A stretch of 64,000 nt of DNA. Origin: Actinomycetota bacterium (lineage in GTDB: Bacteria > Actinomycetota > UBA4738 > HRBIN12). Location of the stretch: positions 1-64,000 of the forward strand of contig DASSCU010000033.1 in the NCBI GenBank assembly GCA_035697485.1. Reading direction: 5' to 3'. This document shows, in pieces, positions 1-64,000 of the stretch. Position numbers and translations under genes: made by a program. The notes beneath the pieces were generated by a model. The model did not search any database. It was not told the DNA's origin and worked only from the letters and a program-made list of their open reading frames with translations. The stretch's first letter is position 1, and every line of letters starts with the position of its first letter.

Positions 1-621
1 GCGGATGTACGTGCCGGTGCGGCCGGCCATGAAGTCGCAGAAATCCTCCGCCAGTTCACGGTGCTCCTCCGGCGTCACCCGGCCGACGCAGGGCGCCGAG
101 CACTTGCCGATGTAGCCGAGGAGGCAGGGCCGGCCGGCCGACGCCGCGTTCCGGAACACGCCCGCCGAGCAGGTGCGGACGGGGAAGACCCGCAGCATCA
201 GGTCGACGGTCTCGCGGATCGCCCACGCGTGCCCGTACGGCCCGAAGTAGCGGACCTTCTTCCGCTTGGCGCCCCGGAGCACCTGTGCCCTCGGCCACTC
301 CTCTCCCACGGTGAGGGCGAGGTACGGGTAGCTCTTGTCGTCGCGGTATCGGATGTTGAACCGCGGCCGGTGGCGCTGGATCAGGTTGTACTCGAGCATC
401 AGGGCGTCGACCTCGCCGCTCGCGACGATCCACTCGACGCTCTCGGCCGAGGCGACCATCGCCTCGGTGCGGGGGTGCAGGGGCTTGCCCCAGTAGTTCG
501 CCAGGCGCTTGCGGAGCGACCGGGCCTTGCCGACGTAGATCACCCGTCCGTCGGCGTCGCGGAACAGGTACGCCCCCGGCTCGTCGGGGATGTCGCCGGC
601 GGGGGGTCGGGTGAGGCTCAC
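1..621 (-). CDS. uvrC: UvrABC excinuclease subunit C, N-terminal part (cut by window edge)
   Basis: UvrC makes the dual incisions in nucleotide-excision repair after UvrA and UvrB load on damaged DNA. The 207 codons present carry the GIY-YIG nuclease domain: GAYLFRD and [14 protein letters not shown] near residues 17-40, then a Tyr/Phe-rich stretch (KVRYFGPY) and a Cys cluster ([22 protein letters not shown]) typical of the region after the nuclease. The C-terminal UVR motif, RNase H-like and HhH domains lie outside the window. The start is GTG at 621 because an ATG 12 nt upstream runs into a stop. There is no Shine-Dalgarno, but a TACGAT box sits 6 nt before the GTG, suggesting a leaderless message. 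Its neighbour upstream is a secreted lipoprotein, then uvrA. Confidence 0.95.
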
Positions 622-627
622 CCGGTC

Positions 628-633
628 ATCGTA
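628..633 (-). promoter_or_regulatory. Putative -10 box of a leaderless uvrC promoter
   Basis: TACGAT read on the minus strand ends 6 nt before the uvrC GTG. This spacing would place transcription start at or next to the start codon. The same arrangement recurs at several genes in the window. No clear -35 box is seen. Confidence 0.45.
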
Positions 634-666
634 GTCGTGCCGCCGGACACGACCGGCGAGCGAGGG

Positions 667-2376
667 CTAGTTGCCGCCGCCTCCGCCGCCAGACTCGATC
701 GCGACCATGGTGCCGGTCATCGTCGTCGGGTGCACGTCGCAGACGTAGAAGTACTCCCCGGCATCGAGGGGGTCGACGTCGAGGGTCTGCTGGACCGGAC
801 CCGGCTCGACCGCGGTCTTCCCGATCTCATCGCCGCCCTCCTCGGTGAGCAGGTCGAAGTTGTGCGGGATCCCGGCGTCCTGGTTGTCGATGTTCACGGT
901 GAACGCCTCGCCCGCCGGGGCGACGAGGCAACTCGTGTCCCACGCGACCCCGCTCGCGACGATGTCGAGCAGGATCTCGCCGTCGGCGCCGCATTCACCG
1001 CCATCGGTCGTCGGGGCCGGGATCTGGTCGGGAGCGACCGTCGGGCTCGGTGCCGCCACCGGGAGTTCCCCGATGTCGCCCTGGACGCCGAACCGCAGGT
1101 TCTGACCCTCCATGTCGTACCAAGCGAGGAAGATGTTCGCGCCGTCGGGACTCACCCCCACCGAGCCCGAGCGTCCGCCGAGCGTGTCGGCCGTCTCGAT
1201 CGGGGTGAACGTCTCGCCGTCGTCGCTCGTGGCCAGCACCACGCCGTCGGCGTCGTCCCAGGCGGCGACGAGACCGCCCTCGTCGTCGACGGCGATGCTC
1301 GTCGTCGACGCCAGGTTCCCGATCGTCTCGGGATCGGCTGGAGCGGCGTCGGCGATCTTCGTGAGCGACCAGCCCGCCCCGCTCTGGTGGGCGAGCTGCA
1401 CGCCGCCGTCATCGTCGAAGAACGTGAGGATACCGTTGCCGTCAGCATCGACCGCCATATCGAGGCCCTGCCCGCTCACGCCGCCGGCCACCTCGCTGGC
1501 GACCCACTCGTCGCCGTCGAGCACCGAGACCATCACCGCGCCGGCGTCGGTGTCGACCCACGCCACGGTCGGCCCCGCCGAGGTCACGCCGATACGGGTC
1601 GGTTGCGGCTGCGGGCAGCCCGCGCACTGCGGGATCGTCGCCACCGTCTGCGTGCTCCACCCGTCATCAGACTTCGTCGCGACCCGCACCTCCTGTCCGG
1701 AGGCGTTCAGCGTGTAGGCGACCCACGGGTTGCCGTCGGCGTCGGCGGTGACGGACGCCTGCCCGATCGGTCCCGCCTTGCGGAGGCTGAAGCCGTAGTC
1801 GTAGACCTGCTCCACCGTGAACGCGTCGGTGCCACCGGCGTAGGAGATGCCGTTCTGGCTGGTCCAGACCACGTGCTTGCCGCCGGCGTCGTCGATCGCG
1901 ATGTCGGTGCCGTTCGTGTTCTCGGCCGTCGCCCCGACGAGGCTCTTGTCGAACGCGGGCCCGTAGGGGATGTAGACGCCGGTCGGGGTCTCTCGAACCT
2001 GGGCCGCGGCCCCCCTCGTCCACACGCCGTCGGCCGACAGACTCGCGACGCCGATCGCGGCGCCGTCCTTGGCCTCGGGGTCGTCGGTCGTGATGTACGG
2101 GGCGCCGATCGGGCGCCCGACGGGGATCTCGCCCTCCTCGAGCACGGCCGGGAAGATCCAGTAGGAGGTGTGGGGCACGCCCTCGGCGTCGACGGCGACC
2201 GCGTTGCCGAGGCCAGCATCGTCGAGGAACTCGGCGACGAACGGGACGAAGCGCTCGCCTTCACCGCTGACGACCTCGCCTTCCGGGATCGAGCCGCAGG
2301 CGGCGACGCTGAGGGCCAGGGCACACAGGATGATCAGCAGGCGCGTGGTCACGTCGGCGGGGATACTAACAAGCAT
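667..2376 (-). CDS. Secreted lipoprotein: beta-propeller-like region plus C-terminal cupredoxin domain
   Basis: The 569-residue product begins with a lipoprotein signal peptide (hydrophobic LLIILCALALSVAAC, lipobox cysteine at 27), so it is probably anchored outside the membrane. Residues of about 60-440 contain repeated blade-like units with GVS/GNP-W and SxDGxxF motifs resembling BNR/sialidase-type propellers, with several D-x-D-G turns. Residues of about 462-560 form a plastocyanin-like domain with a complete type 1 copper set: His505 (IPHNF), Cys546, His549 and Met553 (VCDVHPTTM). It ends in a poly-Gly tail. Electron transfer or copper binding is inferred from the ligands; the partner and substrate are unknown. 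It begins 24 bp after the uvrA stop and may be co-transcribed with it. GTG at residue 9 is an alternative start. Confidence 0.8.
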   Translation of the reverse strand: MLVSIPADVTTRLLIILCALALSVAACGSIPEGEVVSGEGERFVPFVAEFLDDAGLGNAVAVDAEGVPHTSYWIFPAVLEEGEIPVGRPIGAPYITTDDPEAKDGAAIGVASLSADGVWTRGAAAQVRETPTGVYIPYGPAFDKSLVGATAENTNGTDIAIDDAGGKHVVWTSQNGISYAGGTDAFTVEQVYDYGFSLRKAGPIGQASVTADADGNPWVAYTLNASGQEVRVATKSDDGWSTQTVATIPQCAGCPQPQPTRIGVTSAGPTVAWVDTDAGAVMVSVLDGDEWVASEVAGGVSGQGLDMAVDADGNGILTFFDDDGGVQLAHQSGAGWSLTKIADAAPADPETIGNLASTTSIAVDDEGGLVAAWDDADGVVLATSDDGETFTPIETADTLGGRSGSVGVSPDGANIFLAWYDMEGQNLRFGVQGDIGELPVAAPSPTVAPDQIPAPTTDGGECGADGEILLDIVASGVAWDTSCLVAPAGEAFTVNIDNQDAGIPHNFDLLTEEGGDEIGKTAVEPGPVQQTLDVDPLDAGEYFYVCDVHPTTMTGTMVAIESGGGGGGN

Positions 2377-2400
2377 CGGCCCCGGTGCAGGGCAGCCGGA

Positions 2401-5277
<2,877 letters not shown>

Positions 5278-5304
5278 ACGGTGAGCCAGTGTAGTGGCGC
5301 CCGG

Positions 5305-5336
5305 CGACACGCTCCGGGGAGCGTCGTAGCGTGTCG
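5305..5336 (+). promoter_or_regulatory. Overlapping stem-loops in the mgtE-like leader
   Basis: A perfect 9-bp inverted repeat (CGACACGCT at 5305-5313, AGCGTGTCG at 5328-5336) shares five bases with a second 7-bp repeat (ACGCTCC at 5309-5315, GGAGCGT at 5318-5324). The two stems cannot form together. The element sits about 23 nt before the Shine-Dalgarno of the downstream magnesium-channel-like gene, in the divergent spacer from uvrA. Confidence 0.35.
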
Positions 5337-5373
5337 TAGATCACCGCCGGGATCGCCCAAGGAGGATGCAACG

Positions 5374-6351
5374 ATGTCGACATTGACGAGGGCCGGCGTC
5401 GCGCGCGCCAGGACGATCGGGGTTCTGGCAGAGCGAGACGTGCCGGTCGCCTCGGTCGAGGCGTCGATCGGCGAGATCCGCGCCGAGCTCCGCGGGTCGC
5501 CGCCCTACCGGGCGCCCGCGGTGGTGGTCCTGCGGGATGGGCACATGGCGGGACTTCTCGCCGTCGAAGCGCTGCTGTCGGCCTCCGACGAGTCCATCGC
5601 CTCTGCCTTGATGGATCCAGACCCGCCGCGCGCCCGGCCCGAGACCGACCCCGAGGTGGCGGCCTGGCAGGTCGTGAACGGTCTCGCGCACACCGTGGCC
5701 GTCGAGGACGCGAACGGGCGTTTCCTCGGCTTGGTTCCCCCCCATGCACTCCTGGCGGTGCTCGCGGCGGAGCACGAAGAAGACCTGTCGCGCCTCGGTG
5801 GGTCGCTGCACGACACGTCGGAGGCCCGGATCTCGAGCCGGGAGTCCATCGGACGTCGGCTCCGTCATCGGCTGCCGTGGCTGATCATCGGGCTCGCGGG
5901 CGCCGCGGCCTCAGCCGTGCTCGTCCGGAGCTACGAGGCCGACCTCGCGCGCGCCGCGGTGCTCGCGGTCTTCCTCCCCGGGATCGTGTACATGGCCGAT
6001 GCCGTCGGCACCCAAACCGAGACGCTCATCATCCGTGGCCTTTCGGTCGGAGTGTCCATCCGCGAGGTCGTGCGTCGGGAGTCCGCGACCGGCCTCTTGA
6101 TCGGGCTCACCTTGGCGGCGCTGGCCTTCCCGTTCGTGCTGTGGTGGCGTGGGGACCCCGACGTGGCGATCGCGGTCGCCCTGTCGCTGCTCGCGGCGTG
6201 CGGTGTGGCCAGCGTGGTCGCCATGGCCCTGCCTGCGCTGCTCCGCAGGGCCGGGGTCGACCCCGCCTTCGGGAGCGGCCCGCTGGCGACGGTGATCCAG
6301 GATCTGCTCTCGATCCTGCTCTACCTCTGGATCGCGACGGCGATCGTCTGA
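5374..6351 (+). CDS. MgtE-family divalent-cation channel/transporter, short form
   Basis: The 325-residue product has two degenerate CBS-like segments (about 18-130) followed by a membrane domain of about five helices (about 167-325). The membrane part carries MgtE family landmarks: YMADAVGTQTETLIIRGL corresponds to the conserved GNAGSQ-type pore segment, and DPAFGSGPLATVIQDLLS to the DPA-SGP segment of the last helices. It lacks the N-terminal superhelical domain of classical MgtE, so it is about two thirds of the usual length. Mg2+ or a related cation is the expected substrate by family. ATG at 5374 is chosen because a strong AAGGAGG (5359-5365) precedes it. The upstream region holds alternative stem-loops. 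Specificity is not proven by the sequence. Confidence 0.8.
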   Translation: MSTLTRAGVARARTIGVLAERDVPVASVEASIGEIRAELRGSPPYRAPAVVVLRDGHMAGLLAVEALLSASDESIASALMDPDPPRARPETDPEVAAWQVVNGLAHTVAVEDANGRFLGLVPPHALLAVLAAEHEEDLSRLGGSLHDTSEARISSRESIGRRLRHRLPWLIIGLAGAAASAVLVRSYEADLARAAVLAVFLPGIVYMADAVGTQTETLIIRGLSVGVSIREVVRRESATGLLIGLTLAALAFPFVLWWRGDPDVAIAVALSLLAACGVASVVAMALPALLRRAGVDPAFGSGPLATVIQDLLSILLYLWIATAIV

Positions 6352-6379
6352 GGCCGGAACGCGGGGTGATCGGACCGCC

Positions 6380-6385
6380 TATCCT
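6380..6385 (+). promoter_or_regulatory. Putative -10 box of a leaderless promoter (S9 peptidase)
   Basis: TATCCT ends 6 nt before the ATG at 6392, with no credible Shine-Dalgarno between. This fits the leaderless pattern seen elsewhere in the window. Confidence 0.4.
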
Positions 6386-6391
6386 CCTCCG

Positions 6392-8377
6392 ATGGAACGA
6401 GACCTGCGCGAGACGCCACTGTTCAAGGACCTCGAGTCGTTCTTCCGCTCGGTCCTCGAGCCGGGGTTCGGCACCGCCACGCCCGCCGGTGACCCGGCTC
6501 CCTCGCCCGACGGTCGCTGGCTCGCGTTCCGCGGCCAGCGGCTCGACCGCCTGGAGGGCCACCCTCTCGGCCGGATCTGCCTGGTCGGCGCCGACGGCAC
6601 GGGGCTCCGCCAGATCACGGACGGACCCAACGACGACTCGGAGCCACGATGGTCTCCCGACGGCAGGCGGTTGAGTTTCCGCTCCGACCGAGCGGAGAAG
6701 GGGCGGCACCAGCTGTACGTGCTCGATGCCGATCTGCCCGCCGAGGCCCGCCAGGTGGCGGCGCTTCCCGGCGCCGTGGAGTGGCATCGGTGGTCGGCCG
6801 ACGGCGAGGGCATCCTCGTCGGGGTCGCGGGACGCGCCGCCGAGCAGGCCGACGCGCTCGGTTCCGGCACCCTGGGCGGCGAGCAGGACGTGCCGGCGTG
6901 GGTGCCCGACGTCGAGTCCGTCGACGACGGCGACGCGGAACGGCGGTCGCTCTGGCTGATCGACGCCGCGACCGGCGAGGGCCGGCGGATCTCGGCCGAG
7001 GTTCGCAACGTCTGGGAAGCCGACTGGTGCGGCACCGACCACGCGGTCGCCGTCACTTCCGACGGCGCGGGTGAGGACGCCTGGTACCGGGCGGGGGTGT
7101 CCCTGATCGACCTTGCCGACGGCTCGGAGCGAGAGCTGGCGTCGAGCGATGTGCAATTCGGTTGGGTCGCGGGCTCACCGTCGGGCACGACGGCCGCGGT
7201 GATCGAGGCCGTCTGCAGCGACCGGGTCGTGGTCTGCGGCGACCTCCGCCTGATCGACATCGCCTCGGGCACGATGTCGCTGGTGGATCTCGGTGACGTC
7301 GACGCGTCGCGCGCCGTCTGGATCGGTGAGGAGCAGCTTCTCGTCTTCGGACGCCGGGGCCTCGTCTCCGTCGCCCTCGAGGTGACGGCCGGGGGGATCG
7401 TCCGCGAGATCTGGACCACCGACGGATCGGTCGGTGAGCTCTACCACCCCAGCGGCGCCGCGTTCGGCGACGGGATCGCGGTGCTCACGTCGTCGCATCG
7501 TCGGCCCCCGTCCATCGTCGTCGTCGACCGCGACGAGGACGAGCGCGAGGTCGCCGCCCCGCGCCACGCCGGTCACGACGTCGTGCTCGGGGCGATCGGG
7601 CGGCGCGAGGTGATGCGATGGACCTCGACCGACGGCCTCGAGATCGAGGGGCTGCTCACACTGCCGTCGGGCGAAGGACCGTTCCCGCTCGTGCTCGACG
7701 TGCACGGCGGCCCGATCGGCAGTTCCGACGACCGTTTCCCCGGCGTGCTCGATGCGCTGCTGCTCTCGCGCGGGTTCGCGATCCTCGAGCCGAACCCGCG
7801 GGGGTCGACCGGCCACGGCCAAGGGTTCGCCGGCCGGGTCGTCGGCGACATGGGTGGGCTTGACGTCGACGACGTGCTCACCGGCGTCGACGCCGCGGTC
7901 GCCGCCGGCCTCGCCGACCCCGACCGTCTCGTCCTGACTGGAGGCAGCTACGGTGGGTTCATGGCCGCATGGATCCCGACCCGCGATCAGCGGTTCAAGG
8001 CGTCGGTATCGATCTCCCCGGTGACCGACTGGTGGTCCGAACGGTTCGACAGCAGCCTCGGCGCGTGGGTGGGCGACTTCCTCGGCGGGCAGCCGCACGA
8101 TGTGCCGCAGGAGTACACAGGCCGCAGCCCGGCGCTGCACGCCGCGAACGTCACGACGCCCGTGCTGCTCACGTCAGGTCGCCACGACCGTGCGACCCCG
8201 GTCGGCCAGGCCGTGGAGTTCTACCGGGCGCTCCGCGAGCACGGGGTGCCCGCCGAGGTGGTGCTGTACCCCCAGGAGGGGCACGGCGTGGGCGAGTTCC
8301 CAGCGATCCTCGACCTTGCCACTCGCACGGTCGCCTGGTTCGAGCGGTTCCTGCCAGGCAGGGGCGACGGACGCTAG
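6392..8377 (+). CDS. S9-family prolyl oligopeptidase-like serine peptidase
   Basis: The 661-residue protein has an N-terminal beta-propeller (about 30-400) with TolB/DPP-type repeats (SPDGRWLAFRG, RWSPDGRRLSFRSD) and a C-terminal alpha/beta-hydrolase domain. The catalytic triad is complete: Ser519 in GGSYGGFM, Asp599 in GRHDRATP and His631 in EGHGVGEF. An HGGP oxyanion-type motif (VLDVHGGP) precedes them. Family knowledge predicts cleavage of short peptides, as in acylaminoacyl-peptidase or DPP-type enzymes. No signal peptide is visible, so it is probably cytoplasmic. It is followed after 10 bp by a small unknown gene and a PLP enzyme on the same strand. Confidence 0.93.
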   Translation: MERDLRETPLFKDLESFFRSVLEPGFGTATPAGDPAPSPDGRWLAFRGQRLDRLEGHPLGRICLVGADGTGLRQITDGPNDDSEPRWSPDGRRLSFRSDRAEKGRHQLYVLDADLPAEARQVAALPGAVEWHRWSADGEGILVGVAGRAAEQADALGSGTLGGEQDVPAWVPDVESVDDGDAERRSLWLIDAATGEGRRISAEVRNVWEADWCGTDHAVAVTSDGAGEDAWYRAGVSLIDLADGSERELASSDVQFGWVAGSPSGTTAAVIEAVCSDRVVVCGDLRLIDIASGTMSLVDLGDVDASRAVWIGEEQLLVFGRRGLVSVALEVTAGGIVREIWTTDGSVGELYHPSGAAFGDGIAVLTSSHRRPPSIVVVDRDEDEREVAAPRHAGHDVVLGAIGRREVMRWTSTDGLEIEGLLTLPSGEGPFPLVLDVHGGPIGSSDDRFPGVLDALLLSRGFAILEPNPRGSTGHGQGFAGRVVGDMGGLDVDDVLTGVDAAVAAGLADPDRLVLTGGSYGGFMAAWIPTRDQRFKASVSISPVTDWWSERFDSSLGAWVGDFLGGQPHDVPQEYTGRSPALHAANVTTPVLLTSGRHDRATPVGQAVEFYRALREHGVPAEVVLYPQEGHGVGEFPAILDLATRTVAWFERFLPGRGDGR

Positions 8378-8380
8378 GCT
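8375..8380 (+). promoter_or_regulatory. Putative -10 box of a leaderless promoter
   Basis: TAGGCT overlaps the stop codon of the S9 peptidase gene and ends 7 nt before the ATG at 8388. It could drive the small downstream gene without a 5' untranslated region. Confidence 0.35.
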
Positions 8381-8387
8381 GCCTGGC

Positions 8388-8738
8388 ATGACGACCCGCG
8401 CCGAACTCGAAGCCCTGCCGACGAAGGATCTCTACGATCGGACGATCGCCCTCGCCAAGCGCCGGCTCGACGTGGGGTTCTTCTGGGAGCTGCTGAAGGC
8501 GCTGCCGGTGGCCGAGGAAGTCATCGGCGACGATGAGCGGAGCAAGACCGACGTGCGCCGTCCTCTGGCACTGCTGAACGACCTGCTCTACGACGCCGAC
8601 TCCGGCCCGCTCGGCGAGGCCTTGCGGCCGATGTACGTCGACTACCTGCTGGAGCACGATCGCGGGCACCACCCGGACGAGACGAGTGAGGCGAGCGACG
8701 CCGCCGGGGCCGCCGAGGAGACCGGCGACGGCGCCTGA
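8388..8738 (+). CDS. Small conserved-looking protein of unknown function
   Basis: A 116-residue acidic protein with no signal peptide or membrane segment. The first 85 residues look helical and well ordered (LEALPTKDLYDRTIALAKRR, then WELLKALPVAEEVIGDD); the last 25 are low-complexity Glu/Ala/Asp. I recognise no family. Its start ATG has no ribosome-binding site but lies 7 nt after a TAGGCT box. The next gene begins inside its last 53 bases in another frame, which suggests co-translation with the PLP enzyme. Coding is supported by an ordered, non-shadow composition and by position between two real genes. Confidence 0.65.
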   Translation: MTTRAELEALPTKDLYDRTIALAKRRLDVGFFWELLKALPVAEEVIGDDERSKTDVRRPLALLNDLLYDADSGPLGEALRPMYVDYLLEHDRGHHPDETSEASDAAGAAEETGDGA

Positions 8739-9894
8739 GCGCGATCTCGCCTCGTACCGGGACGAGTTCCCGGTGCTCGATCGCAAGACGTACCTGATCA
8801 GCGCCTCGCTCGGGCCGATCTCGCACCGTTCGCGCGCGCTGCTCGACGGCTACCTCGACGCGTGGGCGACGAAGGGCGCGCCCGACCACGTCTGGTTCGA
8901 GGACATCTTCCCAGCCATGGCGGGTCTGAAGCGGTCCTTCTCGGCGCTGGCGGGGTGCGACGCGGACGAGGTCGCGATCACGACGAACATCTCGGTGGCG
9001 CTCGCGACCGTCGCCTCGGCGATCGATCTGCGCGGTGAGCGGAACCGCGTGATCCTGAGCGAGCTCGACTTCCCCACCGACGGGCATGTCTGGCTCGCCT
9101 GGGCGGCGAAGACGGGCGCCGAGATCGTCTGGCTGCGATCTCCCGACGGGCTCACGATCCCGCTCGAGGACTACGACGAGGCGATCGACGAGCACACCGC
9201 ACTGGTCATGGTGAATCGTGTGCTCTACCGGTCGAGCGCGGTCGTCGACGCTGCGGCGATCTGCGCGCTGACGCGGGAACGAGGGGCGCTCTCGTTCGTC
9301 GATGACTACCACGGCCTCGGCACCGTGCCGCTCGACCTGCACGGCCTGGGCTGCGACCTCTACACCGCCGGCTCGCTGAAGTGGATGTGCGGGGGGCCGG
9401 GCATGGTGTTCCTCTACGCTCGGCGTTCGTTGCTGCCGGCGTTGGAGCCCACGGTGACCGGGTGGTTCGCGACCGAGGATCCGTTCTCGTTCGACACCGA
9501 GCACCTCGCGTACCACCCCACGGCGCGCCGGCTCGAGCACGGCACCCCGCCCGCGCCGGTGTTCTTCCTCGCGCAGGGCGGCATCGACATCATCTCGGAG
9601 GTGGGTGTCGAGCGGATCCGGGCGCGCCAGAGCGAGCTGACCGATCACGTGATCGCGCGGGCCGACGAGGCCGGGTTGGCGGTGCGGACCCCCCGCGAGC
9701 GCGGTGAGCGCGGCGGTGTCGTGAACGTGCGGGTCGGCGCCGACGCCGACGCGATCTGCCACGAGCTGCTCGCTCGTGATGTCTGCACCGACTTCCGCGG
9801 CGACGGCCTCCGGATCAGCCCGCACTTCTTCAATACCGAGGAAGACGTCGATCGGTGCTTCGACGAGCTGCGGGCGGTGTTGGCCTCGCGCTGA
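8686..9894 (+). CDS. Class V aminotransferase-fold PLP enzyme (kynureninase/desulfurase-like)
   Basis: The 402-residue product has the fold-type I layout of class V aminotransferases: FPVLDRKTYLISASLG near residue 30, a cofactor-phosphate segment (ITTNISVALATV), the aspartate that pairs with the PLP nitrogen (SFVDDYHGLG) and the Schiff-base lysine at about 232 (SLKWMCGGPG). The substrate cannot be read from sequence; kynureninase-like hydrolases, cysteine-desulfurase-like lyases and isopenicillin-epimerase-like enzymes share these features. GTG at 8686 is the furthest upstream start and overlaps the previous gene by 53 bases. The first 20 residues are Pro/Arg-rich and may not be translated; GTG at 8773 would start inside the conserved FPVLDRKTYL segment, so it is less likely. 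Confidence 0.85.
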   Translation: MRRATPPGPPRRPATAPERDLASYRDEFPVLDRKTYLISASLGPISHRSRALLDGYLDAWATKGAPDHVWFEDIFPAMAGLKRSFSALAGCDADEVAITTNISVALATVASAIDLRGERNRVILSELDFPTDGHVWLAWAAKTGAEIVWLRSPDGLTIPLEDYDEAIDEHTALVMVNRVLYRSSAVVDAAAICALTRERGALSFVDDYHGLGTVPLDLHGLGCDLYTAGSLKWMCGGPGMVFLYARRSLLPALEPTVTGWFATEDPFSFDTEHLAYHPTARRLEHGTPPAPVFFLAQGGIDIISEVGVERIRARQSELTDHVIARADEAGLAVRTPRERGERGGVVNVRVGADADAICHELLARDVCTDFRGDGLRISPHFFNTEEDVDRCFDELRAVLASR

Positions 9895-9922
9895 ATCCGG
9901 TCGGGGACGGGGTCGCCGCCGA

Positions 9923-9941
9923 GTAGTCTGAAGCAGACTAC
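9923..9941. terminator. Stem-loop between convergent genes
   Basis: A perfect 7-bp inverted repeat, GTAGTCT-GAAGC-AGACTAC, lies between the PLP enzyme gene and the convergent amidohydrolase gene, overlapping the stop codon of the latter. There is no T-run, so it may act as a weak bidirectional terminator or a 3'-end stabiliser. Confidence 0.45.
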
Positions 9942-10972
9942 CGGGTGGGCACGATCCGTCCCGCCCGGACGACGACCCTGATGTCGTCGAGCGCCGCGAC
10001 GTCGCCGAGGGGACTCTCCCCCACGACCAGCAGATCGGCAGGGGCTCCGACCTCGATCGGTGCGCGTACGAACGCCTGGAGGGCCTCCTCGGTCGTGAGC
10101 CCTGCGGCGCGCAGCCATCGCAGCTCGTCGACGTGCACCCCCGGCGGGATGGGACCGTTGCCGAGGTCGGTGCCGTAGGCGATCTCGCCGCCCGAGCGAT
10201 GGAACCTCGCCAGGTTGTCGAGGGCGCAGCGGAGCTCGGGCGTGTCTCGGCCGAAACCGTGGATGTCGAGCGTCGAGACCCATCGCTGGCGGGACGCGGC
10301 GGCGGCCACGGTCGCATCGTCGAGGCGCTCGCTCCACGGCGCGTGCGCCAGCTCGCCGACGCCGGCGCCCAACGCCCGCGCGACCTGCCCCGCCCCCTGC
10401 GCATGTGCCGTCACCGGCAGGTCGTGCTCGGCCGCCGCATCGCAGATCGCCGCGAGCACCGCGTCGCTCGGTGTCGCCCCCGCCTCGGCGTTCAGCGAGA
10501 CCTTGATCGCGACGGCGCCTCTCGTCGCGAGGCCCGCAACCGCGACCGCGGCCTCCTCGGGGTCGGCCACCTCGAGGCCGGTGCCGGGCGGCGCCCACGA
10601 TGCCCGCGTCGGGTACCCGCCGGGCGCGGTGAGCATCGGACCGGTCGCCCTGACGAACGGACCGTTGAAGCCGGGCATCTCCGACGCCTCGGCGAGCGGG
10701 AAGATCGCCTCCGACGGCCACGCCAGATCGCGGACCGCGGTCACGCCCCGGCGCAGGATCGCCCCCGGGTCGCCGAGCTCGATGTGCACGTGACGGTCGG
10801 CGCCCGCCGGCAGCAGGAAGCCGTCGGCCACCACGAGCTCGTCGGTCTCGGGCACCGGGTGGACGCGACCGACCTCCACGATCGATCCGCTCTCGCAGGT
10901 CACCTGCACGTCGGGGGTCGCACGCCCGGGGCCGAGCCATGCGAGCGGCGCACGGATCACAAGTCGAGCCAC
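9938..10972 (-). CDS. Amidohydrolase-superfamily metal-dependent hydrolase
   Basis: The 344-residue protein shows the amidohydrolase layout: a small beta-sandwich start ([13 protein letters not shown]), the metal-binding His-x-His ([12 protein letters not shown], about 66-68), a possible carboxylated-lysine site in AIKVSL, histidines in VTAHAQG and LAHAPW, and the late aspartate in YGTDLGNG. It ends with a second sandwich segment ([14 protein letters not shown]). Imidazolonepropionase- or dihydroorotase-like hydrolysis of a C-N bond is expected from the family; the substrate is unknown. GTG at 10972 is chosen because the residues before it do not resemble the family. The gene is divergent from the GMC oxidoreductase gene. 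Confidence 0.85.
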
Positions 10973-11092
10973 GCGCCGAACCCTAACCCGCGGACGGTCA
11001 CCGCGCGTTGCGGGATGGGCAACGCCGGCGGTGCAGCCGGCGTGCTGCTGGTGCATGCTCGCGGTCGGCGACAGACGCGAGGAGGCACGCTG

Positions 11093-12757
11093 ATGGGTGG
11101 GCGGTACGACTTCGTGATCGTCGGTGGCGGTTCCGCCGGCAGCGCGCTCGGCAACAGGCTCTCGTCCGACCCCTCGAACCGCGTGCTGGTGCTCGAGGCG
11201 GGGCGCCCCGACTACATCTGGGACGTCTTCATCCACATGCCGGCGGCGCTCGCGTTCCCGATCGGCAGCAAGTACTACGACTGGAAGTACGAGAGCGAGC
11301 CCGAGCCACACATGAACGGTCGCCGCGTCTACCACGCACGAGGGAAGGTGCTCGGCGGGTCGAGCAGCATCAACGGCATGATCTTCCAGCGCGGGAACCC
11401 GCTCGACTACGAGCGGTGGGCGTCGGACCCGGGCATGGAGACGTGGGACTACGCGCATTGCCTGCCTTACTTCAAGCGCATGGAGCGCGCGCTCGCCTCG
11501 GACCGCACCGACCAGATGCGCGGGCACGCCGGGCCCCTCGTGCTCGAGCGCGGGCCGGCAACGACGCCGCTGTTCGGGGCGTTTTTCGAGGCCGTGCAGC
11601 AGGCCGGGTACCCGCTCACCGACGACGTGAACGGCTTCCGGCAGGAGGGCTTCGCGCCGTTCGACCGCACGATCCATCGTGGACGCCGGCTCTCGGCGGC
11701 GCGGGCGTACTTGCACCCCGTGATGTCGCGGCCCAACCTCGACGTCCGGACGCGCGCCTTCGTCACGAGGATCCTGTTCGACGGCACGCGCGCGATCGGG
11801 GTCGAGTACACGCAGGGTCGCGACGGGTCGCCGAAGCGCGCGATGGGCGGCGACGTCGTGCTCTGCGGCGGCGCCTTCAACTCGCCGCAACTGCTGCAAC
11901 TCTCGGGGGTCGGCAACGCCGCCGAGCTGCAGACGCTCGGGATCGACGTGGTCCACGACCTGCCGGGGGTCGGCGAGCACATGCAGGACCACCTCGAGGT
12001 GTACGTGCAGTACTCGTGCACGCAGCCGGTATCGATCGCACCCGGCATGAAGATGTGGCGTCGTCCGTTCATCGGCGCCGAGTGGCTGTTCCTGCGGTCC
12101 GGGCTCGGGGCGACGAACCACTTCGAAGCGGGCGGGTTCGTGCGCAGCAACGACGACGTCGACTACCCGAACCTGATGTTCCACTTCCTGCCGATCGCGA
12201 TCCGCTACGACGGCTCGGCGCCATCGGGCGACCATGGCTACCAGGTCCACATCGGGCCGATGTACTCAGACGCTCGCGGCTCCGTGAAGCTGAAGAGTGC
12301 CGACCCGCGGGTGCATCCCGCGCTGCGCTTCAATTACCTCTCGACCGACCAGGATCGACGGGAATGGGTCGAGGGGATCCGGGTCGCCCGAAACATCCTC
12401 ACGCAGCCGGCGTTCGACCCCTTCAACGGTGGCGAACTCTCACCCGGTCCGAGCGTCGAGACCGACGAGGAGATCCTCGCCTGGGTCGCGAAGGACGGCG
12501 AGACCGCCCTGCACCCCTCGTGCACCGCACGCATGGGCGTCGACGAGATGTCGGTGCTCGACCCCCTTACGATGAAGGTGCACGGGCTCGAAGGCTTGCG
12601 CGTCGTCGACGCCTCGTCGATGCCGTACGTCACCAACGGGAACATCTACGCGCCCGTCATGATGCTCGCCGAGAAGTCGGCCGATCTGATCCTCGGCAAC
12701 ACGCCCCTCGAGCCGGAGAAGGTCGACTTCTACCGCCACCGGGCCGAGCTGAGATGA
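11093..12757 (+). CDS. GMC-family FAD oxidoreductase (choline dehydrogenase-like)
   Basis: The 554-residue product starts with the dinucleotide-binding motif [17 protein letters not shown] and the FAD acid end (LVLEAG). The GMC signature ([20 protein letters not shown]) is near residues 83-102. The active-site histidine is about His474 ([10 protein letters not shown]), followed by the conserved [21 protein letters not shown] segment, whose TNGN asparagine is the second catalytic residue. By family it oxidises an alcohol such as choline or an aliphatic or aromatic alcohol. ATG at 11093 follows a GAGGAGG ribosome-binding site. Its stop overlaps the start of a VOC gene by ATGA, so the two are translationally coupled. 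Confidence 0.93.
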
Positions 12758-13161
12758 GTCTTCCGCCAGCCGTCGTGGCCGGCTATCAGCACGTGTCGCT
12801 CACCGTGACGGACCTGGCGCGAAGCATGCGGTGGTACGAGCAGGTGCTCGGGGTACGCAAGGTCGCCGACCGATCGGGCGAGGGATGGGTCCGATCGGTG
12901 ATGCGATCGGACGGCGGCTTGACGGTCGGACTCACCGTACACGCGGGCGGGCCGGCGGACGGAAGGTTCGATCATCGCCACGTGGGTCTCGACCATTTCG
13001 CGATCGCGTGCGCGGACGGCGACGTGGTTCGGGACTGGATCGATCACCTCGACGCGCTCGGCGTGACGCATGGCCCGCTCGAGGAGCCCGGATACGCGAC
13101 GGTCGTCACGGCACGCGACCCCGACGGGATCGCGGTCGAGTTCTTCGCACCGGCTTCCTGA
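12754..13161 (+). CDS. VOC (glyoxalase/dioxygenase)-fold protein
   Basis: The 135-residue protein has two beta-alpha-beta-beta-beta modules. Metal-ligand candidates are the first-module histidine (GYQHVSLTV), the second-module histidine ([10 protein letters not shown]) and the terminal glutamate (GIAVEFF). Family members include glyoxalase I, extradiol dioxygenases and fosfomycin-resistance proteins; the DRDPDGI-like [14 protein letters not shown] ending is common in lactoylglutathione-lyase-like proteins. It overlaps the GMC gene by 4 bases, which suggests a shared pathway, but no substrate can be named. Confidence 0.9.
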
Positions 13162-13173
13162 GGCTGAGCCGGT

Positions 13174-15195
13174 TCAGGCGACGCCGGCTTCCCTGAGCTG
13201 CTTCAGCTCGCGCTTCAGGTCGTGCACCTCGTCGCGCAGGCGCGCCGCGTACTCGAAACGCAGATCTTTCGCGGCTTGGTGCATCTCCTCCTCGAGGCCC
13301 TGGACGAGCCGCTCGAGCTCCTCGGTCGGCATCTCCTCGCGTGGGGCGCGTCGACGCCGTGGCTTCGTCGGGGCCGTCGCCTTCGGATCGGACTCACCAC
13401 GCAGCGAGAGCAGGATGTCGGTGACCTTGCGCTGCACGGTCTGCGGATCGATACCGTGCTCCGCGTTGTACCGCTGCTGGATCTGGCGTCGCCGCTGGGT
13501 CTCACCGATCGCGGTCTTCATCGAGTCGGTCACGGCGTCGGCGTACATCAGCACCGTGCCGTCGACGTTGCGCGCCGCCCGGCCGATCGTCTGGATCAGC
13601 GACGTCTCCGAGCGCAGGAAGCCTTCCTTGTCGGCGTCGAGGATCGCGACGAGCGAGACCTCGGGCAGGTCGAGCCCCTCGCGGAGCAGGTTGATGCCGA
13701 CGAGCACGTCGAACTCACCCAGCCGCAGGTCTCGCACGATCTCGATCCGCTGGAGGGTGTCGACCTCGGAGTGCAGGTAGCGCACACGGATGCCCATCTC
13801 GACGAGATAGTCGGTCAGGTCCTCGGCCATCTTCTTCGTGAGCGTCGTGACGAGCACGCGCTGGTCGGCCTCGGCGCGGCGACGGATCTCCTCGATCAGG
13901 TCGTCGACCTGTCCTTTCGTGGGGCGGATCTGCACCTCGGGATCGACGAGGCCGGTCGGGCGCACGATCTGCTCGACCACCTTCGTGGAGTGGCGCAGTT
14001 CGTAGGGCCCCGGAGTGGCCGACATGTAGACGGTCTGCCGCGCGCGCTCTGCGAACTCCTCGAACTTCAGCGGGCGGTTGTCGATCGCGCTCGGCAGCCG
14101 GAACCCGTGCTCGACGAGCACCGACTTGCGCGAGAGGTCGCCCTCGTACATGCCGCCGATCTGCGGGACGGTCACGTGCGACTCGTCGATCACGACGAGG
14201 TAGTCGTCGGGGAAGTAGTCGAGCAGCGTGTACGGCGCCGTGCCGGGGCTGCGACCGTCGATGTGCCGCGAGTAGTTCTCGATGCCGCTGCAGAACCCGA
14301 CCTCGCGCATCATCTCGAGGTCGTAGCTCGTTCGCATGCGCAGCCGCTCGGCCTCGAGCAGCTTGGCCTCCCCCTCGAGCTCGGCGAGCCGTTCGTGCAG
14401 CTCCTCTTCGATCGTGACGACGGCGGCCTTCATGCGCCCCTCGCTCGTCGCGTAGTGCGAGGCCGGGAAGACGGTGAGGTCGACGATATCGCCGGCCACG
14501 ATCTCGCCCGTGACCGGATCGAACCGCGAGATCTTCTCGACCGTGTCCCCCCACCACTCGATGCGGTAGCCGGTCTGCTCGTACGGCGGGAATACCTCGA
14601 GCGTATCGCCCTGCACCCGGAACGTGCCGCGCGCCCGGCTCACGTTGTTGCGCGAGTACTGGATGTCGACGAGCCGCTGCATCGCGAACTCGAGGGGGAT
14701 GTCGGTGCCCTTGTACGGCCGGAGGATCTGCCCCTCGTACTCCTCGGGCGACCCGAGCCCGTAGATGCACGAAACGCTCGCCACGATCAGCACGTCGCGG
14801 CGGCCGAGGAGCGCGGCGGTCGCCGAGTGGCGCAGCCGCTCGATCTCGTCGTTGACCGAGCTGTCCTTCTCGATGTACGTGTCGGTCGAGGGGATGTACG
14901 CCTCGGGTTGGTAGTAGTCGTAGTAGCTCACGAAGTACTCGACCGCGTTGTCGGGGAACACCTCGCGGAACTCGTTGGCGAGCTGGGCGGCGAGCGACTT
15001 GTTCGGCGCGATCACCAGGGTGGGACGCTGCACCTGCTCGACGACGTGCGCGATCGTGAACGTCTTGCCGGTGCCCGTGGCGCCGAGCAGCGTGACGTGC
15101 TCGTCGCCGGCCTGCACGGCCGCGGTGAGCTGCTCGATCGCGGCAGGCTGGTCGCCGGCAGGCCTGAACTCCGAGCGCAAGGTGAACGGGGGCAC
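13174..15195 (-). CDS. uvrB: UvrABC excinuclease helicase subunit B
   Basis: UvrB is the ATP-dependent strand-opening factor that verifies damage and recruits UvrC. The 673-residue product has Walker [11 protein letters not shown] (about 37-46), a beta-hairpin region ([10 protein letters not shown]), DEAH-type motif II as VIDESH, motif [11 protein letters not shown], and the C-terminal UVR coiled-coil ([20 protein letters not shown]) that contacts UvrC. Length is normal. The start is GTG ([16 protein letters not shown]), with TAGACT 6 nt upstream and no Shine-Dalgarno, consistent with leaderless translation. It converges on the VOC gene with a 12-bp gap. Confidence 0.98.
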
Positions 15196-15201
15196 GGGGT
15201 C

Positions 15202-15207
15202 AGTCTA
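15202..15207 (-). promoter_or_regulatory. Putative -10 box of a leaderless uvrB promoter
   Basis: TAGACT read on the minus strand ends 6 nt before the uvrB GTG at 15195. The same hexamer at the same distance precedes the gene at 15890. Confidence 0.45.
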
Positions 15208-15297
15208 GAGAGCCACGCCGACATGGGGCGATGGGACCGATGTGAGGGTGCCGGGCGCATGTCACGATGTCGCAACCCTTCAGTCAGGAGGCACTGT

Positions 15298-15831
15298 ATG
15301 CGCCGTGCAGCGATCGTTCCGCTCGCCGTCACCCTCTTCGTGATGCTCGGAGCGACCCCGGCAACCGCCGCTCGGATCCGAGCGTACGCGGGCGAGACCT
15401 CGGCGGGCACGAAGATCGGGTTCCGGGTCCGGGTCGGGCAGCAAGGACAAATGTCGATGAAGGGGCTCCGGTTCGACGCCGCCCTCCACTGTGAGGACGC
15501 GACGACGCTCGAGTACTCGTCGTGGTGGAGCTTCGGGGGGGTCGGCCATCGGCTCGACGGGCGACGGCTCGCGTTCGACGAGCGGTTCCTGTATGAGGCG
15601 CTCCACGTGACCGGCGTCTTCCGCGGGCAGACGGCCGAAGGCGCGTTCGAGGTCACGTGGGCAACGCTCACGGACACGGAGGAAGCCCAGCTGTGCACCA
15701 CGGGGAACCTCACCTGGACGGCCGACCGCGTGCCTCGCGGTCGATGGGCAGCGCTGGCGTCGACGGGCGAGCCCGACGTCGCCCACCAGGTGACCGGAAC
15801 CCGTGTCCGGAGCGTGACGCGGGCCGGATAG
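15298..15831 (+). CDS. Secreted protein of unknown function
   Basis: The 177-residue product has a clear Sec signal peptide (MRRAAIVPLAVTLFVMLGAT with cleavage likely after ATPATA at about 25). The mature part is beta-rich with two cysteines (LHCEDATT and AQLCTTGNLTW) that could pair. Segments such as GTKIGFRVRVGQQGQMSMKG and GVFRGQTAEGAFEVTW resemble short secreted beta-sandwich proteins of actinobacteria, but I recognise no named family. An AGGAG site lies about 10 nt before the ATG. It stands alone between uvrB (divergent) and the signalling protein. Confidence 0.75.
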   Translation: MRRAAIVPLAVTLFVMLGATPATAARIRAYAGETSAGTKIGFRVRVGQQGQMSMKGLRFDAALHCEDATTLEYSSWWSFGGVGHRLDGRRLAFDERFLYEALHVTGVFRGQTAEGAFEVTWATLTDTEEAQLCTTGNLTWTADRVPRGRWAALASTGEPDVAHQVTGTRVRSVTRAG

Positions 15832-15877
15832 CCTCACCGTTCTGCGAGGTGCTTATCGGGGGGAGGACACGCCTCCG

Positions 15878-15883
15878 TAGACT
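15878..15883 (+). promoter_or_regulatory. Putative -10 box of a leaderless promoter (cyclase-like gene)
   Basis: TAGACT ends 6 nt before the GTG at 15890. No ribosome-binding site lies between. Confidence 0.45.
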
Positions 15884-15889
15884 CGGGGC

Positions 15890-18800
15890 GTGCGGATCTG
15901 TCCGAACTGTGGTGCACAGAATCCTGAGCAGGCTCGGTTCTGCATCGCGTGCGGCACCCCGCTGGACTCTCCCGGCGAGGAACGCCGGCTGATCACGGCA
16001 CTGTTCGCCGACGTCGTCGACGTGCAGCGACGCTTCGAGCCCGGTTTGGATCCCGAGGACCTCACGGCGACCCTGCGGCCCTTCCATGAGCTGCTCCAGC
16101 GGCAGATCGAGGGGTTCGGCGGTGCGGTCGAGAAGGTCGTCGGCAACGTGGTGTTCGGGGTCTTCGGTGTTCCCGTCACCCACGAGGACGACGCCGAGCG
16201 CGCGGTGCGGGCCGCGCTGCGCATCAGGGAGGAGATGCAGGCCCTGCGTCTGCAGGACCCGTCGTCGCTCGCGGTCCGGGTGGGCATCGCGACGGGAGAG
16301 GTCGTCGTCTCCCTGGGACGGGGCCCGCGCATCGGTGAGCGGGTGACGGGCGACGTGGTGAACACGGCCTCGCGGCTGCAGTCGACCGCCCCGCCCGACG
16401 GGCTCGTGGTCGCCGCGTCAACGTACCTCGCGACGCGCTTCACCTTCCGATGGCAGGAACTTCGCCCGGTCACCGTGAAGGGCAAGGCAGAGCCGATCCC
16501 GATCTGGGCACCGATCGAGTCGCGAGGGCGGATGGCGATCGAGCCACCCGACCCCACGGGCGCCCCGTTCGTCGGTCGGCGTGACGAGCTTCGGACGATG
16601 CGTGCCGAGTTCCTGTCGTCGCTGCGCGACCGGCGTCCGCGGTTGGTGACGATCGTGGGCGACGCCGGGCTCGGGAAGAGCCGGCTGATCGCGGAGTTGT
16701 CGGTCGTGACCGACAACCTCCCCGAGCTCGTGCGCTGGCGCATGGGACGACCGACCCCGTACGGGGACACGACGGCGTTCGCGCCGTTCGCCGATGTCGT
16801 GAAGGCCGAGGCGGGCATCCTCGATTCCGACCCGCCCGAGGCGGTCGCCTCGAAACTCGATGAGACCCTCCAACGGGTCGCGACGACCGCCGACGAGGTG
16901 CATCGGCTGCACCGCCACCTCCTGCCGTTGGTCACGGCCCGCGCGGCGGCCGACGACCCCACCCGTGAGGAGACGTTCTCGGCGTGGTCCACGTTCGTCG
17001 AGCGTCTCGCACAGGAGAACCCGACGATCCTGGCGTTCGAGGACATGCACGACGCTTCGCCGGCCTTGTTCTCCTTCCTCGACCTGTTGCTCGACAACGT
17101 CGGCACCGTGCCCCTCACCGTGATCGTGGCGGGACGCCGGGAGCTATTCGATGTCAGGCCGGGGTGGGGGGACCGGCCGGGCGCGACGACGATGCGGCTC
17201 GCGCCCCTGTCGGAGGCCGAGACCGCACAGCTCGTGGCCGCTCTGCGCGACCGCGACACGCTGCCGGCGGACATGGCCGAGGCGGTCGTCGAACGCTCGG
17301 GTGGGAACCCGCTGTACGCGGAGGAGTTCATGCGGATGCTGCGCGACCAGACCAGGCGCGACGCCGGCGGCGGGGCACGCGCCGCGACCGGCGCGCTCCC
17401 GCCGACGATCCAGGCCCTGCTCTCGTCGCGCCTCGACGCGCTCCCCACGCGTCTGCGCGCCGCCGCGCAGGACGCCGCCGTCGTCGGTCTGACCTGTTGG
17501 CCCGGCGCGGTGGCCGCGGTCAACGGCGCCTCCGACGACGTGACGCGGACCACGCTCGAGGAGCTGGTGGAACGCGAGATCCTGCGCCGTGCCAAGACGA
17601 CCTCGGTCGCCGGGCAGACCGAGTACGCGTTCCGGCACGTGCTCGTGCGCGACGTGGCGTACGGGCGCATCCCTCGGGCGGATCGGGCCCGCAAGCACCG
17701 GGCCGTCGCCGGGTGGCTCGGCTCGACGCTCGGCGGCGGCGCCGCCGACCGGGAGGAGCGTCTCGCTTCCCATTACGTAGAGGCCCACGACCTGGCCGAG
17801 GCGGCCGGCGACGCGATGGCTTGGGAGATGGCCGATCAGGCGGTCGACCACCTGCTGGCGGCCTCGGAGCGCGCCGTAGGGCTCGACCCCGCCCGCTCGC
17901 TCGCCCATGCCCGGCGAGCCCTCGACCTGATGGCCGACGACGACCCGAGGCGTCCTCGCACCCTGGTCGGCGCCGGGACCGCGGCCCTCGTGGCAGGGCG
18001 GTTCGACCAGGCCGAGGACGACCTGCGCGCCGCGGTCGACCTGTTCGCCCTGCATGAGGACGAGGTCGGAGCGGCCGACGCGACCGTGATGCTCGCGCGA
18101 TCGCGGTTCGAGCGGGGTGACATCGAGGGCGAGGGGCCACTGCTGGAGCAGGCGATCGAGGTGCTCGAGGCACACCCTCCCGGTCCGGCGCTGGCGCACG
18201 CCACCACCCGCATGGCCGGCCATCTGTGGGTCGTCGGGGAGCTGCGCCAGTGCGTCTCGTGGTCCGAGCGGGCCTTGGGGCTCGCCCGAGAGATGGCGCT
18301 GCATCGGGAGGAGGTGCTCGCGCTGCAGTACCGCGGGGCGAGCCGCAGCAAGCTCGGCGACGACGCCGGTCTCGAGGATCTGCGAGAGGCCTTGCGAGTG
18401 GGCGTGGAGTACGGGCTCGGCGAGGAGACGGCGACCGCGTACAACAACTACGCGTATGAGCTCTGGTACCACCAGGGGCCCGCCGCCTCGGAGCCGGTCT
18501 GGGAGGAGATGGCGACGTTCTGCGTGGCCCGGGGGCTCGAGACCTCCTACGCGTGGGCCCGCGGAGGCGTGCTCGAGCCGTTGTTCGACACCGGCGACTG
18601 GGATCACGTGCTCTCCACGGCGGCATGGTTGCGCGGATGGGACGCCGACCACGGCGGTGAAACCCAGCCGGGGTCGGTCGCCGTCCAGTTCCAGGGGTGG
18701 GTCACGCTCCGCAGAGGGGATCACGAGACCGCTCGGGCGTGCGCCAAGGAGCTGATGGACAGGGCGACGCAGCTCGGGACGGTCGAGTACCTCGCACCGG

Positions 18801-19297
18801 CGTTCCTGCTCGCGGCCGAGATCGCGTGCGCGGACGACGACAGGCGCGGCATGCTCATGCATCTCGACGCGTTCACCGCGTCGACAGCGTCGCAGCCGAC
18901 CTTCCGGACGGGCTTCCTGCCGTTGGCCGTGCGCATGCTTGCGAAGGCCGACGAGCGGACCCGGGCGGCCGGGATCCTCGACGTCGACATCAACGAGGGT
19001 GGTTCGTCGCGCAGGCTTCAGCTCTCCCACGACACCGGACGGGCGACGTTCGAGGAGACGTGGGGCGACCCGACCGGCGCGCTCGACCTGCATGCGCGGG
19101 TCGGCGCAGAGTGGGAGTCCTACGGCTTCCCGCTCGAGACGGCACTCGCGCGGGTGGGATCGGCCCGCTGTCTCGTCAAGCTCGGGCGCGCCGGCGACGC
19201 CCGCGCGCGGCTGACCCAGGCACGGCCGACGTTCGAGGCGCTGGGGGCGATGCCCTACCTCGACGACCTGGAGGCGGTCGAGCGCACCCTGGACTGA
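15890..19297 (+). CDS. Zinc-ribbon / class III cyclase-like / STAND-type ATPase / TPR signalling protein, cyclase probably inactive
   Basis: The 1135-residue protein has four parts. Residues 4-24 form a zinc ribbon (CPNC and CIAC pairs). Residues of about 35-205 form a class III nucleotidyl-cyclase-like domain: the first metal aspartate is present (FAD41VV) and so are the late Asn158 and Arg162 (VVNTASRL), but the second metal aspartate is replaced by Asn86 (VVGNVVFGVFG where the family has GD). Residues of about 225-500 form an AAA/STAND ATPase with Walker A GDAGLGKS (257-264) and Walker B ILAFED (380-385). The rest is helical TPR-like repeat. Family members act as large signal-response regulators. 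cAMP synthesis is doubtful here; a nucleotide-sensing role is inferred. It ends 1 bp before the convergent ABC ATPase gene. Confidence 0.9.
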   Translation: MRICPNCGAQNPEQARFCIACGTPLDSPGEERRLITALFADVVDVQRRFEPGLDPEDLTATLRPFHELLQRQIEGFGGAVEKVVGNVVFGVFGVPVTHEDDAERAVRAALRIREEMQALRLQDPSSLAVRVGIATGEVVVSLGRGPRIGERVTGDVVNTASRLQSTAPPDGLVVAASTYLATRFTFRWQELRPVTVKGKAEPIPIWAPIESRGRMAIEPPDPTGAPFVGRRDELRTMRAEFLSSLRDRRPRLVTIVGDAGLGKSRLIAELSVVTDNLPELVRWRMGRPTPYGDTTAFAPFADVVKAEAGILDSDPPEAVASKLDETLQRVATTADEVHRLHRHLLPLVTARAAADDPTREETFSAWSTFVERLAQENPTILAFEDMHDASPALFSFLDLLLDNVGTVPLTVIVAGRRELFDVRPGWGDRPGATTMRLAPLSEAETAQLVAALRDRDTLPADMAEAVVERSGGNPLYAEEFMRMLRDQTRRDAGGGARAATGALPPTIQALLSSRLDALPTRLRAAAQDAAVVGLTCWPGAVAAVNGASDDVTRTTLEELVEREILRRAKTTSVAGQTEYAFRHVLVRDVAYGRIPRADRARKHRAVAGWLGSTLGGGAADREERLASHYVEAHDLAEAAGDAMAWEMADQAVDHLLAASERAVGLDPARSLAHARRALDLMADDDPRRPRTLVGAGTAALVAGRFDQAEDDLRAAVDLFALHEDEVGAADATVMLARSRFERGDIEGEGPLLEQAIEVLEAHPPGPALAHATTRMAGHLWVVGELRQCVSWSERALGLAREMALHREEVLALQYRGASRSKLGDDAGLEDLREALRVGVEYGLGEETATAYNNYAYELWYHQGPAASEPVWEEMATFCVARGLETSYAWARGGVLEPLFDTGDWDHVLSTAAWLRGWDADHGGETQPGSVAVQFQGWVTLRRGDHETARACAKELMDRATQLGTVEYLAPAFLLAAEIACADDDRRGMLMHLDAFTASTASQPTFRTGFLPLAVRMLAKADERTRAAGILDVDINEGGSSRRLQLSHDTGRATFEETWGDPTGALDLHARVGAEWESYGFPLETALARVGSARCLVKLGRAGDARARLTQARPTFEALGAMPYLDDLEAVERTLD

Positions 19298-19298
19298 G

Positions 19299-20060
19299 TC
19301 ACAAGCGCCCCGCGGCCACGATCCTGGCCAGGAACTGACCGGTCCGCTCCTGCCGGGGATCGTCGAAGATCTGCTCGGGGGGTCCCTGCTCGGCGATCAC
19401 GCCCTCGTCGAGGAAGCACACGCGCGTCGCGATGTCGCGCGCGAAGCCCATCTCGTGGGTCGCGATCAGCATCGTCATGCCGGCGGCCGCGAGCTCGCGG
19501 ATCACGTCGAGCACCTCGGCCACGAGCTCGGGGTCCAGCGCGCTCGTGACCTCATCGAGCAGCATGATGTCCGGCTTCATCGCGAGGGCGCGCATGATGG
19601 CGACCCGCTGCTGCTGGCCGCCGGAGAGGCGGTCGGGGTACTCCTCGGCCTTGTCCGCCAGGTCGAAGCGGTCGAGCAGCTCACGCGCCTCTGCCTCTGC
19701 CTGCGGTCCGCTCGTGCCGACCACTTTCGTGGGCGCGAGCGTGATGTTGCGGAGCACGCTCATGTGGGGGAAGAGGTTGAACGACTGGAACACGATGCCG
19801 ATGCGCCGGCGGATCGCATTCACGTCGATCCCCGGCGCCGTGATCTCGTCGCCCTCGACCACGATGCGTCCGGCGTCGATCGGTTCGATCAGGTTCACGC
19901 ACCGCAGCAGGGTGGACTTGCCCGACCCGGATGCGCCGATCAGGCAGATCACCTCGTGGTCGGCCACCTCGAGGTCGACGCCCCGCAGCACCTGCAGGTC
20001 ACCGAAGGACTTGTGGAGCCCCTCGATCACGATCGCCGGCCCTTGCGTCGTGGGGATCAC
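19299..20060 (-). CDS. Polar amino-acid ABC importer, ATP-binding subunit
   Basis: The 253-residue protein is a GlnQ/HisP-type ATPase: Walker A GASGSGKST (about 41-49), Q-loop in [12 protein letters not shown], signature [15 protein letters not shown], Walker B IMLLDEVTSALDPE and the switch histidine in [11 protein letters not shown]. It energises uptake of a polar amino acid from the partner permease and binding protein encoded just upstream. It overlaps the permease gene by ATGA (20057-20060), so the three genes form an operon in the order binding protein, permease, ATPase. Confidence 0.95.
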   Translation of the reverse strand: MIPTTQGPAIVIEGLHKSFGDLQVLRGVDLEVADHEVICLIGASGSGKSTLLRCVNLIEPIDAGRIVVEGDEITAPGIDVNAIRRRIGIVFQSFNLFPHMSVLRNITLAPTKVVGTSGPQAEAEARELLDRFDLADKAEEYPDRLSGGQQQRVAIMRALAMKPDIMLLDEVTSALDPELVAEVLDVIRELAAAGMTMLIATHEMGFARDIATRVCFLDEGVIAEQGPPEQIFDDPRQERTGQFLARIVAAGRL

Positions 20061-20968
20061 GCGACTCCCCCGGCCTGCTGCCGGCGCTGGTCCCGCTTGA
20101 TCAGCCAGTCGACGAAGAGCACCTGCGGGATCGTGATCACCACGTAGACGAGGGCGAGCGACACGTACGGTGTGAAGTTGAAGAAGGTCGCCTGTGTGAT
20201 CTGCGCCTGACGGAGCCCCTCGGTGACGCCGAGGACCGCGACCAGCGCGGAGTCCTTCTGCAGGCCGATGAAGTCGTTCAGGAGCGGCGGCAGGACCCGC
20301 TTGATCGCCTGCGGGAGCACGACGTAGCGCATCGCCTGGCCCCGGCGCAGGCCGAGCGACCGGGCCGCGGCGGTCTGACTGGGGTGTACGGACTCGATGC
20401 CGGCCCGGTACACCTCAGCGACGTAGGCCGAGTACACGAGCGTGAGTGCCACGATCGCCCAGAACACGTCGCTGTTGGGCACCCCTTGCAGTTCCAACGC
20501 CGGCATGCCGAACCCGAGGATGAAGATCACCAGGATCGTCGGAACGCCGCGGAAGAGGATCGAGTACGACACGGCGAGCAGGCGCAGCGGCGCGAAGACC
20601 GGACCCGGCAGGCTCCGCATCACCGCGAGCACCAGGGCGAGGATCAGCACCAGGACCTCGGCGATCAGGAAGATGCGCACGTTGAGCCAGAAGCCGTCGA
20701 GGATCTTCGGCAGCGACTCCTCGAAGATCTCCCGGTTGAAGAACTGCTGCCTCACGCCACCGGGCGCCGACCAGCCCGGCGAGTTCACGACCGCCAGGAT
20801 CACGACGGCGAAGAAGATCACCGTGCTGACGACGGCGATCCACACGCTGCGGGTCCCGTCGCCCCCGCCCAAGATGCGAGAACCCCTGCCGCCCGACGGG
20901 GACAGGGGTTCTCGAGGATCGGGACGCGGAGCCCCGTCGACGGTGGGTTGCCCTCCTACGTCGCTCAC
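20057..20968 (-). CDS. Polar amino-acid ABC importer, permease subunit
   Basis: A HisM/GlnP-type permease with five to six hydrophobic segments and the conserved cytoplasmic loop (EVYRAGIESVHPSQTAAARS followed by LGLRRGQAMRYVVLPQA). From ATG 20968 it is 303 residues, but the first 40 are Pro/Gly-rich, unlike the family, and their DNA contains a large perfect hairpin (20877-20914). GTG at 20845 (VWIAVVSTVIFF) is an attractive alternative start that would leave the hairpin between genes. It lies 21 bp after the binding-protein gene. Confidence 0.92.
   Translation of the reverse strand: MSDVGGQPTVDGAPRPDPREPLSPSGGRGSRILGGGDGTRSVWIAVVSTVIFFAVVILAVVNSPGWSAPGGVRQQFFNREIFEESLPKILDGFWLNVRIFLIAEVLVLILALVLAVMRSLPGPVFAPLRLLAVSYSILFRGVPTILVIFILGFGMPALELQGVPNSDVFWAIVALTLVYSAYVAEVYRAGIESVHPSQTAAARSLGLRRGQAMRYVVLPQAIKRVLPPLLNDFIGLQKDSALVAVLGVTEGLRQAQITQATFFNFTPYVSLALVYVVITIPQVLFVDWLIKRDQRRQQAGGVA
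20877..20914 (-). repeat. 12-bp perfect inverted repeat between binding-protein and permease functions
   Basis: CGAGAACCCCTG at 20877-20888 and CAGGGGTTCTCG at 20903-20914 form a 12-bp stem with a 14-nt loop. It falls in the putative N-terminal extension of the permease. It could limit read-through from the binding-protein gene or protect its mRNA 3' end. Confidence 0.55.
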
Positions 20969-20989
20969 CGCGCGATCGGAGCCCCTCGG

Positions 20990-21889
20990 TTACTCGAAGG
21001 TCGGAACGCTCGTGTCGGTCTCGAGCCACTCGTCCTTCAGCGCATCGAGCGTCCCGCCGGCCTCGAGCGCAGCGATGCCCAGGTTCACGCACTCCACGAA
21101 CGGGTTCCCCTTCTCGAACGTCAGGCCGAACTGCTCCTGCTCGCCCAAGTCGGGGAACTGCCCGACGACGACGTCGGCGTAGCCGTAGAACGCGGTCGGG
21201 AAGTCGACGACCACGCCGTCGATCTGTCCGTTCTTCAGGTCCTTGAGCGCGAGGTCGAGGTCGTCGTAGACGCTGGCGCCCTCGGTCGGCTGGACGAGTT
21301 CCTCGATCGCCGTGAGGCTCGTCGTGCCGATCGGTGCGCCCAGCCTCAGATCCTGGAGCTCGGCCAGCGTGGTCGCGCCGATCGCCGGCGAACCCTCGTT
21401 CGCGATCAGTGCCTGGTTCACGTCGAAGTACCCGTCGCTGAAGTCGACCGCCTGCGCCCGCTTCTCGGTGATCGAGACCTGCTGCATCGAGAAGTCGAAG
21501 TCCTTCGGACCGGGCGCGAAGGACTTGTTGAACGGGATGCCGAGCCATTGCACCTGGTCCTCGCTGAAGCCGAGCTCCTCGGCGAGCGCGTAAGCGAACG
21601 CGGACTCGTATCCCTCGCCGGAGTGCGGATCGCCCGTGAACTGGCCGGACTCCCATTCGGAGCCCTCGACGCTCTTGCCTCCGTACCACGGCTTGTACGC
21701 GGGGTTGCCCGTGGCGATCGTGAGCGTGCCCTCGTTGACGAGGTCCGCGTCGGCCGCACAGGTCGCGGCGTCCACGGGCGCCGGCTCGGTGGCGCCGCCG
21801 CTGTCGGCGGGTTGGCTCGTTTCGTCTTCGGGCGCGCAGGCGGCCGCGACGATCGCGAGCACCGCGAGCCCGAGCAGGAATCTCCGCAT
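20990..21889 (-). CDS. Polar amino-acid ABC importer, substrate-binding lipoprotein
   Basis: The 299-residue product has a lipoprotein signal (MRRFLLGLAVLAIVAAAC, cysteine at 18) followed by an acidic linker and an SBP_bac_3 domain: LTIATGNPAYKPWY, GYESAFAYALAEELG and later QVSITEKRAQAVDFSDGYFD correspond to the family's ligand-binding lobes. It captures a polar amino acid outside the membrane and delivers it to the permease. The ATG at 21889 is chosen since it begins the signal peptide and follows GAGGGGG; 14 residues upstream are open but lack signal character. Confidence 0.94.
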   Translation of the reverse strand: MRRFLLGLAVLAIVAAACAPEDETSQPADSGGATEPAPVDAATCAADADLVNEGTLTIATGNPAYKPWYGGKSVEGSEWESGQFTGDPHSGEGYESAFAYALAEELGFSEDQVQWLGIPFNKSFAPGPKDFDFSMQQVSITEKRAQAVDFSDGYFDVNQALIANEGSPAIGATTLAELQDLRLGAPIGTTSLTAIEELVQPTEGASVYDDLDLALKDLKNGQIDGVVVDFPTAFYGYADVVVGQFPDLGEQEQFGLTFEKGNPFVECVNLGIAALEAGGTLDALKDEWLETDTSVPTFE

Positions 21890-21973
21890 CGCGCATCCCC
21901 CTCGTTCGTGTCGTCCCAGGCAGGCAACCACCGCCTCGCGCCCAGGGTCCGGAGCCTAGCAGAGCGTTTCGTG

Positions 21974-22613
21974 CTACCTGCGGGGTTCCCAGCTGAAGAA
22001 CCGAGCGGCGAGCACGAGGCCTGCGACCCCGCGCCTCGTCCATGAAGTGGGTCGCGAGGAAGACGGTCTTCCCGAGGTCGGCGAGGGTTGCGCACGATCT
22101 CCCGTGCGTTGCGCCTCGCGTTGGGGTCGAAGCCGGTCGTGGGCTCATCCAGGAAGAGCAGCTCGAGTCGCCGGCGAGCGCGACCGCCACGTCGAGCCGA
22201 CGCTGTTGCCCGCCCGAGAGCTTGTTCACACGGGTATCGCGCTTCTCGGCGAGCCCATGAGCTCGATCACCTCGTCGACCTCCCGCGGCGCTGGGTAGTG
22301 CCCCGCGTACTGCTGAACCGTCTCCCGCACCGTGAGGAACGGGTCGACGCCTGTCGACTGCAGGACGATGCCGGTCCGCCGCTTCTGCTCGGCTCCGCCC
22401 GATGCGGGATCGCTGCCGAGCACGCGCACCCCGCCCCCCGGTGCGGTCGCGGTACCCCTCGAGGATCTCGCCGTGGTCGTCTTGCCGGCGCCGTTGGGGC
22501 CGAGCAGGGCGAACACCTCCCCCCGGTCGACGTAGAGGTCGATGCCCCTGACGGCCTCCACGTCGCCGTAGGCCATGCGGAGGCCCCGGACATCGATCAC
22601 GCGTTCGCTCATC
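21974..22613 (-). pseudogene. Decayed ABC-2 type exporter: frameshifted ATPase fused by deletion to the permease tail
   Basis: The minus strand encodes recognisable pieces of a drug-exporter-type ATPase in shifting frames: MSERVIDVRGLRMAYGDVEA, Walker A GPNGAGKTTT, then EILEGYRDRTGG in a second frame, GIVLQSTGVDPFLTVRE back in the first, then LSGGQQRRLDVAVALAGD, LLFLDEP and LGKTVFLATHFMDEA. At least four single-base shifts are needed (near 22475, 22255, 22165 and 22095). Directly after FMDEA the sequence reads GVAGLVLAARFFSWEPRR and stops; this looks like the last residues of an ABC-2 permease, so the end of the ATPase and nearly all of the permease appear deleted. Its ATG overlaps the stop of the preceding dehydrogenase gene. 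Sequencing error alone does not explain the missing segment. Confidence 0.75.
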
Positions 22614-23658
22614 GGCCTCCATCGCCACGTGCGGTCGGACCCGGGGGAAGTCCTCGGCCGTGGCCCGCAGGCGGCTCGCCCGTGCCGTGGCCGGCTTCCT
22701 TGTCGACGACGTTCTCGAGCGGCTCGCCCTCGGAGAACCGTCGCAGGTTCTCGACGAAGACCGACACCACACGACCTTCCCACCCCTCGGCGTCGCCGCT
22801 GATGTGGGGCGAGACGATCACGTTCGGCATCGCCCACAGCGGGCTCTCGGCCGGCAGCGGCTCGGTCGCGAAGACGTCGAGGGCCGCGCCGGCGATCGTG
22901 CGGGCCGCCAGCGCCTCGACGAGCGCGGATTCGTCGACCGTGCCCCCGCGTCCCACGTTGTAGAAGCGAGCGCGCGCGGGCATCGCCGCGAACGCGTTCG
23001 CGTCGAACAGGCCCCGGGTCTGCGCGGTGAGCGGCAGCGCGTCGAGGACGTGGTCGGCGTCGGTGAGCGCGCGGTGGAGCTGCGCGACGCCGAGCACGTC
23101 GCCGAACGTCTCGTGTGCTCGCGGCTGCCGGCCGACGAGGGTGACCGACATGCCGAGGGCGAGCGCGCGTGTGGCCGTCGCCCGGCCGATCGGTCCGGGG
23201 CCGACGATCACGAGCCGCGCTCCCTCGAGCCGCTCGGTCGTGCGTCCCGTCGTCCACTCCCCTCGATGTTGGTCGACGATCGATCGCTGCAGCCCCGTGG
23301 TGAATGCGAGCATCGCCCCGACCACCCACTCGGCGATCGGCTCGTCGAAGACGCCGGCGGCGTTCGTCACGACGACGTCGCTCTCGATCAATCCTGGGAA
23401 CAGGAGCGCATCGACCCCCGCCGACGCCGACTGGATCCATCGGAGGCGATCGGGGGCCGGCCAGAGCCCGGGCAGCCAGGTCGGATCGAGGCGCCACAGG
23501 AACACGACGTCGGCGTCCGGAAGGAGCCTCGAGAGGGCTCCAAGCTCGGGCGCGTAACGCAGCTCTGCCACCTCGGTCGCCGCCTCGATGCCCGGCGGGG
23601 GATCGGCGGCGTCGGCGCCTGCGACCACGACGACGGGCCTCCGATCGGCTGGGCTCAC
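22609..23658 (-). CDS. D-isomer-specific 2-hydroxyacid dehydrogenase
   Basis: The 349-residue NAD(P)-dependent enzyme has the Rossmann motif VGPGPIGRA (152-160), catalytic Arg237 (NVGRGGTVDE), Glu266 (DVFATEPLP) and His285 (VSPHISGDAEGW). The DAEGW ending resembles glyoxylate/hydroxypyruvate reductase-like members of the family. It reduces a 2-ketoacid to a D-2-hydroxyacid; the substrate is unknown. The last 35 residues are Gly/Pro-rich and unusual, possibly an extension created when the downstream exporter decayed. It overlaps both neighbours by ATGA, downstream of DUF2203. Confidence 0.92.
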   Translation of the reverse strand: MSPADRRPVVVVAGADAADPPPGIEAATEVAELRYAPELGALSRLLPDADVVFLWRLDPTWLPGLWPAPDRLRWIQSASAGVDALLFPGLIESDVVVTNAAGVFDEPIAEWVVGAMLAFTTGLQRSIVDQHRGEWTTGRTTERLEGARLVIVGPGPIGRATATRALALGMSVTLVGRQPRAHETFGDVLGVAQLHRALTDADHVLDALPLTAQTRGLFDANAFAAMPARARFYNVGRGGTVDESALVEALAARTIAGAALDVFATEPLPAESPLWAMPNVIVSPHISGDAEGWEGRVVSVFVENLRRFSEGEPLENVVDKEAGHGTGEPPAGHGRGLPPGPTARGDGGR

Positions 23659-24023
23659 AGCGGCTTCCTGTTCGAGTAGCCGGCGTGTTCTTCGTGGAAC
23701 CAGGTCACCGAGGCTTCTCCGAGGCGCCAGCAGAGGAACACCCGCCTGCCCTCGCGTTCGGCAGGGAAGTCCACGAGCCCGATCTCGGGGTCGCGGAGCA
23801 GGATGCCCTCATCGGCGAGTGTCGTGAGGTCCTCACGCAGTCGCTCTTGCGCCGTGAACCAGTCGGTGCCGGCAACGCCGCCGCCGTCCGTCTCCACGGC
23901 CGCGGTGATGCGGTCGCTCGCGTCGACCAGCGCCCGGCGCGCGTCGCGGACCCGCGGCAGCAGCTCCATGAGCAATGGCAGCGTCGCCTCGGCCTGCGCG
24001 ACGTCGAAGACCTTCGCCGTCAT
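23655..24023 (-). CDS. DUF2203 family protein
   Basis: The 122-residue protein matches the DUF2203 pattern: FDVAQAEATLPLLMELLPRV at the start, a helical middle and the diagnostic end GLVDFPAEREGRRVFLCWRL followed by GEASVTWFHEEHAGYSNRKPL. The function of the family is unknown. The conserved Trp/His/Glu cluster near the end could bind a ligand. It overlaps the HAD gene upstream and the dehydrogenase gene downstream by 4 bases each, so its product is made in a fixed ratio with them. Confidence 0.9.
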   Translation of the reverse strand: MTAKVFDVAQAEATLPLLMELLPRVRDARRALVDASDRITAAVETDGGGVAGTDWFTAQERLREDLTTLADEGILLRDPEIGLVDFPAEREGRRVFLCWRLGEASVTWFHEEHAGYSNRKPL

Positions 24024-24721
24024 GCCGTCTCCAGCACGCCGGTGAGGGCACGCAGGTCGGTGATGCGGGCGCCGGGATGCGCCGGATGCCGCTCGCGACG
24101 ATCGATCAGCACCGTGAACATGCCCAGCACCGCTGGCGGGACGACGTCGTACTCCGGGTTGTCGCCGACGAAGGCCACCTCCCTCGGCGATACCCCGGCA
24201 CGTTCGAGGGCCAGCCGGTAGATGCGTGGGTCCGGCTTCTCGATGCCCTCGATGCCGCTGATCACGCGCACCGGGAATCGGTCGCGCACGCCGAGCGCAG
24301 CCAGCAGGTCCTCGAGCCAGGCCTCGAAGTTCGACACGATGCCGAGCGTGACCCCGGCCTCGGCCAGACCGTCGAGCGTCTCCGCCACGTCGTCGAACAA
24401 GGCGTAGTTGCCGAGATCGGTGAACCCCTCGTAGAGCGTCTCGCGGAGGCCGTCGGCAGAGGGGAGGCCGAGCGACTCGAGCATGCGTCCGTACACCCCG
24501 AGCCAGAACGTGCGCGAGGCCTCGGGCGAGAGCGTCCACAGGTCCCCGTCGCGCGACGCTTCGCTGAAGCGACGAAGCACGGCCGCGCTCGCCTCGAGCA
24601 CGTCGTCGGGGTCGCGCTCGTGGCCGGCGTCCCGCACGATCCGGGAGAACAGCTCGGGGAACGACGGCGACGGATGCACAAGGGTCTCCCCCGCGTCGAA
24701 GAGCACGGCCCGGAACCTCAC
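24020..24721 (-). CDS. HAD-superfamily hydrolase (HDHD3-like)
   Basis: The 233-residue protein has the HAD nucleophile aspartate in AVLFDAGETLVHP, motif II in LGIVSNFEAWLE, the lysine in EGIEKPDPRIYRLALERAG and the acidic motif IV in VAFVGDNPEYDVVP. Motif I is DxGxT instead of DxDxT, so the usual general-acid aspartate is a glycine; this is typical of HDHD3- and dehalogenase-like branches. Phosphatase activity on a small metabolite is possible but not certain. GTG at 24721 starts the domain exactly. It lies 7 bp after coaE. Confidence 0.88.
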   Translation of the reverse strand: MRFRAVLFDAGETLVHPSPSFPELFSRIVRDAGHERDPDDVLEASAAVLRRFSEASRDGDLWTLSPEASRTFWLGVYGRMLESLGLPSADGLRETLYEGFTDLGNYALFDDVAETLDGLAEAGVTLGIVSNFEAWLEDLLAALGVRDRFPVRVISGIEGIEKPDPRIYRLALERAGVSPREVAFVGDNPEYDVVPPAVLGMFTVLIDRRERHPAHPGARITDLRALTGVLETA

Positions 24722-24728
24722 GTCGTCC

Positions 24729-25337
24729 TCACGCCGGCGATGATAGGGCCCGGGAGCGCAGGTCCGACCAGAGCTGGTCGACCCGCTCCTCGAGGCCGGC
24801 CACGGTGTCCTCGTTGTCCAGGACCACGTCGGCGTACGCGACCTTCTCCTCCAGGGGCATCTGAGCGGCCATGCGGTCGCGCACGTCCTTTTCGGCCATG
24901 CCTCGCTCGACGAGGCGGGCAACGCGTGCGTGGACGGACGCCGTCACGACCACGACGACCGGGAACCCCTCGTGCGCGCCCGTCTCGATCAGCAAGGGGG
25001 AGTCGACCACCACCACGTCGTCGGTCCCGGCGTGTGCGGCCACCGTTTCGGCGATCGCTCGCCGGACCACCGGGTGCACGATCGCCTCGAGGTCGGCGCG
25101 CGCCACGTCGTCGGCGAAGACGATCGACGCGAGGGCCTCTCGGTCGAGGGAGCCGTCGGAGCCGAGCACGCCGTCACCGAAGCGAGCGACCACGGCATCG
25201 AACCCCGACGTGCCCGGTTCGACGGCTTCACGCGCGAGCATGTCGGAATCGAGGACCACCGCGCCACGCGCCGCGAGCATGCGCGCGACCGTCGACTTGC
25301 CCGACCCGATGCCACCCGTGAGGCCGACGAGGAGCAC
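24729..25337 (-). CDS. coaE: Dephospho-CoA kinase
   Basis: CoaE phosphorylates the 3'-hydroxyl of dephospho-CoA in the last step of CoA synthesis. The 202-residue protein starts with VGLTGGIGSGKSTVARML, a P-loop at about 8-15, then DSDMLAREAVEPG, the conserved HPVVR segment and VVVDSPLLIETG. The length is normal for single-domain CoaE. GTG start. It follows rpsA by 30 bp, an association seen in other actinobacteria, and precedes the HAD gene. Confidence 0.96.
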   Translation of the reverse strand: MLLVGLTGGIGSGKSTVARMLAARGAVVLDSDMLAREAVEPGTSGFDAVVARFGDGVLGSDGSLDREALASIVFADDVARADLEAIVHPVVRRAIAETVAAHAGTDDVVVVDSPLLIETGAHEGFPVVVVVTASVHARVARLVERGMAEKDVRDRMAAQMPLEEKVAYADVVLDNEDTVAGLEERVDQLWSDLRSRALSSPA

Positions 25338-25367
25338 GTCGTTACCCGCCGCCCGGCCTGCGGCCCG

Positions 25368-27083
25368 TTAGTCGGAGCGACCTTCGCGCCGCTTCAGGTC
25401 CTCGAGGATCGCTTCGAGTGAGACCTCCTCGTCGGTGGCCTCCTCGGCGGCCTCGACCACCTCCTCGGCCTCCGCGACGTCGGCTTCGGCCGTGGCGGTG
25501 TCGCCCTCGGCCTCCGCGACGATCGCGTCGTCGATGGCGGCCTCGGCGACCGCGACGTCGACCGCCTCCTCGACCCGGGTCTCCTCGATCGCCGCCTCGA
25601 CGGCGGTCTCGGCGACGACGGTCTCGACGGCTTCCTCCACGGCCTCAGCCACGGCATCCTCGGTGGTGTCGACCTCGGACTCGGCGACCTCAGGCTCGGC
25701 GGGGGCCGGCGCCGCGGGTTCGGGCTCGGTCGCCCGGGCGGCGTCGGCCTCGGCGACCGCGGCCAGGATGTCGTCTGGGATCTGGATCGTGGAGACCATC
25801 TCGGGCGTCGGCTCACGCCGCTGCTCGGGTTCGGCCTTGATCTCGGGCTCGCGCGGCGGCGGCGCCGATACCTGACGCATCGACAGACTCACCCGCCGGC
25901 GTGACACGTCGACGTCGATCACCTTGACCTGCACCTCGTCGCCGACCGACAGCACCGACTCCGGCGTGTCCACGTGCTCGTGGCTGATCTCGGAGATGTG
26001 GACGAGGCCCTCGATACCCTGCGCGACGCGGACGAACGCGCCGAACGGCACGAGCTTCGTGACCTGGCCGGTGATGATCGCGCCGGCCTGCGACGTGCGC
26101 TCGAACTCCTTCCAGGGGTCCTCCTGGGTGGCCTTGAGGGAGAGCGAGACGCGCTCGCGCTCGAGGTCGACGTCGAGCACCTCGACCTCGACCTCCTGGC
26201 CGACCGTGACGACCTCCTGCGGGTGGTCGACGTGTTTCCAGCTCAGCTCGCTGACGTGCACGAGGCCGTCGACGCCGCCGAGGTCGACGAACGCGCCGAA
26301 GTTCACGATCGAACTGACCGTGCCCTTGCGCCGCTCGCCCTTCTGCAGGCCTTCGAGGAACTTCTTGCGTCCCTCGCTCTGCGACTCCTCGAGGAAGGCG
26401 CGCCGGCTCAGCACGACGTTGTTGCGGTTGCGGTCGAGCTCGATGATCTTGGCCTCGAGCTCGGTGCCGACGAACGGGTGTAGGTCGCGCACGCGACGCA
26501 GGTCGACGAGCGAGGCCGGCAGGAACCCGCGCAGGCCGATGTCGAGGATCAGCCCGCCCTTGACGACCTCGATCACCGGGCCTTTGATCGTCTGGCCCGA
26601 GTTCATGACCTCTTCGATGCGACCCCACGCGCGCTCGTACTGCGCTCGCTTCTTCGACAGGATCAGGCGGCCCTCCTTGTCCTCCTTCTGCAGGACCAGG
26701 GCCTCGATGTGGTCGCCGACCTTCACGACCTCGTTCGGGTCGACGTCGTGGCGGATCGAGAGCTCCTTGCTCGGGATCACGCCCTCGCTCTTGTAGCCGA
26801 TGTCGAGCAGCACCTCGTCGCGGTCGATCTTCACGACGTCGCCCTCGACGATGTCGCCGTCGCCGAAGTCGCGGAACGACGCCTCGAGCGCTTGGACCAG
26901 CTCCTCGGGCGTGTAGTCCTTGCCGTCGGCGGGAGCGGGGGTGGCGGGCGCCGCGTTGGCAGCCGGACGCGGTGCGGCTGCGGTCGCGGCGGTCGTGTCA
27001 GCGGCGGTTACCTCCTCGGTGGAGGCCTCAGGGGCCGCTTCGGTCTCGGTCGCCTCGGGGGCGACCGTCGTCTCGTCACTCAT
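25368..27083 (-). CDS. rpsA: Small ribosomal subunit protein S1 (bS1)
   Basis: S1 helps bind and unfold mRNA on the 30S subunit. The 571-residue product has an Ala/Glu/Thr-rich N-terminal extension of about 60 residues, four S1 OB-fold repeats (beginning GDIVEGDVVKIDRDEVLLDI, GQTIKGPVIEVVKGGLILDI, GERRKGTVSSIVNFGAFVDL, GAIITGQVTKLVPFGAFVRV) and a long Ala/Val/Glu-rich acidic tail of about 130 residues. Four domains fits the actinobacterial form. ATG at 27083 follows AAGGAG; the open codons upstream are leader. The leader has a good promoter and a perfect stem-loop. Confidence 0.96.
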   Translation of the reverse strand: MSDETTVAPEATETEAAPEASTEEVTAADTTAATAAAPRPAANAAPATPAPADGKDYTPEELVQALEASFRDFGDGDIVEGDVVKIDRDEVLLDIGYKSEGVIPSKELSIRHDVDPNEVVKVGDHIEALVLQKEDKEGRLILSKKRAQYERAWGRIEEVMNSGQTIKGPVIEVVKGGLILDIGLRGFLPASLVDLRRVRDLHPFVGTELEAKIIELDRNRNNVVLSRRAFLEESQSEGRKKFLEGLQKGERRKGTVSSIVNFGAFVDLGGVDGLVHVSELSWKHVDHPQEVVTVGQEVEVEVLDVDLERERVSLSLKATQEDPWKEFERTSQAGAIITGQVTKLVPFGAFVRVAQGIEGLVHISEISHEHVDTPESVLSVGDEVQVKVIDVDVSRRRVSLSMRQVSAPPPREPEIKAEPEQRREPTPEMVSTIQIPDDILAAVAEADAARATEPEPAAPAPAEPEVAESEVDTTEDAVAEAVEEAVETVVAETAVEAAIEETRVEEAVDVAVAEAAIDDAIVAEAEGDTATAEADVAEAEEVVEAAEEATDEEVSLEAILEDLKRREGRSD

Positions 27084-27115
27084 CTGGTCGGTCTCCTTCC
27101 GGCGCGCGGGGCTCA

Positions 27116-27144
27116 CCACTCGCGGTTTGGGATTGTGCGAGTGG
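27116..27144 (-). promoter_or_regulatory. Stem-loop in the rpsA leader
   Basis: CCACTCGC at 27116-27123 and GCGAGTGG at 27137-27144 form a perfect 8-bp stem with a 13-nt loop in the 5' untranslated region of rpsA, about 30 nt before the start codon. S1 is known to regulate its own leader in enterobacteria; whether this stem does so is inference. Confidence 0.4.
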
Positions 27145-27171
27145 CACGCGAGCGAACCCACGGCCGTGCAC

Positions 27172-27201
27172 AGGGTAGGTGTCCAGCGGAAACGCCGTCA
27201 A
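27172..27201 (-). promoter_or_regulatory. Promoter of rpsA
   Basis: On the minus strand TTGACG (27201-27196) is followed after 18 nt by TACCCT (27177-27172). It predicts transcription from about 27165 and a leader of about 80 nt. Confidence 0.6.
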
Positions 27202-27214
27202 ACGAGGCAGGTGC

Positions 27215-27562
27215 TCAGGCGGGCTCGGCCGCCTCAGGTGAGGGGTCACCCCCGGGGAGCATCGTCAGAAGCATGATCGTGGGCTCGACGGCCTCCAGCG
27301 AGTGGACCGTCCCCGGACTCATGGTCACCCACGATCCATGTCGCAGCCGTTCCTCCCTGCCCTCCACCTCGAACCGAAGGTCGCCGGCGAGGACCTGGAC
27401 GATCGCGGCACGAGCCGCCGCGTGCTCGGCCAGACCCTCGCCAGCATCGAACCCGAACACGGTCACGTCGACGCCGCCCTCGCGATACACGACCTTGGAG
27501 ACGACCGCTCCCGGTTGGATCGTCACGAGCTCGCGGAGATCCTCGAACGTTACGGACCCCAT
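27215..27562 (-). CDS. Cupin-domain protein
   Basis: The 115-residue protein is a single cupin barrel: GGVDVTVFGFDAGEGLAEHA forms the first cupin strand set and a possible metal histidine, IVQVLAGDLRFEVEGRE the middle, and GSWVTMSPGTVHSLEAVEP the second motif with a histidine. One usual His-x-His pair is reduced to a single histidine, so metal binding may be weak. Proteins of this size often bind small ligands or act as epimerase-like or stress proteins. It sits between polA and rpsA on the same strand. Confidence 0.85.
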   Translation of the reverse strand: MGSVTFEDLRELVTIQPGAVVSKVVYREGGVDVTVFGFDAGEGLAEHAAARAAIVQVLAGDLRFEVEGREERLRHGSWVTMSPGTVHSLEAVEPTIMLLTMLPGGDPSPEAAEPA

Positions 27563-27602
27563 GCGGACGCCTCCCCCCTGCAGCGAGCGGCCATGCCCGC
27601 CT

Positions 27603-30284
27603 TCAATGGCCCGCCGGTGCTGCGTCGGACCAGTTCGTGCCCCAGCCCACGTCGGCCCGCAGCGGCACCTCCAGGTCGACGGCGTGCTCCATACGGTCCT
27701 TCACGAGGCCGGAGGCGGCCTCCGCCTTCGCCTCCAGGACCTCGAACACCAACTCGTCGTGCACGGTGAGCAGCATGTGACAGTCGAGGTCTTCGTGCTC
27801 GCGGAGCGCCTCGTCGACCCGGATCATCGCCATCTTGAACACGTCGCTCGCGCTGCCCTGGATCGGGGCGTTCAACGCCTGCCGGCGCCCCATGTCGCGC
27901 ACGCGAGGGTTCGCCGCCTGCAGCTCCGGGATGTAGCGCCGGCGCCCGAGGAGCGTCTCGGTGAACCCCTCGACCGTCGCATGGCCGACCTGGTTGTCGA
28001 GGTACTCGCGGATCGCGGGGAACGATGCGAAATAGGCGTCCATGATCTCCTGCGCCTCGTCGGGGGCGATGTCGAGCCGTTGCGCGAGCCCCCATGCGTT
28101 CATTCCGTAGGCGAGTCCGTAGTTCACCATCTTCGCCCTCGAACGCGACAGCGGATCGACGGCATCGAGCGGCAGCCCGAACACGCGTGCCGCCGTGGCC
28201 GTGTGGATGTCCTCGCCGCTCTCGAACGCCGTGCGCAGGCCCTCGTCTCCCGAGAGGTGCGCGAGGATGCGCAGCTCGATCTGGGAGTAGTCGAGCACGA
28301 GCAACACCTGGTCGTCGGAGCCGGGCACGAACGCGCGGCGGATCTGCCGGCCGAGATCCGTGCGGATCGGCACGTTCTGCAGGTTCGGATTGCTCGAGGA
28401 CAGACGGCCGGTGGCGGCGGCGGTCTGCACGAACGTCGTGTGCACGCGACCGTCGCGCGGGTCGACGAGCTTCGGCAGCGCTTCGAGGTACGTCGAGTTC
28501 AGTTTGTCGAGCTCGCGCCACGACAGCAGCGCGTCGACGATCGGGTGCGCGTCGCGGAGCTTCTCGAGCACGCTCGCATCGGTGGAGAGCTCACCCTTGG
28601 GTGTCTTCTTGCCGGGCTGGAGGCCGAGCTGCTCGTAGAGGATCTTGCGCAGCTGCGGTGGCGAGTTGAGGTTGAACTCCTCGCCGGCGTGCGTGTAGAC
28701 CTCGGCCTTCAGGGTCGCCATCCGGTCGCGGACCGATTCCCCCATCTCCTCGAGGTAGTCGACGTCGAGCCGGATGCCGCGGGCTTCCATGCGGGCGAGC
28801 ACCGACGAGAGCGGGAGCTCCACGTCGTCGAGCAGGGACCGGAGCCCCTGCTTCTCGATGCGCTCCTCCATCACCGGTGCGAGCAGGGCGATCGCGGCGG
28901 CCTCGGCCGCGACCGTGCGCCACGACCTATCGGCGAACAGCTGGCCCTCGCCGGCCTCCTCGCCCTCTGCCGCGCCGAGCACGTCGGCGCCGAGGTATGT
29001 CTCGGCGAGCGTGCGCAGCGGGTAGTCGGCCGACGCGGGATCGAGCAGGTAGCCGGCGAGCATCGTATCGAAAGCCATGCCGTCGATTTCGCCGCCCGAG
29101 CGCAGCGCCACCCGCTCGAGCGACTTGGCATCGTGAGCCCACTTCGGCGCGCCGCCGTCGGCGAGGAACACCTCGAGCGCCACGACGCCGTCGAGTTGGG
29201 CGTACGCGGCCTGCGCGCCGCCTGCCGAGATCGCCGCGCCGCGCACGGCATCGTCATCGGCGTCGAGCCGCACACCGACCGGGGCGCCGCCCTCCCAGGT
29301 CGACGCGAGCTCGTCGGCGGAGACCTCGCGGAGGTCGAGCTCGGCCACGTCGACCTTCGGCTTGACGTTGCCGATCTCCTGCAGCCGATCGAAGAGCGAT
29401 CGGAACTCGAGCGACGTGAAGAGACGGCGAACCTCGTCGGTGTCCCACTCCCCCATCACACAGTCGTCGATGTCGACCGGCAGCTCGAGGCCGGTGTCGA
29501 TGCGCGCGAGATCCTTGTTGAGGCCGAGCCGGTCGGCCGACGCCTCGACGTGCTCCTTCTGCTTGCCCTTCAGCATGTCGGTGTGCGCGGCGAGCTCCTC
29601 GACGCTGCCGAACTGGTTCACGAGCTTGGCCGCCGTCTTGTCGCCGACGCCGGGGACCCCGGGGATGTTGTCGCTCGTGTCGCCCTTCAGCGCCACGAAG
29701 TCGAGGTACTGCGCCGGCGTGATGCCGTAGCGCTCGGTCACCGCCTGCTCGTCGTAGCGGACGATGTCGCTGATGCCCTTGCGGTTGAACATCACGGTGA
29801 CCCCCGGCCGCACGAGTTGGAAGAAGTCGCGATCGGCTGTGACGATCGTGGCGTCGACACCCTGCTCATGGGCCCGAAGCGCGAGCGTGCCGATCGCGTC
29901 GTCGGCTTCGTTGCCGTCGGCGATGCGGAGCACCGGGATGCGCATCGCCTCGAGCACCTCCTCGATCAGCCCGAGCTGCGACGTGAAGTCCTGCGGTGTC
30001 TCGCGGCGCCCCGCCTTGTAGTCGGCGTCCTTGGCCAGCCGAACGGTCGGCTTACCCGCATCGAAGAACACGGCGATCAGGTCGGGCTTCTCCTCGGCGA
30101 GCAGTTTGATCACCATGCTCGTGAACCCGTAGACGGCGTTCGTCAGGGTGCCGCTCGAGGTCGCCAGGGTGGGTGGCAGCGCGAAGAAGGCGCGGTACGC
30201 GAGCGAGTGTCCGTCGAGTAGGAAGATGCGCCGCGGGGCGTCGGCGTCCGTCTCGGCAGGTGTGCTGCGGGTCGAGGGGCTCAC
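27603..30284 (-). CDS. polA: DNA polymerase I, proofreading domain degenerate
   Basis: PolA fills gaps and removes RNA primers. The 893-residue enzyme has the N-terminal 5'-3' nuclease (FLLDGHSLAYRAFFALP, VTADRDFFQLV, GDTSDNIPGVPGVGDKTA), a middle exonuclease-fold region and the polymerase domain with motif A LLVLDYSQIELRILAHLSGD, the O-helix RSRAKMVNYGLAYGM and motif C LLTVHDELVFEV. The exonuclease region has lost its acidic residues: no DxE in the first motif (VGVRLDADD) and no Tyr-x3-Asp in the third (VAAEAAAIALL). A non-proofreading PolA is common in actinobacteria. The start is GTG at 30284, 7 nt after TACGAT, in a 23-bp divergent spacer with the DtxR gene. Confidence 0.97.
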   Translation of the reverse strand: MSPSTRSTPAETDADAPRRIFLLDGHSLAYRAFFALPPTLATSSGTLTNAVYGFTSMVIKLLAEEKPDLIAVFFDAGKPTVRLAKDADYKAGRRETPQDFTSQLGLIEEVLEAMRIPVLRIADGNEADDAIGTLALRAHEQGVDATIVTADRDFFQLVRPGVTVMFNRKGISDIVRYDEQAVTERYGITPAQYLDFVALKGDTSDNIPGVPGVGDKTAAKLVNQFGSVEELAAHTDMLKGKQKEHVEASADRLGLNKDLARIDTGLELPVDIDDCVMGEWDTDEVRRLFTSLEFRSLFDRLQEIGNVKPKVDVAELDLREVSADELASTWEGGAPVGVRLDADDDAVRGAAISAGGAQAAYAQLDGVVALEVFLADGGAPKWAHDAKSLERVALRSGGEIDGMAFDTMLAGYLLDPASADYPLRTLAETYLGADVLGAAEGEEAGEGQLFADRSWRTVAAEAAAIALLAPVMEERIEKQGLRSLLDDVELPLSSVLARMEARGIRLDVDYLEEMGESVRDRMATLKAEVYTHAGEEFNLNSPPQLRKILYEQLGLQPGKKTPKGELSTDASVLEKLRDAHPIVDALLSWRELDKLNSTYLEALPKLVDPRDGRVHTTFVQTAAATGRLSSSNPNLQNVPIRTDLGRQIRRAFVPGSDDQVLLVLDYSQIELRILAHLSGDEGLRTAFESGEDIHTATAARVFGLPLDAVDPLSRSRAKMVNYGLAYGMNAWGLAQRLDIAPDEAQEIMDAYFASFPAIREYLDNQVGHATVEGFTETLLGRRRYIPELQAANPRVRDMGRRQALNAPIQGSASDVFKMAMIRVDEALREHEDLDCHMLLTVHDELVFEVLEAKAEAASGLVKDRMEHAVDLEVPLRADVGWGTNWSDAAPAGH

Positions 30285-30291
30285 GGCCCGT

Positions 30292-30301
30292 ATCGTAGTC
30301 T
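30292..30301. promoter_or_regulatory. Overlapping divergent -10 boxes for polA and the DtxR-type gene
   Basis: TACGAT on the minus strand (30297-30292) ends 7 nt before the polA GTG, and TAGTCT on the plus strand (30296-30301) ends 6 nt before the regulator's ATG. The two hexamers share two base pairs, so the promoters could compete. Neither gene has a Shine-Dalgarno. Confidence 0.45.
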
Positions 30302-30307
30302 CCGCCC

Positions 30308-30994
30308 ATGACGACCGACGTGCCGGCCACCGAGATCCGCCACCCCTCAGCCGACTACCTCGAGGCGCTCTACGAGATCGAGGAGGAGGGCTTCCCGATG
30401 GTCCAGGCCGAGATCGCGAGGTGGATGGGAGTGAGCCGCCCGTCGGTCAGCGAGCACGTCAAGCGCCTGATCGGTGACGGCCTGCTGACGGCCGACGGGA
30501 GGACCCTCGCGTTCACCGACGATGGGCGCCGCGTGGCGATCGCGCTCGTGCGCCGCCACCGTCTCGCCGAGCACCTCCTGATCGACGTGATCGGGCTGCC
30601 CTGGCATCAGGCGCATCAGGAGGCGGAGGTCTGGGAGCGGGTGATCTCGGCGCAGGTCGAGGAGCGACTCGTGGAGATCCTCGGCGACCCCGGCGCGTGC
30701 CCCCACGGCAATCCCATCCCCGGGTCCAGCCACGAGGTCGACGTGACCTCGCTCGTGGCGCTGAAGGACGTCGAGTCAGGCACCACCGTCACCCTGCGTC
30801 GGCTCACCGAGGACCTCGAGCTCGAACTCGCGGTGATGCGGTTCCTGGAAGAGTCGGGGCTCATGCCGGGCGCATCCGTCGCGGTCGACGGTGTCGGTCC
30901 CGACGGATCGATGAGCCTCACCGTGCAGGCACGATCGGTGGCCTTGGGGGCCGAACTCGCTGACAACCTCTGGGTCGAGGCCGCTCCAGCCTGA
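30308..30994 (+). CDS. DtxR/MntR-family metal-dependent transcriptional regulator
   Basis: The 228-residue repressor has an N-terminal winged helix (HPSADYLEALYEIEEEGFPM, recognition helix VSRPSVSEHVKRLI), the dimerisation/metal domain with family ligands (HRLAEHLLIDVIGLPWHQAH, EAEVWERVIS, DPGACPHGNPIP) and a C-terminal SH3-like FeoA-type domain. The three-domain form is that of DtxR/IdeR, which binds DNA when loaded with Fe2+ or Mn2+. The next gene is an FTR1 iron permease whose promoter is flanked by two dyads, so iron-dependent repression of that gene is the likely role. Leaderless start predicted. Confidence 0.93.
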   Translation: MTTDVPATEIRHPSADYLEALYEIEEEGFPMVQAEIARWMGVSRPSVSEHVKRLIGDGLLTADGRTLAFTDDGRRVAIALVRRHRLAEHLLIDVIGLPWHQAHQEAEVWERVISAQVEERLVEILGDPGACPHGNPIPGSSHEVDVTSLVALKDVESGTTVTLRRLTEDLELELAVMRFLEESGLMPGASVAVDGVGPDGSMSLTVQARSVALGAELADNLWVEAAPA

Positions 30995-31015
30995 CGTCCG
31001 CCGATCCAATCCGTT

Positions 31016-31033
31016 TCGTTCGGTGCCGAACGA
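31016..31033. promoter_or_regulatory. Operator-like dyad 1 upstream of the FTR1 gene
   Basis: TCGTTCGG-TG-CCGAACGA, 8-bp arms around 2 bp. It lies 2 bp upstream of the -35 box of the iron permease promoter. Its core GTTCGG/CCGAAC recurs in dyad 2. Confidence 0.55.
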
Positions 31034-31035
31034 CC

Positions 31036-31065
31036 TTGACATGAATCCGACCTGCTAGATAGGGT
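31036..31065 (+). promoter_or_regulatory. Promoter of the FTR1 iron permease gene
   Basis: TTGACA (31036-31041) and TAGGGT (31060-31065) are separated by 18 nt. The -35 is a perfect consensus. Start of transcription is expected near 31072, giving a leader of about 60 nt. Confidence 0.65.
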
Positions 31066-31086
31066 TTCGAGGACCCGAAGAGATGG

Positions 31087-31104
31087 TGTTCGGAGAGCCG
31101 AACA
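31087..31104. promoter_or_regulatory. Operator-like dyad 2 in the FTR1 leader
   Basis: TGTTCGG-AGAG-CCGAACA, 7-bp arms around 4 bp, downstream of the predicted transcription start. It shares the GTTCGG/CCGAAC half-sites with dyad 1; the spacing differs by 2 bp. Confidence 0.5.
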
Positions 31105-31131
31105 AAGGGCCGAGCGGGGAGGAGATCCGAC

Positions 31132-32019
31132 GTGGGAGCTGCGTTCCTGGTCGCACTGCGCGAGGGCATCGAGGCGGCGCTGATCATCTCGATCCTGCTT
31201 GCCTACCTGAAGCAGATCCAGGCGCAGAACCGCGCATACCTCATCTGGTGGGGGACGGCGCTTGCCGTCGTCGTGAGCATCGTCGTCGGCACCGTGATCT
31301 TCGCGGTCGGCGCCGAGTTCGAGGGCGAGGCTGAGCAGATCTTCGAGGGTCTCGTCACGCTGGCCGCCGTCGGCGTGCTGACCTGGATGATCTTCTGGAT
31401 GCGGCGCCAGGGGGCTCGGGTGAGGTCGGAGCTGCATGAGCGGGTCGACACCGCGCTCCTCACGGGCGGGTTCGCGCTCGCGGCCCTCGCCTTCGTCGCC
31501 GTGCTGCGCGAGGGGGTGGAGACCGCCCTGTTCATCTTCGCCGCCGCGAAGGGGACCGCGGTCGAGTCGGGTGGGGTCGGCGGTCAGGTGATCGGAGCCG
31601 TGCTCGGGCTGGTGCTCGCCGTGGTGCTCGGTGTCCTCCTGTACCGCGGTGGGCTTCGGCTCAACCTCCGCTCGTTCTTCCGCGTCACCGGCCTGCTCCT
31701 CATCGTGGTCGCCGCGGGCCTCTTCGCCTATGGGCTCCACGAGCTTCAGGAGGCCGGATGGCTCCCGATCCTCGCCGGCACGGCATTCGACATCTCGACT
31801 CCTTTCCCGGACGACGAGGGACCGGGAGGCATCCTTCGCGCGATCTTCGGCTACCAGGCCAACCCCACGTGGCTCGAGCTCGTCGGATGGTTCGGGTACC
31901 TGGTGATCGTCGGTGGGCTGTTCGTTCGGTCGGTTCCGCCGGTTCCCGCAACCCGGTCGGACGACGCAACGACCACGCCGGATCCACAGGCCTCCCAACA
32001 CGTCGGGGATCGCAGCTGA
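31132..32019 (+). CDS. FTR1-family iron permease
   Basis: The 295-residue membrane protein has about seven hydrophobic segments and two REXXE iron-binding motifs, REGIE at 10-14 and REGVE at 126-130, the hallmark of FTR1/EfeU permeases that move Fe3+ after periplasmic or cell-surface oxidation. No EfeO or EfeB partner is in the window. GTG at 31132 is preceded by GGGGAGGAG. The hydrophilic last 35 residues are disordered. The link to the adjacent DtxR-type gene and the dyads around its promoter suggest iron-controlled expression. Confidence 0.93.
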   Translation: MGAAFLVALREGIEAALIISILLAYLKQIQAQNRAYLIWWGTALAVVVSIVVGTVIFAVGAEFEGEAEQIFEGLVTLAAVGVLTWMIFWMRRQGARVRSELHERVDTALLTGGFALAALAFVAVLREGVETALFIFAAAKGTAVESGGVGGQVIGAVLGLVLAVVLGVLLYRGGLRLNLRSFFRVTGLLLIVVAAGLFAYGLHELQEAGWLPILAGTAFDISTPFPDDEGPGGILRAIFGYQANPTWLELVGWFGYLVIVGGLFVRSVPPVPATRSDDATTTPDPQASQHVGDRS

Positions 32020-32465
32020 GACGGCGATCGCCACGAGGTCCGTTCCTGTCACTCTTTCGCATCGCGCCCGAGAGGGCTCCTGACCTGCGGGTTCGTGAGA
32101 AACCGTTTGAGCGCGATAGGTGTCGAGTTGACAGGTCTCAACCTCGCGTTTATCGTTCGCGTCGGTCCCGCGAGGCCGTGGGCAGGAACGGGAAACCGGA
32201 CCGGCCGGGTCGCTCGGGACCGTAGCTTGACGGGCCGCGATGCTCGACAGGGAACGATCGCGTATGGGGAAGGCGTGATCGAACCCGAGGGGTGTCGCGG
32301 CCCGTCATCTTTCTCCGGCGCCGTCCTCACGAGGGCTCGACCTTCCACCCGAAACCTGTGGTCGAGACTTCAGGGGTCCTCGCGGCGACCCTGAACCATC
32401 ACTGGAGTCTGCGGGCGATCCACGACGATGTGCGGGCCGAGCCGCGTGGGTCTTCCCCGCTGCCG
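32020..32465. other. 446-bp non-coding region between convergent genes
   Basis: No gene can be supported here. Short open frames on both strands lack ribosome-binding sites and ordered composition. The only clear signal is an isolated promoter-like sequence on the plus strand at 32128-32156. No strong terminator hairpin with a T-run is visible although the flanking genes converge. Confidence 0.6.
32128..32156 (+). promoter_or_regulatory. Orphan promoter-like sequence
   Basis: TTGACA (32128-32133) is followed after 17 nt by TATCGT (32151-32156). No plus-strand gene follows; transcription would run into the antisense side of the ABC ATPase gene. A small RNA or antisense transcript is possible. 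Confidence 0.4.
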
Positions 32466-33236
32466 TCAGAGGACCGCTTCGAAGAACTTCTTCGTCTCGG
32501 GGTACTTCGTGTGGTTGATCATCTCGTCGGGGGTGCCCTGCTCGAGGATCACGCCCTCGTTGAAGAACATCATGCGGTTGGCCACCTCGCGGGCGAAGCC
32601 CATCTCGTGGGTGACCACCATCATCGTCATGTGCAGGTCGGTGGCGAGCGACTTCATCACCGCCAGCACCTCCCCGATCAGCTCCGGGTCGAGCGCCGAG
32701 GTCGGCTCGTCGAAGAGCATGACCTCGGGCTCCATCGCGAGAGCCCGCGCGATCGCCACGCGCTGCTGCTGGCCGCCGGAGAGACGGATCGGATACTCGT
32801 CGGCCTTCTCGGCCAGCCCGACCTTCGCGAGCAGGTCGAGCCCCATCGAGCGGGCGTCGGCCTCGGGGATGCCCTTCACGGTCACCGGGCCTTCGATCAC
32901 GTTGCCGATCACGGTCATGTTCGGGAACAGGTTGAAGGATTGGAAGACCATGCCCGCCTTGATACGGACCTGGCGGATCTGCTCCCGCTTGCCCTTCGTG
33001 CGATGGCCGCCTTCGAGCCGGACGCCGGAGACTTCGATCATGCCCGACGTGGGGTCCTCGAGGAAGTTCACGCACCGCAGGAGCGTACTCTTGCCCGACC
33101 CCGACCGGCCGAAGATGACGACGACCTCGCCCTTGTCGACCTCCATGTCGATGCCCTTGAGCACCTCGAGGGCGCCGAACCGCTTGTAGAGGTTCTCGAC
33201 CCTGACGACGGCCTCACCGTTGCGCACTCCGGTCAA
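32466..33236 (-). CDS. Amino-acid ABC importer 2, ATP-binding subunit
   Basis: The 256-residue GlnQ-type ATPase has Walker [10 protein letters not shown] (about 40-48), Q-loop [12 protein letters not shown], signature [15 protein letters not shown], Walker [15 protein letters not shown] and switch histidine [10 protein letters not shown]. It resembles the ATPase at 19299 but is a distinct paralogue. It overlaps the permease gene by ATGA at 33233-33236 and is the last gene of the operon binding protein-permease-ATPase. Confidence 0.95.
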
Positions 33237-34237
33237 TGTCCCTGCCCTTTCAGCTCGGGCCCCGCGTCACCCGGGTCGATGACCATCGGGAGGTCACCCC
33301 CCGAGCTCCCCTGTCCGCTGGTGCTCACGATCTTGGCGTCCTTCGGGGCCGCGGTCGGCTCTCCGCGCACATACCCCTTGCTGATCCGACGCTCCAGGCG
33401 ACTCTGGAAGAACGTGAAGATCGCCGTGAGCAACCAGTACATGCCGGCGGCCAACATGTAGGCCTCGACCGGATTGAATGCCTCAGCTCCGGCGAGCTGC
33501 GCGCGCCGGAAGATCTCGGCCTGCGTCGCGCTGACGCCGATGAAGCTCACGAGGGCCGTGTCCTTCATCATCGCGATGAACTCGTTGCCCGTCGGTGGGA
33601 TGATGACCCGGAACGCCTGCGGTAGCACGACCCGCTTCATCTTCTGGCTGTACGTCATGCCGAGCGCGTCCGCAGCCTCGGACTGACCATGGCTCACCGA
33701 TTGGATACCCGCCCGGAAGATCTCGGTCATGTATGCGCCGTAGTTCAAGCCCAAGGCAATGATGCCCGCCACGAACGGGTCGAGCGTGAGGAGGTCCTCG
33801 ACCTGTTCGGGAAGTCCGAGATTCTGCACGACCACGGGCAGCGCGAACGTGATCAGGAACAGCTGCACGATCAGCGGCGTACCGCGGAAGAACGACGTGT
33901 AGAACCCCGACACCCCATAGGCGACAGGGTTGCGGGAGAGCCGACCCAGGGCTCCGAGCAAGGCCATGAAGATCGCCAGCACGATCGAGGCGAGGGCGAT
34001 CATGATCGTGTAGGTGATGCCCTTGACGACGAAGTCGGCGCGGTCGCGCATGAACTGCGTGTCGAAGTCCGCCGCGTTGAACAGGAAGGCGAGGATGAGG
34101 AAGATCACGACCCAGACGACCGCCACCTTCAGTCGGAACGGCACCCTCGCGCTCGCCTGCGAGATGCCCTCCATGCGCCCTTCGGGGCGCTGGGCGGGGG
34201 GCCGGGTCGCCCCGGCCCCCATCTCCTGTGTCGCCAC
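33233..34237 (-). CDS. Amino-acid ABC importer 2, permease subunit
   Basis: The 334-residue HisM/GlnP-type permease has an N-terminal cytoplasmic stretch of about 30 residues, membrane segments from about 36 on, and the EAA-like loop ([20 protein letters not shown] followed by [21 protein letters not shown]). GTG at 34237 is chosen because GGGGGA precedes it; the further open codons overlap the binding-protein gene and are not family-like. A Pro/Lys-rich tail of about 45 residues follows the last membrane helix. A short hairpin lies in the 44-bp gap after the binding-protein gene. Confidence 0.93.
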
Positions 34238-34257
34238 GTCGTCCCCCGTTCGATCGT

Positions 34258-34270
34258 GCGCGGACCGCGC
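34258..34270 (-). repeat. Short GC stem-loop between binding-protein and permease genes
   Basis: GCGCGG-A-CCGCGC (34258-34270), with further GC palindrome just beyond, lies in the 44-bp intercistronic gap. It is the counterpart of the hairpins at 20877 and 42015 in the other two importers. Confidence 0.3.
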
Positions 34271-34281
34271 GGGCCCGCGAG

Positions 34282-35205
34282 CTAGCCTTCGGTCGAGACC
34301 GTGAAGTCCTCTCCGAACCACTGAGTCGACAGCTCGCTCAAGGTGCCGTCGCTGTGCATCTCGTCGACGATGTCGGAGACCGCTGCCACGAGCGAGGCCT
34401 GGTCAAGCTCCGATGCTTTGTCGATCGCCACCGAGAGGGGCTCGTAGAACAGCGGCTCACCGACGATGCGGAGGGGCCGCCCCTTGTCGATCGCACCTTG
34501 GAGGATCGGCAGTGACGACATCACGGCATCGGCCTGGCCCGACTCCACCGCCTGGATCGCCGTCGAGTCGGTGTCGAACCCCTTGACCGCGGCGTCGGTC
34601 ATCGGCGGCGGGTCGAAGGAATAGCCGGGGATCTCCAAGGTCCCTTGCATGTAGAAGTCGTACGTGCAGCCGGAGCAGAGGGCGATCGTCGCACCGCTGA
34701 GCTGATCGAGCGAGGTGACGTCGCTGTCCTCGGGCACGGCGATCGCGGCCGGTGTGTAGTAGTAGGCAGGGGTGAAGTCGAGCACCTCGGCCCGCTCTTT
34801 GTTCACAGTCATCGATCCAACGCTCATGTCCCAACGGCCCTGCCAGTTGCCGGCGGTGATGGCCTCCCATTTCGGAGTTTCCCACGCGACCTCGACACCG
34901 AGGCGGTTCGCGATCTCGGTCGCGACGTCGATGTCGAAGCCTTCGTACTCACCGGTCTCGGGGTTCAGCGACGACGCTGGCGGATAGGCAGGGTCGGTCG
35001 AGACAGTGATCACGCCTTCCTCGCAGATCTGAGCGAGTAGGTCGCCGGCCGACGTGTCGGCGTCGGCGCAGGCGCCCGTGGTGCTGCCTCCACCACCGCC
35101 GTCGGCCGAGCCCGACGTGTCGTCGTCACCGCCTCCGCACGCTGCCGCGACGAGCGACAACGCCGCCACGAGCACGAGGATCGACCGGAACCGGAACTTG
35201 CGCAT
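34282..35205 (-). CDS. Amino-acid ABC importer 2, substrate-binding lipoprotein
   Basis: The 307-residue product has a lipoprotein signal (RSILVLVAALSLVAAACGGG, cysteine at 23), a Gly/Ser/Asp linker, and an SBP_bac_3 domain (ITVSTDPAYPPASSLNPETG, FDIDVATEIANRLGVEVAW, GSMTVNKERAEVLDFTPAYY). Two cysteines in LCSGCTYDFY may pair. ATG follows GGAAGGAGG. It is the first gene of the operon, driven by a good promoter at 35253-35281. Confidence 0.95.
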   Translation of the reverse strand: MRKFRFRSILVLVAALSLVAAACGGGDDDTSGSADGGGGGSTTGACADADTSAGDLLAQICEEGVITVSTDPAYPPASSLNPETGEYEGFDIDVATEIANRLGVEVAWETPKWEAITAGNWQGRWDMSVGSMTVNKERAEVLDFTPAYYYTPAAIAVPEDSDVTSLDQLSGATIALCSGCTYDFYMQGTLEIPGYSFDPPPMTDAAVKGFDTDSTAIQAVESGQADAVMSSLPILQGAIDKGRPLRIVGEPLFYEPLSVAIDKASELDQASLVAAVSDIVDEMHSDGTLSELSTQWFGEDFTVSTEG

Positions 35206-35252
35206 CCTGCCTCCTTCCAGAGGGAAGCGCGACTCATGCGCCCCCTCGCCGG

Positions 35253-35281
35253 ACTATAGGCCCGGGGGGACCGACGGGCAA
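35253..35281 (-). promoter_or_regulatory. Promoter of the second amino-acid ABC operon
   Basis: On the minus strand TTGCCC (35281-35276) and TATAGT (35258-35253) are separated by 17 nt. Transcription would start near 35246, about 40 nt before the binding-protein ATG. Confidence 0.6.
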
Positions 35282-35302
35282 CGCGGGCACGCAGGTCCCC
35301 CC
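35264..35302. repeat. 9-bp inverted repeat spanning the ABC operon promoter
   Basis: GGGGGGACC (35264-35272) and GGTCCCCCC (35294-35302) are perfect complements 21 bp apart. One arm lies in the promoter spacer, the other just upstream of the -35. It may be a split operator, or a terminator of the gene that ends at 35356. Confidence 0.45.
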
Positions 35303-35355
35303 GCTTGGACTACGTAGAGCGGAGGTCCGCGGGTTCACCGCCGATCGAGGCGGGC

Positions 35356-36516
35356 TCAGGCAGGAAGCGGGAGCCACCTCGTGCCCGCGGCTGCGAACAG
35401 GCCCGGCTCTGCTCGGACGAGTTCGCCGTGGTCGTCGAACGCGTACGTGCGAGCCACGCCGAAGTAGGTCGTGAGCGCGTCGAACGCCGCTCGCATCGCC
35501 GTGCGATCGATCGCCCCCGACGCGATCGCGTCCCCCGCGAGACGGCCGGCGTCCCAGCCTTCCGCGGCGTAGACGCCCGGCGCGAGCCCGTGCTCGGATT
35601 GATAGGCGTTCACGAATCGACGGCTCGCCAGACGAAGGTCGAGGGAGACGTCGACGCACGAGCACGCGACCGATCCCACCACCTCGCCGTCGCCGGCCGG
35701 AGACGTCGGCGGGATCGTCGTCTTGAGCGCGTCCCCGGCGAGGTCGACGGGGCGCCCCCGGGCCGACCCCGCCGCCCGCATCGCCCGGGCGAGGTCCCGC
35801 GCACCCGGTGGGAAACCTCCCCACACGACGACGCGGCAGCCGGCGGTCGCGACCTCGTCCGCGGCCCCCGTCGCCACCGACCCCTCGATCCGCGACGAGG
35901 GCCAGGACCCGAGGGCGATCTCGACCTGCTCCACCAACCCGCGTCCGTACGGGCTGCCGTCGTCGACGAGGCAGACCGGTTGCGGTTCGCCGTCGGCCGA
36001 CCGGCTGCCGGCGATCTCGGCCAGCAACGACGCCTCGGCGCTCCGGTCGGGCACGAACCGTCGCCACAGCGTCGACGCGTCGCCCGCAGGCGGCGGCGAT
36101 GCGAGCCAGGGCGACGCGCTGACCGGCGACAAGCTGATCGTCGGCAGCCCGGCCTCGGCGAGGATGCGCGCCACCTCCGCGGGCTCGTGCCAGAACGGCG
36201 CGGCCACGGCCAGCACGAACGCCGGATCGGCTGCGACCTCCTGCGCCATCTCGATCGCGGTCGGCGCGTCCCCGCCGGTGTCGAACTGCACCACCTCGGC
36301 CGTCACCCCGCCGTCGGCGAGCTTGCGCTGGACGACCATGTCGAGCGCGAGGAAGGAAGGAGACACTAGGTCGACGTGGTCGGGGACCGAGAGGTCCTGG
36401 AAGAACGCGATCTTGACGTCCGGCCCGCCGGCCGCTGAGGGAGAGCAGGCGGGCATGCTCGCGAGGATCACGGCGAGTACGGCGAGGACGATCGGCCTTC
36501 GGATGCGCAGGGTCAT
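35356..36516 (-). CDS. Type I periplasmic-binding-protein lipoprotein (branched-chain amino-acid type)
   Basis: The 386-residue product has a lipoprotein signal (MTLRIRRPIVLAVLAVILAS with lipobox MPAC, cysteine at 24) and a Peripla_BP_6-like domain: VKIAFFQDLSVPDH, TAIEMAQEVAADPAFVLAVA, GLPTISLSPVSASPW, QPVCLVDDGSPYGRGLVEQV and AAEGWDAGRLAGDAI. It resembles LivJ/LivK receptors but has no permease beside it. It may feed the Liv transporter encoded at 37568-41998 or act as a sensor. It is convergent in no pair; the tRNA-Leu gene is divergent, with overlapping -10 boxes. Confidence 0.85.
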   Translation of the reverse strand: MTLRIRRPIVLAVLAVILASMPACSPSAAGGPDVKIAFFQDLSVPDHVDLVSPSFLALDMVVQRKLADGGVTAEVVQFDTGGDAPTAIEMAQEVAADPAFVLAVAAPFWHEPAEVARILAEAGLPTISLSPVSASPWLASPPPAGDASTLWRRFVPDRSAEASLLAEIAGSRSADGEPQPVCLVDDGSPYGRGLVEQVEIALGSWPSSRIEGSVATGAADEVATAGCRVVVWGGFPPGARDLARAMRAAGSARGRPVDLAGDALKTTIPPTSPAGDGEVVGSVACSCVDVSLDLRLASRRFVNAYQSEHGLAPGVYAAEGWDAGRLAGDAIASGAIDRTAMRAAFDALTTYFGVARTYAFDDHGELVRAEPGLFAAAGTRWLPLPA

Positions 36517-36531
36517 GGGAGGGGTGGCCGC

Positions 36532-36538
36532 TAGTCTA
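36532..36538. promoter_or_regulatory. Shared -10 boxes for tRNA-Leu and the binding-protein gene
   Basis: The heptamer TAGTCTA reads as TAGTCT on the plus strand (36532-36537, 12 nt before the tRNA) and TAGACT on the minus strand (36538-36533, 16 nt before the lipoprotein ATG). The two boxes overlap by five bases. Confidence 0.4.
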
Positions 36539-36549
36539 TGGAGGCTCCG

Positions 36550-36633
36550 GCCGGGATGGCGGAACTGGCAGACGCGCGGGACTCAAAATCCCGTGAGCTT
36601 CGGCTCGTGAGGGTTCGACCCCCTCTCCCGGCA
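36550..36633 (+). tRNA. tRNA-Leu(CAA)
   Basis: A full class II cloverleaf folds: acceptor GCCGGGA/TCCCGGC with discriminator A, D-arm with AACTGGCAGAC, anticodon stem CGGGA/TCCCG around loop CTCAAAA (anticodon CAA, reading UUG), long variable arm GAGC-TTCG-GCTC, and T-arm GAGGG-TTCGACC-CCCTC. The 3' CCA is not encoded (ACCC follows), so it is added after transcription. Confidence 0.97.
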
Positions 36634-36636
36634 CCC

Positions 36637-37557
36637 TCACATCGTCGCAGCGAGGGCCCCCGCAACCGCGAGATCCTCGAACGCCAGACCGACCGACTCG
36701 AACAGGGTGACGTCGTCGTCGCTTCGGCGGACGGCGGCGCCTCGCACGACCTCCTGCAGGTCCGCGACCACGTGGTCGGCAGAGATGGCGCCTTCCGCGA
36801 TCGCCAGGAGCAGGTCGCCCGCCTCTTCCATCGCAGCCGCCCTCGTCTCCACCACGACGTGGGCGCGGCGCACGGTCTCGGTGTCGACCTCTCTGGCCTC
36901 GGGCAGGTACGCGCCGACGGCGTTCACGTGCGCCCCTGGGGGGAGCCGCTGACCGGCGAACAGCGGCTCGACGGACGTCGTGCACGTGCAGACGATGTCG
37001 GCGTCGGCCACGGCGTCGGCGGAGCCCACGGCCGCCTCGATCCCCATCGTTGCCGCTCGGTGCGCCAGCTGCTCGGCCCGGTCGAGTGTGCGGCTCACGA
37101 CGACGAGGTGCGTCACCCGCCGCACCGCCATGATCGCCTCCAGATGCGCGTGGGCCTGCACTCCCGCTCCGAAGATCACGAGCCGCGCCGCGTCGACACG
37201 CGCCAGGTGGCGCGTGGCCAGTCCGCTCACCGCCCCGGTGCGCAGGGCGGTCAGGGCCGACCCGTCGACCAGCATCCGCGGCGCCTGGGTCACCGGGTCG
37301 AACAGCGCGTAGATCGCGTGGATCAGAGGGAGTCCCCGGTCGGAGTTCGCCTCGGTCAGGGTGACGAGCTTCACCCCCACACCGGGCTCTGCCACCGCGG
37401 GCATCAGGAGCAGGGTCCCCGCCGGGGTCGCGACGTGCGACCGGAGCGGGGTCGCCGAGGGATCGCCGTCGCGGAACGCCGCCTCGAGCGCGTCGATCGC
37501 GGCGCGTGTCGGGAGTCGGCGTGCGAGCTCGTCGGCGTCCACGAAAGGCACCCGCAC
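36637..37557 (-). CDS. Ornithine cyclodeaminase/mu-crystallin family NAD(P)-dependent enzyme
   Basis: The 306-residue protein has the family pattern: LRSHVATPAGTLLLMPAV, the catalytic-lysine region GVGVKLVTLTEANSDRGLP, the conserved LTALRTGAVSGLATRHLAR, the Rossmann motif LVIFGAGVQAHAHLEAI and HVNAVGAYLPEAREVD. Members include ornithine cyclodeaminase, lysine cyclodeaminase, alanine dehydrogenase of archaea and ketimine reductases; the precise substrate is unclear. GTG start. It ends 3 bp from the tRNA-Leu gene on the opposite strand and lies next to livF, so it might process an imported amino acid. Confidence 0.9.
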   Translation of the reverse strand: MRVPFVDADELARRLPTRAAIDALEAAFRDGDPSATPLRSHVATPAGTLLLMPAVAEPGVGVKLVTLTEANSDRGLPLIHAIYALFDPVTQAPRMLVDGSALTALRTGAVSGLATRHLARVDAARLVIFGAGVQAHAHLEAIMAVRRVTHLVVVSRTLDRAEQLAHRAATMGIEAAVGSADAVADADIVCTCTTSVEPLFAGQRLPPGAHVNAVGAYLPEAREVDTETVRRAHVVVETRAAAMEEAGDLLLAIAEGAISADHVVADLQEVVRGAAVRRSDDDVTLFESVGLAFEDLAVAGALAATM

Positions 37558-37567
37558 GGGGCCCGCC

Positions 37568-38305
37568 TCAGAGCTCGCCCAGGTACGCCTGGCGCATCTG
37601 GGGGTTGTTGAGCAGCGCCTCGGCCGTGTCCGCGAGCACGACCTCGCCGGTCTGGATCACGTATCCGCGGTCGGCGATGCGCAGGGCCATGTTCGCGTTC
37701 TGCTCCACGACGAACACCGTGCGCCCAAGCTCGCGGATCGTCTGGATGATCTTGAACACTTGCTCGACGAGCACCGGGGCGAGGCCCATCGACGGCTCGT
37801 CCATCAGCAGCACCTTCGGGTCGGCCATCAGCGCGCGGCCCATCGCCACCATCTGCTGCTCGCCGCCGGAGAGCGTGCCCGCCTTCTGCTTGAGCCGCTC
37901 GCGGACGCGGGGGAAGGTCTCGAGCACCTGCTCCCGATCGCGGGCGATGGCCTCCTTGTCGTTGCGCAGGTAGGCGCCGAGCGCGAGGTTCTCGTCGACG
38001 GTCATGTCGGCGAACAGTCGTCGGTTCTCGGGCACCATCGAGATGCCGCGCCGCACGATCTCCGACGTCGGGAGCCCCGAGATCGGCTCTCCCTCGAACG
38101 CCACCTCGCCCTCGCTCGGCACGACGTAGCCGAGGATCGTCTTCAGGGTCGTGCTCTTCCCGCTCGCGTTCCCACCGAGCAGGCAGACCATCTCGCCTTC
38201 GTAGATCTGCATGTCCACCTCGCGCAGGACCGCGACGAGCCCGTAGTGCGTGGAGACGTTGCGCAGCTCGAGCACCGGGGTGCGGTCCGCCACGTCGACG
38301 CTCAT
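37568..38305 (-). CDS. livF: Branched-chain amino-acid ABC importer, ATPase LivF
   Basis: The 245-residue ATPase has VLELRNVSTHYGLVAVLREV, Walker A GGNASGKST (Asn-Ala instead of the usual Asn-Gly-Ala), LivF-type VPENRRLFADMTVDENL, signature LSGGEQQMVAMGRAL, Walker B VLLMDEPSMGLAPVLVEQ and a short ending typical of LivF. It is one of the two ATPases of the LivFGHM importer. It overlaps livG by ATGA. The ATG at 38305 is chosen because upstream codons are Arg-rich shadow of livG. Confidence 0.95.
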   Translation of the reverse strand: MSVDVADRTPVLELRNVSTHYGLVAVLREVDMQIYEGEMVCLLGGNASGKSTTLKTILGYVVPSEGEVAFEGEPISGLPTSEIVRRGISMVPENRRLFADMTVDENLALGAYLRNDKEAIARDREQVLETFPRVRERLKQKAGTLSGGEQQMVAMGRALMADPKVLLMDEPSMGLAPVLVEQVFKIIQTIRELGRTVFVVEQNANMALRIADRGYVIQTGEVVLADTAEALLNNPQMRQAYLGEL

Positions 38306-39093
38306 CCCAGCTCCTCGTGGCGCCGTCCGAGGTAGGCCTCGACCACCTGCTCGTCGTTCGCGACCTCCTCGTAGGTGCCCTCGGCGATCTTGCGACCGTA
38401 GTCGCACGCGATCACACGATCCGAGACGCCCTTGACGATCCGCATGTCGTGTTCGATCACGAGCACCGTGAGCCCCAGCTCGTCGCGCATCCGCACGATG
38501 TGGTCGCGCAGCTCGAGCGTCTCGCGCGGGTTCATCCCGGCGGTCGGTTCGTCGAGCAACACGATCGTCGGCTGCGTCGCGAGGGCACGCGCCATCTCGA
38601 GGCGGCGCCGGTTCGCGTAGGAGAGCGCGAACGCGGGCTGGTCCTGACGGTACCCCGCGAGCCGGGAGCCGAAGAAGCCGAGACTGTCACTCGCATACTC
38701 TCGGATGCGGGTCTCCTCCGCGCGCACGCGAGGGGTGCGCAGGATCGAACCGAAGATGCCGGCCTTGCTGCGGCAGTGCTGTCCGACCATCGCGTTCTCG
38801 AGCACCGTCATGTTCGGGAACAGATGCACGGTCTGGAAGGTGCGCGCGATGCCCGCCTTGGTGATGCGATTGGGTGACAGCCCGACGATCGACTGGCCGC
38901 GAAGGAGCACGTCTCCCTTGTCGGGAGGGTACAGGCCGGTGATGACGTTGAACACCGTGGACTTGCCGGCGCCGTTGGGGCCGATGATCGAGACGATCTC
39001 TCCGTCCTCGACCTTGAACGAGAGCTCGTTGAGTGCGCTCAGACCGCCGAATCGCTTCGTGACCCCATCGACCTCGAGCAGCGCAGCGCTCAT
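38302..39093 (-). CDS. livG: Branched-chain amino-acid ABC importer, ATPase LivG
   Basis: The 263-residue ATPase starts LLEVDGVTKRFGGLSALNEL, then Walker A GPNGAGKST, the LivG-type ARTFQTVHLFPNMTVLENAM with a long helical insert, a signature in ALSYANRRRLEMARAL (weakened, as usual for LivG), Walker B IVLLDEPTAGMNPRET and LTVLVIEHDMRIVKGVSDRV. It overlaps livF and livM by 4 bases each. Confidence 0.96.
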   Translation of the reverse strand: MSAALLEVDGVTKRFGGLSALNELSFKVEDGEIVSIIGPNGAGKSTVFNVITGLYPPDKGDVLLRGQSIVGLSPNRITKAGIARTFQTVHLFPNMTVLENAMVGQHCRSKAGIFGSILRTPRVRAEETRIREYASDSLGFFGSRLAGYRQDQPAFALSYANRRRLEMARALATQPTIVLLDEPTAGMNPRETLELRDHIVRMRDELGLTVLVIEHDMRIVKGVSDRVIACDYGRKIAEGTYEEVANDEQVVEAYLGRRHEELG

Positions 39094-40889
39094 CCAGCGC
39101 CCTCCCCCAGCGGGGTCACCGGCGGCGCCACGTGTTCGTCGGCCGCGACGTCGGACGCCCACTTGTCCTGTTCTCGATCCTCCTCCCGCAGCTCGCGACT
39201 GCGGCGGACGTTGGGCACGACGCCTTGCGGTCGCAAGATCATCACCGCGACCAGCGCCGCGCCGTAGGCGAGCAGACGGTATTCCTCGAACTCCCGGAGC
39301 AGGCCGGGAAGGCCGACGAGCACCAGCGAACCGACGATCACGCCCGGCAGGCTGCCGATGCCGCCCAGGATCACGATGCCGAGCACCTGGATCGAGACGA
39401 GCACCTGGAACGAAGCTGGGGTGAGGGAACCGATCTTCACTGCGAACAGGGCGCCCCCGACTGCGCCGATCGCACCCCCCATCGCGAAGGCCAGCAGCTT
39501 GTAGGTGGTCGTGCTCACGCCCATGGCATCGGCGACCTGTTCGTCCTCGCGCAGGGCGGTCCATGCACGGCCGATCCTGGAGCCGGCCAGCCGCCAGGAG
39601 ACGAACAGGGCGAGCACCACGAACGCGAGCCCGAGGTAGTAGAAGTGCTGCGGTTCGCGGAACCCGAAGTTGCCGATGGCTGCGTTCGTGATATCGCGCA
39701 TGCCCTGCGGACCGCCGACGAGCGGCTCGAGCCATGGGCTCGTGACGAGTACGACGATCATCTCGCCGAGACCCAGGGTCACGAGTGCCAGGTAGTCGCC
39801 GCGGAGTCGAAGAACCGGCGCGCCGATCAGGACACCCGATGCGGCCGCGATCAGCACCACGATCGGGATCGCGACGTAGAAGTTCAGGTTGAGCGAGACC
39901 GCCGGCTCGGTCGAACCGATGAAGGTATTGAGGGTTGCGCCGGTGAGCAGGGCGAGCGCGTAGGCGCCGAGCGTGAAGAAGAACACGTACCCGAGGTCGA
40001 GGAGGCCGGCGTAACCGACCACGATGTTCAGGCCGAGGCCGAGCAGCGCGAACACCATCACCGTGCCGAGCACCTCGGAGATCACCGAGCCCAGCACGTA
40101 CGGCGCGACCAGCAGCACGCCGAGCCCGGCGAGCATCACCACGATCATCAGCGGCGTGACGGGACGTCGTCGCGAGCCGTCGTCCGGCTCGTCATCGCGG
40201 GAGCGCCGAGGTGTGAGCGCTCCCCGGATCGCGTCGCCTTTGCGCGCCTTCAGCACCGAGGCGCCGGCGGAGAAGAGGGCAACCGTGACGGCTCCGATCC
40301 ACGTGAGTCCGCCCGTGACCTTGCTGTACAGCCAGTCTCGCTCGATGCCGAGCTGGTCGAGGGCGATCGGGATGATGCGCTGCAGGAAGCCGAGCAGTAG
40401 CGTGACCCAGATCGCGGTCCCGATCGGCTTTCGGACGCCCTCTGGCAGCGTGCGGTAGACGGCGCCGAGCGTGCCGGCGACCGCCGACGCGATCACCAGC
40501 AGCGCCGCTGTCACGATCGCGGTCCGTCCCGAGAGGAGATACTCCATCAGCGCAGGCGAGATGTTCACGAACACCTCGCGGATGCGCTCGACCCCGAACG
40601 CGTCGACGAAGACGACGAACGCCCCGAACGAGAGGCCCGCGGTCGCCCCCGTCACGGCGCCGATCGGCGCGGCCTCGGCCTGCGATCGCTCGGCTACCTG
40701 ACCCGCCACGACCCGGGGCCGCGATGTGACGTACCCGGCGACGACCGGGGGCAGCAGGATCATCAGCAGTGCGAACGTCACCACCTCCCCGATCAGGTTC
40801 AGGTCGGTGAAGTTGCCGATCAGACCCACTGCCGCGAAGAAGATCGTGACGATGCCGGCGATCACCCCGGTCTTGAAGGCCTCACGCAT
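39090..40889 (-). CDS. livM: Branched-chain amino-acid ABC importer, permease LivM with N-terminal membrane extension
   Basis: The 599-residue product is about 250 residues longer than a typical LivM. The C-terminal part (about 250-570) is the conserved permease: LGLNIVVGYAGLLDLGYVFF, LRLRGDYLALVTLGLGEMI, GRAWTALREDEQVADAMGVS and SFQVLVSIQVLGIVILGGIG. The first 250 residues hold about five extra hydrophobic segments (AGIVTIFFAAVGLIGNF, LLMILLPPVVAGYV, AFVVFVDAFG, AALLVIASAVAGTLGAV, AVTVALFSAGASVLK) and a charged linker. Their role is unknown. A charged tail of about 40 residues ends the protein. It overlaps livG and livH. Confidence 0.94.
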   Translation of the reverse strand: MREAFKTGVIAGIVTIFFAAVGLIGNFTDLNLIGEVVTFALLMILLPPVVAGYVTSRPRVVAGQVAERSQAEAAPIGAVTGATAGLSFGAFVVFVDAFGVERIREVFVNISPALMEYLLSGRTAIVTAALLVIASAVAGTLGAVYRTLPEGVRKPIGTAIWVTLLLGFLQRIIPIALDQLGIERDWLYSKVTGGLTWIGAVTVALFSAGASVLKARKGDAIRGALTPRRSRDDEPDDGSRRRPVTPLMIVVMLAGLGVLLVAPYVLGSVISEVLGTVMVFALLGLGLNIVVGYAGLLDLGYVFFFTLGAYALALLTGATLNTFIGSTEPAVSLNLNFYVAIPIVVLIAAASGVLIGAPVLRLRGDYLALVTLGLGEMIVVLVTSPWLEPLVGGPQGMRDITNAAIGNFGFREPQHFYYLGLAFVVLALFVSWRLAGSRIGRAWTALREDEQVADAMGVSTTTYKLLAFAMGGAIGAVGGALFAVKIGSLTPASFQVLVSIQVLGIVILGGIGSLPGVIVGSLVLVGLPGLLREFEEYRLLAYGAALVAVMILRPQGVVPNVRRSRELREEDREQDKWASDVAADEHVAPPVTPLGEGAG

Positions 40890-41998
40890 CAGACCTTCTC
40901 CGCTCCGCCCGAACCCAGCAGCCCACCGGGGCGGAAGACGAGCACGAGCACGAGCACGAGGAAGACGAACGCGTCACGCAGGGAGAACACGCTCGGGACG
41001 CCGAACCCCGTGAGCACCAGCGGCGGCCCGATCGCCTGCAGCAGCCCGAGCACGAAGCCGCCGAGCGCTGCCCCGGCGATGCTGCCGATGCCGCCCAGCA
41101 CCGCGGCGGTGAACGCCGCGATGCCGGGCCGGAACCCCATCGTGAACTGGACCTGTGTGAACGCCAGCGAGTACAGGAGGCCGGCCATCCCGGCGAGGAC
41201 CCCGCCGACGATGAACGTGATCACGACGATGCGATCGACATCGATACCCATCAGGCTGGCGATCTCGCTGTCCTCCGCGACCGCGCGCATCGACCGGCCG
41301 GTCTTGCTCCTGTGCACGAAGAGCTGGAGCCCGAGCATCGCCACGATCGCGGTGACGAAGACCAGCAGCTGTACCTTCGCGACCGGCACACCGAGGATCT
41401 CGATCGAGCCTTCGAGGATGGTCGGCCGAGGGTAGCCGTACGGCTGCGGTCCGAAGAAGCCGCGGAACGTGTTCGCGATGAACAGCGACGCCCCGATCGC
41501 GGTGATCAACGGCACCAACCGAGGCGCGTTGCGCAGCGGACGATACGCGATCCGTTCGAGCAGCACGGCGACGAGCGTCGACCCCGCGATCGCGACGACC
41601 AACAGGATCGTGAGTGCCGCGAACGGCTGCGCGTTCAGGAAGCCGCTCCGCTGGTACGCGTCGGCGAACCAGAACGAGATGAAGGCGCCGGCCATGAACA
41701 CCTCGCCGTGGGCAAAGTTGATCATGCGCAGGATGCCGTACACGAGCGTGTACCCCAGCGCGATCAGCGCGAGGATCGCGCCCTGTCCGAGCCCGTTGAC
41801 GACCTGGTCGATCCAGAAGTCCCCGGAGTAGCCACCTTCGGGAAGGGTCAGGGTCTTGTAGGAACCGACGACCACCACGAAGGCGATCGCGCCACCGAGG
41901 ATGATGAGGATGATGCGGCGCCAATGGATCGTGGCGATGCCGTTGACCCGCCTATCGACGGCGGAAGCCGCTCCGGACCCGGACACGTGCGGCCGCAC
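40889..41998 (-). CDS. livH: Branched-chain amino-acid ABC importer, permease LivH
   Basis: The 369-residue permease has the LivH pattern GLGQGAILALIALGYTLVYG and LRMINFAHGEVFMAGAF, the coupling-loop segment SKTGRSMRAVAEDSEIASLM and the late LGGIGSIAGAALGGFVLGLL. It starts with about 25 non-conserved residues before the first helix (IILIILGGAIAFVVVV); GTG at 41998 or a later start is possible. Stop and livM start overlap as TGATG. The 73-bp gap to livK contains a strong hairpin. Confidence 0.94.
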   Translation of the reverse strand: MRPHVSGSGAASAVDRRVNGIATIHWRRIILIILGGAIAFVVVVGSYKTLTLPEGGYSGDFWIDQVVNGLGQGAILALIALGYTLVYGILRMINFAHGEVFMAGAFISFWFADAYQRSGFLNAQPFAALTILLVVAIAGSTLVAVLLERIAYRPLRNAPRLVPLITAIGASLFIANTFRGFFGPQPYGYPRPTILEGSIEILGVPVAKVQLLVFVTAIVAMLGLQLFVHRSKTGRSMRAVAEDSEIASLMGIDVDRIVVITFIVGGVLAGMAGLLYSLAFTQVQFTMGFRPGIAAFTAAVLGGIGSIAGAALGGFVLGLLQAIGPPLVLTGFGVPSVFSLRDAFVFLVLVLVLVFRPGGLLGSGGAEKV

Positions 41999-42014
41999 CC
42001 CCCTCTCGCGGATG

Positions 42015-42047
42015 GTCCCGGGCGGCCGCGAAGCAGCCGCCCGGGAC
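42015..42047 (-). repeat. 12-bp stem-loop between livK and livH
   Basis: GTCCCGGGCGGC (42015-42026) and GCCGCCCGGGAC (42036-42047) form a perfect 12-bp stem with a 9-nt loop. No T-run follows on the minus strand. It probably causes partial termination or protects the livK message, giving more binding protein than permease. Confidence 0.6.
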
Positions 42048-42071
42048 TCCCCCTTGTGACCTCGCTACCGG

Positions 42072-43391
42072 TTAGAGCACGTCGTCCAGCGACTTGGTGT
42101 CGGTGTAGATGGGCTTGCCGTCGCCTTCGCCCCCGTCGACGGGCCAGTTCGGCCCATCGAAGATGCCGATCGTGACGTCGGTCGCGCAGTCGCCCAGCTC
42201 GGTGCACGTGATGATGCCTGTCAGCCCCTCGTACCCAGAGGTGGCGAACACGGCATCACGCAGCGCCGTGCGCGGGATCGACAGCGACCCGTCGTCGTTC
42301 TCGACCGCCACCTGCTCGATCGCGTCGAACAGCACGTTCGTCGCATCGAACGCGTGGGCGTGGAAGACGGAGGTCGGCTCGGATCCGAACTGCTCCTCGT
42401 ACGCCGGCAGGAAATCGTTCGCGTAGAAGTCGCCCTCCTTGAACACCGATGTGTCGGGGGACGACAGCTTCACCCCTTCGATCGCCGCCGCGCCCGCGGT
42501 CTTGATCGTGTCGGAGCTCATGCATCCGTCGGAGGCCATGATCTGAACGTCAGGCATGATGTCGAGAGCCTGCTTCAGGATCAGCGAACACGCGGCGACG
42601 AACACGGGGGCATACAGCACGTCGGGATCGGTCTCCGCGATCGATCGCAGCAACGGTTTGAAGTCGGTGTCTTCGGAGTTGATCTGCTCCTGCACGGTCA
42701 CGGTGCCGTCGCCGGCCTCGAAGTTCAGCGCCGCGGCGGCGGTGAGGCCTTGTGTGTACGGGCTCTCGTCGTGGATCGTGGCCAGCTTCGTGGCACCGAC
42801 CTCGTTCAGGGCGAACTCGGCCACGATCGCACCCTGGATGCGGTCGTTGTGTGCCGTGCGCGCGTAGAACGGCTGATGCGCCTCCTCCGAGGTCAGGGCG
42901 GGGTTCGTGTTCGATCCGGAGAACAGCAGGACGCCCTTGTCGCTCAGGACCGTGTCCGCGACGCCCAGGGCGCCGCTGGAACAGCTGGTTCCGATGACGC
43001 CCACGATCGACGGATCGGCCGCGAGGGCCGTGGCGGCCGCCTGGCCACCTTCGGCCGTGCAGAGGTCGTCTTCGATCGCCAGATTGATGTCGTGGCCGAG
43101 CAGCATGCCCGGCGTGGCGTCGAATGTGCCGTCCATGTAGTCGACGGCGAGCTCGATCCCGTTCACCTGGTCCTGCCCCAGGGCCGCGTCGGCGCCGCTG
43201 ATCACCTGGGAAACGCCCAGGTTGATCGGCTCACCCGCCGCGACCTCGATCGTCCCGAACTCGTCGGTGGCCGCGGTCTCGGTGTCGGTGCCGCCGGTGT
43301 CGCCACCACCCTCGTCGTTGGAACATGCGCTCGCCACCAGAGCGAGTACGGCGACGGTGGCGATCACCGTCAGCCAAGGTCGACGCTTCAT
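42072..43391 (-). CDS. livK: Branched-chain amino-acid ABC importer, substrate-binding lipoprotein
   Basis: The 439-residue receptor has a lipoprotein signal (WLTVIATVAVLALVASAC, cysteine at 23), a Gly/Thr/Asp linker and a Peripla_BP_6 domain: INLGVSQVISGADAALGQDQ, GHDINLAIEDDLCTAEGGQA, SIVGVIGTSCSSGALGVADT, GVLLFSGSNTNPALTSEEAH and YAPVFVAACSLILKQALDIM. Family members bind leucine, isoleucine, valine or other compounds. ATG at 43391 begins the signal peptide and follows a GGGGG-type ribosome-binding site; 20 open codons upstream are not signal-like. It is the first gene of the liv operon. Confidence 0.95.
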   Translation of the reverse strand: MKRRPWLTVIATVAVLALVASACSNDEGGGDTGGTDTETAATDEFGTIEVAAGEPINLGVSQVISGADAALGQDQVNGIELAVDYMDGTFDATPGMLLGHDINLAIEDDLCTAEGGQAAATALAADPSIVGVIGTSCSSGALGVADTVLSDKGVLLFSGSNTNPALTSEEAHQPFYARTAHNDRIQGAIVAEFALNEVGATKLATIHDESPYTQGLTAAAALNFEAGDGTVTVQEQINSEDTDFKPLLRSIAETDPDVLYAPVFVAACSLILKQALDIMPDVQIMASDGCMSSDTIKTAGAAAIEGVKLSSPDTSVFKEGDFYANDFLPAYEEQFGSEPTSVFHAHAFDATNVLFDAIEQVAVENDDGSLSIPRTALRDAVFATSGYEGLTGIITCTELGDCATDVTIGIFDGPNWPVDGGEGDGKPIYTDTKSLDDVL

Positions 43392-43535
43392 AGGGCCCCC
43401 TTCCCATCGATGCTTCGAGACGGGTGTTGGTACCACATCCCGAACCTCCAAGCCAATCGCTCCGTCGGATCGGCCTGCACGTGCATACGTTCGACGGGAC
43501 CGTGCGGGATGCGTGCCCGAGCGTCTCGGAGTCGT

Positions 43536-44309
43536 TCAGGCGAGCGGGAGCGCTTCGCGGAAGTCTCGCGCCAGGTCGAGCATGCCCTCGCGGTCGCCCT
43601 GGACCAGGCGAGCCATGAGGGCGCTGCCGACGATCACGCCGTCGGCGAACGCGCCGGCGTCCCGCGCTTGATCGGGCGATCCGATCCCGACGCCGACGAG
43701 GAGCGGCAGGTCGGTGAAGGGGCGAAGGGCGGAGACCAGCTCCTCCGCGATGCCGCCCAAGGTATCCCGCGCGCCGGTGACCCCGTAGGTCGCCACGCAA
43801 TACACGAACCCGCGCGACCTGGCGGCGATCTCGGCGAGCCGCGCGGGTGCCGCTCCGGGTGCCGCCAACAGCACGGCATCGACGCCCCTGTCCGCACACG
43901 CCTCATCGAACGACTCCGCCTCGTCGACCGGCAGGTCCGGCACGATGATGCCCGCGACGCCTGCGTCGCGCGCCTCGTCGAGGAACGCCTCGACCCCCCG
44001 GCGGAGCACCGGATTCACGTAGGTCATCACGGCGACGGGGGTGTCGAGCGCCGCCTCTCGGATCGTCGCGAGCACGTCGGAGGGACGGGTGCCGGCCGCG
44101 AGCGCGGCCGTGGACGCCTCCTGGATCACCCCCCCGTCCATCACCGGGTCGGAGTGGGGCACTCCCACCTCGATCGCGTCGGCGCCCGCGTCGGCCACGG
44201 CACGCAACAGCGTGGCGTCGACGGCTGGGAAGCCACCGGTCAGGTACGGGACGAACGAGCGCCCGCCGGCGTCGCGCCGCTCCCGGAGCGCGGTCTCCAG
44301 GGCCCCCAT
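43536..44309 (-). CDS. trpA: Tryptophan synthase alpha chain
   Basis: TrpA cleaves indole-3-glycerol phosphate to indole and glyceraldehyde-3-phosphate; indole passes to TrpB through a tunnel. The 257-residue barrel carries catalytic Glu47 (AIEVGVPHSDP) and Asp58 (PVMDGG), PYLTGGFP near residue 21-28, the phosphate-binding LLVGVGIGSPDQA and DGVIVGSALM. Start ATG overlaps the trpB stop as TGATG. It is the last gene of the trp cluster here. Confidence 0.97.
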   Translation of the reverse strand: MGALETALRERRDAGGRSFVPYLTGGFPAVDATLLRAVADAGADAIEVGVPHSDPVMDGGVIQEASTAALAAGTRPSDVLATIREAALDTPVAVMTYVNPVLRRGVEAFLDEARDAGVAGIIVPDLPVDEAESFDEACADRGVDAVLLAAPGAAPARLAEIAARSRGFVYCVATYGVTGARDTLGGIAEELVSALRPFTDLPLLVGVGIGSPDQARDAGAFADGVIVGSALMARLVQGDREGMLDLARDFREALPLA

Positions 44310-45520
44310 CAGGCGCGCGACCCCAGCGCCGCGAGCACGGTATCGAGGTCCTTGTCGCCCCGGCCGGAGAGGCAGACGAGGACCCGGGCGCCCTCGGGCA
44401 GGGGGCGGTGCAGCAGCCAGCCGATCACGTGGGCGGGCTCCAGGGCGGGCAGGATCCCTTCGGTGCGGGCCAGCGCCTGGAAGCCCGCGAGCGCATCGTC
44501 GTCGGAGGCATTCACGTATTCCGCGAGGCCCTCGTCGTGCAGCCATGCGTGCTCGGGGCCCACCCCCGGGTAATCGAGCCCGGCCGAGATGGAATGGGTC
44601 TCGACGATCTGCCCATCGGCGTCCTGCAGCAGGTACATCATCGCTCCGTGCAGCACGCCTGGCTGCCCCTGGGTGATCGAGGAGCAGTGCTCCCCCAGGT
44701 TCATGCCGCGGCCGCCGGCCTCGACCCCGATCAGGCGCACGCCGGGGACGCCGACGAACGCCGTGAACATGCCGATCGCGTTGGATCCTCCTCCCACGCA
44801 CGCGACGACGACCTCGGGATCGCCACCGAGCCGCTCGGCGTACTGGGCCCGCGCCTCGTCACCGATCACCCGCTGCAGGTCTCGCACGAGCTGCGGGAAC
44901 GGATGCGGCCCCACCACCGATCCGATGATGTAATGGGTGTCGGTGACCGTGGCCGCCCAATCTCGCAGCGCTTCGTTCACGGCCTCCTTGAGCGTCTTCG
45001 TGCCCGCAGTCACCGGCACGACGTCGGCGCCGAGCAGCCTCATGCGGGCGACGTTCGGTGCCTGGCGGCGGGTGTCTTCCTCACCCATGTAGACGACGCA
45101 GGGCAGCCCGAGCAGCGCACAGGCGGTGGCGGTGGCGACCCCGTGCTGCCCGGCGCCGGTCTCGGCGATGATGCGCCGCTTCCCCAGTCGCTTCGCGAGC
45201 AGCGCCTGCCCGAGGGCGTTGTTGATCTTGTGGGCTCCCGTGTGGGCGAGGTCCTCGCGCTTCAGCCACACCTCGTAGCCGAGCTCGGCGGAGAGACGGA
45301 CCGCGTGGGTGATCGGCGTCGGGCGCCCCACGAAGTCGCGGCTCAGGGCTCCGAGCTCGCCGCGGAAGCCGGCGTCGTCGCGCAGGTGCGTCCACGCGCC
45401 GGCGAGCTCGTCGAGCGCGGGGATCAACACCTCGGGCACGTACCGGCCCCCGTAATCGCCGAAGCGTCCTCGCGCGTCGGGCACGGTCGGCACGGGTGAC
45501 GTGGCGGTGTCAGAACTCAT
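44309..45520 (-). CDS. trpB: Tryptophan synthase beta chain
   Basis: The 403-residue PLP enzyme condenses indole with serine. Lys98 in [16 protein letters not shown] is the Schiff-base lysine, [19 protein letters not shown] is the conserved start, [20 protein letters not shown] follows, and [16 protein letters not shown] is the PLP phosphate loop. TrpB1 type by length and by these motifs. It overlaps trpC by 11 bases and trpA by 1. Confidence 0.98.
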
Positions 45521-46322
45521 GCCGGTCGCCTCCTCGTTCGGATCGTGGGTGGGCGCCCCCGATGAGCTCGCGCAGGGTGGCGCGCGGGTCGGCGGCGCGC
45601 ATCAGGGCCTCGCCCACCAGGATGGCAGAAGCTCCGGCGTCGACGGCCGCCTCGACGTCGGCGCGGCTCCTCACGCCCGACTCGAAGACGGCCATTCGGT
45701 CCTCGGGGATCCGTCGCACACGATCGAGCGCACGATCGACGTCGACGTCGAGTGACTCGAGGTCGCGGGCGTTGACCCCGATCACCTCGGCCCCGCTCGC
45801 CATCGCGCGCTCGAGCTCGTCGTCGGCGTGGGTCTCGACGAGGGCATCCATGCCGAGGTCTCGCGCGATCGCCAGCATCGCCGTCAGCTCGTCGTCGGTG
45901 AGCGCCGCGGTGATCAGCAACACGGCGTCGGCGCCGTGGGCCCGCGCCTCGATCACCTGACCCGGATGGACGAGGAAGTCCTTGCGCAGCAACGGTACGT
46001 TCACGCTCACCCGCACGGCGTCGAGGTCCGCGAGCGACCCTCGGAAGTGTCGCGGCTCGGTGAGCACCGAGATCGCGGCGGCGCCTCCGTCGGTGTAGGA
46101 GGTCGCCTGCGCGACCGGGTCGGCGCCGTCGGCGATCGGGCCGGCGCTCGGCGACGCGCGCTTCACCTCGGCGATCAGTGCAGGCGTCCGCGCGCGCAGC
46201 GCGGTGAGGAACCCGCGCGCCGGGGGCCGGGCTCCGGCGCGCGCGAGCAGCGCCCCCTCGTCGAGCGGATGCTCGTCGAGGTCGCGTCGCACTCGGGTGA
46301 CGAGGTCGGTGAGGAATCCCAT
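45510..46322 (-). CDS. trpC: Indole-3-glycerol phosphate synthase
   Basis: TrpC converts CdRP to indole-3-glycerol phosphate. The 270-residue barrel shows [87 protein letters not shown] and [14 protein letters not shown], including the catalytic Glu-Val-Lys and RKDF lysine. ATG at 46322 is chosen by homology; TAGACT lies 10 nt upstream, so the gene may have its own near-leaderless promoter. Confidence 0.97.
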
Positions 46323-46362
46323 CGAGCCCGCGAGTCTACCGATGGGTCGCGTCGCGACCGTC

Positions 46363-47076
46363 TCACCCGAGGGCGCTGCCCAGGGCCGCCTCGAGCTCGA
46401 TACCATCCTCGAGGGCCGCACGCCCAACGACGGCGCCGACCGCGCCTGCCGCGCGGAGCGACGCGAGATCGTGCATGCTCGCGATTCCCCCGGCGGCGAT
46501 CACCGGACGACCCGCCCGGACGACGCGCTCGACCACCGCCACGTCGGGTCCGTCGAGGGTCCCGACCCGGGCCACCGCGGTCACGAGGAATGCCCGCGCG
46601 CCGCCCCCCGCGAGCCAGCCGAGGGTTTCGACGAGCGGCAGATCTACGCCGTCAGTCCCTCGAGGGCGGATGCGGCCGTCGTCGACCTCGATGCCGATGA
46701 ACAGCCGGTCGGCGAGCGAGGCGACCGCCTCGATGGCGGCGGCCTCATCGACGAGGGCCGCCGACCCGAGCACGACGCGGTGCGCGCCCGCCTCGAGCGC
46801 GGCGCGCGCCTGGTCGATCGTGCTGATGCCGCCGCTCGCTTGCACTTGCACGCCGAGCGCCGCGATCGCATGCACGACGTCGAGGTTGCGCGCGAGACCG
46901 TCGAAGGCGAGGTCCATGTCGACGACGTGCACCCACCGGGTCCCTGCCGCCACATACGCGGCGGCGGCGGCGAGTGGGTCGCCGTCGAACGCGCTCGCGG
47001 GAACCGGACCGCCCGGCGAATACGACGCGAGCCGCCCGCCGGCGACGTCGATCGCGGGGATCACCTCGAAGCCCAT
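46363..47076 (-). CDS. HisA/PriA-like barrel protein with altered active site
   Basis: The 237-residue barrel aligns along its length with HisA/PriA: VIPAIDVAGGRL with Asp10, WVHVVDMDLAFDG, VQASGGISTIDQA, VVLGSAALVD, IAAGGIASMHDLA and VVGRAAL. The family's second catalytic aspartate, in the KDGTL motif, is Val171 (AVARVGTLDGPD), a third conserved aspartate is Glu130 (IGIEVDDG), and the LVQG segment after the first aspartate is missing. In actinobacteria PriA serves both histidine synthesis and the TrpF step, which would fit its place before trpC; the altered residues make that isomerase activity doubtful. TAGGGT sits 7 nt before the start, suggesting a leaderless message. Confidence 0.85.
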   Translation of the reverse strand: MGFEVIPAIDVAGGRLASYSPGGPVPASAFDGDPLAAAAAYVAAGTRWVHVVDMDLAFDGLARNLDVVHAIAALGVQVQASGGISTIDQARAALEAGAHRVVLGSAALVDEAAAIEAVASLADRLFIGIEVDDGRIRPRGTDGVDLPLVETLGWLAGGGARAFLVTAVARVGTLDGPDVAVVERVVRAGRPVIAAGGIASMHDLASLRAAGAVGAVVGRAALEDGIELEAALGSALG

Positions 47077-47083
47077 CGACGGA

Positions 47084-47089
47084 ACCCTA
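47084..47089 (-). promoter_or_regulatory. Putative -10 box of a leaderless promoter (HisA-like/trp cluster)
   Basis: TAGGGT on the minus strand ends 7 nt before the ATG at 47076, in the 40-bp divergent spacer from the LON-domain gene. There is no Shine-Dalgarno. Confidence 0.4.
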
Positions 47090-47116
47090 CCGGCCGCGCG
47101 CTGGCATCATGGACGC

Positions 47117-47740
47117 ATGGAGATGCCCGTCTTCGCGCTCCACACCGTGCTGTTCCCCGGCCGGACGATGGGATTGCGCGTATTCGAGCCACGCTACCGG
47201 GCCTTGATGGACGACGTGCTCCCGGCGGGCACGTTCGTCGTGGTCGCGATCCGGCACGGACAGGAGGTGGGCGGCCCCTACGAGGCCTACCGCGTCGGCG
47301 TCACGGTCGCGGTCGAGGCGCACGATCGCGACGAGGACGGATCCCACCGCCTGCGCATCGGCGGCCGGGATCGCTTCGCCCTGATCGCGCCGAGTGCCCA
47401 CGACCCGTATCCGGTCTGGCAGGTCGAGCCTTTCCCGGACGAGGGTGGGGCCGGCACCGACGATGTCGAGGCCGCCGCCGAAGCGCTCTGGGCGTACCTG
47501 TCGGTCACCGGCGAGCCCGCCGGGCAGGTCCCCGCGATCCCCCACGATCCCGTGACCGCGAGCTACGTGCTCGCCGCGGCCACTCCCGCCCTCGTGCCGA
47601 CGCAGCAATCGTTGCTGGAGGTGGCCGGTGCGGGGGAACGGCTCTCCGCGGTGCGCGCGATCTTCCGGCGTGAGACCGCCCTCGTGCGTGCCCTGGGGGC
47701 AGGGGCGGGGGGCGCCGGCCTCGACGTGAGCCCCAACTAG
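47117..47740 (+). CDS. LON substrate-binding-domain protein
   Basis: The 207-residue protein consists of a stand-alone Lon N-terminal (LAN) domain: MPVFALHTVLFPGRTMGLRV followed by FEPRYRALMDDVL is the diagnostic start, HRLRIGGRDRFALI the middle strand, and a helical bundle fills the second half. It has no ATPase or protease domain. Stand-alone LAN proteins are widespread and of unclear function; a chaperone-like or proteolysis-adaptor role is a guess. It converges on dnaE and the two stop codons share CTAG. Confidence 0.9.
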   Translation: MEMPVFALHTVLFPGRTMGLRVFEPRYRALMDDVLPAGTFVVVAIRHGQEVGGPYEAYRVGVTVAVEAHDRDEDGSHRLRIGGRDRFALIAPSAHDPYPVWQVEPFPDEGGAGTDDVEAAAEALWAYLSVTGEPAGQVPAIPHDPVTASYVLAAATPALVPTQQSLLEVAGAGERLSAVRAIFRRETALVRALGAGAGGAGLDVSPN

Positions 47741-50700
47741 TCGGGCCGGGACGAGGTGGTGGCGGGCACGCCGGGCTCGGGCTCGGCCGCCGGGTCACGC
47801 TCGACACGTGCGGCGTCACCGCCGAGCAGCGACCGCAGTTCCCCGAGGAGCGGGCCGCCCGGATGGACCCGATACGTGCCGAGCTCCAGCGGGGTGACGC
47901 CTTCCGACGACAGGAACCGCACCCGGACCGGCGCCCCGCCCGGATGTGCCTCGAAGAGATCCTTGAGCTTGGCGAGGACCGACGGCGTGCACGCCGCCGC
48001 GGGCAGGTCGACGACGACCGCGTCGGGCGCCGCGACGATCGATGCGACGCCGCCCAGGTCGGGCTCGCGGACCTCGGTCGCGCGGATCTGCAGCTCGCGC
48101 CCGCGCAGGTCGATGCGGCCCACCACGAGCACGATGCGATCGGTCTCGATCATGCCGGGCACGGCCTCGTAGACACTCGGGAACGCCACGACGTTGACGC
48201 CCCCGGCGAGTCCCTCGAGTCGGAACTGCGCGTATGGCTCACCGCGCTTCGTGTACTTGCGGGCGACGGCTCCGATGATGCCGCCGATCGTGACCAGGTC
48301 GCCGTCGCCGAGCGCCTCGAGGTCGGCGATCTCGTGCGAGCACTTCGACGACAACGCATCGCGGACCTCGAGCAGCGGGTGGTCGGTCACGAACTGCCCG
48401 AGCATCTCCTTCTCGAGGCGGAGCAGCGTGCGCTTGTCGAACTCCTGGGCCTCGAGCACCGACTCGTCGATCGCCCCGGCCCCGGATGCGTCGTCGCCTC
48501 CGCCGAACAGAGAGAACTGGCCGGCCTCCTCGGCCTTGCGTTCGGCGAGGATCGGCCCCGCGACCTTGTCCTGCGCCTGCAAGAGGCCTTGTCGCGTGTA
48601 CCCGAGCGAGTCGAACGCGCCCGCTTGCACGAGGGACTCGAGCACGCGCTTCGTCAGCACACCCGGGTCGACCTTCCGGCAGAAGTCGGAGAACGAGGTG
48701 AAGGCCCCTTCCGCACGGCGCGCCTCGATGATCTTCGCGACCGCCCCCTCCCCCACGTTGCGCACGGCCGACAACCCGTACCGGATCGCCGGCACGTCGC
48801 CCTTCGCCGGCGCGAAGTCGGTCTCGGAGTCGTTGACGTCAGGGGGCAAGACCTCGATGCTCATGCCGCGGCAGGCGTAGAGGTAGTAGGGCTTGCGATC
48901 CTTGTCGTCCTTGACCGACGTGAGGATCGCCGACATGTACTCCACTGGGTGGTGGGCCATCAGGTAAGCCGTCTGGTACGCCACGTAGCCGTACGCGCAG
49001 GCGTGCGAGGCGTTGAAGCCGTAGTCCGCGAACGGCACGATCATCTCGAACAGGTCGGCGGCCAGCTTCTGCGGGTAGCCCTTGGCGACGGCGCCGGCGA
49101 TGAATTTCTCTTTGAACGGCATGAGTACGTCGAGCTTCTTCTTGCCCATCGCCTTTCGCAGCGTGTCGGCCTCGCCCATCGAGAAGCCGGCGAGCGCCAC
49201 GGCGACCTGCATCACCTGCTCCTGGTAGATCATCACCCCGTACGTGTCGCGCAGGATCGGCTCGAGGTCGTCGTGCGGGTAGGCGACCTGGCGGCGCCCG
49301 TGCTTACGTTCGGCGTACTCGGTGTGCAGGCCGTTGTTCAGGGGCCCGGGCCGGTAGAGGGCCACCAGCGCCATCAGGTCCTCGAAACGGTCGGGCTTGA
49401 GCACCTTGATCAGGTTGCGCATGCCCGCCGATTCCATCTGGAACACGCCGGTGGTCTCTGCGCGCTGCAGCATCGCGTAGGTCGCGGGGTCGTCGAGGGC
49501 GACATGGTCGATGTCGAGCTCCACTCCGCGGGCGCGCAGGTGCCGCAGGGTGTCCTCGATCACCGAGAGGTTCCGAAGGCCGAGGAAGTCCATCTTCAGC
49601 AGGCCGAGTGCCTCGACCCCGTTCATGTCGAACTGCGTGACGACCTTCTTGCTGTCGTCGCGCGAGTCCTTCGAGAGCTTCAGCGGCAGGTAGTTCACGA
49701 GCGGCGCGTCGCCGATCACGACGCCGGCCGCATGCACGGAGTCCTCGCGACGCAGTCCCTCGAGGGCGCGCGCGGTCTCGACGATCTCCTTGGCCTCGGG
49801 CTCGCGCTCGTAGGCGTTCGCGAGGTCGGGCGAGAGCTTGAGCGCGTCCTCGATCGGGTAGTCGCGGCCCATCACCGCCGGCGGGTACATCTTGCAGAGA
49901 CGATCGCCGACGACCGGCGGGAACCCGAGGACGCGCGCCGCGTCGCGGATGCCCTGCTTCCCCTTGATCGTCTGGAACGTGACGATCTGCGCCACGTGGT
50001 CGGCGCCGTACTTCTCGGTGGCGTAGCGGATCACCTCGTCGCGGCGGCGCTCGTCGAAGTCCATGTCGATGTCGGGCATCTGGATGCGCTCGGGGTTCAG
50101 GAATCGCTCGAACAGCAGTCCGTAGCGCAGCGGGTCGAGGTCGGTGATGCGCAGGGCGTAGCTCACGACCGACCCGGCCGCCGATCCGCGCCCCGGGCCC
50201 ACCCGGATGCCCTGCTCGCGCGCGTGACGGATCAGGTCCCAGACGATGAGGAAGTAGCCGCCGAAGCCCATGTTCGTGATCACGTCGAGCTCGTGGTCGA
50301 TGCGCTCGCGGATCTCGGGCGTGATCTCTCCGTAGCGGGCCACGGCGCCCTCGTCGACGAGCTGCCGCAGGTAGGCGTCGCGGTCCATACCTCCCGGCGT
50401 CTCGAAGCGGGGCAGGTGGTACCGCTGGTGGGCCGGCGCCCGGTCGCCGTACACGAGATCGAGCTCGACGCTGTCGGCGATGTCGAGGGTGTGGTCGCAG
50501 ACCTCGGGTGCCTCGGCGAACACGTGGCGCATCTCCTCCGCGCTCTTCAGGTAGAACTCGTCGGCGTCGAACTTCAGCCGCTTCAGGTCGGTCTGCACCT
50601 TCTGCTGTTGGATGCAGAGCAGCACGTCGTGCGGCTTCGCGTCCTCCTTGAGGGAGTAGTGAAGGTCGTTCGTCGCCACGACCGGGATGCCGAGGTCGCG

Positions 50701-51324
50701 CCCGAGGTCGAACTGCTGGCGGAGGATGCGGCGCTGTTCGCCGATGCCGTGGTCCTGTACCTCGATGTAGTAGCCGTCGGCGCCGAAGATGTCGCGGTAC
50801 TCGGCGGCCGTCTCGCGAGCTCGCTCCCGTTGGCCGTTCAGCAGCTGCACTGACACCTCGCTCGACAGGCAGCCAGACAGGCACGTGATGCCCTCCGCAT
50901 GCTCGGCCATCAGCTGCTTGTCCATGCGGGGACGGTGGTAGAAGCCCTCGAGGTAGGCGGCGGAGACGAGTTTGAGGAGGTTGCGGTAGCCGGCGTCGTT
51001 CCGGGCGAGGAGGGTGAGGTGGTAGTACTTCTCCTCGCTCTCGCCGGGGTTGCGATCGAACCGTGAGCCTGGGGCGACGTAGGCCTCGACGCCGATGATC
51101 GGCTTCACGCCCGCCGCCCTGGCCGCCTCGAAGAACCGCAGCGTGCCGAACATCGATCCGTGGTCGGTGACGGCGACCGCCGGCATGCCGAGGCGTTGCG
51201 CTTCGCTGAAGATCGTGGGTGCGCCTGGATTCGACGAGGGAGGCTCGATGCGGGCCGCCCCGTCGAGCAGCGAGTACTCGGAGTGCACGTGGAGGTGGAC
51301 GAAGCCGTCGCTGCGGTCGGTCAT
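47737..51324 (-). CDS. dnaE: DNA polymerase III alpha subunit (DnaE)
   Basis: The replicative polymerase catalytic subunit, 1195 residues. The N-terminal PHP domain keeps its metal histidines (HLHVHSEYSLLDG, VAVTDHGSMFG), which in actinobacterial DnaE1 can serve proofreading. The palm carries the catalytic aspartates in PDIDMDFDERRRDEVI, preceded by RVGPGRGSAAGSVVSYAL. Later are the fingers (YGVMIYQEQVMQVAVALAGF), the helix-hairpin-helix region and an OB-fold (LVTIGGIIGAVARKYTKRG). The ATG at 51324 gives the usual DnaE start; 12 upstream codons are not family-like. A dyad with two near-DnaA boxes lies just upstream. Confidence 0.97.
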   Translation of the reverse strand: MTDRSDGFVHLHVHSEYSLLDGAARIEPPSSNPGAPTIFSEAQRLGMPAVAVTDHGSMFGTLRFFEAARAAGVKPIIGVEAYVAPGSRFDRNPGESEEKYYHLTLLARNDAGYRNLLKLVSAAYLEGFYHRPRMDKQLMAEHAEGITCLSGCLSSEVSVQLLNGQRERARETAAEYRDIFGADGYYIEVQDHGIGEQRRILRQQFDLGRDLGIPVVATNDLHYSLKEDAKPHDVLLCIQQQKVQTDLKRLKFDADEFYLKSAEEMRHVFAEAPEVCDHTLDIADSVELDLVYGDRAPAHQRYHLPRFETPGGMDRDAYLRQLVDEGAVARYGEITPEIRERIDHELDVITNMGFGGYFLIVWDLIRHAREQGIRVGPGRGSAAGSVVSYALRITDLDPLRYGLLFERFLNPERIQMPDIDMDFDERRRDEVIRYATEKYGADHVAQIVTFQTIKGKQGIRDAARVLGFPPVVGDRLCKMYPPAVMGRDYPIEDALKLSPDLANAYEREPEAKEIVETARALEGLRREDSVHAAGVVIGDAPLVNYLPLKLSKDSRDDSKKVVTQFDMNGVEALGLLKMDFLGLRNLSVIEDTLRHLRARGVELDIDHVALDDPATYAMLQRAETTGVFQMESAGMRNLIKVLKPDRFEDLMALVALYRPGPLNNGLHTEYAERKHGRRQVAYPHDDLEPILRDTYGVMIYQEQVMQVAVALAGFSMGEADTLRKAMGKKKLDVLMPFKEKFIAGAVAKGYPQKLAADLFEMIVPFADYGFNASHACAYGYVAYQTAYLMAHHPVEYMSAILTSVKDDKDRKPYYLYACRGMSIEVLPPDVNDSETDFAPAKGDVPAIRYGLSAVRNVGEGAVAKIIEARRAEGAFTSFSDFCRKVDPGVLTKRVLESLVQAGAFDSLGYTRQGLLQAQDKVAGPILAERKAEEAGQFSLFGGGDDASGAGAIDESVLEAQEFDKRTLLRLEKEMLGQFVTDHPLLEVRDALSSKCSHEIADLEALGDGDLVTIGGIIGAVARKYTKRGEPYAQFRLEGLAGGVNVVAFPSVYEAVPGMIETDRIVLVVGRIDLRGRELQIRATEVREPDLGGVASIVAAPDAVVVDLPAAACTPSVLAKLKDLFEAHPGGAPVRVRFLSSEGVTPLELGTYRVHPGGPLLGELRSLLGGDAARVERDPAAEPEPGVPATTSSRPD

Positions 51325-51352
51325 GTGCGGTGTGCGGCTCCTTGCGGGGCGG

Positions 51353-51384
51353 ATATCCACAGCTTCCCCGGCGGCTGTGGAGAA
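51353..51384. promoter_or_regulatory. Dyad with two near-consensus DnaA boxes upstream of dnaE
   Basis: TCCACAGC (51356-51363) and GCTGTGGA (51374-51381) form a perfect 8-bp inverted repeat with a 10-bp loop. Extended, the arms read ATATCCACA (51353-51361) and TGTGGAGAA (51376-51384), each matching the DnaA box TTATCCACA or its complement at 8 of 9 positions. It is also positioned to act as a stem-loop after rluD. Confidence 0.4.
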
Positions 51385-51438
51385 CTACACCGGTGTGATT
51401 CGAGCGGGTGACCAACCTACGCCGGGCCCTTGGGGTCG

Positions 51439-52338
51439 TCAAGGCTGCAGGTCGCGGGCCCTCTCGAGGGCGTCGGTGAGGTCGGCGGGCAATGGTTCTT
51501 CCAGGTCGACGTGCTCTCCGGTGAGGGGGTGGTCGAACGCGATCCGCCATGAGTGCAGGAACGGCCGATGCAGGCCGAGGGCGGCCGCGTCGTCCCCGCC
51601 TCCCCCGTACGCGCGGTCGCCGAGGATCGGATGGCCGATCGCCTGCAGGTGCACGCGGATCTGGTGGGTCCGCCCGGTGCGGGGTGCCGCCTCGAGGAGC
51701 GTGGCGCGGCGTAGTCGTTCGCGGACCTCGAAGCCGGTCTCGGCCGTCCGGCCCTCGCTGTGGTCCACGACGATGCGCTCGGCCCGGCGACCGAGGGGCG
51801 CGTCCACGGCGAACGTCTCGTGCTCCACCCGGCCACGCACGAGCGCGAGGTACCGGCGCTCCACCTCGTGACCTCGCAGCATGCGCGACAGCTCCTCGTG
51901 GGCGTCGTCGGTCTTCGCAACGAGCATCAGCCCCGACGTCCCGGCGTCGAGCCGGTGCACGATGCCCGGACGCAAGGGACCGCCGGCGTCCGACAGCGGG
52001 ATGCCCATGCCGAGCAGGCGGTTCACCAGGGTGCCGGTGCGCCGCTGCTCCGTGGGGTGCGTGATCAGCCCCGTCGGCTTCGCGATCACCAACAGGTGTG
52101 CGTCCTCGAACCGGACCGGCACTGGCGGGCCCTCCGCCGCGAGCGGTTCATCGACCCGGAACTCGACCTCGAGCCGTTCGCCACCGCGGAGCCGGAAGGA
52201 CTTCGGGCGCACGACGCCGTCGACGAGTACGTGTCCATCGGCGATCGCGCGTTGCACGTCCGCCCGCGCCGCTCCGGAGAGCCGGGCGATCACGGCGTCG
52301 AGTCGACCGGCGTGCCCGACGAACGTCTCAGCGCTCAT
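51439..52338 (-). CDS. rluD: RluD-family 23S rRNA pseudouridine synthase
   Basis: The 299-residue enzyme has an N-terminal S4 RNA-binding domain (GRLDAVIARLSGAARADVQR) and the synthase domain with catalytic Asp131 in GIVHRLDAGTSGLMLVAKT, then GHEVERRYLALVRG and the RTGRTHQIRVHLQAIGHPIL core. By family it modifies uridines in the H69 loop of 23S rRNA; RluC-like specificity is possible. It overlaps lspA by 11 bases, as in many bacteria where lspA and rluD are paired. Confidence 0.95.
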   Translation of the reverse strand: MSAETFVGHAGRLDAVIARLSGAARADVQRAIADGHVLVDGVVRPKSFRLRGGERLEVEFRVDEPLAAEGPPVPVRFEDAHLLVIAKPTGLITHPTEQRRTGTLVNRLLGMGIPLSDAGGPLRPGIVHRLDAGTSGLMLVAKTDDAHEELSRMLRGHEVERRYLALVRGRVEHETFAVDAPLGRRAERIVVDHSEGRTAETGFEVRERLRRATLLEAAPRTGRTHQIRVHLQAIGHPILGDRAYGGGGDDAAALGLHRPFLHSWRIAFDHPLTGEHVDLEEPLPADLTDALERARDLQP

Positions 52339-52873
52339 CGACGGCGTGTCCGCCCCGCGCCGGCGATGCGCCCCCGCCGACGGCAGCGTCGGACGTCGCC
52401 GGGTCACGGTTCCCGACGAACGAGCTCGCGGCCAGGATCACCGCCCCCACCACGATCGAGGCGTCGGCGATGTTGAAGACGGGCCAGATCTGCAGGTCGA
52501 TGAAGTCCACGACCTGTCCCGAGAAGAACTCCTCACCGCGCGTGAGCCGGTCGGTCAGGTTCCCGACGGCGCCGCCGAGCACGAGTCCGAGCGCGACCGC
52601 CGTGAGGAGGTTCGTGTGCCGGAACGCGGTGACGACGATCAGGATCGACACGAGGATGCTCGCCGTCGCGAAGAACCACGGGGCGTCCTGGCCCAGGCTG
52701 AACGCCCCCCCTGGGTTGGTCGCGAAACGGAACGTCAGGACGCCCGTGATCACCTCGATCGGATCGTCGGCGAGCCGCTGCTCGGCCCAGACCTTCGTGA
52801 GGCGATCCAGGAGGAAGACCAGTCCCGCGACGGAGAAGAGCCAGATCGCTCCGCTGCGCCGAGCGCGGTCCAC
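52328..52873 (-). CDS. lspA: Lipoprotein signal peptidase II
   Basis: LspA removes the signal peptide from lipidated prolipoproteins; at least five lipoproteins are encoded in this window. The 181-residue membrane protein has four hydrophobic segments, the NPGGAFSL motif (53-60), and the catalytic aspartates Asp108 (GNLTDRL) and Asp137 (FNIADASIVVG). The Ala/Gly-rich tail after residue 155 is non-conserved. GTG at 52873 begins the protein 5 bp after the DksA-like gene; longer upstream codons are shadow. Confidence 0.95.
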   Translation of the reverse strand: MDRARRSGAIWLFSVAGLVFLLDRLTKVWAEQRLADDPIEVITGVLTFRFATNPGGAFSLGQDAPWFFATASILVSILIVVTAFRHTNLLTAVALGLVLGGAVGNLTDRLTRGEEFFSGQVVDFIDLQIWPVFNIADASIVVGAVILAASSFVGNRDPATSDAAVGGGASPARGGHAVDER

Positions 52874-52878
52874 GGCCG

Positions 52879-53262
52879 TTACCGGCGCGACTGCGCCTGC
52901 GCGTCCTTGATGCAGAGGTCGACGTAGGGCAGCGCCTTGATGCGCGCCTTCTCGATCGGCTTCCCGCATCGATCGCACGTGCCGTAGCTGCCGTCGTCGA
53001 TGCGCCTGAGCGCACGATCGATCTTGGCCAGCAGGTCCCGCACGTTGTTCTCGATGGACAGGTCCTTCTCGCGCTCGAACGTCGCCGTCCCCGCATCGGC
53101 CGACTCGTCGTCGAGGCCCACGTCGCCCGCGAGCTCGGACTGGGTGGCCGCGAAGGCTTCCTCCTCGATCGTGGCGAGCTGATCGCGCAGCTCGACCCGT
53201 TCCTCTTCGAGGCGTCCCTTGAGGTCGCCGATCTCCTTGGCGGTGAGCTTGGTCTGGGCCAT
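52879..53262 (-). CDS. DksA/TraR-family zinc-finger-like protein
   Basis: The 127-residue protein has a coiled-coil N-terminal half (EIGDLKGRLEEERVELRDQL) ending at an acidic turn and a C-terminal finger of the DksA/TraR type (YGTCDRCGKPIEKARIKALP then YVDLCIKDAQ). Only three of the four usual zinc cysteines remain; the position of the fourth is Asp/Ala. By family it could reach into the RNA polymerase secondary channel. A TACCCT box lies 9 nt before the ATG. It heads the dksA-lspA-rluD series. Confidence 0.9.
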   Translation of the reverse strand: MAQTKLTAKEIGDLKGRLEEERVELRDQLATIEEEAFAATQSELAGDVGLDDESADAGTATFEREKDLSIENNVRDLLAKIDRALRRIDDGSYGTCDRCGKPIEKARIKALPYVDLCIKDAQAQSRR

Positions 53263-53311
53263 GGTCGGCGAAGGGTAGCAGATGGGGCCCTTCAGAACGC
53301 GTCGTCGCAGG

Positions 53312-53575
53312 TCAGAGGGGGTCTAGCGCCCGTTCGAGGTCGGCCTCGGAGACCCCGTCGACCGCGAAGACCTTGACCCTGGAGCGAGCCCCGGCGCGCA
53401 GGGTCACGGCGCTCGGTGGAACGCCGACGAGCGCGGCGAGCGCGGCGGCCGCCTCCGTCGTTGCCCTCCCTCGCTCGGGGGCGGCCCGGACCCGCACCAC
53501 GACCTCGCCGGAAGGCCCCTTCACGACCTCGGTCCGGCCGGATCGAGGCATCACCCTCACCGTCAGGCTCGCCAT
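53312..53575 (-). CDS. DUF167/YggU family protein
   Basis: The 87-residue protein has the DUF167 signature: LTVRVMPRSGRTEVV, the conserved VVVRVRAAPERGRATTEAAA and VTLRAGARSRVKVFAVDG. Structures of the family are known but its function is not. ATG at 53575 is chosen by homology; a start 8 codons further upstream is possible. The gene is divergent from the ileS leader, with a palindrome directly upstream. Confidence 0.88.
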   Translation of the reverse strand: MASLTVRVMPRSGRTEVVKGPSGEVVVRVRAAPERGRATTEAAAALAALVGVPPSAVTLRAGARSRVKVFAVDGVSEADLERALDPL

Positions 53576-53590
53576 GGCATGTAACATGCC
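53576..53590. repeat. Palindrome between DUF167 gene and ileS leader
   Basis: GGCATG-TAA-CATGCC is a perfect dyad lying immediately upstream of the DUF167 start and about 15 bp before the T-box leader. It could be an operator or just coincidental. Confidence 0.3.
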
Positions 53591-53600
53591 AATCATAGGC

Positions 53601-53827
53601 AACGACGGGAACGCGCCGCGCGGATCCGTGAGGCCGGAGCGAGCCGGGGGTGGTGGGAGCCCGGCGCCGAGCCCCGCGTGGACATCATCCCCGAGCCCCT
53701 GCCCGAGCCGGCCGAGGCGGCCGTGGGAGGCGCAGGCGGGTTCCGCCCGTGACAGCGGGGGGCCTTCCCTCGAAGGCCGCGAGCGGCCGCGACCCGTGAG
53801 GGCGCGGCAACGCGGGGTGGTACCGCG
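53601..53827 (+). promoter_or_regulatory. T-box leader of ileS (tRNA-Ile sensor)
   Basis: The 340-bp gap before ileS holds a T-box riboswitch. The diagnostic T-box AACGCGGGGTGGTACCGCG is at 53809-53827, with the TGGT bulge whose last base pairs with the discriminator A of tRNA-Ile. Upstream, a Stem I begins near 53601 and has the apical hairpin GCCGGG...CCCGGC (53643-53665). A candidate specifier codon ATC (Ile) is at 53684-53686, with a second ATC directly after it, followed by CCCCGAG. Uncharged tRNA-Ile would stabilise the antiterminator and raise ileS expression. Exact Stem I pairing and the promoter were not worked out. Confidence 0.88.
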
Positions 53828-53840
53828 GGGCAGACTCGAC

Positions 53841-53869
53841 GCCTCGTCCCGGCACCGGTGGGGCGGGGC
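53841..53869 (+). terminator. Competing terminator hairpin of the ileS T-box
   Basis: GCCTCGTCCC (53841-53850) pairs with GGGGCGGGGC (53860-53869), 10 bp with two G-U pairs and a 9-nt loop. The same CGTCCC can pair instead with GGG of the T-box to form the antiterminator. The stretch after the stem (GTTGCG) has only a weak T content. It lies 50 nt before the ATG, so it does not cover the Shine-Dalgarno. Confidence 0.6.
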
Positions 53870-53919
53870 GTTGCGCATCTGCGGGCCTCGCACGGACGGC
53901 GGCGAGGGAAGGACTGGAG

Positions 53920-56900
53920 ATGGCGGCGTTCGAGCCGGTCGACACGAGGGCGAGCTTCCCGGAGATCGAACGCGAGATCCTCGCGTTCTGGAAGGAGCGC
54001 GACGTCTTCCGCGCCTCGCTGGCCCGACGCGAGGGCGCGCCCCTCTGGATGATCTACGAGGGGCCTCCGACCGCGAACGGCAAGCCGGGCGTGCACCACG
54101 TGGAGCCTCGCACGTTCAAGGACGTGTACCCCCGGTTCAAGACCATGACCGGCCATCTCGTGCCTCGCAAGGGAGGATGGGACTGCCACGGGTTGCCGGT
54201 CGAGCTCGAGGTCGAGAAGGAGATCGGCACGACCGCCAAGCGCGACATCGAGGCGTTCGGCATCGCCGAGTTCAATCGGCGCTGCCGGGAGTCGGTGCAG
54301 CGGTACGTCGGCGAGTTCGAGCGGCTCACCGAGCGCATCGGCTACTGGGTCGACCTCGACGAGGCGTACTGGACGATGTCGACCAGCTACATCGAATCGG
54401 TGTGGTGGTCGCTGAAGTCGCTGTTCGAGCGGGGCCTGCTGCAGGAAGCCGACAAGGTCACGGCCTACTGCCCACGATGCGGCACGGCCCTGTCCGACGC
54501 CGAGGTTGCGCTCGGCTACCAGACCGTCGACGACCCGAGCGTGCACCTGCGGTTCCCGATCGTGGAGGCGGACGACGCCGGGCTCGTGGGCGCCTCGATG
54601 ACCGTGTGGACCACGACGCCGTGGACCCTGCCCTCGAACACGGGGGTCGCGGTCGATGCCACGGCGGACTACGCCGAGCTCTCCCTCGACGGCGAGCGGC
54701 TGATCGTGGGCGCACCGCTGCGGGAGGCCGTGCTCGGCGAGGGCGGCGACCTCGTCCGCACGATCCCCGGGGCGGCGCTCGTCGGCGCCCGCTACGAGCC
54801 GCCCTATCCCAACGTCGACGACGCCCATCGCGTCGTCGCGGCCGACTTCGTCTCGATGGACGAAGGGACCGGCATCGTGCACCTCGCCCCCGCGTTCGGC
54901 CCCGAAGACCTCCAGATCGGCCTCGAGCAGGGCTGGCCCGTGCACAAACCGGTCGGCGACGACGGACGGTTCACCGATCTCGCGCCGGTGTTCGTGCGTG
55001 GACACTTCGTGAAGGACGCCGACCCCAGAATCGTCGAGGACCTACGCGAGCGCGGTCTGCTGCTGCGCTCGGGGACGTACGAGCACAGCTACCCGTTCTG
55101 CTGGCGATGCAAGACGCCTCTCCTCTACTACGCGCGAACGTCTTGGTACGTGCGCACGACCCAGGTGAAGGATCGCCTGCTCGCGGTGAACGAGGGGGTG
55201 CACTGGTTCCCGGACCACATCAAGCACGGGCGTTACGGGAACTGGCTGGAGAACAACGTCGACTGGGCCCTGTCCCGCGAGCGGTACTGGGGCACGCCGC
55301 TTCCGGTCTGGCGTTGCCCGGCTGGTCACCTGCGTGCCGTCGGCTCGCTCATCGAGCTCGGCGAGCTCGCGGGTCGCGACGTCCGCGACGTCGATCCCCA
55401 CCGGCCGGCGATCGACGACGTGACGTTCGCCTGCGCCGAGTGCGGCGAGCCGGCTCGCCGGGTTCCCGAGGTGATCGACACCTGGTACGACTCGGGCGCG
55501 ATGCCGTTCGCGCAGTGGGGCTACCACCCCGACCTGGGCCGCGGCCTCGAGGACTTCGAGCGGCACTTCCCCGCCGATTTCATCTCCGAGGCGATCGACC
55601 AGACGCGCGGGTGGTTCTACACGCTGATGGCCGAGGGCGTGCTGCACTTCGACTCGACCGCCTACCGCAACGTCGTCTGTCTCGGCCACATCATCGCGGC
55701 CGACGGGCGGAAGATGTCCAAGTCGCTCGGGAACATGTTCGACCCCTGGGATGCGTTGGACCGCCAGGGCGCCGACGCCCTTCGCTGGTTCATGATCACG
55801 AACGGGTCGCCGTGGGCGTCCCGGCGCATCGGGCACGAGGTGCTCGACGACGTGGTGCGGCAGTTCCTCCTGACCCTGCGCCACGTGCACGCGTTCTTCG
55901 TGACCTACGCGACCGCCGACGGGTTCGACCCTGCGTCGCCTGCACCCTCCGTCGCCGACCGGCCCCTGCTCGACCGGTGGGTGCTGTCCCAGCTCGCACG
56001 CACGGTCGTCGCCGCCCGCGACGGCCTCGACGCCTACGACGCCACCGGCGCGGGCCGCCGTATCGAGCGCTTCGTCGACGACCTCTCGAACTGGTACGTG
56101 CGCCGCTCGCGCCGCCGGTTCTGGAACCCCGGCGGCGAGGACGCAGCCGACGCGTCGGCGGCGTTCCACACGTTGTTCGAGTGCCTCGTCACGGTCTCGA
56201 CGCTGCTCGCTCCATTCACGCCGTTCATCGCCGACGCGATATGGCGGAACCTCGCGGCCGGCCGGGCCGGGCGGCCCGACTCGGTGCACCTCGCCGACTA
56301 CCCGGAGGCCGACGTTGCGGCGATCGACGACGCGCTCGATGCCGCGATGGAGGCCGCGCGAACGATCGTCGGGCTGGGTCGCACCGTGCGGACCGAAACG
56401 AAGACGCGGGTGCGCCAGCCGCTGGCCGAGGCCGTCGTGCACCTCCCGGGCAGCCTCGAGGGCCTCGAACCGCTGCTGGAGTTGGTCGCGGAAGAGCTGA
56501 ACGTGCACCGGGTCGTGTTCGCCGAGTCCGTAGGGTCGTTCGGCAGATGGCATGCGAAGCCGAACTTCAAGGCGCTGGGACCGGCGCTCGGACCACGGGT
56601 GAAGGAGGTGGCGGTCGCGTTGGCGGCCGACGACGGCTCGCTCGCAGGCGAGCTCGCCACGGGCGCCTCGGTCGTCGTGCGCACCTCCGACGGCGGCGTC
56701 ACGCTCGGGCCCGGCGACGTCGATCTCTCGCAGGATGTCCGCGAGGGCTGGGGGGTCGCGAGCGAGGGCGGTGTCACGCTCGCGCTCGATCTCAACCTGA
56801 CGGACGACCTGCGGCGCGAGGGGGTGGCAAGGGAGCTGATCCGCGCGATCCAGGAGGCACGGAAGGCAGCGGGTCTCGAGATCTCCGACCGCATCCAGCT

Positions 56901-57090
56901 CGGCGTCGATGCCGGACCGGTCGTGTCCGACGCGCTCACCGTCCACCGTGACACCGTTGCCGGGGAGACCCTTGCGGTCGACGTGATCCACGGTGAGGTC
57001 GAAGGCCCCGCCGTGGACACGTCGATCGACGGCGAGCCTGTGCGGATCAGCGTGCGCCGAGCCGACTACGCCTCGCCCGCACGCGCCTGA
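53920..57090 (+). CDS. ileS: Isoleucyl-tRNA synthetase, type 2
   Basis: IleRS charges tRNA-Ile. The 1056-residue class I enzyme has the HIGH-equivalent PTANGKPGVHHV (HIGH motif as GVHH, 57-60), FKDVYPRFKTMTGHLVPRKG, WDCHGLPVELEVEKE, the CP1 editing domain (WTTTPWTLPSNTGVAVD and DEGTGIVHLAPAFGPED), KMSKS at 598-602 and the C-terminal anticodon-binding region. The GPPTANGKPGVHHVE start and CP1 form match the actinobacterial/eukaryote-like type 2 IleRS, a group in which mupirocin-insensitive enzymes are known. ATG at 53920 follows GGAAGGA. It is controlled by the T-box upstream. Confidence 0.97.
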   Translation: MAAFEPVDTRASFPEIEREILAFWKERDVFRASLARREGAPLWMIYEGPPTANGKPGVHHVEPRTFKDVYPRFKTMTGHLVPRKGGWDCHGLPVELEVEKEIGTTAKRDIEAFGIAEFNRRCRESVQRYVGEFERLTERIGYWVDLDEAYWTMSTSYIESVWWSLKSLFERGLLQEADKVTAYCPRCGTALSDAEVALGYQTVDDPSVHLRFPIVEADDAGLVGASMTVWTTTPWTLPSNTGVAVDATADYAELSLDGERLIVGAPLREAVLGEGGDLVRTIPGAALVGARYEPPYPNVDDAHRVVAADFVSMDEGTGIVHLAPAFGPEDLQIGLEQGWPVHKPVGDDGRFTDLAPVFVRGHFVKDADPRIVEDLRERGLLLRSGTYEHSYPFCWRCKTPLLYYARTSWYVRTTQVKDRLLAVNEGVHWFPDHIKHGRYGNWLENNVDWALSRERYWGTPLPVWRCPAGHLRAVGSLIELGELAGRDVRDVDPHRPAIDDVTFACAECGEPARRVPEVIDTWYDSGAMPFAQWGYHPDLGRGLEDFERHFPADFISEAIDQTRGWFYTLMAEGVLHFDSTAYRNVVCLGHIIAADGRKMSKSLGNMFDPWDALDRQGADALRWFMITNGSPWASRRIGHEVLDDVVRQFLLTLRHVHAFFVTYATADGFDPASPAPSVADRPLLDRWVLSQLARTVVAARDGLDAYDATGAGRRIERFVDDLSNWYVRRSRRRFWNPGGEDAADASAAFHTLFECLVTVSTLLAPFTPFIADAIWRNLAAGRAGRPDSVHLADYPEADVAAIDDALDAAMEAARTIVGLGRTVRTETKTRVRQPLAEAVVHLPGSLEGLEPLLELVAEELNVHRVVFAESVGSFGRWHAKPNFKALGPALGPRVKEVAVALAADDGSLAGELATGASVVVRTSDGGVTLGPGDVDLSQDVREGWGVASEGGVTLALDLNLTDDLRREGVARELIRAIQEARKAAGLEISDRIQLGVDAGPVVSDALTVHRDTVAGETLAVDVIHGEVEGPAVDTSIDGEPVRISVRRADYASPARA

Positions 57091-57280
57091 GGGTGCCGTC
57101 GGCGAGCGCGACGAGGGCGAGCGAACCGGTCACGACCGCGAGCCCGACGAGCAACGCCCCTCGTTCGACGGCGAGGCCCGCGAGCAGGCTCACGAGGCAG
57201 AGCGCTCCCAACCCCAGCGCGGCGAGGTAGCGTCCGGCGACGTCGCGCCCGTACCGCCGTCCCCCGTGAGGGTCGGTCAG
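57047..57280 (-). CDS. Possible small two-helix membrane protein after divIVA
   Basis: A 77-codon frame on the minus strand encodes a basic start (GGRRYGRDVAGRY), two hydrophobic segments (LAALGLGALCLVSLLAGLAV and ALLVGLAVVTGSLALVALA) and an Arg-rich tail. It has no ATG or GTG at its head; the likeliest start is CTG at 57280, which overlaps the divIVA stop (ACTGA) and follows GGGGCGAGGA. Later GTG starts would cut the first helix. Its last 44 bases overlap the ileS 3' end on the other strand. It fills the only gap between divIVA and ileS, which supports it; the non-standard start counts against it. Confidence 0.35.
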   Translation of the reverse strand: MTDPHGGRRYGRDVAGRYLAALGLGALCLVSLLAGLAVERGALLVGLAVVTGSLALVALADGTLRRVRARRSRLGAR

Positions 57281-58050
57281 TCCTCGCCCCAGAACAGCTC
57301 GCGGAGGGATCGGTCGCCCTCGGAGTCCGCCTCGCCTCGGGAGGCGGCCGCGGTGGCCGGCTCCTCGACGATGCGGACGGTGTCGTCGCCCTCGGGCACG
57401 CGGGTGGTGTCGTCGCTCTCGGGCACGCGGGTGGTGTCGTCCGTCGTCGCCTCGGAGGATCCTCGGCCTGCCGGCGGGTTGGTCTGGGGACCGGAGGGCC
57501 GATCGCTCGCCGACTCGGTCGTCACCGGCTCGGCCTTCGCCTCGGACCCTTGGCGAGGCGCAGCCGCGGCCGTCGCCTCAGGGCTCGATCGCGCCGACTT
57601 CGCCATGCCCTTGACCGTCTCGGCGTGCTCCTGCACGAGCCCGGCCAGCGACTGGAGGAACTCGCGTTCCTGCGCGATGAACGCGGTGACGGCCGCCCGT
57701 TCCTGCGGTCCGTTCGGGCTCGCGGTCGACCCCGTGGCTGCGGTCGCCCGGGCCTCCGCGAGGATACGCGCCGCCTCCGCCCTCGCGCGCGCGATGATCT
57801 CGTCCGCCTGCCGGGCAACGTCGCCGAGGTCCGGCGTTCCCACGACCGGGGCAGCTCCGGCGCGCAAGCGGTCGACGTCGGCCGTCAGGGCCGTGAACGA
57901 GTCGGTGATCTGGTCGAGGAACTCGTCCACGTCGCGCATCTTGTAGCCGCCGAAGCGCGAGACCCGGAACTCCTTCTGCTGGATGTCGGCGGGGGTGAGC
58001 CGCGTCGGCGCGGCGACCACCTCGCCCAACCCTGTGTCTTTCTTGCCCAT
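57277..58050 (-). CDS. divIVA: DivIVA/Wag31-type cell-pole and division-site protein
   Basis: The 257-residue protein has the DivIVA N-terminal domain (LTPADIQQKEFRVSRFGGYK, MRDVDEFLDQITDSFTAL at 38-55) that binds curved membrane, a coiled-coil (about 75-105 and 118-150) and a long disordered acidic tail. In actinobacteria it directs polar growth. The tail has three tandem nonapeptides: DDTTRVPES, DDTTRVPEG and DDTVRIVEE (204-229), rich in Thr. It begins 13 bp after yggT. Confidence 0.95.
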   Translation of the reverse strand: MGKKDTGLGEVVAAPTRLTPADIQQKEFRVSRFGGYKMRDVDEFLDQITDSFTALTADVDRLRAGAAPVVGTPDLGDVARQADEIIARARAEAARILAEARATAATGSTASPNGPQERAAVTAFIAQEREFLQSLAGLVQEHAETVKGMAKSARSSPEATAAAAPRQGSEAKAEPVTTESASDRPSGPQTNPPAGRGSSEATTDDTTRVPESDDTTRVPEGDDTVRIVEEPATAAASRGEADSEGDRSLRELFWGED

Positions 58051-58063
58051 GAACCCCTCCTGG

Positions 58064-58324
58064 TCAGCGGCAGAGCGCGGTCTGCAGCACGAAGATGATG
58101 ATGAACGCCACCACGACCGAGAGGTCGAACATACCTGCCGGGGGGATGATGCGCCGGAGCGCGCGCAGCGGTGGCTCGGTCACGTCGAACAACAGATCGT
58201 AGGCGGAGCGGAGCGGACCTGTGGCGGGCGGGTGCCACCCGGCGAGTTGGACCCAGCTCAGGATGACCCGCACGAGCAGGATCACCCAGACGAGCGTGAG
58301 CGCGACGCAGATGAGCCGGTTCAT
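58064..58324 (-). CDS. YggT-family membrane protein
   Basis: The 86-residue protein has two hydrophobic segments (ICVALTLVWVILLVRVILSW and VVVAFIIIFVLQTAL), with the family sequence DVTEPPLRALRRIIPPAGMF between them. YggT proteins are commonly encoded between sepF and divIVA; their role in division or ion homeostasis is not settled. The position here is the standard one. Confidence 0.93.
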   Translation of the reverse strand: MNRLICVALTLVWVILLVRVILSWVQLAGWHPPATGPLRSAYDLLFDVTEPPLRALRRIIPPAGMFDLSVVVAFIIIFVLQTALCR

Positions 58325-58393
58325 CGGGTCGAGAGGCTAACAGCAGGACCGGAACCGGGTCGCCGAACGCCGATCCGGGCGCGAGAACGGGCG

Positions 58394-58864
58394 TCAGAAC
58401 TGGTTGTAGAAGCCCGTGCCGGCCAGTCGCTCCCGCTCTTCGGCCGAGACCTCGACATCGGCGGGGCTGAGCAGGTAGACACGGTTCGCGACCAGCTCGA
58501 TCTTGCCGTCGAGCCCGTAGACGAGCCCGCTCGCGAAGTCGACCAGCCGGCGCGCGATCGAGTCCTCGGTCGCCTGCAGGTTCATGATGACCGCGGTGCC
58601 ATCCTTGAACCGGTCGGCGACCTCCCGGGCCTCGTTGAACCGCTTCGGCTCGGACTTGTGGATCGAGCTCATGCCGGTCGACACGGGGCGCGGCGAGGCG
58701 ATCGTGCGCACGACCCCCTCGGCCTCGGCGGGAACCTCGCGGACCGCCTGCGGACGCATGCGCCGCACCGGCGCCGGGTCGGCCTCGGGCATGTCGTCGA
58801 CGAAGTCCTCGTCCTCCTCGACGAGCCCCAGGTAGTTCAGCGTCTTCTTCCACACGCCGGCCAT
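58394..58864 (-). CDS. sepF: Cell-division protein SepF
   Basis: SepF anchors and bundles FtsZ filaments at the membrane. The 156-residue protein has the N-terminal amphipathic segment (MAGVWKKTLNYLGLV), a variable Arg/Glu-rich linker and the SepF core: MSSIHKSEPKRFNEAREVAD, AVIMNLQATEDSIARRLVDF, ASGLVYGLDGKIELVANRV and YLLSPADVEVS. ATG follows GAGGAACGGAG. In actinobacteria SepF is the main membrane tether of FtsZ, whose C-terminal peptide (DIPDFL) is present in the ftsZ product nearby. Confidence 0.96.
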   Translation of the reverse strand: MAGVWKKTLNYLGLVEEDEDFVDDMPEADPAPVRRMRPQAVREVPAEAEGVVRTIASPRPVSTGMSSIHKSEPKRFNEAREVADRFKDGTAVIMNLQATEDSIARRLVDFASGLVYGLDGKIELVANRVYLLSPADVEVSAEERERLAGTGFYNQF

Positions 58865-58880
58865 CTCCGTTCCTCTCGTG

Positions 58881-59603
58881 TCATCGGCCAGATCTCGGCG
58901 CTCCGCCCATTTCCTCCGGTCGATCCCGGGGGCCGAACAGCGCCGTTCCGATGCGAACCATCGTAGCGCCTTCTTCGATCGCAGCTTCGTAATCCAACGA
59001 CATCCCCATACTCAAGTCCACCACGTCTGGGTGGTTCTCCCGGATCGCATCTCGCAGCTCGCGCAACCTGCGAAACCAGTAGCGGGCGTCCTCGGCGCTC
59101 TCGCCGATCGGCGCGATCGTCATGAGCCCCCGCAGGCGGAGCCCCTCCACCCCGGCGACGAGGTCAGCGAACGGGGCCGTCTCGTCAGGCGATACCCCCG
59201 CCCTCGAACCCGTGAAGTCCACCTCGATCAGGGCGTCGAGGGTGCGGCCGAGCGCGGCGGCCCGGCGTGCGAGCCGGCGGGTCGCCCGCTCGCCGGAGAG
59301 CGTCTCCACCACGTCGGCGAGGGCTGCTACGTGGTGGGCGGAGCTCGCCTGCAACGCGCCGATGTAGTGCCAGCGGGCGCCGGGCACGACGTCGTGCACG
59401 GCGCGGAGCTCCCGCACGTAGTTCTCGCCGATCGCCGTGACCCCGGCGTCGACCACCCACCCGATCGGCTCGGCCGGCTGGGTCTTCGCGGCGGCCACCA
59501 ACAGGACCGACCCGGGGTCGCGCGAGGCCCGGTCGCAGGCCCGCTCGACGACGGCCCGGATCGCCTGCAGGTTCTGCACCACCTCGTCTCGCCCGGCGGT
59601 CAT
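58881..59603 (-). CDS. yggS: PLP-homeostasis protein YggS/PLPBP
   Basis: The 240-residue single-domain PLP barrel has the cofactor Lys40 (LLVAAAKTQPAE), GENYVRELRA, WHYIGALQASSA (family IGxLQ), LSMGMSLDYEAAIEEGATMV and RIGTALFG. It binds PLP without known catalysis and buffers vitamin B6 and amino-acid pools. Its place between ftsZ and sepF is conserved in Gram-positive bacteria; the frequent pgeF/ylmD partner is missing here. Confidence 0.95.
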   Translation of the reverse strand: MTAGRDEVVQNLQAIRAVVERACDRASRDPGSVLLVAAAKTQPAEPIGWVVDAGVTAIGENYVRELRAVHDVVPGARWHYIGALQASSAHHVAALADVVETLSGERATRRLARRAAALGRTLDALIEVDFTGSRAGVSPDETAPFADLVAGVEGLRLRGLMTIAPIGESAEDARYWFRRLRELRDAIRENHPDVVDLSMGMSLDYEAAIEEGATMVRIGTALFGPRDRPEEMGGAPRSGR

Positions 59604-59665
59604 GCGGTCATCGTGTCATGCGAGCGCGCGCGGTCACCGGGTCGAGCAGCCGCGGAGACGAGAAC

Positions 59666-59736
59666 GGGGGCGGGGAGGTCTCTCGGCCAAGAGGCGGGGG
59701 AAGGGCGCCTCCTCGCGTGGGAACCTCCCCGCCCCC
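59666..59736 (-). repeat. 14-bp inverted repeat between ftsZ and yggS
   Basis: GGGGGCGGGGAGGT (59666-59679) and ACCTCCCCGCCCCC (59723-59736) are perfect complements. The 43-nt loop has its own small inverted repeats (GAGGCG/CGCCTC and CTCT/AGAG). It lies just after the ftsZ stop on the minus strand. It may terminate or attenuate between ftsZ and yggS, or form a structured RNA. Confidence 0.55.
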
Positions 59737-59771
59737 ACGCCCACTCGGGCCGCGCGGAGCGGGATACTCGC

Positions 59772-60944
59772 TCAGCTCTTCAGGAAGTCCGGGATATCCA
59801 GGTCCTCCTCGGCGTCGAACGACACAGACGGTTGCGACTCCTGCTCGCCGGTGATGAAGACGTCGCCCTCGTCGTCGCCCTCGTCGGCCAGGATCGACGG
59901 GAGCGGCTCGCGCGTCTCCTCTCCCTCGCCGCGGACGGGTTCCTCGAGTAGGCGCGAGAGGCGCGACTCGAACTGGTTGCCGCCAGTCGCGCTCGGTGCC
60001 ACCTTGTCGAACCCCGCTGCGACCACCGTGACGCGCACCTCCTCGCCCAGCGCGTCGTCGACGACGGCGCCGAAGATGATGTTCGCGTCGGGGTGCGCCA
60101 CCTTCGTGATCGCGTCGGCCGCCTGGTTCACCTCGTGAAGCGTGAGGTCGGTCGGGCCGGCGATCGAGAGCAGCACGCCCTTCGCACCGTCGATCGAGCT
60201 CTCGAGGAGCGGCGAGCTGATCGCCGCCTTCGACGCTTCGGTCGCCCGATCCGCGCCCGAGCCGAGACCGATGCCCATCAGGGCCGACCCGGCGCCCGAC
60301 ATGACCGACTTCACGTCGGCGAAGTCGAGGTTGATCAGGCCGGGGGTCGTGATCAGCGAGGTGATGCCGTCGACGCCCTGGAACAGCACTTGGTCCGCCA
60401 TGCGGAAGGCCTCGACCATCGGCATGTTCGGGTCGGCGACCTGGAGCAGGCGGTCGTTCGGGACGACGATCAACGTGTCGACGGCCTTCTTCAGTTCGGT
60501 GATGCCGAGGTCCGCCTGGGTCGCACGCTTGCGTCCCTCGAAGCCGAACGGGCGGGTCACCACCCCGATCGTCAGCGCCCCGAGGCCGCGGGCGACCTCG
60601 GCGACCACCGGCGCGCCGCCGGTGCCCGTGCCGCCCCCTTCCCCGGCGGTGATGAAGACCATGTCGGCGCCCTTGAGGATCTCTTCGATCTCGTCTGCGT
60701 GCTCCGTGGAGGCACCCTTCCCGATCTCCGGATCGGAGCCGGCCCCCAGACCTCGGGTCGTCTCGCGTCCGATGTCGAGCTTCACCTCCGCGTCGGACAT
60801 GAGCAGCGTCTGGGCATCGGTGTTGACGGCGATGAACTCGACGCCCCGCAAGCCTGCCTCGATCATGCGGTTCACCGCGTTCACGCCGCCGCCGCCGATA
60901 CCCACCACCTTGATGACGGCGAGGTAGTTCTGGGGAACGTCCAT
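59772..60944 (-). CDS. ftsZ: Cell-division GTPase FtsZ
   Basis: FtsZ forms the cytokinetic ring. The 390-residue protein starts [20 protein letters not shown], has the tubulin signature [10 protein letters not shown] (101-110), the [10 protein letters not shown] nucleotide segment, the T7 loop in [17 protein letters not shown], an acidic disordered linker and the conserved C-terminal peptide DIPDFLKS (383-390) that binds SepF and FtsW-type partners. The frame stays open upstream, but ATG at 60944 is the family start and follows GGAGGAAG. Its leader of about 130 nt is AT-rich, contains a tandem repeat and a possible short reading frame. Confidence 0.97.
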
Positions 60945-60956
60945 CTGTCTTCCTCC

Positions 60957-60972
60957 GCGAGCCGTGGCTCGC
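60957..60972 (-). promoter_or_regulatory. Stem-loop next to the ftsZ Shine-Dalgarno
   Basis: GCGAGC-CACG-GCTCGC in the mRNA sense forms a 6-bp stem with a tetraloop ending directly before the GGAGGAAG of ftsZ. It could affect ribosome access. Confidence 0.35.
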
Positions 60973-60973
60973 T

Positions 60974-61036
60974 CTACCTGGGGAATTGCCGTACCCACGA
61001 ACTGGGGAATTGCTGTACCCACGAAACCATAACCAT
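60974..61036 (-). CDS. Possible 20-residue upstream reading frame in the ftsZ leader
   Basis: From ATG 61036 to TAG 60974 the minus strand reads MVMV followed by two near-identical octapeptides, SWVQQFPS and SWVRQFPR. The 24-bp tandem repeat in the DNA is therefore exactly in frame. AAGG lies about 10 nt before the ATG as a weak ribosome-binding site, and the predicted ftsZ promoter puts the frame inside the leader. It could be a leader peptide, or only the chance reading of a duplicated DNA segment; in the ftsZ frame the same repeat reads FVGTAIPQ twice with a synonymous difference. Confidence 0.3.
60978..61025. repeat. Tandem 24-bp direct repeat upstream of ftsZ
   Basis: Two adjacent 24-bp copies at 60978-61001 and 61002-61025 differ at one base (C/T at the 13th position). 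A short 6-bp repeat (AACCAT twice) follows at 61025-61036. The surrounding 100 bp are far richer in A and T than the rest of the window. Confidence 0.85.
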
Positions 61037-61080
61037 AAACTGAAGCCTTATTGTTATATCTACATGACGTAGAGTGCGGC

Positions 61081-61109
61081 AAGTTACTAAGTCTCAGCAG
61101 GTCCGTCAA
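61081..61109 (-). promoter_or_regulatory. Promoter of ftsZ
   Basis: On the minus strand TTGACG (61109-61104) and TAACTT (61086-61081) are separated by exactly 17 nt. Transcription would start near 61073, giving ftsZ a 130-nt leader independent of the murC-murB-ftsQ read-through. Confidence 0.6.
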
Positions 61110-61155
61110 GTCGAGACTTCGCTCGCGCTGTTCCGTCGATGACAGTTTCGAGACG

Positions 61156-62064
61156 TCAGGGCGACGACGAGGGAGCCCCCTGTGCCCCCCCATCGGTGCC
61201 GTGGCCGTCGATGGCGGGGTCGACAGGGGGCACGTCCGCCGACGGGTCGGGGCCCGAGAGCGGCTGTTGGGATCCGACGAACCTCGCCGTCGGGGCAGCG
61301 GGGGCGGACAGGTCGATGGAGATCAGCTCCCGCCCCTCGTTCTCGGCGTAGCGCAGGATCGCCCGCAGCGCCTGGGACTTGGCCGCGGTGTCGTCCACGA
61401 TCCCATACCGGACCGCCACGTCCCCCTCGACGACGAGCGACACGCTGCCGTCCTCCGTCACCGTGATCGAGTCGACGCGTGCCCTCATCTCCGGAGCCAT
61501 CGACCGCACGACCAGCCCCGCGGCTTCGATCTCCGAGCGCCCCAACCGGGATCCGGGCGCCGCGGTCACCTCGGGGAACGCCGAGTCCCTCGGCGCGCGC
61601 CCGAGCGCGGTACCGTCGGTGGCCACCAGCTGCCTCGTCTCGCCGGCGACGAGGACGAGCACCGGTATCCGCTCTCTCACCGAGATCGTGATCGTGGAGG
61701 GCAAGCTCCTGGCGACCGTCGCATCGAGGACCCAGGGCTCGGCCTCGAGTCGAGACTCGGCGACGCTCGTGTCGAGGTGGACGACGTTGGTCCCACGCTC
61801 GATCCCGGCGAGCCGCATCACCTGTCGGGGCGCCAGGCGTTCCTCACCCTCGACCTTGACCACCCTCGCCCCGAATATCGGGCTGTAGCTGAGGGCGACG
61901 GTTCCCGTCACGAGGGCGACGCTCGCCGCCCCGGCGATCGCCCACGGGCGGAGTCGGCGCCGACGGTCCTCGTCAAGGCGGAGCACCGGCGCGGGATCGA
62001 TCGAGGCGGGGGGCTCCGGCGTGGCGCGGTCGCTCAGGTCGGTCGCCCGCTCATCCGCCGACAC
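61156..62064 (-). CDS. ftsQ: Cell-division protein FtsQ
   Basis: FtsQ links early and late divisome proteins. The 302-residue bitopic protein has a charged cytoplasmic tail, one membrane segment (about 41-60), a POTRA domain ([20 protein letters not shown] then [12 protein letters not shown]) and the FtsQ beta domain ([40 protein letters not shown]). The last 60 residues are Pro/Ala/Gly-rich. It overlaps murB by 14 bases. Confidence 0.94.
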
Positions 62065-62980
62065 GATCGAACCCCCCGATCAATCGGACCTCAGGCTCCA
62101 GCACGACGCCCGTGCGGGACTCCACCGTCCGCCGGACGAGGTCGATCAAGGCGAGCACGTCCTCGGCGTGGGCTCCCTCGTCGGCCACGATGAAGTTCGC
62201 GTGCTTGGTCGAGACCTGCACGCTCCCGACCCGGGCGCCCTTCATCCCGGCTTGCTCGATCAAAGGTGCCGCATGCCCGTCGACCGGGTTCTTGAACACG
62301 CTCCCGCAGTTCGGCTCGGCGAGCGGCTGGGTGCGCCTCCTCCACGCCCGTGCCTCGTCCATCGCGGCTCGGATCGTGACCGGATCGCCCGATCGCAGCT
62401 GGAACTCGGCACCCGTGACGACGGCGTCGGACGGCAGCTCGGAGTGGCGGTAGGAGAACCCGGCCTGCGCGGCGGGCACACGGTCCACGCGCCCTTCCTC
62501 CAGCCGGAAGACCTCGACATCGAGGAGCACGTCGGCCATCTGCCCCCCGTGCGCTCCGGCGTTCATCTTCACCGCTCCCCCGAGGGTCGCCGGGATGGCC
62601 ACCCCGAAGGCCAGGCCGTCGAGCGCGTGCCGGAGGGCGACGCCCGCCAGCGCAGGAAGCGGCATCGACCCGCCCGCGGTGAGCCGCAGGCCGTCTCGCG
62701 CCACCCACCGGTAGCCACGCCCGAGTCGAAGCACGAGGCCGTCGAACCCGCGATCGGAGACCAGCACGTTGGATCCCTTCCCGATCACGACGTACGGGAG
62801 ATCGTCTTGCGAGACCGCCTGCGCGACGGCGACGAGATCGGCGTCGGACTCCGGTTCCAGGTAGAGGGCCGCCGCTCCGCCGATGCGGAACGTCGTCAGC
62901 GGTGCCATCGGGAAGGACGTGCGGAGCCGATCGCCGCACGCGGCCCGAAGGATCGCCTCGGCTCGGGCGCTGTCGCTCAT
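62051..62980 (-). CDS. murB: UDP-N-acetylenolpyruvoylglucosamine reductase
   Basis: MurB reduces the enolpyruvyl group to make UDP-MurNAc, using FAD and NADPH. The 309-residue protein shows MAPLTTFRIGGAAALYLEPE, YVVIGKGSNVLVSDRGFDGL, the FAD-binding GVAIPATLGGAVKMNAGAHG, the catalytic serine in NCGSVFKNP and the late glutamate in LEPEVRLIGGF. It overlaps murC by ATGA and ftsQ by 14 bases. Confidence 0.96.
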   Translation of the reverse strand: MSDSARAEAILRAACGDRLRTSFPMAPLTTFRIGGAAALYLEPESDADLVAVAQAVSQDDLPYVVIGKGSNVLVSDRGFDGLVLRLGRGYRWVARDGLRLTAGGSMPLPALAGVALRHALDGLAFGVAIPATLGGAVKMNAGAHGGQMADVLLDVEVFRLEEGRVDRVPAAQAGFSYRHSELPSDAVVTGAEFQLRSGDPVTIRAAMDEARAWRRRTQPLAEPNCGSVFKNPVDGHAAPLIEQAGMKGARVGSVQVSTKHANFIVADEGAHAEDVLALIDLVRRTVESRTGVVLEPEVRLIGGFDRVGG

Positions 62981-64000
62981 CCGTCGCCGCCTCCCCCCAG
63001 CCGCTCGACCGCCGCGTCGGCGAGCATCCAGACGTCGCCGCAGCCCATCGTGACGACGAGGTCTCCCTCGCGGACCTCCCGATCCAGATAGTCGACCACG
63101 TCCGCGCGGTGGGGCAGGTAGACCACGGGAGTCGAGGGTGACGCCAACGCGACGCCGTCGACGACCAGCCTCCCGGTCACGCCGGGGATCGGATCCTGGG
63201 CCGCACCGTAGACGTCGGTGACGAGCACGAGGTCGGCGCCGGCGACGCTCTCGCCGAGCTCTCGCCAGAGCGCCTGCACGCGCGAGTACCGGTGGGGCTG
63301 CACCAACGCGATCAGCCGCGAGGGCCGTCGACGTCGGGCCGTCTCAATCGTGACGGCCATCTCCGTCGGGGTGTGCCCGTAGTCGTCGAAGAAGTCGGCG
63401 CCGCGAGCTCGTCCGCGCCGCTCGAACCGACGATGCACGCCGGCGTATTCCCCGACCGCGGCCGCGGCATCGGCGAGCGAGACCCCGAGCAGACCCGCGA
63501 CCCCGATCGCCGCCGCCGCGTTCAAGAGGTTGTGGGTGCCGTCGACCTGCAGCCGCAGCGCCGCCTCGACGCCCTCGCCTCCGCGGATGCGCCCGACCGC
63601 GCCGTCGGGGCCGAGCTCGTCGACGGAGACCACGAGTTCGTTGCCGTCGCCGACGCCGTAGCGGAGTGTTCCGGCTCCGGCGGCATCGTCGAGCACGGAG
63701 CGGACGCCTGGGTCGTCGCCGCAGCCGACCACGTGTTCGCACCTGGCGACGAACGCGCCGAACGCCGCCTCGATCTCCCTTCGGCCACCCGGGTAGAAGT
63801 CGACGTGGTCGACGTCCACGTTCGTGACGACGCCGACGTGCGGCCGAGCGAGCAGGAAGGAGCCGTCGCTCTCATCGGCCTCGAAGACGAAGACGTCGCC
63901 GCCTCCGCTCCGCGCGCCGCTCCCGCTCTCGTTGAGGTCGCCGCCGATCAGGTAGCTCGGGTCGAGCCCGCACCGCTCGAGCACCACGGCGATCATCGAG
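62977..64000 (-). CDS. murC: UDP-N-acetylmuramate--L-alanine ligase, C-terminal part (cut by window edge)
   Basis: MurC adds L-alanine to UDP-MurNAc. The 340 codons visible lack the N-terminal UDP-binding domain and the GTHGKTTT P-loop, which lie beyond the right edge. Present are the Mur-ligase central domain (FEADESDGSFLLARPHVGVV then TNVDVDHVDFY, with metal-binding Glu and His), DGTHNLLNAAAAIGVA, and the C-terminal domain (DDYGHTPTEMAVTIETARRR, LIALVQPHRYSRVQALWREL, VTMGCGDVWMLADA). It is the first of the murC-murB-ftsQ series in this window. Confidence 0.96.
   Translation of the reverse strand, partial: SMIAVVLERCGLDPSYLIGGDLNESGSGARSGGGDVFVFEADESDGSFLLARPHVGVVTNVDVDHVDFYPGGRREIEAAFGAFVARCEHVVGCGDDPGVRSVLDDAAGAGTLRYGVGDGNELVVSVDELGPDGAVGRIRGGEGVEAALRLQVDGTHNLLNAAAAIGVAGLLGVSLADAAAAVGEYAGVHRRFERRGRARGADFFDDYGHTPTEMAVTIETARRRRPSRLIALVQPHRYSRVQALWRELGESVAGADLVLVTDVYGAAQDPIPGVTGRLVVDGVALASPSTPVVYLPHRADVVDYLDREVREGDLVVTMGCGDVWMLADAAVERLGGGGDG

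Follow-up and report, generated by a model that had tools for sequence, protein, structure and literature searches.

The gene that stands before trpC in the 64,000-nucleotide stretch of DNA analysed here (hereafter, the window) most likely encodes a HisA-derived enzyme specialised in the TrpF step, in an uncultured actinobacterial lineage that has no trpF. Sequence comparison argues strongly for this function, to which we assign a probability of about 0.9. The absence of trpF from the host genome and from its whole family makes the ordinary TrpF substrate, PRA, the obvious one for this protein.

The trp-linked gene and the pathways of its host

The gene opens with ATG and codes for a 237-residue product. 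The first-pass annotation had read it as a HisA/PriA homologue heading trpCBA, and this reading is borne out by a PF00977 profile match over residues 4-224 (146.6 bits against a cut-off of 23.6) and by the presence of trpC, trpB and trpA directly downstream (Table 1). The product lies well below both equivalog cut-offs of the family, with 145.6 bits against 228.95 for TIGR00007 (HisA) and 112 against 306.45 for TIGR01919 (bifunctional PriA, hisA-trpF), and gives no PF00697 (TrpF) match at E<=1 in the profile search. Its AlphaFold2 model is confident (pLDDT 92.7, pTM 0.91), and the solved structures nearest to it are those of PriA, among them the rCdRP complex 2y85 (TM about 0.88). The trpA start codon and the trpB stop share one base (TGATG), and the order dnaE, hisA copy, trpC, trpB, trpA is conserved in relatives with long-enough contigs, G008 included. 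In these relatives the hisA copy immediately follows dnaE, whereas in the window a LON substrate-binding-domain gene intervenes between the two on the opposite strand.

Table 1. Genes of the trp cluster and active-site codons in the window
Feature	Position	Strand	Basis or remark
HisA/PriA-family paralogue, first trp-cluster gene, predicted TrpF-only (PRA isomerase)	46363..47076	-	profile matches, alignment, AlphaFold2 model
trpC (indole-3-glycerol-phosphate synthase)	45510..46322	-	IGPS match 262 bits; 40 bp after hisA copy
trpB (tryptophan synthase beta)	44309..45520	-	PALP match 158.7 bits; overlaps trpC end
trpA (tryptophan synthase alpha)	43536..44309	-	Trp_syntA match 239 bits
LON substrate-binding-domain gene	47117..47740	+	PF02190
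Asp10 codon (= PriA D11, catalytic base position), invariant	47047..47049	-	alignment
Glu130 codon GAG (= PriA D130), E in all 14 family members	46687..46689	-	sequence, alignment
Arg139 codon (= PriA R143, PRA-side arginine), invariant	46660..46662	-	alignment
Val171 codon GTC (= PriA D175 / Salmonella HisA D176 / T. maritima HisA D169)	46564..46566	-	sequence, alignment

A search of the genome for intact hisA/priA and trpF, proposed earlier as a check, recovered a separate intact hisA adjoining hisF on contig C5 and no trpF. Profile searches found no TrpF (PF00697) match in the host genome at E<=1, nor in the 17 genomes of its family (f1) at E<=0.01, and the control for this search returned a match in 14/14 genomes. 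A hidden trpF, looked for in the genome and in the family, was not found. The host also has a trpD gene, which scores 395 bits, and a trpE-like one, which at 476 bits stays below its strict cut-off; with trpC, trpB and trpA lying next to the hisA copy, TrpF is thus the only one among the steps checked that is without its usual gene.

The homologue search of the order yielded 27 genomes, 17 of which, the host included, belong to family f1. Among these mostly incomplete metagenome-assembled genomes, the trp-linked gene is present in 14/17, and a fifteenth (G010) holds its C-terminal part adjoining trpC at a contig end; the copy was not seen in G011 (85% complete) and G017 (81% complete). The two genomes of the order with a TrpF match, G002 and G019, carry it between trpC and trpB and do not have the hisA copy, so that copy and trpF are mutually exclusive in our sample. 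In the sister family f4 the copy lies downstream of dnaE in three genomes, and upstream of trpC where the contig reaches. Two of these three, G025 (locus L116) and G026 (locus L118), show the trp-linked copy and no his-operon hisA or hisF, an absence that, although both genomes are incomplete, fits a role in tryptophan rather than histidine synthesis. Most other f4 genomes are also without PF00977 matches over the cut-off. The content of these incomplete genomes suggests that f4 has lost histidine synthesis.

Substrate-binding residues and substituted acids

In PriA, residues R143, S81 and H50 serve PRA, and W145, R85, T105 and R19 serve ProFAR (PMC13055916, PMC4732765). Within f1 (PriA numbering) the PRA side is kept (H50 and R143 in 14/14, S81 in 13/14), as is D11 (14/14). 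On the ProFAR side W145 is lost and T105 replaced by Ser in all 14 sequences, R85 is lost in 12/14, and R19 is kept in 6/14 and lost in 8/14; the window protein has S, S and T at the R85, T105 and W145 sites. Along the PriA motif D11-R19-E109-D130-R143-G144-W145-D175 (PMC4732765) it reads D-S-V-E-R-G-T-V and so departs from it. ProFAR-binding residues are thus lost while PRA-binding residues are kept, and the trp pathway is present while trpF is absent, a combination that points to a TrpF-only enzyme.

These observations bear on the proposal that the protein is a bifunctional PriA performing both the HisA and the TrpF steps, redundantly with hisA. Family membership, a PriA-like Ser81 and the nearest solved structures are all in its favour, and the window protein shares with bifunctional PriA (TIGR01919) the fold, the equivalents of Asp11, His50, Ser81 and Arg143, and the phosphate sites. 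It has, however, neither Trp145 nor Thr105, D175 or D130, and R85 is usually lost in its family; its TIGR01919 score is 112 against a cut-off of 306, the genome contains an intact hisA, and the change D176V abolishes all HisA activity in the Salmonella enzyme (PMC7591586). We therefore regard bifunctionality as very improbable.

Aligned with M. tuberculosis PriA, residues Asp10, Glu130 and Val171 of the window protein correspond to D11, D130 and D175, so that the initial residue readings (Asp10 kept, the KDGTL aspartate turned into Val171 and another conserved aspartate into Glu130) are exact. The Val171 codon, GTC, is a single base away from an Asp codon. Glu130 occurs in 14/14 and Val171 in 12/14 members of f1; among the other HisA/PriA-family sequences of the alignment (n=85), D130 is found in 85/85 and D175 in 84/85, the exception being Glu. 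The two f1 sequences without Val171, those of G009 (locus L016) and G008 (locus L017), read RRDS, carry a two-residue deletion in loop 6, have Asp at the Val171 position and retain Glu130. Val171 is consequently not essential to the group. It had been suggested that an alignment might reveal the catalytic aspartate at a neighbouring position, and no conserved replacement acid for D175 was found near strand 6 in the f1 alignment: position 171 (PriA numbering) is A, S, N or P in the family, with D in two members, and the aspartate at 175 in the window protein's own GTLDG is not conserved.

The first-pass annotation had envisaged a specialised or repurposed barrel, perhaps with a new substrate, or a scaffold for the pathway. 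Specialisation stands, given that the genome also holds an intact hisA, to which this gene is paralogous, and that the gene has lost its ProFAR residues. A different substrate is an idea encouraged by two changed active-site acids that are specific to the lineage, but the protein retains the residues for PRA, its gene is tied to the trp cluster, and without it the pathway would have no enzyme for the TrpF step; we judge this idea, too, very improbable. The loss of the strand-6 catalytic aspartate could likewise mean that the protein is catalytically dead and serves the Trp enzymes as a scaffold or regulator. Against this, the family shows no variation at Asp10, His50, Arg139 and most glycines of the phosphate sites, TrpF catalysis can accommodate an Asp-to-Val change at the strand-6 site (PMC7591586; cf. 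PDB 2w79), and the pathway would be left with no TrpF, all of which renders a dead scaffold extremely improbable. With trpF absent from genome and family, neither a new substrate nor a scaffold role is needed to explain the protein.

Laboratory precedents and a possible mechanism

The strand-6 aspartate is used for catalysis by HisA, PriA and TrpF alike, and PriA D175 corresponds to the catalytic aspartic acid D176 of Salmonella HisA (PMC9088769). Its replacement does not speak against TrpF activity: among the single changes by which Salmonella HisA gained that activity in a selection of 22,000 mutants, D176V came up most often (18 observations; PMC7591586). An engineered T. maritima HisA carrying D127V and D169V (PDB 2w79, from work entitled 'Establishing wild-type levels of catalytic activity') reads EKVGTL where the window protein reads ARVGTL. 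Taken together, the TrpF activity gained through D176V and the D169V change of 2w79 make the loss of D175 compatible with a HisA turned TrpF. Both variants share with the window protein the Asp-to-Val change at the strand-6 site and a retained strand-1 Asp. The strand-5 site is different: laboratory HisA variants (2w79; PDB 2cff, D127V) have Val, Ala or Gly in place of Asp, and the TrpF-active ones have thereby had the charge at D127/D129 removed, whereas the natural protein keeps an acid there as Glu. This acid argues against the TrpF reading to the extent that it could repel the PRA carboxylate unless shielded by Arg139. Simulations of PriA show R143 forming a bridge between D130 and D175 and screening the carboxylate of PRA (PMC9088769). 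Given that bridging arginine, the joint invariance of Glu130 and Arg139 makes Glu130 a candidate for a relocated acid.

The course of events under the TrpF-only reading begins with a hisA/priA-type gene coming to lie before trpC, as its paralogy, its location and the absence of trpF show. The copy no longer has the residues for binding the second half of ProFAR and, in f1, D130 has become E and D175 has become V. By homology, PRA would be held by His50, Ser81 and Arg139, with Asp10 serving as the catalytic base. The proton donated in PriA by D175 might come from Glu130, held by Arg139, or from the anthranilate carboxylate of the substrate, and the histidine step would be left to the hisA copy beside hisF. 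Engineered HisA variants are reportedly TrpF-active, with the carboxylate of the substrate proposed as the acid. As a tentative proposal, with somewhat less than an even chance of being correct, we put forward a natural PRA isomerase without the strand-6 aspartate, in which the donor has moved to the strand-5 Glu130 (held by Arg139) and evolution has fixed the D-to-V switch of laboratory selection.

Divergence of the trp-linked copies and their relation to known TrpF-only enzymes

Pairwise dN/dS values are 0.17-0.29 for the trp-linked copies and 0.05-0.12 for the his-operon copies, and the trp-linked gene is thus under purifying selection, somewhat looser than that on hisA. An incomplete metagenome-assembled genome and two changes at usually invariant sites might have hinted at a decaying gene, or at an assembly or sequencing error. 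The same states nonetheless recur in 12-14 genomes with intact frames and with the dN/dS range just given, leaving this explanation with a practically negligible probability. Conservation and dN/dS rule out decay of the window gene as such.

A subfamily profile run over a sample of 397 Actinomycetota genomes scored 308-339 bits in f1 and at most 217 bits in all else, and five matches from the phylum, in all of which W145, D130 and D175 are present, proved to be HisA/PriA-type proteins of the ordinary kind. In a phylogenetic tree that leaves out the Actinomyces SubTrpF sequences, the trp-linked copies of f1 and f4 are joined (99/96), and SubTrpF2 (100/99) and the his-operon copies (97/96) branch separately from them. 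The f4 form still has D130 and D175 and has lost W145, R85 and T105. The loss of ProFAR residues, being common to both families, probably preceded the D130E change, which is confined to f1. The D175V change requires two events on the best tree, in which the inner f1 branches are weak, and it may have been gained once in f1.

Known TrpF-only members of the family offer close parallels. SubTrpF2 of O. murale (locus L102) complements trpF and not hisA, and has changes at R19, R85, T105, W145 and T170 (PMC13055916). As with the window copy, SubTrpF2 of the Ornithinimicrobiaceae co-occurs with HisA in the absence of trpF and is changed at R85, T105 and W145 (PMC13055916). It retains D130 and D175 in our alignment, however, in contrast with E130 and V171 in the window protein, and it is found outside any trp or his cluster, whereas the window copy is the first gene before trpC. 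The window copy is not a member of the SubTrpF2 clade (100/99), and this separation suggests that the two became specialised in the same way independently of each other. SubTrpF of Actinomyces is likewise a TrpF-only PriA-family enzyme in which the W145 equivalent and Arg83 (= R85) are changed or missing (PMC5404923), with Asp9/Asp169 given as catalytic residues in a legend of that work. It is described, however, as having arisen from a priA retained in gene-losing genomes, whereas the window copy is a paralogue beside an intact hisA. True TrpF (PF00697) has the same predicted reaction and pathway as the window protein and differs from it in that its base is a Cys, where the window protein presumably uses the strand-1 Asp. 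In T. maritima TrpF this base is Cys7.

Several Gemmatimonadota-type genomes (loci L071, L078, L096 and L100, also L095 and L113) have, in addition to hisA and hisF, a third gene of PF00977, in which W145 and some of R85, T105 and T170 are changed, D130 is kept and D175 is kept (Glu in L095). No trpC, trpB or trpA match lies near this gene, and the six genomes of this type that were checked (G027-G030, G033 and G034) have no TrpF match. It is possibly an independent TrpF replacement. In the Chloroflexi CF_114 genome a hisA-like match (L115) is apparently frame-broken, and the genome has a TrpF match (L125).

The passage from HisA to TrpF is a leading model for new enzyme function after gene duplication, and it has been studied largely by laboratory selection and engineering. 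In f1 the same experiment appears to have been run in nature, in a trp-operon paralogue with a D-to-V change at the position that selection alters most frequently. The forms of f1 and of its sister family f4, which keeps both aspartates, provide a natural series of stages. Annotation by family-level match would call the window gene hisA and leave trpF missing. The enzyme itself offers a direct test of PRA isomerisation without the usual general acid.
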